Positions 1-64,000 of a stretch of 64,000 bases of DNA are shown here, piece after piece. This DNA is from Ceratodon purpureus. Taxonomy: Eukaryota > Streptophyta > Bryopsida > Pseudoditrichales > Ditrichaceae. The position numbers and the translations under genes are program-made. The notes under the pieces are model-generated. The model had not been told where the DNA came from and did not search any database. It saw only the letters and a program-made list of their open reading frames with translations. Location of the stretch: assembly GCA_014871385.1 (NCBI GenBank), contig CM026428.1, forward strand, positions 9,530,772 through 9,594,771, in the 5' to 3' direction. The first letter of the stretch is position 1. Each line of letters starts with the position of its first letter.

Positions 1-748
1 ATTGGCAAAAGAAGCCCGTGCGGAGGAAGTCGCCGAGGCCCGCGCCCTGAAGGCTGCGGAACGAGAAGAGGCCCGTGCCCTGAAAGCGGCCCGCGCTGCG
101 AAGCTTGCAGCGGCCAGAGCCGCGAAGGCTGCCGAGCGTGAAGAATCCCAGAGGCAGAAGGCCGAACGCGCAGTCGCTGCGTCTGAGGCGCGGGCTCGGA
201 GAGAGTCCGAGAGGGCCCATGCAGCCGCAGCGGACCTCAACGTCGCAAGAGAGAGGGCACAACGGCAGTCGACGAGGGCTGCAGAGACGACACAGGACCA
301 ACGAACTCCGAGTCGGCAGTTCCAGCAACATTTGGAGGAGCCCTACGGCGAAGGCAGAAGCAATTTCGCCCCCTGGAACTTGCAATCCGAAGAGCTAGGA
401 GCCATGAACCTCACTGCTTTGAATCAATCGTGCCGGAGGTATGTCACTCGCGTATCGTCTACGCTGCACTCGCCACCAGAGCACCCCCTCTTCCGGCGCA
501 TGCAACAACTTCCAGTTGGAGGAAGCCCAATCCGCCCGTCACCAATCTATCAACACTTGCAAGCATCACAACACATCCTCCCTGCTTACTACCGAGGTAC
601 CACACCGCAATCACAGTACGTGCATCATCCTGCACCAGAAATCGACCAAGGAAGCGCCAGCCGGGTTCCTAGAGGAAACGATTCCGCGAACGAGGAGCAA
701 TCTGCGGTGAGAGGTTCCGTTGCACAGGACCGTTGCGAGGGAGTTTAG
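1..748 (+). CDS. Ala/Arg/Glu-rich coiled-coil protein, 3' part only
   Basis: An open frame enters from the left edge and ends at a TAG at about 746-748, giving roughly 248 residues with no start codon visible inside the window. The first ~110 residues are almost entirely Ala, Arg, Glu, Lys and Gln in a repeating pattern (AERE, ARALKAA and AARAAK variants), which predicts a long charged helix or coiled coil. The last ~130 residues are Pro/Ser/Gln/His-rich and look disordered. I recognise no family. The DNA is GC-rich compared with the AT-rich sequence that follows, which favours real or recently real coding sequence. It could be the last exon of a host gene or part of a mobile element; nothing in the window decides this. 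Confidence 0.35.
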   Translation, partial: LAKEARAEEVAEARALKAAEREEARALKAARAAKLAAARAAKAAEREESQRQKAERAVAASEARARRESERAHAAAADLNVARERAQRQSTRAAETTQDQRTPSRQFQQHLEEPYGEGRSNFAPWNLQSEELGAMNLTALNQSCRRYVTRVSSTLHSPPEHPLFRRMQQLPVGGSPIRPSPIYQHLQASQHILPAYYRGTTPQSQYVHHPAPEIDQGSASRVPRGNDSANEEQSAVRGSVAQDRCEGV

Positions 749-2006
749 GGTGGGAGATTTGATTTCCTTGCCTTGTGTTGACGAAAATGGACAGGTTTAG
801 GGTCGACTACGGATGAGACTGGTACCAGCTTCTTGGTGACGGAGTGGTCGACTTCTGGTCCCACTTTGCTCAGTCATGAGTACTCAGTGTCACATTCACT
901 AGTCACATTTCTGAACGCTTATTGGCGAATCTAATTGACGGTTTTCATTTTTTTCATTCACTACTTCTGGTCAGCCTATTGGTCGGGTACTGGTTTCAAC
1001 ACACTTTTGGGTTCTAAAATTCACAGAAATTCCCATATTGCACAAAAAAAAAATTAAAAATCTCCATACCTTGACAACCCTATTTCTCTATGCAAGGAAA
1101 ATAAGCCCTCAGTATTACACCCCAATTATGTGTGAAAAATCGCTTAAGTGGTCGACAATAGGTGTCTGTACCTTAACTGCCATTGCTAGAGTTTTGTTGA
1201 TTGGAGTTCGTACAGTACAATGCAGGGCCTCAAACATCTACAGCATCATTTTGGTTAACTGGGTGACTTTCACAACAATTACGTGAGTCAACTTCACTTG
1301 AATTGTTTTATAAATCAAGGTTTGTATAGATAACTCTGGTAAATTAGTTACCAGCGTGAATAAAGTGCCCTTTAATCTGGAAGAGTGCTGTTTGTAGGCC
1401 GTGTGGCCTACTCAGACTCTTCTAAGATTTAATGCCCCCTTTCGGAGGTGGGCTCTGTAATAACCTATTTGTTTATTATTTTTATGAACCGACCACGACT
1501 TTATGGGGATGGGTTTTTGTGTGTAATCCGGGATTTTTGGATAAGTAATAAGTGGTGATGTGTTGTGGTCACCCAGAGTTGTTGGGTATATTGGTTTATG
1601 CCGCTCAAGGTTTGTACATATTTACATTATTCTCCTTTCTCTTCTCAAGCTCTTTGCTCTAAGAATTAGCAATGTAAGGACTTTGAAGTTTTTGTTGGAT
1701 CCCACCATTTTGAGGTTTAATACAGTTGAGCTAATTGGTTTAACTTTGAAAACCTGTTAGTTTAATTCACCATAACTCTCCCTAACTCAACTTACATCTT
1801 GTCATTCCAAACTATACCACAAAGGAAAGCTAACATCAGCTGCATATATATCATTTGTGACTAAGTTAGAGAGAGAAACTTTGATCTCGGAAACGACCGA
1901 AGTGAATTAAGTGTATGTTTGATCCACCCCAATCCAATGTCCCCAATCTAATGTCCAGATGACAATGGAAGTAAAGAATGACTAAGTTAGTCTAGTTTGC
2001 TAGCAT
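749..2006. other. intergenic, no supported gene
   Basis: Base composition drops to AT-rich after the frame ends. Short open frames at 1038-1286 and 1560-1760 show no family resemblance and no coding-like composition. I see no RNA gene here. Confidence 0.5.
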
Positions 2007-2354
2007 TAGTGGGAGTCACACTAGAGAAACCTCAGGGAATGTCCATTCTCCCGGAATGTTACTTCATCCAAGTAGAAGTTACCTTGAGTTACCATTCTCC
2101 CACTTCATGGAAGTATGATGAGGTGTCACTCTCTCCTCCAACCTCAATGTCCATTCTCAAGGAAGCGCTTCCGTCTCCCCAAGAGCATGGAAGCGCTTCC
2201 TTGAGAATGGACATTGAGGTTGGAGGAGAGAGTGACACCTCATCATACTTCCATGAAGTGGGAGAATGGTAACTCAAGGTAACTTTTACTTGGATGAAGT
2301 AGCATTCCGGGAGAATGGACATTCCCTGAGGTTTCTCTAGTGTGACTCCCACTA
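2007..2354. repeat. 348-bp near-perfect inverted repeat (hairpin or foldback element)
   Basis: Two 166-bp arms (2007-2172 and 2189-2354) are reverse complements with only about two mismatches that I can find, separated by a 16-nt spacer (2173-2188). The outer ends read TAGTGGGAGTCACACTAGAG and its complement. I see no convincing target-site duplication in the flanks (TGCTAGCAT on the left, TTGGAACAG on the right). Open frames of 91 and 87 aa on opposite strands are mirror images of each other created by the symmetry, so they are not genes. It may be a foldback MITE or a hairpin small-RNA locus. Near-identical arms imply recent formation or ongoing conversion. Confidence 0.9.
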
Positions 2355-4922
2355 TTGGAACAGATAGCTGCGAAGAAGAGGAGGACGCAAATGAAGCGAG
2401 ATAAGTGTTCGGTCGTTGGCAATGGTGTTTGGGAGCAGTTTGAGTGATGTGGGCTTTGGGTGGTTGCGAGTGGGATTTGGGATGCAGGCTTTGGTGGTGA
2501 TGTTGTGAGTTTGGGGCTTTTTGATGTGGGACCTTGGATGTTTGGTTCTAAGGTAGGAGCACTGGCAAGAGATGGAGCTTCTTTGCTACTTGAAAAGTGG
2601 AAAAATGACACATGGAATGATGTTTCATCTATGACATAATCAATTTTTTTAGAATTAAGATATTTTTAAACTATGGTATTTACAGCCATAATAATCTCAA
2701 TAGAAGAAAACACGTACAAGCTTTAATTTCTAATGGTGCTAATTATTATATTATAATACTTTAGATGATTGAAACTTGAAGAAGTTTGTTGGCCGTGTTT
2801 ATAAATGATGAGTTTTATTATGTAGAGGAGCAAATTGAATAACTAATACATCTTGAAGCTTATGTATTTGATTACACACCAATACATTTTAGTGAACTAT
2901 CACTAAATTTTATATTCACAATTTACTTTCATCTGAGTTCTTTTTATCGTTAGAGTGTTTATTTAATTGGTCAATTTCCATGAATATTTATAATTGAAAT
3001 TTTTATATTTAAAATATTGTTGAAGTGCTTCGTAATCTCTATTTAGTTGTCAATTGTAGTGTAGCTCTTTTGTGTTCATAAATAATTTATATTTCTTATT
3101 TATAGAAACTTTAAATTATATGAATAATATTATAAATGTTTTTTTTAAATTATATTTACAAAAATATAATGAAATGTGTAACATATGTTTTAGCAACTTA
3201 TTAAAAACGATATACAACTTTTCAAAATAAAATCAAGGTGAATGTAAAATCTAATCCATACATTATTTTAATAAAAAATGTTGCATCAATTAAATATGTT
3301 TTGAAAATTTGGCAAGCATTTTAGTACAAACAATCTAGTCTTGGACATTTTTTCTTTGTTAATCTTGGATATTTTTAAATTTTTTGTATGGTTATTTTTA
3401 TATCCATATACTTAAAAAATGATGTTGTAAGATTTGTAGTTGAAACAATTATTTTTTCTTATACTCACATTTCAATTTCAAAATATCGATAGCCAAAATT
3501 TTGAAGCAAAAGTTCATATTCAAAACCATATGATCTTCCAAAGTATGAAGCTTTGTGAATCAAAATCTTATTTCAATTGCAGACAACAAGTATACTATAA
3601 AGATTGTAAAATTGGAAGACTATGTTTTATGGCTATTTATACATGTAAAATTTTAATAGTAAACAACAAATGTTTTGGAGAGATAAAAATCCAAAGCTTT
3701 TAAAGATCAAAGGATGATGGATATTAACATTGACCGTCTTATACAATTATTGATTATTGTGTTTTAAGGATTTGAATCATGCAATAATGTACTAGTAAAG
3801 ATATTTCAAAAAAAAATTAAAAAAAATTAAAAATTCATGCAAGAAGAAAATATATCAAGAATAATTTTTGAAAACCTAGAAAAATAAGATGGGGAATATA
3901 TTGGATCAATTTATTAGATGACTTATAAAGCTGTTGAAATAAAATTAAAAAAACTTAAAAATAAATAAATAAATTAATTAATTAATTAAAAAAAAACTTA
4001 CATCCAAAAGAACTAAATTAAATTGTTTTAGTAGTGTGTTAATTAACTAATGGGAATGTTCTATTATTTTTAAATATAAATTCAATCCATTGTCCTATGA
4101 CTGACACAATAATTTTCAACATCTACTTTTTTAATATTTTAAAATTCTCTATATTATGGCTTATTACTTTTGATTGTGTTTCATGACTGAAAAATGCCAA
4201 AGATTTTACTTTATGATTCAAGTGGATTTATGGAATCCATAATGCATTAGAACTGTTTTCTTAAAATATTTCAAAAAATGGAAGACTATGACTTAAATAA
4301 TGAATTCTTTTGAGTTTAAATAATGTCAATCAATCATAATTTATTAATGATATAATATGATTTTATAATAATTAATTATTCTATAAAAATTATTAATTAC
4401 ATTGGATAATTAAATGAAAATTATAGATTATCAATTTTAGATTATATCTATATAAGTAATCTTTAATTTTCATCTCTAGCAATTTTGAAGATATTTTATG
4501 CTAAAGTTTAATTTTAAAAATAAAAATTATTTTTGAGTAATTTGTTGATGAAATTTGTTGCAATGTATTGGAATAAGACACTTTAAATATGATTTATTTT
4601 TGGGATTTATTAGAATGATAAAATTTATAAATTTATTTTTAGAATACACCTTTGAAATAAGATTCATGAATTGTTGTAGAAAATTTATGAATTGATTTTT
4701 AGAATACACTTTTAAGGTTAGTCCTTTTGGTATGAACATGTGGACAAGCTCTTCATTACTGTCAAGTAACTTCTTGATACATGGTTTGGGTAAAAGCACA
4801 AGTCAGAAATTAAAAATCCAATTAATTAAAAAATTTAATACCAACATATTCAAAGAGTACAAATTTTTAGTACCATCTTAAAAAATTAAGAACTTACGCG
4901 ATATTTTCTTCCACTAGTGCCA
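2355..4922. other. AT-rich gene-poor DNA
   Basis: From about 2640 the sequence is strongly AT-rich with homopolymer runs and a short (TAAA)n/(TTAA)n tract near 3961-3990. No open frame here looks coding. Confidence 0.6.
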
Positions 4923-5148
4923 ATGAGAAGCGAGAAAGCTCGCAAGGAACTTGCATGTCAATCTCTGAAGTCGATAAGGCCCAACAAAATGCTTCGCTAT
5001 AAGTGAAATTTGTGCCAAACAAAATTGAACGTCCTCGTGACACTCGTAGAGAATGTCAAAATGCTTGTCTTAGAATTTTAAAATATTGTGAAGGAATTCC
5101 TCAGGTTCCTCAAAATGTGCTATTCTTGTCAACAAACAATCCAATGAG
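4923..5148 (+). pseudogene. possible decayed exon fragment of unknown family
   Basis: This GC-richer island stands out from its AT-rich surroundings. An ATG at 4923 opens a basic 27-residue frame (MRSEKARKELACQSLKSIRP...). After a frame change, a second coding-like stretch (VPNKIERPRDTRRECQNACLRILKYC...) runs to a good splice-donor-like GAG^GTAAGC at 5148/5149. The two pieces do not share a frame, so if this was ever a gene it is broken. I do not recognise the protein. Confidence 0.25.
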
Positions 5149-8100
5149 GTAAGCAATCCACCTATATATGAGCTTTATGAAGAATAATCTACATAATTCT
5201 TTCACTATCATTATTCTAAAAAAGTGTTTTAATTTAAAAATTTAAAAACAAATCTTGGTAGGCTTCTATTTGTTGTTTTTATTTTCCGGTGCACTTTATA
5301 ATTTTTCTTTTGTTATTTTTATACGATCCAAATCAAGTCTAGGCCTATTTTTTTTTATTATTATATAAATTTATAGTTGCTTGTTAAATCATGATTATGT
5401 TTTGGTACCAAAGGTGCTAATGAAATATGGTGGCCTATAGGCCACCGCATAATGAAGTTGGGAAATAATAAAAATAGTTTATAATTTTAAAGATGAAAAA
5501 AATTTAAATATGCATATAAGATTGGAGCAATTTAAAGACCGAAATTAATTCTAAATAATTATAATTTTAAATTTAATAAGACTCTTAATTAAAATTATTG
5601 TTTAATCGAATAAATTTGAAGATGCTTTTAATTTGAAATTTTATTTGGAGTTGAGTTTAGACTGAAAAAAGAATTGAAGATGAATTTAATTCAAGAATAA
5701 TCTAAAAATTTCATTTAATAAAAAAAAACTCACTATTTTTTAAAATAATCATTTATAATCGATACTCCTATATGTATACATATTTATCTTAGAGAAATCA
5801 TAGCACGTTTCATATTATTAACTGTTGTAATCTAAAAATAACTTCATAAATGCAAAGTTGAAAATCTATATAAAAATCTATTTAAAGTTAAAAATTATAT
5901 ACAAATGTTGAAAATTACAAGTTATGTTACAACTTTTGAAAATTTCCTTTTGATAACAACAATCATTCAAAAAACATTTCTCAACGTGATCGGGACTAAC
6001 CATCAGGATATTTTTATATGGCTGATTTTCTTTTCCTAATCCAAAGAACTTTCATCATTGATTTTTAAATTATAGATGAATTAGTATTAGAAATATTGTT
6101 TTATTTCTTAGCCATTAAAGGTCATTTTTACTGATTTTTTGCTAAAAAACAAAAATCGAGAAATTTTGTTTTTAATGGATAAACCTTAATTTTTTTTTTT
6201 TTAAAAATATTTGTTTATTAAGGACCGAATGTGCTATGGTGTTATGGCATCATTTTCCATTGTAAGTAGTCAATGTAGCTCCTTCTTGATGAAATTTTCA
6301 ATACAAAGGTGAAATGATGCCTCCTAAATAGTGTTCATAACTTCATATTGCCTTAAAAGGACATTTTTTAGAAAATAAATTAATCTATCTACATGCATGT
6401 GCTAAATTTTTGCAGTTATTTGACATTGAAAATAGACCCATACGATGAATTTTTCTTGGAGTCTTTTTGGATAGAGACCACCTAGGATTTCTTCTCCATA
6501 ATGGATGTTAAGCAAAAGAATATTTGTAGATTTTTAAATTTTCTTTTTCCAATTCTGAAAGGTTTTACCAAATTATATGACCAAGTATATATATGATTGT
6601 ATGAAAATTTTAAAATTTTGTTATTCTCCTATATTTTGCTCTTAGTTTGAACATCCTGACTATGCAAGAGTTGTGTAGATGCCTTTACTTACAAATTGCA
6701 ATCCAATTTATACATGGAAAGTTTGCCTCCACTCCTAAAATTTCAACTAATTCAATGTGACTCACGTACTACTACGTAATGTATTATTAAATATTGTATA
6801 ACATACAAGCTTACAAAATTCAATTATTTCATATTCAAAATTCTTTGCCCACAACTCCCACTCTGTATAATTTCTCACCTCATCTGCATTTTCAAACATT
6901 ATGGAACAAATTCCCTTCACCACACAGGTGGACCCTGCGCACAGCTAATTAATTAATTAATCCACGTGGTTGGAAATTTTGGGGACATAGTTTAATTGGT
7001 TCATTGGTCTAGTGATATGCATTTTTTTGTTGGCTTGTTTTTCCAAATGTCCCTTTGAAAAACTGCCTTACACTACTAATTTAAGTGTTTCTTTTTAACA
7101 TTGGTTTTGAGGCCATGAAATGTTTACCAATTAAAGTGGATCTCTCATGTTATCAATCATTTATTACAACTGTTGATCAACTGTTGATGTACAAAATTAG
7201 TCATTGGGTTCAATATGGATTGTATGTTGCTAATTTTACAACTTAAAATGCCTTGTTAGAATTTTTGAATTTGATATTTTGTTTTTATTTTTTAATTTGC
7301 ACAATCCTATCCAAAGTATATCTAGTAGCGCACACTTATTATCACTTATGGTGATTCATCAAAAAAATTGAAAACCTTTCTATGTTTAGATTAAGAATTC
7401 TAAAATCAACAAGTCCTTGCATTTAGCAATGCTACATAATAAGAAATATTGTTGTTTGTGAATCAAGAATATCAAATTGGACATATATTAAAATAAAGAG
7501 ACTTTTTTAAACAATAATCTAGTAAATAATCTATAGTACTGTAGATTATTTGCAACGAATATTGAACTACTAGTTTGTTGCATGTCTCGGAGGCTTGTTC
7601 TTTGATTTTTCCATCCTTAGTTTGTAGCAAATGCATCCCCTAGAACATGTAAGATTTCATCCCCTATATGTCTATCAATACTAAATTAGATTTCACATGG
7701 TGTAATATGTCTTTATCTTAGGGATCAAATCTTGTTTGTACTCACTACATCTATAAATCTACCCAATAAAAGTGACTTATCAAAACTTCAATAACCGCGG
7801 GACAACGAGCCTTTCAAAAACTTAAAGCACATGTTTCAAGTCAAACAATTATAAAAAATATGACCATTCACTTTTAGCACATCTTTCTTTTTGGATTTTA
7901 CATTGACCTTCAAAATTGCCCTTATATTTTGTGAAAAGCAAACCCCACCTTATTGCATACTCATTTTTCCATGGTTTCAAAAACATTTTTGATATGTTCT
8001 TTTTAGGATTTGTTCATAATACAAACAAGTATATAAAATTGTTGAAGAAAAAGTTCTCAAATGTATAAGAAATATTTAAGAAACATTTGATGGTGGCTTC

Positions 8101-9307
8101 ACAATTTGGTCATCATGTAAAAAAATTCTGAAAATGTTTGTAAGTTTGCCAATTATGTCAAAAGTTTTGCTTTTGTCAAAGTTGTTGAAATGACAACAAT
8201 TACGACTATGACTTCAAAAATGCAAAATGCATCCAGTCCTTTAACAATTAACTAATGTTGTAACAAGATCATTAGATTTTATCATTATAATAACAATAGA
8301 GATACTCAGCTATTTAAAAGAGTAAATACTATTATCTTCATCTCCACCATTCGTGGCACAAAATGCATTACTCCATTCTAGAGATGACTGATGCAATTCA
8401 TATTAAAAATATTGGAGATTCTTAGACACTGTACAACTATCCAAGCCTTACTATGGTAACTTTGTGAGAAACTTCTTCTTAACCCTAAAGCATCAACTCA
8501 ACAATTTTGGTATGCTTTAAGGTTCGGTCAGGCTCCCTATGAGTCAAATTTTCCTGGATGTGGCTTTAACTTTAGCACATGAATTTTCATATCTTTCTAA
8601 CAAGACCATTCATGCTTCAAAATTCCTCATACTTTAGGAGATATCCGCAGTCAAAATTTGAAAACACTATTTGGGCATGCTGAAATCTGCCCAAAACTGC
8701 AGTATATGCTCAAAATCTGCCCAAAATTAATAAGATCACGGAAACTTCAAAAATTCACCAAAAATTGAGTTTTTGCTTTTTTCAAGTTTTATTTTTTCTA
8801 AATGTAAATAAAATTTGAAGGCATGATCTCACCGCTTGGATTTTCAATCCAATATTTCTTCGTATGCCTTTCTTACTATCAGAGACCAGCCTTTGCATTT
8901 GAATTTCAACATACCTCAATGTGAAAATCCAAGCACTTCTTTAGGTTTTGTAGGTCATATGAGGGGAAAAATTCCATGGACATATTCCTAACTCATCTGG
9001 GAACAAGAATTTGAAGAGCCTCACATCTAGTTTGTTTTTGAAATTGGTTTTTTTGGCTTACGAAATACTTGAAACCCATTTTGCAACAAGGGAAAAAACT
9101 TTTCTTTCAACTTAAAACGTTATGATCTCACAAACGGTAAGGATTTTGAATCTAATATTTGGGGTACATATACATGTACAAGTAAGGTACTAGATCCTTT
9201 GATTACTTTCCTCAAAATACATCAAAACCTAAAAACCTACACCTTGTATTGAAAAAGTCTAATTTTGAGGATTTTTGGCAGTTTTGAGGCCTTTCAACTT
9301 TAGGGGT
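5149..9307. other. AT-rich gene-poor DNA
   Basis: There is no supported coding sequence. The stretch holds long A/T runs and short direct duplications. From about 8480 to 9300 the composition becomes less extreme and contains repeated phrases such as 'AAATCTGCCCAAAA', suggesting old repeat sequence leading into the MITE that follows. Confidence 0.5.
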
Positions 9308-9309
9308 TA

Positions 9310-9698
9310 AGGTATACAAACCTATGACTGATCACTTAAGCATTTCAGCATAGTAAATCTTGGGTATTCAATAAGGAGTTATTTTTTGCACGTAGTATCA
9401 TAAGGTTCATGAAGAATGAACATTTTTTCAAAATTAATTCAGTAAAATTCAAATTACTACAAATTTTTTTGTCCAAAAGTTAGTGTTACCCATGATTGAC
9501 ATATAGGTGTACCAATGACCGACCATACTCAGATCAGTGAACAAACAGATTCCGTCACACTCACAGAGGCATTCTATTGGAGGAAATACCCTAAATCTAC
9601 TGTTCATTAATTAGCCTTTACTAGTTTCCCATTGCTCTGGAATGGGGAAGCCTACTGATCCCTCATGGGTAAGTGATCCGTCATGGGTGTGTATACCT
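9310..9698. mobile_element. TA-flanked MITE, copy 1 (AGGTATAC ends, mariner/Stowaway-like)
   Basis: The 389-bp element begins AGGTATACAAACCTATGACT and ends with its inverted counterpart, ...GGGTGTGTATACCT. Terminal inverted repeats extend about 30 bp with a few mismatches. It is flanked by TA on both sides (9308-9309 and 9699-9700), the target duplication of Tc1/mariner-type elements. A second copy in the opposite orientation lies at 29707-30096 and is about 90% identical by eye over its full length. There is no coding capacity, so it is non-autonomous. The superfamily call rests on the TA duplication and the end structure. Confidence 0.85.
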
Positions 9699-9700
9699 TA

Positions 9701-10125
9701 AAGCATCCCCGGTGCCTTCTTGCCAAGTGTTTCTGTTAAGGGGCCTTGATGGGGTTTCATCGTTGTAATGGTAATGCTATAGCGTGCTTGTGTCCCAAGG
9801 GGCTTCCATTCAGAGTTCTTGATTTCAAATGCCGATGCCGGCGTGGCTTTAAGGGAGAAGCCCACCTTGACCTAATTCGAATTGGATCCCACCTTGGGTC
9901 AACTAGTCTTCTAATATTGTGTTAGCAGCTTCCATCGACTTTTTACAATGTGAAAAGATTATCTCACAATAAATGGGTAAAATTTGCCAAGCCTGGGAGA
10001 TCTTTGACGTGGTCCACTACCTTAACAAGAAAGATACATAAATCATAGGGGCTTTATTTTGGTGTAGGGTTGCCAAGCCATGTTGGCGGGAGCGGGAGCT
10101 CTTAGCGTCCCCATTGGGGATGCTC
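9701..10125. mobile_element. putative second MITE with AGCATCCCC ends, abutting the first
   Basis: The left end reads AAGCATCCCCGGTG and the right end ATTGGGGATGCTC, which are inverted copies over about 10-14 bp. The flanks are TTA on the left and TAA on the right, reminiscent of PIF/Harbinger TWA target sites, though they are not an exact direct duplication. It begins immediately after the TA flanking the neighbouring MITE. The interior is GC-richer than the surroundings and has no gene. A lone copy of the same right-end motif (GGGATGCTCTAAGG) occurs near 29000. Confidence 0.4.
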
Positions 10126-13100
10126 TAAGCAATCCTAAACAATTACACGGGATGCTCTGTAACTGACAATAGACTTTCAAGTGAAGCAAACAGAGATATG
10201 TACAATTGTTGTGGTGTAACTTCAGCAAAGAAATCGACATCCAATAGAATGATATCAGAACTTAGTTGGTAGAGCATCTCCACATGTGGCATTCATCTCT
10301 GTTACCCCTATCTGGACCTCAGCCAAGCTTGATGGCAAAGAGGCTTCTCCAATTTTACCCAACACATCAAGATATTCAGATATTGATACATACATTTCGT
10401 GAATATGACACATTGAAAGTTGAAACATTGAAAACATTACCGGACCCATTGACTGTTGCACATAGAAGCCCTCCAAAGCTTCTAAACCTCCTGACACTCA
10501 GCCGCCCACTGGCTCTGTCACAATTTCTACAGACTGTAAATATTCGGACCATCACCCAGAAAGCTTTCTGTGCGTGCCAACTGCAAAGGACTCTGGAACA
10601 GCGGCTAGGCTGTTGCATAGCAAAGATTTTCATCATACAAAGTAATTTCTCATCATTCTTACCTATGAGGGTTGCGAACATGGTACACTAGCTACAGTGC
10701 CACACTGAGCTAAGACTGAGGTGTCTGTTAGTGAGAATATTATGCTGGGATCCCATAACTTTGCATGATAGTACCCGTAGTAAAATTTACAACTTCTGTA
10801 ACAGTAATATTCCATCTCAGGTATTTGGTAACAGAGAACAATACCAGTGAACCCAGCGCAAAATTCCACATATGTTGCTAGAGTTAAATCGGAACCTTGA
10901 ACATGCTGCATGATAAGATGCCTCTCTAACAAAAACAAAATTCCCCTACAATAATGTACAAATCAGTAGGTTCAATAACATAATTATCTTACAAGGTAAG
11001 TAACTGACACACTAAAAGTAAGGATACTATTCAACCAAGAAGTTTGAACAAAGGTAACCTCAAATGGCACATTCCTCCGGGTCTGAATTTAGTTTACACT
11101 TAGTGAGAAGCCCAAGGGCTTTGAAAATTACCTTTTTTGAAATGTGACCATGGATGTGTGACCAGGAAGTGTTACCATGGAAGTGTGATCACCAAGTGTG
11201 ACCAAGAAGTGTTACCGTGGAATTAATCCATTTTCCTTCGTCACAGCTATTGGTCCATGGTATAAACCGCCCCCAAGGATATGTATACGGCCACCAGACA
11301 TGCAAACATGAATTTGCACACATTGGCAGCTCTGCATAAGCTTCCATTCTCTTTCTGTTCATACCCTTTATGGTTGGTTAATTTGTCCCTGTGAACTCAG
11401 CATGAATTCCATGATTATTTTTCATGATCATTTTGCATTGTCATGTATGAACATCACAACTGATGACAAAGACTGTTTGCAGGTAATCCAAATTTGCTCA
11501 ATAATACTGTATAGTTGTCTGAGCTTTTAGCATATGACTATACCATTGCCACCTAAATTGTGAATAATGAAGGGAAAGCAACAAAAAAGTAAACATAATT
11601 TTCATGTGGTTGCAAGCACAAGTACCTGTGAAAGATCAACTATTGAGACTAAATGCACCAGTCACTGGGAGTGACAACATGGAAGTAGCCCAAACATGGA
11701 GGATGAGGATTCCTTCTAGGTTTTAGTGTAATTGCACATGGTTTTGTTAGCCTTCTCGTATTGATTACTAGACGTTTTTCCTTACATACCATTCAAAAAC
11801 TCACAAAATTTTCAATATAACTCCTAAATTTTTGAAATTTCTATAGTATTTTGGAGCCTTCTACAAACTTCTAAAATCTACTAAAAGTTACTATGACCTT
11901 GCAAATTTGGATCAATATTCTTTATAATTGCCTGACATTTGTGAAAATTTCTCACAGCACCAACTGTGCCATTTATCCAACAGGAATGCTCAGAAAGTGG
12001 CAGCTTCTGGTGCTGCTACCATAGATCCTTTGCACACGAAGTTTCATTCAGCTTTCAAAACAAAAGTTAGCTCACTGAGTAGGATATGTTGCCAGGCTAG
12101 CGGCTTCACCAGCATTGCCTCCTTTTAAAGGGCACCAGACAGCAATATGCTTGCCAATGATTTGAACATGATACGGCTCACCCGTATCGCCCAAGTCACC
12201 GCAAATAATGCATTCAAAAGGGCCCATATCCATTCTCTTTAATTGATTGTAGAATCTAAATGCTTTGGGCCCCAATGTGCAGAGAGCAGTTGGTACAGTA
12301 ACATGTATACATACATTGAGCCCTTTCTATCCATGTAAGGGAAATTCATGCCAACATGAACTGACCTTACAATAGTTGCCCAAGCTGAGATATCTTCCAA
12401 GTTCATTGTGTTGCTGGTTACTTAAGCAGTACATTAACGGTTACCAGCTTAACGACCCAATATGGGTAATTTTGCACCTAGGAATCCCCTTTTTCATGAA
12501 GATTTTCACCTCCAATGATTTCTAATAAATAGTTCATGAAGTTATTATTCAATGGTTATATTTGATATCAAGAAGAATATGTTTTTTACTAAAATAAATA
12601 ATGAAAAGTGAAGTTAGTTTAATGATGATATGACTCAATGATTTCCTCTTGATATAACACAAAACACAAAATGTCCACATGAATGGATTTCTACATTACA
12701 ATAATAACTACTAACCAGTTTACACAACTAACAAATCAAGGTGGGTTTCATCATCTCTTATGCTCAAGAACCACACCGTACACTTAGAAACAAATATTGC
12801 GACACACAACTGAGCTGGAGTGGGTGTGTTGTCCCTCTCTGCAACACCACTCTCTTTACTCCGCCATGTTATACGAACCTGTGATAAAAAAAACACAATC
12901 CAAAAATCACAGAGTACACCAGAATTCCCAACTGTTCAGGTAACTGGATTGCGGGACTGACTGCAGTGCAGCATGCAAAGCGTAGTAGGACATGATCGTC
13001 AAATATTACTGCAACTTATGACAATGACAGAAGAATCCATACCATACCCCTTGCAAGCTGGCCAGGCCAGGCCAGTCCACTTTCCACAGAGAATTCAACT

Positions 13101-14300
13101 CTAAGGAAGGGCGACGTAGATGAATATTCGTGCACTCATCCACTCATTCATCCCCTGGCTCCGTACTCCTACGAATTTACAATCATATCCAGGAATGGCT
13201 GTGAAGGAGGACAGCGTTTGATCAATGTAGTTTCCATCATTCATTCATCGCCCGTCCTTTGGTTATCATTTTGAACGCCAGAGAGCTGTGGGACAGAAAA
13301 TGGAGGAGGAGATGGACAGAATGGATGAATGTTTAAATGAGGCGGTTGATTTATTGATTCGGTGAAATTTAGACATTTTTCATTAATTCATCCATCTCAT
13401 AAATCCAATGATCCCGAAACGAGTTTATGACATTTAATATACAATGCTAACTCCGCACAAATGTTAGCTACTTTTGCTACCTCATGCATTCACTACAAAA
13501 CTCTCTAAATCCTCCCATTGAGTGTGTTCAAAACCTAGGTTTGAAAGGGTGGGGCAAATCTCTGCCCTTATTATTATGTTTAACCCCTAAAATTTCACAA
13601 AACCCAAAGTGGATTGTAGGGAACTTCGGCAAGCTACCATAGTTAGGATTTTTAATATATCTTGACAAGATTTTTTTGTGAACATGATAAATCATAATCT
13701 TTATGGGGTTGAAATTTCAGCATTTAAAAAAATAAAAATAAAAAAGGGATTTTTTTGAAATTTTCAGCATTTTAGAAGTGAAAATTGGCCAAAACGGGCC
13801 TCGAATTTCAGGGATTAAGACGGGCCTTCTTGAGGACCTCCATAGTGTAATTTGGGGTTACATGCCTGCGAATTCAACAAAGAAAATAAAACCAAAAAAA
13901 GATCCTAGGTCCCAAAACGGGGAGGGTCAGAAATATGAATCCAAGCGACCCTTAAACTCGGACCACTTTGAGTGGGCACACCAATCCGGTAACGTGTAAT
14001 GTGTGTCCTGTTCTCACAGGAATGGTACCACTTTGACACAGTCAGGAGTGCCGCACTACTTTCCTGTTTGAGCGACCAGATTGTGCTCAAATCCTTTGAT
14101 ATTCATGGTTTTTTTCTCACGATCCTATTTGTTTTGTATTTGCCTTCTTTCCTATCTGGTTGCAAATTGTTTCCTTATTCTACAACTGTGCAATCTCTCT
14201 TATACCCATGGGAGTGGGTGCCGCTATCTTACATACGATAACTCTACAAATTTCTGCATCATCCTTCCTTGAGATATTAAGGTGATACAATGATGATACC
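10126..14300. other. intergenic with weak, unassigned ORFs
   Basis: Frames on both strands at 10255-10940 and 12072-12275 reach 65-140 codons but overlap each other and match no family I recognise. Around 11140-11220 a short run of repeated GTGACCA/AAGTGTTACC phrases forms a degenerate minisatellite. Phrases near 13240-13290 (ATTTTGAACGCCAGAGA) recur at 14640-14670, so part of this interval is duplicated sequence. I cannot support a gene. Confidence 0.4.
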
Positions 14301-14544
14301 GTGAAAATATATTACAAAGCTGCTACATATTCATAACATGATGTAAATTCTGGTTATCATTATTTTTTTCATTTTTGTCATTTGTAGATTTTGCAGCCCC
14401 ATTATTTTGAAGCAAGTGAGCGGAATTTAGCCACTTTTGGGATTGCTGCGTCAGACCCATGCCCATCATTCTGAATGCCCCCACTCCGTCGCAGAACAGG
14501 ACAGGAAAGGCCCAAGGAGTCGCCACACTGACGAGCCGTGACGG

Positions 14545-14934
14545 ATGGATGTCGTACAACACCCATCCAGTACTAAATTGCAACAGGATGCAGAACGGAT
14601 GAATGCGGCTTTGTTTCTCCAGACATTCATTGCTTTTGCCATCATTTTGAACGCCAGAGAACAGGACAGAACAGTGAAGGAGGTGGCCAGCAGAAACATA
14701 CGTTTGCTGGGAAGCTTTGATGAGGTGATGAGCAAGGACGTCGCAGAGAAGAGTGAAGAAGACGACGACATAGCTGAGCACTGCGGTTCGATACTGTACA
14801 TGATCGGTAGTGGCGATGGTGAGCTTGCGCTTCCGGCTACTGTGTATTCTTACCCGATGATGATCCATGAGAGCCACCTGCTGCGAGTGCCTTTGTCAGT
14901 GTTGGTGATCGTCGCATTCTCGCGCTGGTCATAA
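14545..14934 (+). CDS. unassigned 129-codon ORF, doubtful
   Basis: An open frame beginning MDVVQHPSSTKLQQD has one acidic stretch (EKSEEDDD) and a hydrophobic segment (LFLQTFIAFAIIL). The opposite strand carries an overlapping frame of 184 codons (14323-14877), so open length alone proves nothing. The DNA shares repeated phrases with 13240-13290 and 14460-14540. No family is recognised; treat it as a possible chance frame in repeat-derived sequence. Confidence 0.15.
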   Translation: MDVVQHPSSTKLQQDAERMNAALFLQTFIAFAIILNAREQDRTVKEVASRNIRLLGSFDEVMSKDVAEKSEEDDDIAEHCGSILYMIGSGDGELALPATVYSYPMMIHESHLLRVPLSVLVIVAFSRWS

Positions 14935-14939
14935 TTGTC

Positions 14940-16130
14940 GCTGTACTTCCTCAGGCGCAGCGGGAGCTTCTTCTGCTTTGGCGCCATGGTCGGTGTTGGC
15001 GCTGCGGTGTAGTGTGGTTGTGGTACTCGAAGAGGAGGAGTTGGGAGAGGAGCGGCGTCGGGTGCTTGTACGGACGAGGTTTCTGGTAACCAATTTCGTC
15101 TTCGTTGATGTGTGCATTGAGATGAAGTAGAGTGAGCGTGAGAGAAGAGGTTGTTGACGTCGTGAGCAGAGAAGTATTGGCGCTTCTACCGAATTTTCTG
15201 CTATTGATTAGATACCGGTGTTAGCTAGTGATATTTACACGCTGATGATGGTCCATGAGCGCGCGGCCGGCCTGTTGCAGCTCCTACAGCTTTATCAATG
15301 TTGATATTCATTGCATTTTGGTGCTCGTAGTTGTTTCTGGAAGTCCTGCGCAGTGAGCGCTACTTCTCAAATCTGTAACCAGCGTGGTGTTTCTGCTTCG
15401 AGGCCTTGGTCGGTGTTGCTATCATGTAGCGTACTCGCAGTAGCTCTTCCAGATATGAAGTACTTGGAGAAGCCAGGTGGTCAGGTTGTTGATGTCGTTA
15501 GCGGAGCGGTATAGGCGCTTCGACGGTGATTTTGGTAATGAATGTGATCTTCCAAGGTGTTTTGCCGGCTAATGATGTTTCATGAATGCGCCGCCTGCTG
15601 CTCCTACGTTATCACTGTTGATCATCGTATTCTTGTGCTCAATATGATTGTATCTGTCAGTGCTGTGAAGTACGTCTAGCTATTCTTCAAGAATCCTTGG
15701 CCAGCGTGGTACTCTTGCTTCGACGTCTTGGTTTGTGTTGGCGCTCTGGTGTGGCACGTGCAGTCGCTTAAATTACTATAGCACTCAGCGTCATAGCGAA
15801 GAGGTTGTTGACGTCGTGAGAGAAGCAGCGTTGGTGCTTGTACGGTAGTCTTTGGCACAGTTTCTGGTTCGCAATTTTTTATGCTCGCTGTTGATGATTA
15901 TTAATGAGAGGCCTGTTTATATTTTATGAGTTTTGATCATGGCATTCTTGCGCTTATAACTCTCTCTGTAAGTCCTCAGGCATAGCGCGGTGCTGCTACT
16001 CGAGCGCCATGGTCGACGTTGTAATGGTGTAGGGCAAAGGCAGGAAGTAGTCGCAGGGGAGTGGACTTTGTTGAAGTCGTCAGCAGAGCAGCGTTGCGGC
16101 CATTGCGCACTGATTTTGGTACATTGATCT
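14940..16130. repeat. diverged tandem array, units of roughly 260-340 bp
   Basis: A set of phrases recurs in order at least three to four times. GTTGTTGACGTCGTGAGC-like blocks lie near 15150, 15486, 15806 and 16070. Each is followed by an 'AGCGGTATAGGCGCTTC'-like block and preceded by a '...CGCCATGGTCGGTGTTGGC'-like block. Spacing between the first blocks is about 336, 320 and 264 bp. The units are GC-richer than the nearby AT-rich DNA, and no single frame stays open through them. The array ends about 1.7 kb upstream of the NLR start, so it may be part of that gene's upstream region or an independent satellite. Confidence 0.6.
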
Positions 16131-17843
16131 TTACCGACTGTTGCGCTTTCTTTTCCTGTGATTAATCTGGTTAAGGTTTGCAGTGGCTTGAGACAAAGAG
16201 TCAGGCGTGTTTTATTTGTTGATATTTCGAGGTTCTTCGAAGGAGCCGGATAAGAGATTTGTTGAGGCATCTTCTCAAAGGGTCAAGACATTATATGTGG
16301 CATTGCTGCCTTGGTCGTGTAGTTTCTGTGACTCAAGCCGCCCTCGTTAGCTAATATCTTACCGCGTCGCCTTTGATTTTTTCTTGAGCTCTGTGTCAGT
16401 ATTTCATATTTGCAAGCGGCCTCGAACATGTCGAGCCATGGAATAGTGCAACTGGAGAATTCTCTGCCTTCTCAATGTGATAGACCTCGAAATTCTTTGT
16501 GAAGGCGCTAAACTACGGAGGTCTAGTCGGAGAGAAGTAGTGTGCAAGTTAAGAAGTTATGGTAGCATTACCATGAGTCTTATTACTACTCGTTAATGTG
16601 TCGATGTACCGCATCTTGATTTCTGCTAGATTATCGACGCTCCTCTGCCGGTTAGGCTTGTCTTGCACACCAATTCTGGTGAGTGTCTAGCTGGTTGTCA
16701 TTAGGGATAGTTGACCGCAGTCTCTGTCGATCGAAGAGTAGCCCTCGATACTGTAGTGGAAGAAACGTTTCGGTGCCCAAAAGTAAAGCAAGAACATGTA
16801 AGGATGAAAGTAGGGATGCGCGTTGCTGGTCACATTACATTAGGTGAAAGCTTTTATCCGGGAATGGCGGAATTAAATACAGGTGACAGAATGCACAGCC
16901 AGTTGGACAGCAGCCTTAGCAGAGTTCATGATGCCAATGATTTCTAGAGTTAAAACCCGGTAGAGCGCACATGCGTCAGCTTAATTCCGCAAGTAGAGCG
17001 AGGTGGATAGTGTGCTCTGATGCGAGCTTCGGAACAGCAGATAGTACTGTACTTCAAGCATTCAGGTCCGGTGTATCCATGGCTGTGTAGAAATGAAGTG
17101 ACTAATCAAATTTTTATCTAGAATAATCGAGCTCGTAAAGGAGCTTCTTCTTCTGTAAATGCCGAAAGGTATAACCCCAAATATTCTGGTGGAAGGGAGT
17201 GTACGTCATGCCTTAGACTCGTGTAATGCTGAAGGACATTGTTGAGTGCAAAATCTGACATCACTGTACCCTTTACAAGCATGGTGCTCATGACTGTCAA
17301 GCTCTGTAAGAGTAGTACTCCGGACTGAAAGATATCTGCTACTGCCGAGGAAAATCATATTGGATCCTGCCAGCCTTCAATTTCAATCAATGATCCAAGT
17401 GCTCAAATGAGCACATACAACAGATATTGCCAGCGGAGGCTTTCCAACTGTCATTTAGGGTTATGATACACTAGGAACAGGATAGTACTGCAGATCAAAG
17501 TAATGTGCCGGATCAATGTCTAAATGATACACAACAAACAATGTTCTCGCTCTGAAATTGATTAGGTTTTTTTGTGCAGGACTTTAATAGCCCGCTTATT
17601 AGTATTCTGGCTCGACCTCAGATCATCCCTAAACTAAACAGTGTTTGTTGCCACTCTCGAGGAAAATCTCTCTGTCAAAGAGAAGAATTTCTACCTTGTC
17701 CTGTACCTGTGAGCTCCATCGGCTGTCATTTAAATCCTGCAATTCACTGTCTCCTCGTATGAAGATGACACCAGGGATCAACACGGCCACATAGTCAATC
17801 TTTCTCTTCTTAGTGTGAGGGTTTCGAAGGGAAGGACGGACTG
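16131..17843. other. upstream region of the NLR gene
   Basis: This interval probably contains the promoter and 5' untranslated sequence of the receptor gene. A 78-codon frame at 16711-16947 (MTAVSVDRRVALDTVVEET...) has no recognisable family. No TATA box or start site can be assigned with confidence. Confidence 0.35.
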
Positions 17844-20800
17844 ATGGGTAAGCAAACGGAGCAAAGTCCTCCGGAGACGACAAGGTGGGGAAGTAATCAG
17901 AAATCAACGCCAGAGGCGAAAAAACTAGGGAGTGATCAGAAATCACCATCAGAGACGGCAAAATTGGGCAGTAATCAGAAATCCCCTCCAGAGGCGACAA
18001 AATTAGGGAGTAACCAGAAATCTCCTCCAGACGCGACAAATTTAGGGAGTAACCAGAAATCTCCACGTAGTCCTAAGTCTGGTTCCAGATCAATACACAG
18101 GCTCGACAGGTTTGAAAGTCCACGGGGCTCGCTTAGCAAGTCCAATGAAAGCCCAAGGATATCTCAAGGTTTCAGCAATGGCAGTGCTAACAATATTAGC
18201 CCCAGAGGTACCAAACATGCCAGTAGTGCTTCAAAACAGCTAGACTTTAGCTCCCCAGGAAGCGTCAGTTCTTCCAAGAACGGAACGCAGGTGAGTCCAA
18301 GGGGAACTGCTCCCAGGCTTCTTTTGGAGACTCTCAATGGTGTTGGCACAAATAGCAGCCGGAGATTATCACAGGACAGTCCTGGTGTAAAAGAGTCTAC
18401 GGCAGCGGTGGATTATCCTTGTTCTATTAGCACCGATGAACTACGTCAGATTGAGAAGATTCTACAGACTTCGAGTAGCAGGCTGGAGGAGCTATACAAG
18501 AAGGTAGCAATAGTAGTCTCTCTCTTGTTCTTTTGTTTTTGGGAAGTCATCGATTCTCTTGCAGAAACTATTTACACTTCGTTCGTCCTTGATGATCTGT
18601 TCCTGTTCGTGATCATTTGTATGACGAGATTTTCACCTTGATACAGGTTTCGGAGTCCAAATTCAAGGACCACAGCGAGGTTTTTGAAAGCTTGCAATGG
18701 GACATTCTCAAAGAAACTGGATATATCAGCTGGTTTTCGTTGGCCTTCACGCTCGCAGGATTCCTCAGTTCTCACTGCACTCAAGATCAGGAAGAGATTT
18801 TGGTTGATGTGAACAAGTGGGCTTTATTAAAGTCCAAGTCAGATTGTATACTTGAGCAACTGGATGATCTAAAATCACACCTTGAGTCAGACAGCGACAT
18901 CTACAAGCTGGCAGCCGGAACACTTATCTACTGTTGTGCAGTTGTCCTGCATTCGGAATTGAAATCTCAAAAGTAAGTTCGTCGCCGAACCAATCAACTT
19001 CTAGATTAGGTGTTGTTGAAAACTTAAGAAATGTAAGCAGGTATCACTAAATGTTGATTTTCTTAGAAGCCTACATACTGTGATCTCACATATGTCTCTG
19101 AGCCGCGGCATCAATGATCTTTTAGGTGCGGATGCTTTGGTCCTCGATCAGATGCCTACTATAAGGAGCAAATCGAAAGGACCACACAGGAGCTCAAAAG
19201 TTTGCAAGACAATTTGAATTTCGCAACCTTGGCTGCTGGTGGAAATCGTGCCTTGCTGCCAATGTCAGGATCACCCAGAATTATCATGAGAAGACCGGAG
19301 CAAGTACCCTCTATTGTTGGATTGGAGCCACACATCAATCAGATAACCGAATATATGAAGAAGGACGGGGTCTGTTTGATTGGTATATATGGACAGTCAG
19401 GGATTGGTAAAACCACATTGCTGAACGAAATTGTTTCAAAGGTAGAAGCATCTGAGAAACGCTTATTTGCGTACATTGAACTCAATGAGGATCTACGGAG
19501 GCTGCAATCTTCCTTATTATTACAACTAGGTGGTGAAAAGAAAGAGTTTGTGAATACAGCTCAAGGACGTAACGCAATTCTCTCTCAGCTTCAGAAACTT
19601 AAACTGCAAAATAAGGTTGTCCGGATTGCAATAGACAACCTTTTTGATGTGAGGATGGTGGGCGAGCTTTTCCCTCACAGTCTAGGGAAGGTACTTTCGA
19701 ATCAGAGCTCCGTATTGGTTACTTGCTCGTCATTGGCTATACTTGGTAAAGTGGATCAACTGTGTCGGACCGCTGCTCCTGCCTACAACTACCTGCCTTA
19801 TAAGCTCCCACATATGTCGACTGAGCACGCTAAAGCTCTGTTCATATCGTATGCCACATCAGAGCCTGTCAAGTCGCTGTCCTCGATGAATAGAGCATTC
19901 TCTACATATGGTGAACTGGCTGAACATTTCCTACCTTTCTGTGAGGGTCTTCCTATGGCTGTGAAAGTGGTGGGTTCGTACTTCGCCAATCCGGCTAACC
20001 GAACTGAGGACAATTGGAAGACACTTGTGAAGCGCATGAAGCAGGCGGAGGAGGAAATGGAAACATCTGAGGATCAGATGTTCGCAAAGCTGATGGTATT
20101 TTTCATTAATTCTCCATCATATATGTTTTGAAATCTGATCAGGTTTCATTTTCAGCTTATGGAACTCATTGAATTCTACATTGTGTATGCCATTTCTTTT
20201 ATTCCCAGCTTAATTGATTACTTGTTGCCGCAAAGCTTGCCAAGTAGAACAATCCTGAGTGCTAGTCGGGTACTCGTATGTGAACAGTCAAATATTTCGT
20301 CTTCAAGTTGGTATTGATGCCGAATTGGACTCCATGTCGGCTTAATCATATTTTTAATTAGCCGAACATGTAAATTAACTCGATTTTTGCTTGATGCAGG
20401 TGATTTACGAAAAGCTAGACCCTGCTCAGAAGGAAGCTTTCCTGGACATAGCTGTATTCTGCCGATATTGGGACTGGAGAACAGTAGAGCGTATCGTTGG
20501 AAAGCATCAGATCGATGCATTGATGGATCTTGGCCTTGTCCACGCTAAATCAAGGGACACCGAGAGCTTCTCTGGAATTGCTCATTTAACAAGGTACTCT
20601 GAGCAACCGTGGAGGACAGATATGGTGATGATGCATGACTTACTCTATGCCATAGCATGTCGGCGTACGCAGGGTAAACGTGTGCACTCGGAAGATCAAA
20701 CCCATCTGCCCGATCGGCTTTTGATGGACACTCCTGGCATGGTCAGTCACCCTCTCAGAATTTTAAATCCATAATTTACGTATGACACTTATACATCCTT

Positions 20801-22299
20801 ACAACATAAATTCATATTCTGTGCATCGTTGCAAGTACAGCATTTGTAAGTCGTCAAACGAATGACATGTATGCTGCGTGTGGTCTTGCAGGAACTAAGT
20901 CAAATTCAGGGTCTATCCCTTATAAGTTGCAAGGAGGCTCTGCAGTGTACGATGCTGGAGAAGATGTTAAATATTCGAACAGTTATTCTTCATGATATAA
21001 CTATCAAAGGATTCTGCACCAAGAACTTGACCCAGCTAAAGTTTTTCTACTGGGGTAAGAGCCAGGTTGCGAGAGATGTACGTGTACCTTTCCAAATGTG
21101 CAAGCTGCGTAAACTGGAAATGATCATTCTCCGCGCTAGTGAGATCGACCTTGGTATGAAGGTACAAAGATCTGGCAGTTCCAAGTGTACAACTCATAGA
21201 TACAATTCTGGCATTTTCATGCACAAGAGTTATGTTTTATGTGCAAAAGTTAGCTCAGCACTAGGAAAACCCTTTATGCAATTGAGAACTGCCACTGATG
21301 GCTCTTGATTTTGTAATGCAGTTTCCTCCCCTGCTAAAAGACCTCACCATCTCAGGGTGCAACAACATGGATGAGCTGCCTGAGACAATTGTTGTCCTGA
21401 CAAGCTTATTGGAATTGCATCTCATCAGCTGCAACAAACTCCAAGACTTGACAATTGGGTTTGGAAGCCTGAAATCTCTGCGTCGCTTCCGTCTCGAGAA
21501 CTGCCTTGGTATCAGGCAACTCCCTAGAGCTATTGGTCAGCTTACAAACCTTCATGAGATGGACCTCTCGGGATGCACAAACATCACCACTTTACCCGCT
21601 GAAATAGGCAAGCTTGTTGGCCTCCAGAAGTTGAACCTCTCGCGATGTAAATGCTTAATCCGCATACCGGTTGAGCTCGGATCACTTTTGAAGCTGACGA
21701 GTCTCAATTTAAGCCATTGTGGGATCTCCACTGTACCCTCTGAGATTGGAAAGCTAGAGAAGTTGGAGTTCCTCGTCCTCTCTGGATGTGGCAGACTCGA
21801 GAAGCTGCCGAAGGACATTGGGCAACTATCATCGCTTCTTCACCTAAACTTGGGGTCGTGCACCAGCCTCAAGGAGTTACCTCGTGACATTGGAAAACTG
21901 AAATCCCTTCAAAAGCTCTCTCTCAATTCCTGCACCTCATTAGTCCGTCTGCCCGAGGAGCTTTTCCACATCTTCACATTGCAGGCCCTCGACTTGGACT
22001 ATTGTAAGCTTTTGGCGCACTTATCTTCAGAAATCCGGAATCTAAAGTTCCTCCAACGCCTCTCCCTCAACTGCTGCACCAGGCTGAACAGGCTACCTTT
22101 GGAAATTGCCAGTCTCCCAGCTTTACGGGTACTCAACCTGGTTGGTTGCACAGGGCTGAAACCGGAACTTCCCAAGGAGTTGCGAAAAATGACCAGGGAC
22201 AACTTGGTGAAGGTGCACAGGGATGACGATCTTGTGATTCTGGAGGGGCCAAAAAATCCCAGTTTCAAGCTCTACAGCATGGCATATGGAGCGACGTAG
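17844..22299 (+). CDS. NB-ARC/leucine-rich-repeat immune receptor (NLR)
   Basis: An intracellular NLR-type disease-resistance receptor of about 1181 residues. Exons are 17844-18503, 18647-18972, 19126-20095, 20400-20741, 20892-21161 and 21322-22299, all GT-AG with matching phases. In order: a Ser/Pro/Gln-rich N-terminus with 13-residue tandem repeats; a helical region (residues ~200-410); and an NB-ARC domain with P-loop GQSGIGKTT (418-426), kinase-2 VVRIAIDNLFD (493-503), RNBS-B-like SSVLVTCSS (523-531), CEGLP (601-605), FLDIAVFC and MHD (730-732). About twelve LRRs of the LPxxIGxLxxLxxLxLxxC type follow from ~860. Kinase-2 has Asn where many NLRs have a second Asp, and RNBS-B lacks the usual Arg. 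FLDIAVFC resembles TIR-class NLRs, yet no TIR domain is present. The start is the first ATG in frame; a further 5' exon is not excluded. Confidence 0.92.
17889..18066 (+). repeat. 39-bp in-frame tandem repeat in NLR exon 1
   Basis: Four full units (starts 17889, 17928, 17967, 18006) and a partial fifth from 18045 encode variants of GSNQKSPPEATKL. A more diverged unit (KQTEQSPPETTRW) precedes them. Later units are more alike than the first, consistent with recent expansion by slippage or unequal crossing-over. Confidence 0.9.
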
Positions 22300-23458
22300 A
22301 TAGTCAATCTTTGTTCAGACTGGGAAACCTGCCCACCAGCAGAATGAACCGCGCTTTTAGATTTGCCGGCAAGTTGACTCGGAAAGGGGTTCAACACTTT
22401 GGTGTAACAGCATACAAGGAATCTCCTGCACCAGCTCCTCAGTTCACATCTTGACGAGCAGAGGAGGGAGAGTACAACACAGACGTCCAATACAATTTTC
22501 TTTTCTATCATAGAAAGTGCAATTTTTTAGCTTTGTAAATATACTAGCCAGAACCTAGAAACACTTGCATCAACGTCATTTAGACGGTGCCAGGTAACTC
22601 TTGCTAGGAGTTGATGTTATTCTCAGTAGAGACGTGCATAAGGTGTTCAAGGTATTTGGCCTCAGTTTTGGAGTTGCCGCGGCTCCCAAAGGTGAATATT
22701 GCAGTGGTGCTTTCAGAAACAACATGGCAGCATTGTGACCCGAATCGACTTTCAAGCATCACCACTTTCGTGATAATTATGTTTAGAAGCAAAGAACTCT
22801 GAAGTGGTCGTCCTGTGAATTATGAGAAATTCGACGTTCAAATCTTCAAGTGGGGGACACAGAAAGAAAATTTTCTTACACTGAAATTTCTTAGTGACGC
22901 GTGATTATAAAGTATTATAAGCCTTAAAAATCGGAAGTCGGTCCAATAAGTATGCGCCCAGCGTAATTCTCTGGAGAGTCAATGAAGCAACCTTCCGAAG
23001 GTATGAGTTCTCTTGTGCCTACAACATCCCTGCCTATCAATTAAGATAAGAAACTGAAGACGTAGCCTCGAAGTTTTACAGTGGAGCAACGTGCAGTCAC
23101 AAGCTATATCTTGATATAATTGCTGATCAAGGACTGTACTGTACAGTCTAGACTTGATTTGGGTCTGCCGAACACTTTCATACGGTATCCAGTGACAACC
23201 TAAGTTTTCCATGTCACAACCTTCTATGAACTAAAACATAAACTGGAAACGTCCAAGATACAATGCGCAAGTAGATGCACAAGTGTATCAAAGTCCTTTC
23301 ACACCAGTAGATCCCAATGTATGTTCCACTGAGCACCAGAAGAAACACGAAGATACGACCTGATGCATCATGCGTCGTTGGAGATAATGAAGTCTGAGAG
23401 ATAGAAAAATCACCCATCTAGAATGGGAGGAAGTTCAAGGATGGTTGTATAATTTGGC
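22300..23458. other. intergenic between convergent NLR and carrier genes
   Basis: The NLR (plus) and carrier (minus) genes converge here, so this stretch should hold both 3' untranslated regions. No open frame here is convincing. Confidence 0.5.
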
Positions 23459-26157
23459 TCAAGATTGTTGAGTGTCAACATGAAGAACTTCTTTACACTT
23501 CTCGTAGCACATCCAGGACAGCCCTGACGCTGGCATAACTTTTAAGCAGCTGGCGGCAATCCCCCTATAGAATCCCCTCACACCTTCTTCCTCTAAAATT
23601 ATTTTCAGTGTTTGGCCAAAATTGCGTGGCGTCCTCCGTCCTGCCACAGCTCCCACCATCAGTCGCTTCCTTGCGACCTCGAGTGGGAAAGTCACTGCAC
23701 TTGACGCTAAACCTGCCATGCCATACCAAAAGCTCCATGTCATAACAATCCACTAAGGAAAGCAGAAAGAAGCTTGGTGATGTCTACAGGAGCTCCATGT
23801 TTAACAAGGTGAAAGAAAAGCCAGACATTAAAATTAAAATCTCATACGGTACTCCTAATACAAATTTATAAAGCCTGACTATCCTTCTGAGTCCTATGGT
23901 ACAGGACAAAGGCTCAATTAGAAACAGAAGACGAGATTTGATGAACAAAGATTCAAGGACGAGAAGTTCAAGAAAAAGGCAAACAAAAATGTACCTGCAA
24001 ACGCTCCTATAAACAGAGTTTCCACCGAATCCAATTGCTTCTTCTTTGTAAACGTTCTATACTCTCGTGTGAGCGTATCATAAAGAAAATAATAAGAAGC
24101 CGAATATGGCACTAGCCCTATCAACGTAGGAAGCAAACCCCTATACATAGCTCCCATTCCTTCTTCGTGAACTATCTTTCCAAAAGCATGCCAGATGCTC
24201 TTATAAGCTCCTGTATGCACTGTAAACCGGTCCTGCAATCATTTCCAACTAGTCAATCAATTGATGTCCTTAATATACATATACTGTTCTGATCTGGGAA
24301 AGTATTCTCGTCGATCTTGCATAATCTCAATCACAAGACAATAATTCCAGTATTTTGAGGCAGATATCATGGAGCGAAAATCAGTCCTAAATGCTCAAAG
24401 TCCTTGCTTCCTTCAAGATTACGTAGATAGAAGTCAAAAACAGCCTCTCAAATCCTGGCTTCTCACAATTGTATACATGTCAAAGCTAACTGCACAGTAG
24501 AGTGGAAGATAATGCATAAGAAGGAAATGTGGGTTTAAGGGAAGGTGTAGTGCGGATTAGAATCATTGAGAGATAAATACCTTGAGCACTTCCAAGGGAT
24601 AACATGAGACTGTGCTCACTACTCCCGCCACAGCACCGGCAATCATAGAAGGTGAGGCATAGAGTAAAGGATACACCACCACCTGCCCGAGCACATTCAC
24701 CTGTGGAGGTCCATCGACCCCCCACCGTTTATGAGCAGAATAAATACTCTTTTTCACAGACTCGTATACCGAGAGCTCTATCGCTTGAATCGGAGCACTG
24801 CGCAAGGCGTTAATGCCATTCCCTCGCCATAAACCTCGCCAACCAGTTTTTTGAATAATGTCACGAATACTCCCAGTTATGCTGTGCGGGCCCACGCCTA
24901 CGATTAATCTTGTCCTGCACTCGGACGAACTCTCTCCATCAAAAACTCATAACAGTCATACTCAAATGCATGTAGTACCTCGAAGAGTCCATAGATCTAT
25001 GCAGCTAGGAGGGCCAAAATGCTGCAAATTTTCCCATACATGCCTGCTGCACCAATTTACAAAATGTGGTTTCGAGTTACGACTCATAACTTGGAGATTT
25101 CTAGAAACTGAAGCTGGAAGGACAATCTTCAATTGTTCTGTTGCTAGTCTTTTTCTGATAATTATTCAACAGACATTGTTTCCATTGTGTATCGAGAGTG
25201 AAAATAGTGAGGCAGATAACTCGAGTTTTACATTCCATTGTTTGAAGAACAGAGCACTCACCGAACTGTCTCAATAGGTGCAGTTAGAGTCTTAGAAGTA
25301 ACACCAGCCAGTGCTCCGCTTACAAAAATGCCGAACTCCCTACTGTGCATTCCACCCTGCATGCCGACCAGCTCCACAGTTAAAGAAGCTTTCTCTGAAA
25401 ACCTAAAACTAGCGTACTAGAGAAATGAAACGATGTATTAAGAGTGATGTTTTATTTTTTGAGCATTCCAGCTCACAACACAGAAACTGTGTCCACAGCT
25501 CAAACCCTCGCCACAAAGGAAGACGATCTAATGATAATTGCACTGCAATGAATCGTACAGCCAAGTACGGCATAACGCTCAATCGAAAATGCCATATCTA
25601 GAAATGTACACATGAGCAAACTTCTGTTACAAAACGTTCTGTAGCTGTGGTCTACCATATTGTACTAAACGACTAGTGTCTACTCCGTGTGGCTTATGCT
25701 TATTCTCCAGTTCAAAATCAATTTAGGGATTCCTCAAACCAAATTCAGGGAAAGTACCTAACTTTATGTAGGTGAATTGTGCACGAAGAGTAGAAAGAAA
25801 TATGACATTTTAAGCTGAAAAACAGGTCGGAACTAGATGGATATCTGTGGAGTAAATCTCTACTGTAAAAACGATCAGTGTATCTAATTGAAATCCCCCG
25901 ATTACTAATCAAAATAGCTACTTGCAACCCTACATTGTCCTCCACATCAACCTCAGACCACGGCTCCCCACACGATTTCCGAAACATTAAACACCAGACC
26001 ATCTCAAAGACCAGAGGTACAATACATCGGTCGAAGAAACAACAGCTTAAGAACCTGGCGATGTCCTTACAGTAATATATTTCCACGCATCATGATCCTT
26101 GGCTTGCTGCAGCGGCTGCGTACCGTCATGCTCCACGACTACCTTATTGGCCACCAT
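23459..26157 (-). CDS. BTL1: mitochondrial carrier, BTL1-like adenine nucleotide transporter
   Basis: A 355-residue member of the mitochondrial carrier (SLC25) family. Exons on the minus strand are 26157-26071, 25416-25262, 24914-24581, 24232-23995 and 23712-23459, with consistent phases. The three carrier signatures are visible: PIETVR (residues 76-81) followed by TRLIVG, then PLEVLK followed by DRFTVH, and PLEVAR followed by KRLMVG. Each tops a ~100-residue repeat of two membrane helices (GLWRGNGINALR, AMYRGLLPTLIG, GFYRGIAASCLKV). From memory the sequence follows Arabidopsis BTL1 (probable mitochondrial adenine nucleotide transporter) better than BT1, including the SITGSIRDIIQKTGWRGLW stretch. 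The family exchanges nucleotides or cofactors across an organelle inner membrane; the exact substrate is inferred. Exon 1 supplies only 29 polar residues. Confidence 0.9.
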
Positions 26158-29100
26158 GATGATCACAACTAAGATCCCAACCCTCCCAACCACATGGGCA
26201 ACTCCCAACCGACCCTCTGCAAAAACTTACAACCACAGAGAACCACTCTTCTCCACTCCAACCGCCTAGAAACTCCAGTATCCAGAATAACCCAAAAACA
26301 CCGAAATCCTCAATCCTCCTTCACACCAACCCAATCCTTTCTCCTCCAAACCGAAAACTTTCCAAAGTAGAACTCCTCTCTACCTCTAATCCTTCCCAAA
26401 ACGCCATTCCTGCACATATACTCTCATCTCCACAAACCACAGGAGCTCAAAATCCTGAGTCAACATGTAACACGCCCCATGATCACCGTCATCACGTTGC
26501 CTCCACCTCCACCCATTCACCAATGCACCTCCAAAACCACACCTTCACCTCCCATACCACCTCAACAAAACTTCCCTCAACCCCGAACCAGCTCCCTGAA
26601 CCCCCTCACAAACACACCCCCACTGCAAGACCACACCTTTCCATCACCCAACTCAACCTCACCTCAACCTGAGCTCACAAAACCACCTTCTCAAACCATC
26701 CCACTAAACCAGCTCCCATTTAACAAACACCAAACCTCGTGATTAAGAAACACATAATTGGCAATGCAAACTAACTTAATGGCTCCCAATTAGCATCATG
26801 GCTCCCTGCAAGCTAAAATGTTCTCATGTTCCCACCGCCCCTCTTCCAGAACTAGAGTAAATTCTACCACATGATGAGAATTCCATGGCAGCTGAGTTGT
26901 GAAGTGGGCCAAGCTCCAGCAATTCATCAACACAGAATGGAAGCCTTGCGAGCGACCTCGTAATCTGGGCCCAGTTCATGCGGTTGCTGGTTGCTAGTTT
27001 CATTGGTGTGCGAAAACCTCGAGCGGCAGCGCGAGTCCAACTTCGAGTGCTCCACCGACGTCACTTGGATGGATAACTGTGGATGACGTTAAGGTGGAAT
27101 GTGGATGTGGGGATTGAGGGTAGATTAATTTTGGATGGAGTGGGGATGGGGTGGATGGAGTTTGGGCGAGGGGGATGCGTGGCGTGGCAGGGCAGAGGGG
27201 GAGTCATCTGCCCCATCCTCCTGCGTGGACCTATGTCCGCGTGGCGTCCTGTCGTCTTGGAGTCCAAGTGGCTTGGCTGCTGACGTGGCTGTGCCTAATC
27301 ATGCTTCGGTGGTTCCATGGCCCTCTTCGTTTTCCTCGCTTTTCTCCATTATCGACGTTATCCATGCACAGTCTAGATTCTATGGTTCTGTGGTCTTTAA
27401 TGTGCGCCTTTCTGGTTTTTTTTTTTTTTTTAAGCAAATGGTGACTTTATTCCACTGCAGAGAGAAAAAGGTTTCTGGTTTTGGGTTTGACGGTTACGGG
27501 AGTGAACTCGTTACATGATTTTAGTTGAAGGGTTGTTTATATTGCATACCATTAATTAGAAGTGTATAGAGAGCAAATCACTAAGTATACTTTAAACCTC
27601 TATTATTAACTCATTTTATTATAATTAAGAGCCAATTGATTAACTATAAAAAAGAAGACGGATTAGAGACTATGTATTATTTTCTAAAAAAACATTTCTG
27701 GACTTGCAAGTAAAGTGAACCCTAAGAATTACTACAACTATGACATAAAATTCAAAGTAATGTATAAAGCTAACACATTATAAATGAAAATTACTTTTAA
27801 AATACAAATATCATCATTATTCATTCTTTCTTCATTCTTTTAATTTTTGATGTATGATAATAGAAATGGTGACATTTAAATTTTTATTCATTTCATTTTT
27901 CCATTTTTTTGTTATAATAATATCATCAAGTAATATGTCTTAAGAAAATTAAATAGATGAGTTATAGGATATTACAATTACACTAAAAAGAATCAACACT
28001 AGAAAACATGGAGCTATAAACTAAGAAAAATATATCTTGTGGTGAGCAAGAATAGTGTACCATAGATAAAGAAGATTTCCATTAGGGATTTCAAAACAAT
28101 CAAATAAATACACAAGGATGGTACCTTAAGTTCATTCCTCTTTGATCAACTACGTTAGAGCTTGTCAAACTAAACATTGCCAAATTAGTCAAATAAGAAA
28201 AATTCTTGGAATATAAGAAAAAAAGAAGCTACATCTATAAAAAAAAGTAGGTTGAAGAAGGAAAACCAATGGTAAATTTATTGGACATAGAGACATTTGT
28301 CAAAATATGGCAAATGCTAGATACAAGAAAAATGAAGGAAAAAAGAAAGAAATTAGTTCATTGTTTTATTAGAGGTAGATCCAAATCATGCAATGATAAT
28401 TGAGCTATTTGTAAAGGCATCCAGTCTTTTGTCCTCCTTTCTTCATGGACCAGAGCTAGTACCATTCCTCCTCATCCTCACGGTCCCACCCCTCTACCCA
28501 ATTCTTCTCCCTCCCTCCAAATTTTTATGAATAAGAATTTCAATCTATCCAGTATTCTATTTTGGGTCTACAGTGAGATCATGCCGATCCGGTCCTTTCC
28601 AAATTACAGGTCAAAAACTCAGGTTTTTAGGGACTTTACAAATAACTCTAATATCAGTGCAAAATTTGTGTGTAATTTTTTTTATTTGAACAAGAAATAT
28701 AGAACCAAACATAACATGATACAATATTTTAAGTATTCCAAAAAAATTTGATGAGATCCTATAAACAATTGGATATAATAATGTAAACCTCAAAGCGGAA
28801 AGAAGTGGAAAGACGTGAATTGTGGTTCAGTCTAGCAGGGGAAAAGCTTGTATTCAAATTTGTAAGCCTGTGATTTACAGGTTGAATCCTGGTTTTGGAA
28901 GGTGTTTTAGGGGCAAACCTGTAAATGGTTTTGGAATGTTTTGCTGCGGAAAGACACTTAGGTTTGGAAGAACGACGTTCTCAAGCTTACATGCTTACTA
29001 GGGATGCTCTAAGGTAGGGACATCCATTCCCGTGACTTTAAGCTAATTATCATACTTCTAAATGAGTAATTATACTGACAGAAAGGCAATTAGATATCAA

Positions 29101-29704
29101 TCTAGAATGTATTGAAAAAGTCATGAAATTATAAACTTTGTGTACGTTATCAATAATCAAAGTCGAAAATTGATTTGCACATTTTGACTGTGTCTAAATG
29201 GCTTTAATTCCGTGACTTGGAGAAGCAATTTCTGCCATGAAAAGTTCCTTATAATAGCAAATTTCTTCAACCACCCAAGATGAGAGTTACTCGGATTGAG
29301 GTGCCCTGTATGCAAACAGGAACGGGTGCAGTCACGGGAAGGGGTGGCGCTACCTTAAGGTATAGGAAACATGCTTAGAATTGAAGTATGGTAGAACAAC
29401 CAAAAATAGCGCAGTGCCGAAAATGGAGCTCTAGTCATCTTCCTTCATAGGTACATAATAGCTTCTCCACCCAAGAGTGCCATGTACTGATAAAAAAAGT
29501 TTTAGGGTGCCATTTTAGGGCACCATTTTAGAAACACCTATGAATCCATCTTCAAAAATTCATAACTAATTGTAGAAGAATCCAAAAATGATGATTCCAC
29601 TTGCTCCAACTTTTTAATTAGTTTCCCCATGCATGAAAATTATTTGCACTGTTGATTTCGCTGTAGATTCTCCATGCTGAAATTTGCGCCATTTTTGGTC
29701 GTTC
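26158..29704. other. intergenic, C-rich low-complexity and AT-rich DNA
   Basis: The first ~600 bp upstream of the carrier start are C-rich (many CCTCCA/CCACC phrases at about 26470-26740) and likely promoter or 5' leader. The 87-codon Pro-rich frame there is a by-product of composition. 27060-27520 is G-rich with a poly(T) run near 27415-27432. From 27540 the DNA is AT-rich with no gene seen. GGGATGCTCTAAGG near 29000 resembles the right end of the element at 9701-10125. Confidence 0.45.
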
Positions 29705-29706
29705 TA

Positions 29707-30096
29707 AGGTATACACACCCATGAGGGATCACTTACCCATGACTGATATGTAGGCTTCCCCATTTCAGAGCAATGGGAAACCAGTGACCGATAATTGATG
29801 AACAGTAGATTTAGAATGTATCCTCCAATAGAATGCCTCTGTGAGTGTTATGGACATGCTGTTGTTCACTAATTTGAGTATGGTCGGTCATTGGTACACC
29901 TATATGTCACTCATGGGTCAGTGCCACTTTTGGACAAAAAAATTTGTAGTAATTTGAATTTTACTGAATTAATTTTGGAAAAATGCTCATTCTTCATGAA
30001 CCTTATGATACTACGCACGAAAAATAACTCCTTATTGAATACCCAAGATTTACTATGCTGAAATGCTTAAGTGATCAGTCATAGGTGTGTATACCT
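29707..30096. mobile_element. TA-flanked MITE, copy 2 (AGGTATAC ends)
   Basis: A 390-bp element opening AGGTATACACACCCATGAGG and closing ...ATAGGTGTGTATACCT, flanked by TA at 29705-29706 and 30097-30098. It is the same family as 9310-9698 in inverted orientation. Matching blocks run through the whole length, including GAATGCCTCTGTGAGTG and its complement. There is no coding capacity. Confidence 0.85.
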
Positions 30097-30270
30097 TACC
30101 ATAACTCTTGATATATTTGGCAACTAGCTCTTCATTGCAGTTCTACAAACTTACGTCAGGCTTGTCTCGACATTCTGAACAAACATTATAATATACTATC
30201 TCCCTCTCTAGTATACTAAAAGCTCCCTTACATTGCTCCTAGCAGGTAGTTGGAGGGTGCTGGTTGTTGC

Positions 30271-30366
30271 ATGGAAGAACTTGAGGGGACTTGAAGAGTA
30301 CTTGAGGGTGACTTGGACAAACACCATGAGGATTGGCACAGCCTCTCTCAGCACATATAAAAAAAG
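30271..30366 (+). promoter_or_regulatory. duplicate of the 7SL promoter block, without an RNA body
   Basis: The phrase CTTGAGGGTGACTTGGACAA, then ACACCATGAGGATTGGC and a TATA box (TATAAAAAAA at 30356), repeats almost exactly 233 bp downstream in front of the 7SL gene. Similarity fades just past the TATA box. Sequence after this copy does not resemble 7SL RNA, so it is either a duplicated promoter or the remnant of a deleted upstream gene copy. Confidence 0.6.
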
Positions 30367-30518
30367 GCTGAACACAGATCTCATGACTTAGAGACATGGA
30401 GGGACCCACCAACGAGGGTCTTGGGGTAGACTGATGGGGACTTGGGGGAAGCGGTGGGGCTTGGAGGGACTCGAGAGGGATTTAGCACTGAAGCATGGGA
30501 GGACTTGGGTGGACTTGT

Positions 30519-30613
30519 GGGGACTTCGGGGGACTTGAGGGTGGCTTGGACAAACACCATAAGGATTGGCGTGCGCTCCTTGTGCAGATATAAAAAGTGC
30601 TCTGCAGTGGATA
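30519..30613 (+). promoter_or_regulatory. 7SL RNA promoter with TATA box
   Basis: TATAAAAA at 30589-30596 lies about 25 bp before the inferred RNA start, the arrangement of plant RNA polymerase III type-3 and 7SL promoters. Upstream is the block GACAAACACCATAAGGATTGG shared with the copy at 30271-30366; its conservation marks it as a candidate upstream element. I do not see the angiosperm USE consensus RTCCCACATCG. Confidence 0.65.
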
Positions 30614-30915
30614 GCTGGCATCTGGGCGGGGTAGCGACCGTCTGTAACCCGAGCGGGGGTAGGAGGGTGCGGATGTAGGGCGCCAGGGCCGGGCCTGGTG
30701 AGGCGTGTGGAGGGCCTGCCCGCTCCAAACATGGAGTCATCGCTGGGGTCTCACCGGAAGGTGAGGCTGCGGCGGTGGTAGAGTGGAGGGCATCACGTCA
30801 GGCGGGCAACCGAGCAGCGTTCACTTCCCGCTTTGTGTAGTGGAGGGATCACGGGCCTGAATGTTCTCAGCAGATCACCCTTCCTGGCATGCTCCTACGC
30901 ACCACCTTCCCTTTT
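30614..30915 (+). ncRNA. 7SL RNA, the RNA of the signal recognition particle
   Basis: About 300 nt, the usual plant 7SL length. The RNA scaffolds the SRP, which targets ribosomes making secretory proteins to the ER. The Alu-domain phrase TGTAACCCGAGCGGGGG followed by GGTGCGGATG near 30642-30673 matches plant 7SL as I remember it. Helix 6 is a perfect stem, CTCACC-GGAA-GGTGAG (30750-30765), with the GNAR loop bound by SRP19. Helix 8 (30801-30831) carries GGGCAACCGAGCAG...CTTCCCGC, the asymmetric loop bound by SRP54. The 3' end (CCTACGCACC) pairs with GGTGCGGATGTAGG near the 5' side, forming the long helix 5. The 5' end is estimated from the TATA distance (about +/-5 nt). Open frames here on the minus strand are incidental. 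Confidence 0.9.
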
Positions 30916-30920
30916 GTTTT
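30911..30920 (+). terminator. RNA polymerase III T-run terminator of 7SL
   Basis: CTTTTGTTTT directly follows the inferred 3' end of helix 5. Two TTTT runs are a typical pol III stop signal. Confidence 0.75.
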
Positions 30921-31314
30921 GAACATCTGATCACCTCGAGGGTTCTGAACAACGGAGTGTTTCATGTGATTCTTTTCCTTCGCATGCCTCAAGGCTCTTC
31001 AAAATAAGAGAGTGTGAGCGCCGTTCTCATCGCTTGAGCAAGCCTGGCCTCTTAGTCTCAAAATAATGATTTCTGTGTTGAGCCAACATTGTCAAACCAT
31101 GATGATCTAATTATCAAGATCTTGGACCATGGTAAACTATTTTTTTATTTTTTTAATTGAAACTAAAGAAGGATTTCATATGTATAATACATTAAGGATA
31201 AGTCTTGATTTCTCATATATATATAGTATTTTATTATACAATTGATCATTTAAAGCACCAAAGTTGGAACACAATTTATTTAAATACACTAATTGGTTGT
31301 TATCGTGGCAACAT

Positions 31315-31383
<69 letters not shown>

Positions 31384-33746
31384 TCAAAAACACTACTTGC
31401 AAACCAAAATTGATGATCATATCTCCACATGCAAACTATACAAAAGAGTTATTTAGGTCATTATTTTTAGGCAAATGTCTTTTTTAGTAATAAATTCATT
31501 CTTCAATTTTATTTTTTAAATGGTTGTATATTGATATAAAAGCCCAAGCGCATGGAAGTAGTCTACTTCAATGTTTTACTTTTTTCTTCCTCAATGTATA
31601 CAACGTAGACACTTATTTTCTGTGTCCAAGATGTAAACACTCTTGGATTGTACATGACATCGGTTTCAATGATCATTTTTTGGCAAACACCCTTCATATG
31701 AATATTTTTACAACTTTTAATTCAATTAAAAACTAAAGTTTGTTTGCTTCAAGTTGTTTGTTCTGTGTGAAGTGCCTCATATATTAGAATAAATAAAATC
31801 ACAAAACATGTATTTCCCTACAATTCAATCAAGTTCCTTCAAATTAAAAATAATGATATTTCATTATACATACTTTAAGAAATTTGTAACACCTTATTGG
31901 AATCTTCAACTTCTCAAAAAAACCGCTCACTCCAAAAAGGATTAAAATGAAATAATAAGTCATTTGTAGTTTGAATACACCTAAAATACGCATTTTAAAA
32001 AATACAAGAAAAAATTAAATGAATAAAACAATGAATTTTAATCATTTATTGTACCTAATTGCATACTTTTATAAATTTGAAAGTTAGCCATGACATGATT
32101 TAGATATACTGTAATTAAAAAAATAAAAATTGGACACGTCATGAATTACCATAACTAATTGTTAGTTAAAAAGTTTGAGTGAAATTTGAACGTATTGTAG
32201 TAAATTTAATGTTATATTCTAGTTATTCAAAATTATGGTAGGACCAAAAATTTATTGGTTATAAGATATACTCCTATTACTTATTCACTATAGATTCTAC
32301 CTAAAAAAGATCTTTTGTGCATGTGTATGAAATTATAGTAATGAATTTATAACCATCTAAATTTTAGTCTTTTAGATTAGGCCATGGCCACCATGAATCA
32401 ACAATGCTTACAGCTACATTCCATAATTATTTATGTAAGTCACCTTAGAATTATATAATAAAAATTCTATTGTCAATCTTTTTAGATTGAAGAAATGGTT
32501 ATTTATTCCAATGTAAAATGAACACTACAGTGAACCAGAAACTCAGGTCTCCTTTTCTGGCTGCAATCCTCTTTTCATTTTCTCAAACATGAACAAGTGA
32601 AATCAAGTCATGTGACATCTTCATATCTGCCGTTGGCAGCTAAATCAGAGTCTACTCCGAACACCGAATGCTACAACAAGGTAACAGAAACATCCACCAT
32701 AAGTAACAGCACCCATCGAAAACTGCACCACTGTAACAGCAATGACTCTCTTGCTGTAGACCAAAACATTGGCCCACATCTAGAAAAACTCAACATCCAA
32801 AACTCAAGAAAACCACTGTCATGATTTTCTTGCAGTGAAGTATTTCTTTGGTAACACCAAAAAAAAATTAAAATTAAAATTTGAAAATAAATATAAAAAA
32901 ACTCAACAAAACCCCATCACAGACAACATTGTACATCCAAACAACTCCATCCATCATATTTTTGATTGGCAATTTTTTGCCTAAATCTTCCCTCATTTTG
33001 GATGTGGCTACTTCTAAAGAGAAAAAATGAAGAAAAAAGTGGATGGACCCGTCAAAGTCTTTTAAGAAAATTTAATCGAAATTGTCATTGTTTGGATGAA
33101 AGTTCCTTATAATAGATAAATGTATGAATGAACATGTATAATTGGATAATTTTACACATATTTTTCTTACTCGACTACTTTCTGAGGTGCCTCTCGCTCT
33201 ACCAACAGAGAAACAAAAAATAATTCGCTGACCATCCCCATCTCCACGGAGACACACACGCACATCAAATGGAGGGAAACGCCTGCTCTATAACCGCGAA
33301 CGACAATACCAGACGAGGTAACCCAATTCCCACAACGACCCAACTCCGACACAATCCAGGATCTCCGTTCACATCATCCCGAAATCTCGCCGAATTATAG
33401 ATTATGCAGACGTTACATCCCTGTTGGGAATAGGATCCTCACTACACCAAGTCAAAAAAGCTTGAGTACTTCGCTCTCATCAAGGACCAAATTCCAACTC
33501 AATCTACGATCCCAGACATCACGGATCCGAAATCTAGCACAATCCTGGATCGTGGCGGAATTAAGCCCTTGCCGGAATTTGCATCCTCAGGCAACCAGAA
33601 GCGCCATCTTATAAGAAGTTTGATGAAACCATCTCTTGATTGAATCCACATTTTCTTCAGCCAGAGCTTCGAGATTCAAGCCTAGAATTCAGTGTCAAGA
33701 TCAGAATTCAGGCTTCAGGATTAGAATTCAGTGTCAAGGTGGAGAG
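30921..33746. other. intergenic, AT-rich, includes a long AT microsatellite
   Basis: No supported gene. An AT dinucleotide tract occupies about 31319-31381. The last ~350 bp before the polygalacturonase start are more GC-rich and probably hold its promoter and 5' leader. AGAATTCAGTGTCAAG occurs there twice (near 33685 and 33724). Confidence 0.45.
31319..31381. repeat. (AT)n microsatellite
   Basis: About 31 uninterrupted AT units. It produces spurious I-Y repeat frames. Confidence 0.95.
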
Positions 33747-36700
33747 ATGAGGAGCTCTGTGATGAGTTTTGTGAAGCGTTCTGATGTTTTCTTCATGCTG
33801 GTGATGCTGTTTCTCATGAGTTGCAGCGCTTCTGGGAGTTTTGTAAATGGGAGACAGGTCTTCAATGTCATGATGGAGGGCGCTGTAGGAGACGGCAGGA
33901 CTGATGATGGGGAGGTATTTTTGTCATTGTAGTAAGCTATGGATGTCATGAGTATGTGTGGGTTATGATGATGATATGTACTTGGGCTCTTGGGAGCATG
34001 GGAGTATGATTGTGTTTGACATGGTACTGGATTGGGAGTTTGTGTTGTTTTTCTAGTTTGGTGTAGGATTGAGTTGGATGGAGAGTTTTGAAGAGTTTTG
34101 AGTGGATTTGGACATGTGGATTATGTGGAATGAGAATATTGGGTGGTTGGTTTGGGTGGGTTTGCAGGTGTTTCAGAGAGTGTGGGCGATGGTGTGTAGA
34201 ACGCCGTCAGCGATCATGTATGTGCCAGCAGAAGGGAGATTCTCGTTGCCGCCCTCTGTGTTTGGGGGCCCCTGTGCACCTAACCTTCTTCTCCAGGTAC
34301 ATGAATTCGTAGCCTGCATCGGACTCTCTTTCTACTTCCTGGAATCTTGAACTTGAATCTGAATGTGCAACGTCCAACAACTACTGATCCGAATAGTGTT
34401 TACGAGTGAAACTGGAGTTCCTGATGAGTTTACCCTGTTTGTGGATGTTATTCTTCAAGTAAGAGTGCATATGTTAAGAAATGCCAGCTTATAATTTAGT
34501 ATTGCACTTCACGGTTATGACACATTGCGCTTGAACCGTCATGCATTCGAACTTGGTGCACAGGACTTATGGGCTTGTTAGAGATGTTCAATATGTGGTG
34601 TAGTATCACAGTGATCACAACTGGTAGTGGGTTGCAATAGGTGGAGGGGACGATCGTGGCCCTGGAAGGACCGGGATCGGGCACTGGGCATTATAAATCA
34701 TGGCTGGTATTCAGGAACCTTCGAGATTTTTCTGTAGTGGGTAACGGAAGGATCAATGGAAAGGGAAACCGATGGTGGAGCCAAGTCTGCAGACCCTCCA
34801 TGAAGGTGAGTTACCAGGGATCCTTCAGAGGTTGCGGATCTTTTGTTTACAGCTGAGTTGGCCCCTGTAGGAAGGTCTTGGAGATAACTGAAAATGTTGT
34901 CGGAGTTTGGGAAGTTTCGGTCCTTTTGGTAAGAGTAGGTGGGATTCGCATCCGGTTGGTCTTACGTGATTTCTTAACGGCCTTCGAGTCTTGGATCTGC
35001 AGAACTGTGGGCCTAACTCGAGACCTGAGGAGCCCCCCAATGTGAGTACCCATTCCTAGCCCAAAATTTGTTACATCTTCAATTTAAATTGCCGCAGGAA
35101 CGATTGATTTTACGAGAAGTGTGTATATCAAGAGAAGTTTAATAGAGCGAGAGTGCCTCATGAATTGCTTAGGAAAATTTTCAACGAAGTAACAGATCAT
35201 GGAAAGGATTCCCATACTGCTTAATCACTTCATGTTTGGAAGACACGACGAACTGCCCAGAAATGTCACGTGAATCGAAGTTTTTTGGATTTGGCAATTT
35301 CAGGGACTGGTCTTTCAGAATTCGTCGAATGTACGAGTAAGCAATCTGAGGATTCGAGACAGCCCGAAGTTTCACCTTACCTTCTCGAACTGCGACGGCG
35401 TGTACGCCACAGGACTGCATATCACGGCACCCAGGGACAGCCCCAACACTGATGGCATCCACCTTACTAACTCCCGTAATGTCTTCATATTGAACTGCAA
35501 GATCCGCACTGGTACACCATCTTACAACACGTTTTTCCGTCTAACAGCTTCTTCGAGGCTTTCAGCCTCATTCAAAATCAGTATGGATTAATTGAATGTG
35601 CACATGAACGTGCAGGTGATGACTGCGTCTCTATCCAGTCAGGATCGAATCGGGTGCTAATCGAGGACATCATGTGCGGGCCTGGTCACGGTATCAGGTA
35701 AGATTTACACAGAGACTTCAGATTCTAAGCTAAGAGTGAAGTGTACAATATCACACATGATGCATTTCGTATGCAACCGCATCACAAAGATAAAGAAAAG
35801 TACAGGACGATTAAGGTGGAGTTAAAAAGAACGCTCAGCCTGTGTTAAAAAGCCTGTGTTTGTTGGGTCTGATCAAATTGAAATTCAGCTTGCCAATTGC
35901 TGAGAGTTAGAGTTTTGAATGTGGAAGATAGAATTGCACTGATCTTCACCTGGAACAAGAAAAGTAGGATTGGCATGTCTGAATGCCATGAGATACAGAG
36001 AATTGTGAGATTTGTGATGACCTCCAAGTGGTAATGTGCCAACACGAATGCAGTGTTGGGAGCTTAGGAGAATCGAAGTCGAGAGCATGTGTTTGGGGAA
36101 TTAGAGTCGAGCGTGCCATTTTCGACCGCACTACCAACGGTTTCCGAATCAAAACGTGGCAGGTAATGCTTTGATTGTTTAGTAATCTAGTGTCAGCGAC
36201 CCAGCAGATTGTTCTGCCTCTTCCAAGTTCGCAAAGTTTCGATTTCATTAGCAGTCATCCTGAGGTGCTCAACAAATATTCGACTTGGTTCAATTATGTC
36301 ATTCATTAAATGCATTCGTTCTTCATGGCTTGCACCTGAGGTCGACATTCGTAGCTTTCTATCCATAATTCGAATTAAATTTTTCTCAACCTTCGTTACT
36401 CAGGGTGGATCAGGTCATGCCCACGGCATGAGATTCGTGAATTCTAGGATGAACAGGGTGCACAATCCGGTGGTTATCGATCAGTACTACTGTGACTCTC
36501 CCACTCCTTGTGCGAATCAGGTAATGGCAGCCGTACTCCTTTGTGCCAACAGAGATAATATGAGTTTTTTTTTATGATATACGTCTTTAGAATTAAGTAT
36601 CTGTAATCCGGTCACCGTGCAAATCACCACGAGGTAAATATCGTTCATGAATACCCTAATCATCCAGAGAAATGGCTTTGAAACCGAATGATTGGTTGAG

Positions 36701-37071
36701 GTTTTGTTTACGTCTTTGTGAAGGCCTTTATGTCCAACCTTAGTGTAACAAATGGAAGTCTATTGCAGACATCTGCTGTTGCCATCTCCGAAATCATCAT
36801 AGCCAACATAACAGGGACATCGTCATCGAATTCTGCAGTGAGAATCAAGTGCAGTGACCATGTGCCTTGCAGAAATATAGTTCTCCAGAACATTGCAGTC
36901 AGGACAGGGCCTGATCAAGATTTGAGCAATGCACATTTCAGCTGCTGGAACGCATATGGATTTATCTCCAACATAACCAATCCTATGAGCTGCGCTTTGC
37001 TACCTCAACCCCCTCTGGATACTGGGCTGGTCGACTCCAGCAAGCCTTATCAAATACCTCAAGGCTGCTGA
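33747..37071 (+). CDS. secreted polygalacturonase (glycoside hydrolase family 28)
   Basis: Hydrolyses alpha-1,4 galacturonan (pectin) in the cell wall; 426 residues. Exons are 33747-33914, 34168-34296, 34641-34805, 35304-35511, 35616-35697, 36054-36162, 36404-36520 and 36769-37071. All four catalytic motifs are intact: SPNTDGI (NTD at 202-204), GDDC (DD at 225-226), GPGHG (247-249) and RIK (282-284). A hydrophobic signal peptide (VFFMLVMLFLMSCSASG) follows a short basic N-terminus, so it should enter the secretory pathway. GAVGDGRTDDG near residue 50 is the usual GH28 start of the mature domain. The ATG chosen is the one just before the signal peptide; an upstream in-frame codon would add a leader unlike the family. 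The junction of exons 3 and 4 (CRPSMK to GLVFQNSS) is slightly shorter than usual. Confidence 0.9.
34974..35042 (+). pseudogene. possible relic exon inside polygalacturonase intron 3
   Basis: Reading TAFESWICRTVGLTRDLRSPPM, this piece lines up loosely with the start of exon 4 (..GLVFQNSSNVRVSNLRIRDSP) and with the family pattern TALxFxSCxNLxVxGLxxxNSP. It ends at a donor-like AAT^GTGAGT but has no AG acceptor before it. It may be a decayed duplicate of the exon 4 start, or a chance resemblance. Confidence 0.25.
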
Positions 37072-38366
37072 CCTTGAATGGAACAGTCAGGCATCAAGTT
37101 CGTGTTTAACAAGGCGAACACAAAGACCAGTTCTGTCCAATGCTCAATCTCAACAAGTAAAACAGGGTCCTTGCAAGGAAATATTCTTAACCCAAAGGGT
37201 CTAGTGAATCAAGCCAACGTTGAATCTGTTGGTAAGGAAATCCATTTCATAATAAGCAGTAGTCACAGGAGCCTGACCTGAAGTATGAAGATGTACAGAA
37301 TGTACATCTCCAATTAGAAGTACAGGTGGATGATAACACTCATGTCAGGCCCAGAATGCGGCTCGAAGCTTGTATCGTGTGAGGAATATCAATTAGAAAC
37401 TGGGCCACATTTGACCCGGGGATGAATAAAAATATGATTCTGACAACTTTACAGACTACATACGAAACCACTTCCTCTGATTCTACCCTTCGATGTTATC
37501 AAATAGGACTAAATGCCTGCTAAACAGAAAGCTTGTGTTGCACATCGTCAGTCCTCAAAGAATTCTACAAAGACAAATTAACCGTCATAACTGCATGTCA
37601 CAAGTCTCTCATCAATCAACATACCCCAAATTTTCTCCAAAGGAAGTTCCAAGATAACAGATCATTTTGAGGGGACCAACCTCTTCCACATCTGTGCCAT
37701 CAGAGCCTGACAACTACGACCAAAGGAGGAAAGATGCAGTACACCAAAAACAACTTGTATGAATAGCAGCCAGCTCAGTGATTTAGGTTTTCACCAATAT
37801 GTGACATAAATCGTTCGCACAATGCATATGTGCTGCTAATCATGGCATTCCTTGCACCATGCACAACGCAGTGACTGCACAACCCTAATTCTCTGTTGTT
37901 GATCCTATTTTGAATTCTGTTTGTTCGGTAACAGTCATTTCTAGACGCTACAAAACATTTCTACAACTGCAACCAGCTCCCTCTACGACACTGGATTTCA
38001 AAGCCAGCCAAAAAACCTTACGACATTACATTTACTGATAACTCTCACATAATGGGGCTTTTGTATGCTCAGGGTGCTTTTCTGAACCCCCTAGTAAAAA
38101 AATCCTCTACGGAACTCAAACCAAGTGCATTTCTGTAAAAATGCAGCAGTGACATAAAAAACAGATTGCACAAACTGATGGATACCACATTGGTAACAGA
38201 ATCTGAGCAGATGCGCGTCGGTCCAAGTCTCACAAGTTTAGACATGAGTTTGCGGTGAACTCCGAGAACTCAAGCGTTGATAAAATTGATTAGATGCCTC
38301 CTCCGTCTACAGCGATCCCCACAAGCACATAACCGTGAAGAGCAGAGAGAGAACATGATGTCGAGT
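37072..38366. other. intergenic between convergent polygalacturonase and CHR genes
   Basis: It holds the two 3' untranslated regions. The 67-codon frame at 37078-37281 directly follows the polygalacturonase stop and shows no family resemblance. Confidence 0.5.
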
Positions 38367-40569
38367 TCAGTTCATTTTCAATGCCCACGCAATGATCCCG
38401 AGCACACCGCCGCCAACCACAACCAAAGGCTCAGACCAATGCAACTGGTCCACAGCGGTGAACCCCAGAATTCCTATGCAAATGGAGGTCGTGCCGAACG
38501 GACTCGACTTGTAGGCGCCAAGCGTGAGTGAAAACACAGACGTCACGATGAGTCCAATACCAGCTGCATTCAACCCCGGCAGAGCACGGTTGTATATGTT
38601 CCAATTTCTGAACTTGCCCCAGAAGGGTAATATTCCAAAGATGAGCAGAATGCCGGGAAGAAACAGACCAAGCCAGGCGATAGCCGCGCCCACAATGAAA
38701 ACATAGCCCTGATTGATGGCCATAATCGCTCCCAAATACGCTGAGAAGTTGAACAAAGGACCCGGCAGTGCCTGCTGCACCCCCAAACCTGCGTAGAACT
38801 GCGTGCTTGTCACCCAAGAGTCAGGCCTGTCTCTGCAGATGCCTTCGGCATTACAATCCTGCTGGACGAGATCTGTGTAAAGCATCGGCAGCACCACCTG
38901 ACCTCCTCCATAAATTATCGATCCCGTGCGGTAGAAAACCTCCCACCACTGCCATAGGTTTCCAGGACGTTAATCTCACATCAATGAGTCACACATCATG
39001 GATCAGGAACCAAAATCTCACAAGCAAATGCATGTAAAAAAATTATACCTGAAGCAAGATTGAAGGACTTTTTTCTGCACGCCTTGTGGTGAGAGTCACG
39101 ACTAAGACAACCAACCAAATGGCGATCAATACGCCGCCGGCGTACATCCCGAATCCGTGATTCCCCGCAGACCGATCTGCCTCCTGCAATTGATATTAAG
39201 AAGAGGTTCGAGAGATATTAGGTCAGGAACTCTACATTTGTCTCATAGCACAACGAGAATGCCAGTTGGAATTGAATTGAAGAAGTGGGACTCACGGATT
39301 TCGGCTTCGGCGTCTCTTTCTTGTAATACGACCAAGCAATCGTCACTAATCCGCTCCCTACGATGACGGCCGGAAATGTATACGGCCTTGGCCAGTAGAA
39401 GGCGATCACGGCCGTGACAGTGCAAATGGTGGCCAGCATTGGCGTGGCGCACAGTTTCCTGCACATGGACTTGGAGGCTGATGCTACGAGCGCCACTCCT
39501 ACCGCTGCTACACCTGCAAAGAGAAATGACCAACCACAGCTTAGAAAACCGAAGTTACATGAGAACACAAACTCCTTCGCCCAAATTGTCCTTGAATGAA
39601 TGGTCCATCGAAAGGGTTATCTTTCCGGCCCATACATACCTGCTGCAATGCCCTCCAACCACCCTTGCGGATTCTCAAGTTTCTTCGCTGCGAAGACACC
39701 GACTGCTGTCATGAGGATGGCGCCGGGATACTGAAACAGGATACCCGATAGAAGACCACCTGCAAACTCCCCAAAAAACAAACACGTCAACACAACTCCC
39801 GGCAGAAATTTGCTGAAAACTTGAATTCGAATTGAAATTTAAATGAAAAAAAGTCATGGGGGAGGTATGGTACTCACCAAGCAGTCCCTTTCGCAAAATA
39901 CCGAGTGCAAATGAAACTTGCGTCGAAGCAGGTCCTGGTATGCATTGGCAGAGCGCGAAGATTTCCAAGTACACTGGCGTTGACAACCACCGGAGGCGCT
40001 CTATAAGGCGCTGCACGAGGATCACCAACGTGAGTAATCAAGCAAATTATGCGATACTTCACCTTAGCAATAGAAACGCCGATGTCATTCCAGAAGTATT
40101 GAGATAACGGGAATATTCGTTTACAAGAGATTTTGAGCTTCGTCAATTTGGTGAGGTAGATGACATTCTTAATCGACAAGTGCACAAATGGGTAACCTCG
40201 GATCAAGTCCGGGGAGAACTTTTTTTCGCCAGACTGGAGACCGAGGTTTTGGTTCGGGGATCGATGATTAGGGCGACTGACCTTCTGGAAGAGAGCAATG
40301 TGTGCAGCGGGGCCGCCGAAGGCCACCCATCCCAGCAGCGAGAACTGCTTCAGAATGTCGACATAGCCGACTTCCGCCAGCTTCAGCTCCTCTTCGTCAA
40401 TCGCAGCAATGGGCGCAGGCGGCGCGACGTCGAGGACGCCAGTGGGCCGTTTCTCCTGCGATTCCACGTCGGTCATCTGCCCTCCATTTTGGTTTTCCCC
40501 TGTGGGCCGCCTGTGCAACAACTCCGACGCTGGCGGCGCACCGTTCGAGAATGCAGTAGGCTCTGTCAT
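38367..40569 (-). CDS. CHR-family chromate transporter, two-domain form
   Basis: A membrane protein of 491 residues in the chromate ion transporter (CHR) family, known from bacteria and microbial eukaryotes; bacterial members export chromate using the membrane potential. Minus-strand exons are 40569-40282, 40010-39878, 39759-39640, 39513-39296, 39183-39049 and 38948-38367, with all phases consistent. The N-terminal ~65 residues are polar. Domain 1 has FGGPAAHIALFQKRLIERLRWL, FALCQCIPGPASTQVSFALG and GLLSGILFQYPGAILMTA. Domain 2 repeats the pattern with FYRTGSIIYGGGQVVLPML and GVQQALPGPLFNFSAYLGA. The paired PGP motifs and internal duplication are typical of long CHR proteins. The first ATG (MTEPTAF) follows an acceptor-like TTTGCAG, suggesting a 5' untranslated intron. 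The substrate in plants is unproven; sulfate-like anions are possible. Confidence 0.9.
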
Positions 40570-42779
40570 TCTCGGCTGCAAATTCAACAACTTCGAACGG
40601 TCAACTTCTTTTGCTTCATCACATACACTGTAAACAAATTGTCGATATATCGCACGTGACTCTGCTGCGGAAAGCTCAGCACGACGAATTCCATTGGAAG
40701 AAATTACAATAGGTGCCCAAGGACTAGTCTGAAAGCTTCAGTTCTGGATGCATCTTTTGTAGGAACTGAACTCCATGAGCTAATCATCCTTCGCAAATCT
40801 TTCAGCAACCAATTCACTCACGATGACCAATTGCTGCACTCCGAGGAGCACGCAGGTTAAAGCCAATTTACAGTTAATTTACACCACAACTGTATGCACT
40901 CCGCGAACTATCTCCAAACAAACTAAGCAAGCATCCAACTCATTCCAATCCCCTAAACTACAAATCTCTAGAAAGCGAGCTGAAATCACACATATACCAG
41001 AACCTAATCTGAAACACCCTACCAAAATATTTCACATGGCTACCTCCGCATAAGCATTCAATTGACCCACTACTCCCACCAGACTCCTAACGCTAGTCTT
41101 CAAGCCAAAATCACTATTCTTCTCACATTCTATTAAATGACAGTTCAACTAAACCAAAGCTTCGAACGATGTCATCAAATTAAACTCAAAGCTTAAAGTG
41201 ACAACTGCAACCCAAAGCATCGAGAAATCCTCTCAAGCTCAAAGCATCCAGCACAATCTAACTAAACTCAAAGATTCAAGTGATACCTTAAACTCCGAGC
41301 TTCAACTAACATCTAATCAAACTCAAACACTCAAGTGACAACTGAAAACTCAAACCAGTCAATTCAAGAGATCGAGCCTGAGAGTCGAACGCTCACGTGA
41401 AACGATACTGTAGCAACCGAACACGGCGCAAGCAAAGTCTAGACGACTCAGACACTGAGCGCACACTACACTAGTCATCAACTCCGAACCTCCCTCGCCA
41501 TCCACAAGCGTTCGACTGACACACTCCAGTGAGCAAAACCCGCCGCCAAAGGTCAGGTCCAGATCACAAGCCAGAAAGCTCGTGACCCGTGAGCTCCCCA
41601 CTCCAGGAGAGTACCGCCACCGTGCACTCCCCGTACACAGATTCTAACTTCGTCGTGCAATCCCAGTGCAGTGACGACATCAATCGATCGAGGTCGAACC
41701 AGTTGTTCGACATGGCCCCACTGGAAAAGCGATGAGTTACCCAACTGGAATGGCGCCGGTGCGACGCTAGTGCAGTCGCGGGCAGTGAACCTGGCCGTTT
41801 GGCAGCAAGTGCGGCGCGCATCCCGGGGGCTGATTCTGCTGGGCGAGGATCGATGGGCCCATGGGCGACGCCGGAGGTTGGTCCGGCAGGGCACCGGCAG
41901 GCATCGGGGATTATTGGGTTCGGATATTCGCCTTGGCCTCCGAGAACCGTGCCGGGGCTCCGGCGTTGTGAGATTCCGCTGCCTTCGCTCCGCTGCCGAG
42001 GTCTCGGTGAAATTTGTTGTGATGCTCTATAAATTCAATGACGTTTCATCCTCTTGTTTCAAAAAAATAAAAAATCTTAAATTTAAAATAAATAAATAAA
42101 ATAAAATAAAATAAAATAAAATTGTTGTGGTATATTGACGTGTGAAGCATCGAGAGTTCACCCTAGGCTGTGAATTTTCTGTATGCACAAAGCTTGCTAA
42201 CTGTAATATTTTGTGATATTATTTTGGATTTGGATAAGTGTCATCCATTGATCCAGTATATTACTTTTTAATAGATTCGTTTCAATGATTTTGAAAGGGC
42301 CATCATATTGTGTAGATGTATTTTAATAAATATTCAATGTGCATATTATATAAAGTTTTCCGAATGGTACTATGAATTGGAGGTATGTGATATGAATATG
42401 GATAAAAAGAGGATAGCCAAATCTTTCAACAATGTTTTTATCAAAAGTCCCTCTGTTGGTTAAATGGCACGGAAGGTGTGAAAAAAATACATAAAGGTGA
42501 AACAAACTGGATAATATGAATAAATAAACTTTCAAAAAAAATTGAGTTGTATAGATGTTCTCTAAGTTTTCAATGGTCCAAAAATTATAGTTCCAATAAC
42601 AAACGATAGATGTTTATGAGATCCAACATAATAACAAACGATAAATGTTTATGAGATCCAACAACTGCAGACTACATTAAAGAAAAAGGTTAAACTATAA
42701 CGTGGACTAATGATGAACCATTGATACAATCCAAAAATGGTCTAAAAATGGTGCTATCATGGAATTCACATGTATAACT
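40570..42779. other. intergenic, upstream of CHR, GC-rich patch
   Basis: Likely promoter and leader of the CHR gene at first, then a GC-rich patch (about 41380-42030) with overlapping frames on both strands that cannot all be genes; none is recognised. A pentanucleotide AAAAT-type microsatellite lies at about 42084-42122. Confidence 0.45.
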
Positions 42780-42781
42780 TA

Positions 42782-43188
42782 AGGTAGAGGCACATATTTC
42801 CGACCGGGTTACAATTCCGACCCCTATTGATTGGGGAAGGGGTGTCAGGAACCAACCAGCCTTACTTGAGAAAGTGTCCAAGAGGGTTCTAATTACGTCC
42901 ATACTTGGGAAAACTGAAAGTTTATGATTGGTTCTCATTGGTGCCAAAGCGTTCTATTTTCAAAATCCAACCTCTCATGAATGTAGGACTCTAGTGAACG
43001 GTTAATGGTCACTCTATGCCTTCAGACTAAAAAATTCATAGAAAATTGTAGAAATGCTTAAAAGTTTAATTTTTTGGGGTCCATGCCTTTGCAATAGCTT
43101 TGCGGAGCATCCAAAAATATATAAAAAAATCTTTTACAAGTCTAAGTATGCAAACCTGAAATTCAGTCCGGAATATGAGCCTCTACCT
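42782..43188. mobile_element. TA-flanked MITE with AGGTAGAGGC ends
   Basis: A 407-bp stretch whose left end AGGTAGAGGCACATATTTCCG is mirrored at the right end by CGGAATATGAGCCTCTACCT, an inverted repeat of about 20 bp with two differences. TA flanks both sides (42780-42781 and 43189-43190). The first five bases match the AGGTATAC family ends, so it probably used a related mariner-like transposase. It has no coding capacity. Confidence 0.75.
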
Positions 43189-43937
43189 TAGACAATATCA
43201 TTGCATAATTGTTTTTGGTTTTATACAGGCAAGAAAATAAAATCCTTTGTTGGATTCTGAGCCCTTCATTGCAACTTTGACTTTTATTAATGTTTTACAT
43301 TCATCATTATTATGGAGCCATACCTTCGGTGGTTTTGATTTGGAGTACTCTTTGAGGCTTGTGGAGCCAAGTATAACATGGCTCAATTCATCCAATCATA
43401 ATAGCAAATCGCGAACAGGCAACAGGTGAAATAGGCATCAAATTAGGGAATCCACTAGACTTCACTGTAAAACAAGTTATGTTGGAAACAGTAAACTGAG
43501 TATGCATACAATGATTGTAATCGGCCTACGCATCACTAGGTGTTTGTTTACCATGAGCAATTTCTGTAGAATTCAAAAATTTGGGGTGAAGGCTCGTGAA
43601 TTGTGCTGTCCTGTACAGCATGTCTTTGATATCAAAGAGGTCAAAGAACTCAACGTTTCAGATTTGTTTCCTGTGCTCCGAGGCCACATATTTGCGCTCC
43701 CATTATCCACTAGTCTTCTCCATTTATACGCAGTTCGGAAACATGATTAAATGTTCATGCCACTTGTCTTTCTGATCTGTACAGGGTGCAGTATGTCGTT
43801 TCTTATTTCTCAGCTCGATCTGCTCGTCCATGACCATGGCATCAATGTCTGTCTTCTCTCAAATGATTCCCCCTTGCAGTGTTTAAAGGAGACCTTAAAC
43901 ACGTAATGCCCTTACTGTGGCATTGCTTTAATACCTC

Positions 43938-46900
43938 TTAGACACTCCTCTCTAGGAACTCGTCAATCTTGACCAGTAAAAGAGATTCGTCGTCTAGTAG
44001 AGCATCTTCACGGCGCCATACAAAATGTTCCTTAGTGTCATGAATTGCCAAGTGCATGATAAGAGTACTACTGCCCATGTTTTCTTTCGTCAGGTCTAGT
44101 TTTGAGACGATATCCATGGCGGATTGCCTGACTGATCCTGAAGGTGAGATATCCTTGACGTTCAGGGCCATGGATCTTTCTCGGTAGCATTTTCTTCGTA
44201 CAGTCTGCCACATACGTTAATGTCTATAAGAGCCAACTACTTTCTAAATATGTGGTTATAAAATATATACTAACAGCTGCGAAAATGAATGGAAGGTGTG
44301 ACAAGTTCAAGCTCTTTAATGTTCTTTTCAATATGTTACTTAATTTACCTCAAATATGAAACCTCTGAGGCTAGCAAAGTAGCCTGGTACTCACCTGGTG
44401 TATGTCACGAAGTATTTCAACTTGTCCATGATTCAAAAATCCTCCCTTCAGTAGTCCCAGGAAGAAATCAACTGTACCAACTGTGACATGTTGGTTTGCC
44501 CTAAAGCTCTCAACAGCAGCTGCGAGAACCTCTGGATTGAATACCGCCTGCAACCAATTGTACGGAGGAGAAATGCACAACATGGCCGAAAGCATGGAAG
44601 CAGAATAATGGATTTCTTCTTTTTCCATGACATTCACTTCTGTCTGAGCCAGAGAGAACATCAGTTCTTCTGCAACCTTTTTGTACCAAGGACCCCTTGC
44701 AATGGCCTCCTGTTGTTTGGGATTCAAGAAAGTCGTTGCCAGCAGCCTAATCATACATATGCAAGCATTCTTTCTCAACAAGCCATTGCTTCCTATTGCT
44801 GCACCTTGCAGAACTAGTACCACACTTCTCAGATAGCCCACAGAGCATTCAGCGAGACTGCCTTGAAATTCGAACTTCCCGTCGCTATCCGTTAGATGTG
44901 ACAGAATTTCAACAAGGCAAGAGGATGTCAAAGTTTTCTGCATGGAATGCGTGTTGAAACAGAGGAGCTGGCATAACTGTTGACAAGAGATTCTGGACGA
45001 ATAATCCTTCAGAGTCTTTTTGGAGTCGTCTTTCGAAAAGATGCGGCCAGCCCTATCATCCGTAAATGCAGTTCCGTTGTAAACACTGCACTTCCAGGCA
45101 CATCTAGATTGAGTATCTTCAAAATTAGTCACTATGTTGCATGGATTGGTAACCTAGTCATGGAATGAAACAAGATGTATCCTAGGAGCGACAGAATTTC
45201 GTATTGCTTACCTTCTCAGCCATAGAACATGAAACAAAAGGGAGGCGCTCAAGGTCACGCCGTCATCCGAGTCGATGTCCATAGTGACCAACGTGGACCC
45301 TTTCTGCGAAGCGTTCAAGATGTTCTGTTCAAAAATATCTCGAAGATCCTTACTCATACATATCTTCCTGGCTGCCTCTTGAAGTGTGGGGATCCAAGTA
45401 GAGTTATGCATAATCAGCGAAACAAGGTTAACCAGGGGTACATCAGAGGTATGTATAATGTCTCGCTTGTCCAGTTGCAACAGTAAGAGTTTCACCGCCT
45501 GCATCACAAGCCAGCTGCAGAGTAAGTGCTCATAAACACAAGACATGGTCATGTTTTGATTAATGAAAGTAAATCTGGCATAAAAGCATATCACTAAAAG
45601 TTGATACATGATGATTAGTGTGTAGAATGTTTAAAGATGGCCAGATTCAATATAACTGCCCCTTTTCAATATAATCCTCCTCGTGGGCATACTGGGAGCA
45701 AGGATTCAAACAGGAGAAACTCGTTCCAGCTGCGAATTGAGTTGCCGCACGTACCTGGTTTGCAATGTCCGTCCAGGCACCCTCATCCATCACAGCCATC
45801 GATTCATCGAGGATGAGAAGCAGTTGAAAGAGTAACTCCACACACGACGTAACTGTAGCTTGAGGTGCCTTAGAACCTTGCAAAAGAATGAAACGCCTCA
45901 AGGTGCTCACTACGCCATGACCGTGAAATTTCTTTGCAAGGTTCCAGTTTTGTCTGATAATGCTTGAAAGTCCTGTTGCAACGATCCTAATTTCATCCAC
46001 AAGGTGCCTCTCAACTACGTCGAGGAACAGAGACATAGTAACCACGGTCACGTGATCGTCCTCATGAACCAGCTGCGCTATTGTTGCATGAACCTCTAAA
46101 CGATCAGATTCCAGATGCCTCAGGAGTAGGTCTTTGCTGATTGAAAATAGACTTTCCTTTTTAACAATCCACTTCAGTGCAGGCGTTGGCAACTCAAAAT
46201 CAAAAGAGCCACTTCTGTAAGCTGCTTGTAGGATGTCAAGCATGATACTTTCAGCCTTCATACTTCGAAATCGACTGTCTGGCATTATGTCTTCTTGTAC
46301 GTCAATAAACAGGATGAAAAACTGCTTTAAAAGTAAAGAGCCAAACGGGGTGGCAAGCAGCGAGGATGAGGCGTTCACGAGAAGATGTTGTTCGAGGGAG
46401 CTGAGTAACTGGTTACTGTCCACAAGCCTGCAGCAGGCAACCACAATAGGACCCTTATATTGGCTGCTGAAGTAACAACTTTCAATGCAAAAACGTCCAG
46501 CTTCGACATTTTTTTCCTTCATACTGCAGGTGCAATCTTCTCCTTGTTTTTACACCTACACATGAACGGCTGGGGAAAGAAGGTTCATTTATGCACTTTT
46601 AGATTCTGCGGGATTGGTGTTCTTATACTAATAGAACTGATAAGAATTCTCAAATATCCTCGAGCGACAATTTGGAATTTGAGACCCAAACTAAATCAAT
46701 TAATGGAGGTTGGGATGCACTAAGGTTGTAAGCATAACCTGTCACCATATTCAATCGCAGTGAACATGAGGGCAATGATTGCTTGATGAGCAGCAATAAC
46801 ATGCATGTCCTCATTGCTTCTCTGTTCAAGTAAAACGAGTAAGCCTTCAACGTCAGCCGGTAAGTGAAGTAAAACATCCTGGATGAGGTCCCCACACAAA

Positions 46901-49656
46901 TAGATCCCATTTATCACCGTGCTGATTACGCCATACACATTCCGTTTCAGATTCTCCGAGGGACATTTTGACATACTCTCAAATGCCATGCTGATCAATC
47001 GCTTCGAGATGAGAGTCCTTGCAAATGCAGCTGTCTTGCTAGCATCTCCAATTTGTACCATGCTTTTGACAGTACTGAAGAAAGTATTGATTGTTTCTTC
47101 GTCTGTAATGCTTTCCCAGGTAGCCGTCAACACGGGAAGCACTCCCAAGAGGAAATGATTCATCAAAAAATCTGTCAAACCGGTGAATTGCTCACAGGCA
47201 GAATTCTGCTGAACCGAGAAGAGATATGTCTCCTGGAGTAGATGTGCAGCAGATATTAGGCCATTGTGTTGACTTGCGTAAACAGGGTCTGCAATAATGC
47301 AATCAATCAAGGCTGACACGCAGTCTTGAAGTATTGGACAAATAGAAGTGATGTTAGAGCATGAAGGGGCTCTCAACAAAGTTGTAAGAGTTCCACAAGT
47401 AGTATTAAGTCCCTCTGGCGAGAGACCAAAGCCAAGGATGTCTGAAACAGCGTGGTCTTTTATCACGCTCTTGTAGTGCTGGAAAGATTTCTTCAAGAGG
47501 TTCATCAAGTGTTCGGCGCGAACCACACTTACTACTCCGGGACGATCAGCAATTCCTGCAGCTATTATGGTTAGAGTGTCTTTTTGCAAAGTTCCAAAAG
47601 CTGAACTAAAGGAATGTTCAAGTACACGCAAAAGTGGTTCAAGTCCGAGACTGAAGTGGTCCGAGAATGTGGGAAAGGCCATCGAAAGTGTCACAAGCGT
47701 CGGAATGGCACTGGTGGCGACTGCGTCAAGATCCTCTGCGATCCAAGACGCATTAGGTTTAGTGCTATTCTCGCTGTGCATAGAACGAGATGATATGGCT
47801 CTGATTATAACAATACCTTCTTTGAGTAAGATAAGAACCTCAAAGCTTTCAATGCCAGTACTCTAGTCCAATCCTCTCATCTGACCTAACTTGGCAGTTG
47901 ATTCTCTAAGCCTCGTCTGTATGAAGAACAGAAGTCCAATGCATCACGTACCTGATACTCTGAGGACCTCAAATATGTAGTCAGTTAACCCTTCCTTGAC
48001 AAGAGAATAAAGCTCCTCGCTGATGTCAAGACTCGTCGGGCAAACCTGGTCGATTAGCACAAAGGATTTGATCTGGACCTGAGTATTGGAGGATAGGAGC
48101 GTCGCTTTCATAGCCTCTGAGAACTGTTCCACAAACGATGCCCCTGTATGACATACCGGCGCTGTCTTCTGGGAGTCGCTAGTATCACATTTCTCCTGGA
48201 AGGAAGCTGTTGACAAGCTGATATTGAAGACAGATGCTCGGGCTAGTGAAATTAACAAATCTGCCATCAAAACACAGGAGTCCGTGCACACTGTAAGGAG
48301 CCTGAAATACACAGCCGTCATTTTACATTGACAAGTGCTTGGCAATGCATAGCGAATGCAAATGGCAGGCTTCGATAACGCCAAAAATCACCAGTTGTTC
48401 ACTGATGCATTCACAGGAATTGTGCGACAGACGAACAACTCCCAGACTTCTGACATTGTCCTATTGTATGTAGTCACGGTGACTTCACGATTAAATCAAA
48501 AGATCCCGATCGTGCAAGGCATATTATATGCGATTAAGCCAGGAGGGTTTTAGAGTGCACCTAAGCTCTTTGTCCGAACTTCATCATTTTGTGTTTTCAC
48601 CAAGGCACGTATCGCGTGGTATACCAGCGAGGGGCAAGATTCAGCTAACAGTTGAATTCCACCTTCCAAGGAACTCAACTTGAATAGAATGAAGAATATA
48701 TTCACTTCTATCTCATCACTGCACATAGTATTACAGCGTAATCCATAAGATCCATGGCATTCACTTCAGTTCCAGATATTCAAGATTCCTTTATTTTTGT
48801 TAGCTTCAAAAGAATCAATTACTGCATGCTCATGTTCTAAAAAACCCGACATACATTATGATACTCACGTTGGAAGCGTAAGAGCTTTAACGAAATTCTC
48901 AACACAGCTTGGTTGGGACTTGATTGCATGAGGTATGTCACTCTTCTGGTGGCAGTGCAGCTCAAGGAGGAGGCTTAGAGCATGCACCTGCATTCAGAAA
49001 GACAGCTTGCCGTCAGATAGCCTACGGAACTCTATACTTCTCAGCGTCCATTGGTCATAGTCTAGTTGTCGAGCAACAATCTCCTGAATGCAGTACCACT
49101 ATCAAAGTCTCGAATCAAATTATACCTATCTGCCTTTGAAATACTTAATTCTGAAATCCAGTATTCTTAATAACACTAACACACAGGAGTTGCGATAACT
49201 CACACTGAAGAGGTGTCCATGCTTCCAAGGTGCAGTCTCCGAACTCGACAAATGCGAACAAACACTCAGCATCAAATCTTGGAGCAGCGTGTCGTCATTC
49301 TCTAGTGCCAGTTTGCAAATAGAAACCATCACATCTATAATTCCAGTCGCGAGACCTTCGTCTTCATAGAAGAAAATTGCTTCCGCCAAAGGAGCGGCAA
49401 GAAATTTCAGGCGCTTTTGCATCAAAGAGCCACAAAATTCCGAATCTGCCAGTAGTTCGGAAATCTCGGTTAGAGCTTTCGCTCTGCGAACAACGAGCGA
49501 CGACGGTGATGTGATAATCTCCACAAAGCATTCAAGACAGAAGGCTCCACCCTGGCTCGTGCGAACCAGCATAACTGACGCGTGCTCCCGTGAGCAAGTC
49601 ATGTACAGTGCAGATCGACCGTCACTTTGCTCACTGTCTTCCCACCTTCGCCCCAT
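43938..49656 (-). CDS. PRD1: PRD1 (MEI1-like), meiotic DNA double-strand-break formation
   Basis: About 1359 residues; Arabidopsis PRD1 is ~1330. The family is needed, with SPO11 and partners, for programmed breaks that start meiotic recombination in the nucleus. Exons on the minus strand are 49656-49204, 48987-48869, 48301-47948, 47860-46739, 46523-45755, 45498-45212, 45103-44395 and 44204-43938. The N-terminus contains C-x3-H...C-x2-C (C21, H25, C40, C43) in TCSREHASVMLVRTSQGGAFCLECF, which matches the opening of plant PRD1 as I know it. The rest is helical HEAT/ARM-like repeats with phrases typical of the family (YIFEVLRVSG, RPGVVSVVRAEHL, CVELLFQLLLILD). The exon 3 donor is the weaker GTGATG, not CAGGTACGT, because only it keeps the frame into exon 4; this is the least certain junction. 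The start is the first ATG; TTG lies upstream. Confidence 0.85.
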
Positions 49657-49739
49657 TGCGATCAACTTTATGAATTGGAAAACAGAATCCTACCTACACC
49701 TTCTTCGTGCCTAAGAGACTACCTCTGCTTGAGCCGAAA

Positions 49740-51010
49740 TAGAGCCGAAATAGAACCAAACTCGGTTCTGCTCCCCGGAAGGTTGACATAAGAAATCCTT
49801 AGTACAAAAATCCTAAGAAACGTTAAAAATTCTGTGTATCTTCAAGAGCCAGTAATTCGAGAGCGCTCGTCTTCCGCAACTATTACACCTATTCTGGCGA
49901 GATTCTAACCGAAGAATGATTCCAAACTCTCCGAAAGGAAAAGATCGTAGACAGGTACTCTAATCAAAGGATGTACCGAGTACCGGCAAAAAGAGCATGA
50001 AGAAGTGAATACCATTGCGATCAACTAATAAGTGAGATGGACAAAATAACAGTCTACCTGCACCTTCCGACATAAACCGAGATTGTGCTAAACTCAGCTT
50101 CTACTCCTCAGCAGTTCAACATTCAGGAATCCTCGGTACAGAAAACCTTGAAGAAACAACAGAAATACTAGGTCTCATCAAAAACCAGCAACCGCAAGAT
50201 TGCTCCTCCTCCGAAACAGCACCATAATCTAACAGTCTTCTCAGCCTCCCGCCACTATAATCAACTACAAGAATCGTTACCACGACTCCATTAACTAAAA
50301 GAGTGCTAAACTAAGCCCCCAATCCTCGCCAGCTCCATATTCAGAAATCCTTCAAACACGAAACTCTTGATCTCGTCAAGAACCAGCAACGCGAGAGCGC
50401 ACTTCTTCTTCCACAACATCACAATTCCAGTACCCCTGTTGCGCCGATCTCCAAACCAATGAATGATCTCCAACGTCCGTGATACAATGAGCGGAGCAAA
50501 AGATCGTAAAAGCTAATGCACCGAGGACTGAGCTTCGCTTCCAGTACCGATCTTCAAGCAACCTTGATTCCTCAAGAACATCACCTTCCGTCTGCCTAAA
50601 TCACTACTACTCCATAAACCAAAACCTACACTCCTACTCCTCGGCAGTTTCAAATCCAAAAACCTCAAAGAAACAAGAAGCCTCTAGCTAGGTCTCGACA
50701 AGAACCAGCAATGCAAGAGCGCTCTCCTTCTCCTCCTCGCAACGTCACATTTCCGGTACCCTGCCGCGCCGACCTCCGCACTAAAGAATGACCTCCAACG
50801 CTCCGTGCTCCAACAATTAGAAAGAAAGTTTGCAGGAAAAAATTACACCGAGAAACTGAGCTTCCAGACTGAGCGACCTCCAGCCAACCTTGAATTGGAT
50901 AACATGTCAAAACCTAGCCTGTCTTCTTCCACGCACTCGCCATTGCAGTCTCCCTGCTGCGCTGAGATCCGAAGCGAAGAAAGCTTTCCAATGCGCTGCG
51001 ACGAGTTACA
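49740..51010. repeat. diverged repeat array upstream of PRD1
   Basis: Several phrases recur in order: 'AAGAACCAGCAACGCGAGAGCGC'-like blocks, then 'CTTCTTCCRCAAC', 'CCTGYTGCGCCGA' and 'GAATGATCTCCAACG'. Anchors fall near 49868, 50203, 50404, 50724 and 50920, spacings of about 335, 201, 320 and 196 bp. That suggests a ~520-bp higher-order unit built from two sub-units. The copies are strongly diverged. The array sits between the PRD1 start and the possible plus-strand gene beyond it. Confidence 0.5.
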
Positions 51011-51541
51011 TGGAATTGTGAGAAGTGTTGCAGCGAGCATTGAGCTGCAGAAGCCATCTCCCCCGCAATTCTTGTTACCGAAGCTTTGGAGGTGCATTCA
51101 TAAACCCGTCACGGTATGCCAAATGGGGGGTATCTTTGTAGAGCGTAGATTTCAAGAGCACAATTGTTCGGTTCTAGGTAGATGGTGTTGGTTTTGAGGT
51201 TCTGTGACGGTCTTGTGTCCATGTGGCTTGTGTCTTGTGTCCATGTGGCTTGTGTCTTGTGTCCATGTGGCTTGTGTCTTGTGTCCATGTGTTGGTTTCT
51301 TCGAGTTTTTTAGGTGAAATTTGTAAAGGATCAGCCCGCATTTGAATCCTTTTGGATGGATGTCGTGCATGGTGGCGTCAATTTCTCATCCCTCATGAAC
51401 CTGAGTTTCTATCGTTTAGATGTTCATCTAAGGTTTGTGGCTCTGGTCGTTTTTCTTGCTCTATTCCTTACGTCTTGTCAATGCCTTAAAGATAGTCATT
51501 TTCTTCTATATGCGCTTTCGAACACTTCAATTGTTAATTGA
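50904..51541 (+). CDS. possible two-exon small protein, unknown function
   Basis: Exon 1 (50904-51113) reads MSKPSLSSSTHSPLQSP... then RCDELHGIVRSVAASIELQKP and ends at CACG^GTATGCC. Exon 2 starts after TTTTTTAG at 51314 in the same phase and reads VKFVKDQPAFESFWMDVVHGGVNFSSLMNLS, then a hydrophobic segment (FVALVVFLALFLTSC) to the stop, about 145 residues in all. The amino-acid content looks more coding than neighbouring frames. I recognise no family, and the hydrophobic tail may be untranslated sequence after a missed donor. It lies head-to-head with PRD1, about 1.25 kb apart. Confidence 0.3.
51211..51292 (+). repeat. 22-bp minisatellite
   Basis: Four near-identical copies of TCTTGTGTCCATGTGGCTTG plus two bases, the last truncated. 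If the small gene above is real, the array lies in its intron. Confidence 0.9.
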
Positions 51542-53539
51542 GAGGTTTGAAACACCTGCTCAATTTTTATATTCTTCATCTTAGCCGAATTTCGAAGCAT
51601 TCATTCTTCTGGATTTATGCATACTAAAGGGATTTAGGTTCTTAATTGGATAAACAGATAAAGATTAGAATGCAAAGTAGCCAATATTCCTGTTGTTTTT
51701 ACCAATGAATTTTGTGAAACACTTCATTGTTGGGATTTGGAGATTAGTTAATGGCGTAACACAGATGGCGCTAAACTCTGTTTACACATAGATGAATGAA
51801 GTTTTTTGAAATAGTATTCTTTCAAATTTTTATTGAATAGATAGTTGGATGAAATAGATGTTCCTTGTAGAACTTTGCATAATAAAAAAATGTATAGTAC
51901 TACTATTTCACTGATGAGTATGATGACCTCTTTCAACCATATATGGAGACAAGTAATGAAGAGCTAAAGCAAAAATCAAGAAAGTCACAACCACTATCTA
52001 AAGAAATTGAAGTCAAGTCAAGTTTGCCTTAGGGCCCAATATCTTGTGCATTTGTTTAAGAGGAATTAAAAAAATGAGTTGAAAATTTGTTTGTGTGTTA
52101 AAGAAGTGTGTGCATGTTGAGATGTATATGTATGTAGAGACTTGAGAATGAATGTATGTGCGTATCAAAAGATATAACATTTAATGTTATCATTTTAGAA
52201 TTTAGAGATTAAAGTCTTCTAAAGAGAACATAATGAGAGAGTGATTATCTATTAAAAAAGTGTGTGTCTTTGAAGATATAGAATTGTGACATTTCAATAT
52301 AAGATTAAAGAATTTTCAAAGTGATAAGTTTAAAGCTACGTTGCAGAATATAGAGACTAATTTGGATTAGAGTAGGAATAAGAGGGAGATAATGGAGGTT
52401 AATTTATCTCTCTGTAAATGGAGCTTAGCACCTCCTAAGTTGCGCCCCACCTCACCACTAAATCCAAGTTTGACTCAATTTATTACTAAAAATGGATCAA
52501 ATCTTGTCTATCAATTATTTTATTTGAAATAAAAATATTCTTAAAAGATTCAAATATTCTAATTATATTTTCTGAACTTACTATTTTAGAATCCAATCTT
52601 TGTTCTTTTCTTTTGTTCTTTGCTCTCTGTCCTTTGATCACAACCCACATAAAGGGTTCTCTATATTTGACATATGCAATCAAATCCGCAATCAAATCCG
52701 CAATCACTTCAATCAATGGCCTCGCAAAATATTTCTACAATGTATACACATTTAGTGTAACAAATTAAATAATCCATATACAAAATCCTCCAATTGCTGG
52801 AGTGAAATGTATTAAACTCAATTACCTAATCTATACAATATAATTTTAACAAATGTAGGCTCATAGAACTTGTTGCAAATGATGGTAGAAGAACCGACAT
52901 CAAACACACAACTTGCTGAATATCTACATGCTTATATAATATTATTGGCCAATTTATACACATTACTATATAGTTTGATAAATGGTATACTTGTGATAAA
53001 AAATAGAAAACATGTAATAAATAAATGATTATTAAAACACATATAATGAGATATCTAATGACAACAAATGACAAATATTGGCAATCATTTTCGATTAATT
53101 TTACGTCTATCCAACCGAAAACAACTAACCACTATTCTTGGCATCATAAAATTTCCAGATCCATATCCAGCTTGTGGCTTGACCTATCGATAATGAAAGA
53201 GACCCTGACTCTGTCATTGTTGATTAACAAATGGAGGCTCAAGGTTACAAACTTGAGCTTGAGCCTTGAAATCTATAAGGATATCGATAACCATCTGTAC
53301 TAGGTTGTGGCAGTTGAAAGTGAAGATATGGAAAAGCACAATTTTGCTTATTAGAAGCCACTTGATTATTTTGAAAAGATTGTAGCTGTTGAATCATAGA
53401 TTACGGACGCAACTGACATGTAGCCAAATCCTATTTGAAGGCTTCTTGTTGTTGAGTAGACTTTGCCAAAGAATCTCGCAATATACTATTCTCCCTCCGA
53501 AGAAGAGCTAAATTCTAATGCATGGCAAATCCGGTTCTA
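51542..53539. other. AT-rich intergenic DNA
   Basis: No supported gene. GTGTGTTAAAGAAGTGTGTGCATG-like phrases recur loosely around 52090-52280. Frames at 52486-52716 and 52826-53303 show no family resemblance. Confidence 0.5.
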
Positions 53540-55935
53540 CTAGAAGCTTATGAAACCTTTAGAGGTACAACAGAACTAAGAGCACCTTCCTCTTCAAAGT
53601 TAAACTGTGACCAGAATCTCATCTCTTCATCTACAAGAGCAACGTCAGCAGATGGTGTCACACGCATCATGGTAGTTAGAGTACTTGATGGTGTTACAGT
53701 CGGCATTACAATTGGTGTTGCAGCCAGCATTGCAATCGGCGTTGAATGCGAAGTGAAACCAACCCGAGATGGATCCACTGGAATAGCAACAAAAGGTCCC
53801 TCAATAGCTAATATATATAAAAGGAGCAACAAAAGCTGGTATCGAAGGAGCTTGGTAGCCAGCAGAAATAAGTTGTGGTTCTCCCGTTTCTTTGATAGCA
53901 AATACAGGACGAGAATCAAGAAACCTAGTAACTCTGAAATCCAACCTTGATTCTTCTCCATGATCTCCATCGATAATCTCACTAACTTTAGTGGTTTTTC
54001 CAGCTTGTGCATAATTGTTACTAGCAGCATGCCACTGAGAAACATCTACTTCAAACTGCTTATAGAAATCGCTGGCTCCACCATGACGTGCCAAAGCCTA
54101 TCCCGTTCTTGCTTCTAATGCAGTAATCCAATTGTACCTTTCAATAATTGCTAGCATTTTGGTGATTAGAATTAACTGCAATTGCCTTCAAAGGACATTT
54201 AGCTACACACATCCTGGTGATTGTAGTTACTGTCCTACTCTTGTTTGTGTAATCACCTTCAAGACCAATAGGAAGTGCCATGTCCCTCAAAAAGTGTCTT
54301 AAAGCAGATTCACCCAAATTAACATGTGACTTGAATTAGATGATATCCTTTAAATGATGAATAGGTGACAAAAAAAGGTGTCCAGAAATCAAAGCCTTCG
54401 GCATATGAGCAATCGAGACCCTAAAGGTGTAGATCACATTTGGATCGTGGAAGTAAACTGGCTGCCTGAAATGCTTGGGCTGATACTTGATTAATGACGG
54501 TTTGTGATTTTTAGATGTTGTCTCATCGTACCTACAACATCAAAACAAATTGCAATTAAGAAACTATGCAACAAGCGAGCAAATCAGCAGATCCTGAAGC
54601 AATTTATGAACCGAAAAAATAAACAACAATTGATGCTATTGGTAGAATAACTTACCTCAAAACCTCCTGACCTTGTTCGTTAGTTCCAAGACAAAAGTCC
54701 ACAACTCGCAAATTGTACAACTTATTGTTCCCTCTAATCAGGTATATTGTCGTGCAATACCATACAAAGCATCTCTGAACACCAGAAGGAACATAGCCTA
54801 ATTATTTGGATAAGCCAAAATTCTTCTCTCATCTTCTTTGGTAAAATAATCATCCTTACCTGTGGCTTTATTAGCTTCGGCCATTATCAATTTCTTCATA
54901 GCTAAGATAACATGCTTGTTTGTCCTACCGAAAAACGGATGTGCGTGCACAAGAAATTGCTCTTCGTTGACTCTTGTAGAATCAATGCGATCTTTCTGAA
55001 CACTTCATAGTATTCAATTAAATCCCTTGTATATTTGCATGACCAATTGGCTAGGATAATGCAAGCCATTTTTCTTTTTCAAACAAAAAAAGATCTTGCA
55101 CAGCAATTCACACAGCTCTATCAAAGAAATTTCTTCCAATGGAACAAATGTATCAAAAATACAAGCAATCCTCCAATGGTTATATTTGTTTCTAACCGAC
55201 AAATTGTTCTTAGTTGTCCCAGTATTCTTGGAGCTACGCATATCTTTATCAAAAGCAACTTTGTCGAACATATCAAGCTTGACGTGCACATTTGCCAAGA
55301 AATTGATAAGCTGGTGATCTTATAGTGGCATAGCTCATCATTCAAACCAACTTTCATTCAAGCCGTCAAGCCTCTTCACTAACCTAAGACTCGAGAGCAG
55401 AAACTGTGTGTTTCCAGTTCCTCGACAAATCTCCACTTCAACTTGCTAGTATCTTGTTCACCTGAGCCATCTGCTCGAGGTCAAGCGCTAAATCACACTA
55501 GAGGAAAACCGAGGCTTAGGGGACGTTAAAACGCGTCAAAGATGACACGGGCCCAGACTATACAAAATTAGTGTGGAAATCTGGTCCAAAGTGACGTAGT
55601 GGACGTCATGTAGGTTTAACGTGCGAATGTCACAATTGACACGGCTTTGACGCGAAATAAATTTACGTCACTTTGGATGTTACGAGTGACGTAGCAGCGT
55701 CAAGAGAGACAGAGAAGGTAGATTGGGCAGTGTAGAAAAGTAACTTTTAAAGGGGTTTTTTACCTCGCAGTGATTTTCAAATGGCTAAGTACAGTAATAT
55801 CCAAAGTCCGCACGTCACTTTTAACATAGATGGGTGTCACGGATGTGTTTCTATGTTAAATTGTGTTAAAAGTGACGTTATTAGGAATCCGACGTGGAAT
55901 GCATTTCTGATGTGTCACACTCACGTGGAAGCTAT

Positions 55936-56236
55936 GGCTGACATGGACTCTAAGGTTCGACCTGGTCAACATCCCGGGGGGTGTCATTAGTGACGCGTTT
56001 GTTTCCAGTGACATAAAATCGCGTCACATATATGTTTCAAAAAACACATTGACTCAGCTGACGTGTCACGTGTGCGGATAATCTACGGCTGACATGGCGT
56101 CTAGGGTTGACCTAGTCAACATTCTAGGGGTGTCAATAGTGACGCGCGCGTTTCCAGTGACACAAAAATGCGTCAAATATGTGTTTCAAGAAACATATTG
56201 AATCAGCTGACGTGTCACGTGTGCGGAAACATTCAT
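55936..56236. repeat. 151-bp tandem duplication inside the CACTA element
   Basis: Two copies beginning GGCTGACATGG at 55936 and 56087 each run through GTGACGCG, CCAGTGACA, GCGTCA and ATTGAxTCAGCTGACGTGTC. They are about 85% identical by eye. Confidence 0.8.
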
Positions 56237-56714
56237 CTATGAAGGTCTTAGATTAGGGCTTTGAGCCTTGGTAGGGTTAGGGTAAGCCGCCACTTTGGCG
56301 GCTTCTTATCTTGTATTTGAGGGCTTGTTTTCAAGCTTTTTGTGTTTTCTTCCTACTCCATGGAGTGTCTCTCATTGTTTTCCCTATCAGTCCTTGTTTC
56401 TTGTCCAAGTAAAGTGAGATTTGAGGAGATTGTAGATCTCTTGTAGGGCTTTCCAATGGTAGTAAGCACGTCCAATTCAGAGTTATAGGGAGTGAGATAT
56501 CGCCTCCCGAAGATAGGGTTGTCAAAGGAGTGCGGCTGGAGGAAGGGTCTCGGATTTTTAGCAATCAGTCCTAGGATTTTTATCGTATGCTTCTGAGATT
56601 TTGAGGGTAGATGTACAATCAACTTAGCTTTCCAAAAATCTAAGGCACACCTTAAACCAAGCTAGGATGGAGTAACGGCAACCTATAATCTGAAAGGTAC
56701 TTCAATAAAATCCG

Positions 56715-56737
56715 AGGGGGGGGGGGGGAGGGGGTTT
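56715..56737. repeat. guanine tract in the CACTA interior
   Basis: Roughly 14 consecutive G, then AGGGGG. It may form a quadruplex on the plus strand, and its length may be a sequencing or assembly approximation. Confidence 0.7.
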
Positions 56738-57892
56738 CTTGTTCTCCATGTTCTTCTTGTCTCCATTCCTCTCTTGTTCCTTTCTTCATGTGATCTTGTT
56801 CCATTAACTTCCTTGTAATCAAATGCCACCTAAATCTTTACTCAAGTGTGATTGAATGATGTGTTGCTATGAACTCACCATGAGCACAATGATGTGGGTT
56901 GTGTAGATTAAGAAGGATCCAGCATGAGCAGCCCCTTACGTTACGTCATCCTACGTCTAAAGACGTTTCCCGAAACGAGTTAAATTATGTGACATATGTG
57001 TTTATCAGCGTCAAGTTGAACACTACATTGTGTTTCTTTTTACACAACATTCAAATTGAATGCGTCACTTTTGACGTGGCAAACATCATCCTACGTCTAA
57101 AGACGTTTCCGTAAACGCATTAAAATAAGTGACGCTTGTGTTTATCAGCGTCAAACAGCGTCAAATTTAACGTCCGGGACGCATCTATCAAACAACCTCA
57201 AAAACGCGTCAAAACTGACGTCCGTGACGTACTTCCAAAAAACCCCACTACGTCAAAAGTAACAGTAAATAACGTCACTTTTAACAAACGCGTCGCACAT
57301 ATATGCCCAGTCCACGATCATGCCACGTGTCAGCATATGAGCCGTTGAAAATCTGATCGCCATATCAGAATCTTTTGCCACTTCAGCAAATTTTTCATCC
57401 ATGACGTGGTATCCACGGTGTCTCCCGCGAAACCGGGAAACGCCCACGTGGCAAAAAAGTTACTCTCCGAGTTACTGACCGCAGGTAAATTCACAAAACA
57501 GTGTCGCGTCAACGAGCGTCAAAGGAAAGAGGCTGATGACGCTCCATGACACGACACGTCAAGATTGATTTGATTCTCCAGACGCAGTGGCACTTTTTTG
57601 CGTCAAAAAAAAAAACACGTCAAAACGCGTTAAACGCTCTTAAAAAACGCGTCAAAACGCGTCACCAAAATCCCTCTTTTCTTCTAGTGTCATTACCTTT
57701 GCTCACTAGATCATTATCGCAAAATACAGATTCAAACATTGGCTCATCAATAATCGAAAGTTCACTCACACTAAGGTCTACTCTAGTTGCATCTTCCTCT
57801 GTAATTTCCAAAATGATTGCATGTGCCATGTTTTCGGAAGTAGTACAATTATCCACAACGTCAATTGTAGAGAATTCAGCAAATTCCATGTT

Positions 57893-59215
57893 TGTCTTGC
57901 ACGCCTACACTCTATCACTCTATAAATAAGAACCTTTGTCAATAGGTTCTTTGACAATCTTGGAATCACTGACAACTTGCATACAATAATTTGAATATGA
58001 AATCAAATTATAATTATAATCTAATTAGTGCCAATATTATAATGACGAATAGAAATCAACGACAGACAACGAACACTGGAAACAACACCAACACAATCAC
58101 GGATGGAAATTTGTTTCCCTGTCCTTGCTCGTTTTGGAATAGGGCTGAAAGAAAATAAACATGAGGTGCTACCTCCAAATACTTGTCAAAATTGTCATCC
58201 AGATCGATCCTTAAATAAAAAGAACAAAGGAGGTGCTTGAAGTTGATTCCTAACTAAATTCATATTTTGTTTGCCACCGCGGCCGCAAAGTTTTGATCGA
58301 GGGCTACGGCAAGAAGACAATTCCGAGATCACTGACAAACGCAAGTTACAAATTAAATTCAAATATAATTTGGAATCACTGACATCCCGCGTCTGCTACA
58401 ATTCTTCTTGTAGTCCATGTACAATGTACGGGAAAAGGAACAATCGCATGCAAGCGCAATCAGAAACTACAATTGACAACAAATACAAACTAAACAGAGC
58501 TACTCACAAATTTGAATTCCTATCGCGAAGCTCAACAACACCAAACATTGCCCAATGAATTTGTAAAAAAGGCGGGTTACAAATTAAATTCGAATTTCAA
58601 ACAAAGAAAAAATCCTCGTGGACCTCACAACGTGTTGAACCACTAATGCGGGCACGGCTCAACACAATATGAAACCGATTACGTTTGGTAATCATTTTTA
58701 GGAGACCGGCTATCACTTGAGACCCGTTGCCATCATGTTGACCTCATCCTGACGCACCGGTTCTCAACCAATATAGTTGGTCTCCTAAAAGCGATTACCT
58801 AATACATAATTTTCTAATTTCTACATTTACTAGTTTTAGAATTATTTTAGGGTAAACCAGATACTGTACGGTGCTACGGTATGATACTAGGTGACCTATA
58901 TCTAGCAATCCAGTTTCCGTTGCGAAACTTGAATATCCGGACTCCGCCAGCTCAGATCGCACAAGGGCTCGAGCAACTCTCCGGCCCTTTATCCCGTGAA
59001 GCTCGCCCTGCCGCCCCGTCACCCCCGAACCCCTCCTAACGAAGTTTGAACTACTCCCGAAGCCCTAGTTCCGATCGACCAAGTTCCCCACTCTACTCTC
59101 ACCTCCCCATTCCAACCTTTCACTTTCTCGATTCCGCCAACCTCAGCGCTCTCGCAGCTCATCTCCAAATCCGCGAGCCCCTCCACCTAGCTCTCGATCC
59201 ATCTCCGCTACTCAG
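57893..59215. other. intergenic: probable 5' side of the Crypton remnant, then CAS promoter
   Basis: TTGGAATCACTGACA occurs near 57959 and 58370, and GTTACAAATTAAATTC near 58345 and 58576, so short direct duplications are present. The 95-codon plus frame at 58271-58558 is not recognised. From about 58880 the sequence turns GC- and CT-rich, fitting the promoter and leader of the exportin gene. Confidence 0.4.
58687..58799. repeat. 113-bp imperfect foldback
   Basis: The arms GGTAATCATTTTTAGGAGACC and GGTCTCCTAAAAGCGATTACC are inverted copies with two differences. The inner part also pairs weakly (GAGACCCG with CGGTTCTC). It may be a very small MITE or a hairpin; no clear target duplication is seen. 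Confidence 0.6.
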
Positions 59216-59725
59216 GTAACTAACTCACTGAATTCCACGCATTCTTGTTCTCATTCAAACTTTTTACTTTCTCGATCGCCGCACAGCTTCGCGTTCTCCG
59301 TAAGTCGATGTGTTGCGCAATGGAGTCGTGGTGTGCAAGTAACAGGATCTTGGTTTGAGAGTGAGAGATTGGTTTCTGTTAGGGTTTGGTGCTGGAGAGA
59401 GTGTGCGGAAGATTGTGATCAGTGGTGGCGATTGGAGGTTGGATTTATGGTGATTGAGTTGTTAGGGTTTGGGATTAGTTTGAGTTTGAGCTGGTTGCGT
59501 GTGTGGAGTTTCCGGGGGAGTGGAGGAGGTCTTTTTGAGGATTGGAGTTCGATGTGGTGTGATCTGTTGGGAGAGGTTTAGTGGTGTTGGTGTTGAGGTA
59601 GTTTGGTTGATGTTAGTTAGGGTTTACGATTGTGTGGAGTTTGAGAGCGTGGAGGGAGTTTGCGTGCGCAGGATTGAGGTGGAGGAGCGGAGGCGATCGA
59701 CGGTTTTGAGGTTTTGAGGATTTCA
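59216..59725 (+). other. probable intron in the 5' leader of the exportin gene
   Basis: CTCAG^GTAACT at 59216 follows a CT-rich leader and ATTTCAG ends at 59725, 24 bases before the start codon. The interval is G/T-rich and lacks coding features. Leader introns are common in plant housekeeping genes. This is inferred from splice signals alone. Confidence 0.5.
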
Positions 59726-59749
59726 GGAGGGGAGACTGTGTTGTGCACA

Positions 59750-62700
59750 ATGCAGTACACGCAGGAGACGGTGAAGACGCTGTCGCAATGTTTTCTGCAG
59801 ACGCTGGCGCCGAGTCCGGAGCCGCGGAAGCAGGCGGAGGCGTTTTTGAAGCAGGCGGCGGATCAGGCGGGTTATGGGATGGTGATAATGCAGATTGTGT
59901 GTGAGCCATCGGTGGATGAGCAGGTGAGGCAGGCGGCAGCTGTGAATTTCAAGAATCATATTAAGTTTCGATGGGAGACGCCGGACGCCGAGGCGCCGAG
60001 CGCAGTGGTGGCGATTCAGGAGCCGGAGAAGGAGCAGATCAAGGGAGCGATTGTGAATCTGATGCTGAGCACGCCGCCGAAAATTCAGTCGCAGCTGAGC
60101 GAGGCGCTGGCCATTATGAGCCAGCACGACTTTCCTAGGAAGTGGCAGTCCCTTCTGCCGGAGCTCGTTAGGAGCTTGAGCGTTGCGACTGATTATACGG
60201 TTATTAATGGGATCTTACAGACAGCGAATTCGATTTTTAAGCGATTCAGGTATGAGTTTAAGTCGAATGAGCTTTTCACGGATCTGAAGTATTGTCTCGA
60301 CGGGTTTTGTGTGCCGCTGACTGAGATTTTTAAGAAGACTGGGGCTGTTGTTGACGCGAACCCTGAAGCTCCGGCTGTTCTGAAGCTGGCTTTGAAATGC
60401 CAGCGCTTGTGTTGCCGAATCTTCTACTCTCTCAACTTTCAAGATCTTCCTGAATTTTTTGAGGACCATATAGCGGAGTGGATGGGAGAGTTCCACAAGT
60501 ATTTACAGTATTCAAATCCTTTGTTGGCGGAGACGGACCCCGAGAAGACGAGCGTAGTGGATGATCTTAAGGCAGCAGTCTGCGAAAATATCAATTTGTA
60601 TATGGAGAAGAACGAACAAGAGTTCCAGCCTTACTTGAGTCAGTTTGCAACAGACGTGTGGAGCTTGCTCATGACTGTTTCTCTGGCCACTAGCCAAGAT
60701 CGGTTGGCTACAACTGCAATTAAGTTTCTGACTACAGTGAGCAAGAGTGTACACCATGTTCTCTTTGCGGATCCTGCAACCTTAACTCAGATTTGTGAGA
60801 GTATAGTTATTCCGAACGTAAGAATCCGAGAGGAGGACGAAGAGCTTTTTGAGATGAATCATGTTGAATACATCAGGCGGGATGTGGAGGGCAGCGATCT
60901 GGATACCAGGTAAAATATCTATGTACTTCATCTTTATTGCGTTTCTTACGCTTTTTTTCCTTGTGATGTTTAGAAGTTTAGGCTTTTGGAGAATCTTATA
61001 GTGAACTCCAATGGATTCATCACAGAAGCTCTCTAGTTTGAAATTCAGATGCAGAAATTATGAAAGGTCACGCTGAAATACACGTTATTTACACTCGAAT
61101 ACTTACCAGTCTTTGAAACGTGGCTTCTCTCATACTTGGTGATTTACAGGAGGAGGATGGCTTGTGAGCTTGTGAAGGGACTGTCCACTCATTACAGAGA
61201 ACAAGTGACAAGAATGTTTAATGGGTATATACAGTCAATGCTACAACAGTTTGCTACAAATCCAGTCGAGAATTGGAAATACAAAGATTGTGCTATTTAC
61301 TTGGTGGTTTCGCTTGCCCCTAAACAAGCATCAACAGGAGCAGCTGGCACAGACTTGGTGAATTTTGAACAGTTTTTCAGCTCTCAGATTGTGCCAGAAT
61401 TACGGAGTCAAGACGTCAATTCTAATGGACTACTAAAGGCCGATGCACTGAAGTTCTTGACGACATTTCGCACTCAGGTTCCCAAACAATTGACTTTGGA
61501 GTTGATGCCACAGTTGATTGGGTTTCTCGTGGCCGAGTCTAATGTTGTCCACTCGTATGCAGCCTTAGCTATTGAGAAGCTTCTGGCTATAAAGGATGGG
61601 AAGCAGACCCGCTACACTGCTGTAGATCTCACTCCATTCCTGCAACCTCTTTTTGCAAATCTATTCGGTGCTCTGAAGCTTCCTGAATCCCAGGAGAATG
61701 CATATGTGATGAGGTGTATCATGCGAGTTCTATCTATAGCAGATATTGGGCCTTTTGCTGCTCAATGTTTGACTGAGCTTGCTAATATTTTAGCGGAAGT
61801 CTGCAAGAATCCGTCCAACCCGAGTTTTAACCACTACCTTTTTGAGGCAGTTGCGGCACTACTGAGGAATGCTTGCGAGAGAGATGCGGGGCAGGTGGCT
61901 ACCTTTGAGAACTTGCTGTTCCCAGTCTTCCAGACAGTGTTAGAGCAAGATGTGACGGAGTTTGCTCCCTACGTTTTCCAAATCATGTCTCAATTGCTTG
62001 AGAGTCGAAGGCCTCCTATCCCTCAAGTATACATTGGATTCTTTCCAGTACTGCTGACTCCTGTTTTGTGGACAAGGCAGGCCAATGTTCCTGGTTTGGT
62101 TAGGCTTCTGCAGGCTTATCTTCAGAAGGCTCCGCAAGAAATTAATCAAGGAAACCAGTTGACTCAAGTGTTGGGAGTATTTGAGAAGCTTGTTGCTTCA
62201 AAAAATACGGATCATCAGGGGTTCTTCATCCTGAACACTGTTGTGGAGAATCTGAGTTATGAAGCTCTTTCTCCTTATATGCTTCAAATCTGGAACATCT
62301 TATTTTCACGGCTGCAGTTTCGCAGCACAGTGAAATTTATCAAGTCTCTTATAATTTTTGCTTCTCTCTTCGGTGTGAAGCACGGTCCCGGACGAGTCAT
62401 CGAGACAATTAATTCAGTGCAACCTGATCTGTTCAGTACCATCTTGGACAAAATCTGGATCCCAAACCTTGTCTCGATTAGTGGAGATATTGAGACAAAA
62501 TTGTGTGCTGTTTTTGCAACCATGCTAGTTACACCTCTGTTTCAGACTTCGAAGGAGGTTTACGTAGGGAAGTTGATGAATAATGTGATGACATTACTAG
62601 TGAAGCCTGAAGAGGAGCGGGTGGAAGATGATAAAGATGTCCCTGACATGGACGAGGTTGCAGGTTATGTAGCTGTGTATGCACAACTGCACAATGCAGC

Positions 62701-62881
62701 AAAGAAAGAAGACGATCCTCTCAAGGACATCAAGGACCCTAAACAGTTCGTGGCTAAAACCCTAGCAGAAGTCTCTCAGCAGTATCGAAACTTGTCGACT
62801 GTGTTGCAGCAGGGATTGGAGCCCGGAAACATGACAGCTTTAGGACAGTTTTGCGCCGCGTATGGAGTCACTCTAGCTTAA
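59750..62881 (+). CDS. CAS: exportin-2 / cellular apoptosis susceptibility homologue (importin-alpha re-exporter)
   Basis: A nuclear transport receptor of the importin-beta superfamily that returns importin-alpha to the cytoplasm together with Ran-GTP. Two exons (59750-60909 and 61150-62881) give 963 residues, close to the ~970 of plant CAS. The junction restores [16 protein letters not shown], the family's conserved DxDTRRRxACELVRGL. The N-terminal importin-beta domain spans roughly residues 25-100 ([22 protein letters not shown] ... [11 protein letters not shown]). [14 protein letters not shown] and the CSE1-type C-terminal half ([32 protein letters not shown]) follow. [19 protein letters not shown] is taken as the start because it matches family N-termini; the upstream extension has no ATG. 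The single coding intron is unusually few for so long a gene. Confidence 0.96.
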
Positions 62882-64000
62882 GGATCAATCCTGTGATTAA
62901 ATAGGTATTATGTGAAATGAGATTTTAAGTTTCATTTTCCCACGACTTCAAGAACTATTCATAATTATGGATGCAGACGTCGGCTGTATCTGAGTCTAGG
63001 CAGAAAGTATAGAAGTGATAGAAGTTGGCAAGCTGTGTGACGAGCTCCTTCTTTGTGGACACAACTATTGGTTGTCAGAACGTGATTTTCTTCCTACTTT
63101 CAAGGTGACAACACGGGGTCCACAAAGTGATTTGCCAATATTTGTTAAAAAATGAACAGAGTGTGGCATCTGTTGACAAAGAGGTGAATGACGTGTGGCC
63201 TTCAGAGCATTTGATGAGTACCATGTAGTGCCAGCTGAAGAAGAGACTGAACGCTCTTCGACCGTGTTTACCACAGGTTTGCACACATCGTTTTTCTCTT
63301 CACATGTTTGATGGTAGCGTGACATGTGTATGGGTGTAGTAAGAACTATTTACACAACTTTTGAAATGATGTTCTGCTGACCTAATATTTTTACATTTGT
63401 GTTTGCAGGTGGAATGACTCATCTACGTTTGCTCATTATGCAGGGTCCTAAGTACGGTAGTAGAAAGCATTGACGGATGATAGGTTTCAGCATGAAATTT
63501 GACCAGTTTCGAGTTACGACGTTTGAAATTTTGAGCGTAGTTCTTGCTTGTCAATATTTTGAATTAGTTTGGTTTTTGATGACCTATTTAGTCTTTATTA
63601 ATTTGCTGTGAGATTTGGATCTTCGCGAATCTTTCAGTTTGCGAGTTGCAGTCTGGGTCGCCTTTGTAGTCTGAAACGTGTGGATGGACATGCCATGGAT
63701 TTTGAGGTGCACTTCTAATCTCCTGTCAATCATGCTGACTCTTTCTGTTCAGTACAACTTGGCAGCAGAAAACATACAACACCCGTCTTCCAAACTTCTT
63801 GACTAGAAGGTATCCGGTTCATTGCAATGAAAAATAAATGACGATGGGACATGCCTGTCCCAAATCCTGTGTGGTAGTGGACAGTGAGCCTCGGTCATGG
63901 TGCTTATAGCGTGACTGTCAAAAGGCTGCAAGCACGGAAGCACTTCTCACACTCCGGAGTCCGAACTCATGACTCCGGTATTCACAACTCACAAACATCA
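62882..64000. other. 3' region of the exportin gene and intergenic DNA
   Basis: It presumably begins with the exportin 3' untranslated region. TTTGCAG at about 63403-63409 could end a further 3' intron. Frames on the minus strand at 63065-63325 are unconvincing. I see no other gene before the window ends. Confidence 0.45.

Follow-up and report, generated by a model that had tools for sequence, protein, structure and literature searches.

The minus strand of the window, the 64,000-nucleotide stretch of Ceratodon purpureus DNA analysed here (C8:9530772-9594771), carries the decayed remains of what appears to have been an intron-bearing tyrosine-recombinase gene, encoding a core-binding and a catalytic domain, preceded by a terminal hairpin and interrupted by a CACTA element. 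The coding pieces were located with a search profile built from 12 relatives and run on all 2088 stop-to-stop fragments of the window (at least 20 amino acids); five fragments scored above threshold (E 9e-26 to 2e-13), all of them on the minus strand, collinear and in protein order, the sixth-best reaching only E 0.13. The match at 54144-54335 is not independent, the relatives having been collected with the piece at 54141-54335; the other four are, which bears out the initial annotation's report of recombinase pieces lying in order on this strand. The limits that it drew, 53540-57889, do fall on the relic but understate its extent: it stretches from roughly 58804 down to at least 53251.

Read in the direction of the protein, the recognisable recombinase begins with a piece of the core-binding (N-terminal DNA-binding) domain at 55017-55319 (profile E 2.8e-17), in which recognised similarity starts at 55256 and identity to the best places on C6 and C10 amounts to 58 and 60%, and continues beyond two in-frame stops in a second part of this domain at 54801-55004 (E 5e-18). 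The start of the catalytic domain, with the box I arginine (YLIRGNNKLYNL), lies in a different frame at 54655-54801 (E 2e-13) and is followed by an intron (54532-54655, GTAAGT...TTGTAG) at a position that is interrupted in the relatives L030 and L023 too. Two further catalytic pieces, one with the SKNH lysine (54339-54539, E 9e-26) and one with a decayed NKSGR box and NH for GH (54144-54335, E 1.4e-25), are divided by an in-frame stop. Searches by tblastn added a frame-shifted piece holding the catalytic tyrosine block (IIERYNW) and the region downstream (53837-54160, with an L030 exon) and a C-terminal tail with four in-frame stops (53251-53790, with L029 (3.9e-20) and L030 exons), 53251 being the lowest position of recognisable coding similarity to these exons. 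All of these features are on the minus strand. With eight in-frame stops in the blocks aligned to the L029 and L030 exons between 55256 and 53251, frame changes within conserved blocks at about 54800 and 54158, and the box II arginine gone (NKSRT against NKSGR in relatives), the window copy is dead, and it is no longer able to excise and reinsert.

A direct Pfam search at E<=1 matches none of the eight window pieces to Phage_integrase or DUF3504, and the initial assignment to DUF3504 and the tyrosine recombinases reaches the window by way of its relatives. Other copies do exist in the same genome (362,488,568 bases in 151 contigs): the 64-amino-acid piece at 54141-54335 finds 40 similar places (E<=0.001), one of them the window itself, family members being 40-69% identical to it, and the core-binding piece has 36 genome matches, again with the window and with some sharing one locus. 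From the 39 places other than the window, 27 loci were fetched; some relatives have long open frames. Among nine aligned relatives, PF00589 (Phage_integrase) is matched by all (best 4.9e-8), PF12012 (DUF3504) by four (best 1.4e-7) and PF25561 (QRICH1), weakly and on the core-binding region, by three (best 0.0089), and PHROG integrase families match 9/9 and 7/9 of them. Genome-wide, PF00589 yields 22 matches at E<=1, eight over the cut-off, and PF12012 nine, two over the cut-off; both of the latter loci belong to the family (family profile 8e-33 and 7e-27). In the PDB no sequence matches the family profile at E<=1, and there is therefore no structural anchor.

The relatives retain most of the catalytic residues. 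SK, NKxxR and GH are invariant in all nine rows, the box I arginine is found in the six rows that cover its position and the catalytic tyrosine in eight of nine, the ninth row stopping short of it. The departure from the R-H-R-Y tetrad is the box II histidine, replaced by lysine (NKxxR) in 9/9 relatives, which otherwise keep both arginines. Related enzymes also have lysine at this position, and GH and the tyrosine follow the box II arginine at the same distances as in XerD.

The CACTA element (2194 bp, CACTAG...CTAGTG, 55496-57689, listed without a strand) is bordered by two copies of TCA, at 57690-57692 and 55493-55495, and so has the CACTA...TAGTG ends and the 3-bp target duplication of its class, as initially described. 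At least 11 other full-length copies in the genome share both ends. The genome search returned 59 match rows from the best 40 of 455 candidates, 12 of them spanning positions 1-2194 with the window included, and among the matches listed six other full-length copies are 96-97% and five are 91-92% identical; it is probably a non-autonomous element of 2.2 kb. The insertion, which had been put forward as datable, would be only loosely constrained in time by the 96-97% identity of its nearest copies. Around the element the window sequence is not repeated at the DNA level, listed matches to the query 53000-58600 running at most 16 bases past the element ends, by a search method that may miss repeats.

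The two sides of the CACTA element, rather than being unrelated sequences, are parts of one gene. On the left flank, an N-terminal coding piece (57690-57889, minus strand, MEFAEF...VSKGND) is similar to the N-terminal ORFs of L033 (3.5e-5, and 6.5e-6 in a second run) and L035 (0.002), E-values that hold for the small set of fetched loci, and both of these ORFs lie upstream of the respective recombinase exons; on the right flank, homology to recombinase exons extends from 55256 onward. That the insertion lies inside the N-terminal coding part, as the initial annotation had it, is thus backed by homology as far as the two flanks are concerned, and the continuity of the frame across the junction is read from the sequence alone: the frame ...NDLVSKGND runs over a single TCA into LALDLEQMAQVNKILAS and then a stop. 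The 17 codons past the junction that keep this frame have no homologue among the fetched loci, nor has the part of the right flank nearest the element (about 240 bases, 55495-55257), queried as two peptides with a best weak match outside the window of 0.39.

The left (5') end of the relic occupies 58677-58805 on the minus strand and reads AATTAT^G-TATTAGGTAAT... (^ marking the junction), a decayed terminal hairpin and then ACGTAATCGG. Its first 12 bases, GTATTAGGTAAT, are identical to the start of L030, and the left end is therefore placed at 58804/58805. The hairpin arms, at 58773-58802 and 58684-58713, are 83% complementary and form the longest (I1) among the 25 inverted repeats shown for the window; the hairpin is decayed and still recognisable. 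The same type of left end is common to the window, L030, L035, L027, L044, L046 and the copies of family A. Up to the next half site, the hairpin unit measures 142 bases in five of the six intact units (L030, L046, L044, L035 and family A), 109 in L027 and 128 in the window. Folding energies of eight left-end sequences lie between 6.4 (the window, z -6.4) and 18.1 standard deviations below those of 100 mononucleotide shuffles per sequence. The exact left-end pattern occurs at nine places in the genome, its reversed control at none; the nine comprise four copies of family A, an inverted pair on each of C5 and C7 and one place on C4, and are a lower bound for such ends, since the window, L030 and L027 escape the strict pattern.

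The pairing of this hairpin seems to outlast change in its sequence. Pairing was counted on the ungapped 142-base sequences, a MAFFT alignment having put gaps into the hairpins. The hairpins of L035 and family A are unlike in sequence (38/60 identical), and 39 of 59 positions are paired in both, 23 of these with both sides changed. Comparisons with L030 are weaker: 23 positions are paired in both members of each pair, with both sides changed at 11 against family A, six against L035 and none against L044. In the register i+j=138, L035 pairs 47 of 59 positions and family A 45-47, and L030, L046 and L044 pair only 27-29; in these three the inner stem is offset by one, and at i+j=137 they pair 38-41/59.

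Direct evidence of mobility comes from family A, whose copies on C2, C5, C9 and C14 share 98.4-99.8% identity along 7.6-8.7 kb, the copy on C14, a small contig, possibly being a duplicate of that on C9. From end to end these copies measure 10,893 (C2), 10,899 (C5) and 11,492 bp (C9), and between recognised ends L027 measures 6,015, L030 6,277 and L035 4,832 bp. Paralogous empty sites were found for the two near-identical 10.9-kb copies on C2 and C5. With the joined flanks of the C2 copy, 8/10 rows span the junction, the remaining two being the copy's own flanks; of three aligned empty sites, L041 and L043 read TTAC^GA(A/G)G straight through and L042 has additional bases at the junction. The C5 junction is spanned by all rows among the matches listed (the best 40 of 1715 candidates), though with only 17-27 bases on its left side, and all three aligned sites read AATAA^AGTGG. 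When its ends are set as GTACTAG...GGCAACTAC, neither insertion brings in anything besides the element: in these two cases, which concern family A and neither the window copy nor its closest relatives, the element inserts precisely and leaves no net or DDE-type duplication of the target, the behaviour expected of a tyrosine recombinase. A reading of the C2 copy with TACG as a 4-bp target duplication gave way to exact insertion after the C5 empty site; in the copies on C2 and C9, TACG is present at each end, it occurs once in the C2 empty site, and the C5 copy has TAAG/TACA.

Both L030 and family A have imperfect inverted half sites, about 30 bp long, one within the left end and the other at the right end. 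The left flank before the initial G reads TTAC (C2), ATAA (C5) and CTAC (C9) in family A, and CTAT (L030), TGAA (L027), CTAA (L035), TCAC (C4) and TTAT (window) elsewhere; on C7, C replaces this G. Past the right end, the next base is G in five cases out of the six read and A in the sixth. The shared sequence of families A, D, E and F stops at TAC or a few bases beyond, the right ends of two further families having been judged by eye. No right end of the window relic was found by terminal-repeat similarity in 45000-53600, where the best candidate, with a score of 24, was rejected, 20 shuffles giving maxima of 19-30.

Family A and L020 carry an extra ORF of 202-251 amino acids with a core-binding-like domain and without the catalytic domain, which matches the family profile at 9.6e-9 (L009) and 1e-16 (L020). 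It has 11 places in the genome, and at five of these the identity to the query is 97-100%. The L020 product also gives a sub-threshold Polyoma_VP2 match (0.044), taken for chance. A regulator or a dominant-negative partner of the recombinase would be our guess at the role of this second ORF.

Taken together, 53251-58805 is best explained as a defunct Crypton-type DNA transposon on the minus strand (probability roughly 0.8), Cryptons having been compared by description and Pfam rather than by alignment. In this element, a left end G-TAYTAG-GTA with its terminal hairpin precedes the recombinase gene, and the right end of relatives reads ...TAC or TAT. Excision of working relatives would most likely yield a circle, in which the two ends come together as a dyad around a 7-bp overlap; for L027 the predicted circle junction is CGGTTAC-GTATTAG-GTAACCG, that is, AGTCGGTTAC-GTATTAG-GTAACCGGTG from the ends read, and in family A the dyad is weaker. 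The recombinase may then join the circle to a short target of the form TAN^R, and the element would insert cleanly, with no net target duplication. Circle excision and recombination at TAN^R are inferred from what is established for tyrosine recombinases. The hairpin may position or mask a half site. In the window copy, the arrival of the 2.2-kb non-autonomous CACTA element in the N-terminal coding part would be a later event.

The initial annotation had called the locus Crypton/ZMYM-like, and of these two names it is the transposon that stands, the remains being most probably those of a decayed transposon copy and not of a ZMYM-like domesticated gene. A host gene that uses a recombinase domain in the manner of ZMYM or QRICH1, duplicated and pseudogenised with no transposon involved, might explain why the window copy has no near-identical partner (its best relatives are at most 69% identical), why the CACTA flanks find no DNA-level match in the genome and why some relatives have long open frames, and, in the part of the 2011 survey available (PMC3212892), it is mostly in animal host genes that DUF3504 domains have become known. 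It is nevertheless unlikely: L030, L035 and the window share the kind of left end seen in family A, which has near-identical copies and empty sites, and intact relatives keep the catalytic positions except the box II histidine, whereas the animal DUF3504 genes, according to the same portion of that survey, have lost theirs.

Two kinds of larger element would also bring a tyrosine recombinase with them. Retrotransposons of the DIRS/Ngaro type have such an enzyme and a related N-terminal DNA-binding domain as well (PMC3537659, in the text available), yet reverse transcriptase or RNase H is found in 0/17 distinct ORFs scanned with Pfam, a set that does not comprise every ORF, and self-BLAST of L027 and L030, each complete from one recognised end to the other, shows the hairpin and internal repeats only, with no long terminal repeats; together with the DUF3504 affinity and the weak affinity to the QRICH1 domain, this makes a piece of such a retrotransposon quite improbable. 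An integrase left by an endogenised large DNA virus or a virophage-like element is the least probable source, even though tyrosine recombinases may serve the integration of such viruses and family A reaches 10.9 kb with extra unassigned ORFs, and even though the second ORF of L020 gives the VP2 match taken for chance: a scan of IMG/VR gave 51 pattern matches and no confirmed relative, and no capsid, polymerase or ATPase was over the cut-off among the 17 distinct ORFs scanned.

A Crypton-type transposon fits the known groups in several respects and departs from them in others. The survey by Kojima and Jurka (2011, PMC3212892), in the sections available, defines four groups (CryptonF, S, A and I), with the R-H-R-Y tetrad and with terminal repeats of 4-6 bp in the fungal and stramenopile groups; its Table 1 lists Cryptons of fungi, animals and stramenopiles and no plant, Chlamydomonas being seen only in the species key of a tree. 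Repbase includes CryptonV (PMC4455052, from the part available), and in the excerpts at hand Cryptons are called relatively rare with none named in plants (PMC11630846), a Crypton class stands without description among annotated Brassica napus transposons (PMC8245426), and PMC2836005 and PMC9406493 add no plant case. Among the papers listed from the open literature, no title or visible abstract describes a land-plant Crypton. Shared with Cryptons are a DNA element with a tyrosine recombinase as its recognisable enzyme, the DUF3504 affinity and, to judge from TACG in the family A copies on C2 and C9, possibly short terminal direct repeats. The moss elements differ in their streptophyte host, absent from that Table 1 (PMC3212892), in the box II lysine for histidine, in the left-end hairpin unit, in the imperfect inverted half sites described above, Cryptons being expected to lack terminal inverted and long terminal repeats, and, in some, in the second, core-binding-only ORF; by Pfam, the 17 distinct ORFs scanned contain neither a GCR1_C nor a C48 peptidase domain. 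With the DUF3504 host genes (ZMYM2-4, QRICH1, KCTD1, KIAA1958) they share a recombinase-derived domain, PF25561 being weak here, but those genes are domesticated and have lost most catalytic residues (PMC3212892, same sections), whereas the relatives described here keep most of them in a family with mobile members.

The relic itself is ordinary, and it is the family that is of interest. Tentatively, mosses may harbour distinct, recently mobile tyrosine-recombinase transposons in which a long hairpin of nearly fixed length is kept by compensatory change and may be recognised or recombined while folded, and whose stand-alone core-binding protein, perhaps a regulator, would be a living parallel to the origin of ALOG. 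Should the Crypton-type explanation hold up, the rule by which a eukaryotic tyrosine-recombinase transposon integrates could be tested directly on complete copies with their empty sites. In integrons, the attC site is a recombination end formed by a long imperfect hairpin that is kept by structure and not by sequence; the likeness of the moss hairpin to it is by analogy only, single-strand recombination belonging to the attC side of the comparison. The second ORF would bear on the origin of plant transcription factors from recombinase DNA-binding domains, since the ALOG/LSH proteins, a streptophyte family, derive from the DNA-binding domain of a DIRS1-type recombinase (PMC3537659, in the text available). 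The second ORF differs from them in that L009 and L020 have no ALOG match in Pfam, and the two strong ALOG-domain matches of the genome (best 1.6e-61) lie on C13, away from it; what it shares with ALOG/LSH is the architecture of a recombinase N-terminal DNA-binding domain that stands without its catalytic domain.

The insertion target of the C2 copy of family A, a group of relatives of the relic that are nearly identical to one another, is a multicopy sequence, and a search with the joined flanks located three of its empty copies, besides others elsewhere, grouped on C1 within about 113 kb (C1:24540097-24652802), perhaps as a local gene family. The C5 copy was inserted into a high-copy repeat, found by genome search at at least 40 places with 96-98% identity and represented in three fetched loci by L011:8657-9001, L031:5900-6245 and L021:1575-1920. 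Close to the family A left end, an extra ORF of 216 aa is located on the opposite strand (L036:54-701), for which a Pfam scan returned no match at E<=0.1. Within the window itself, positions 8629-9097 align with L019:8246-8727 at 77% identity over 483 bp, and apparently constitute a further dispersed repeat.

Two recombinase-related left ends, one on C5 and one on C7, are each part of a duplication in inverted orientation that takes in the flank as well. Self-BLAST of the C5 locus aligned its inverted arms, L035:1-1883 and L035:7058-8940, at 99.95% identity across 1.88 kb, and comparison of both sides of the inverted C7 pair (C7:2841215 and C7:2845320) showed flanks identical for at least 200 bases. 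These duplications are either true palindromes or fold-backs of assembly.

L049 (C6:84561300-84562000) and L050 (C9:6561600-6562300) represent a diverged lineage within the recombinase family that scores over the DUF3504 cut-off; L049 retains NKTGR, GH and a tyrosine.
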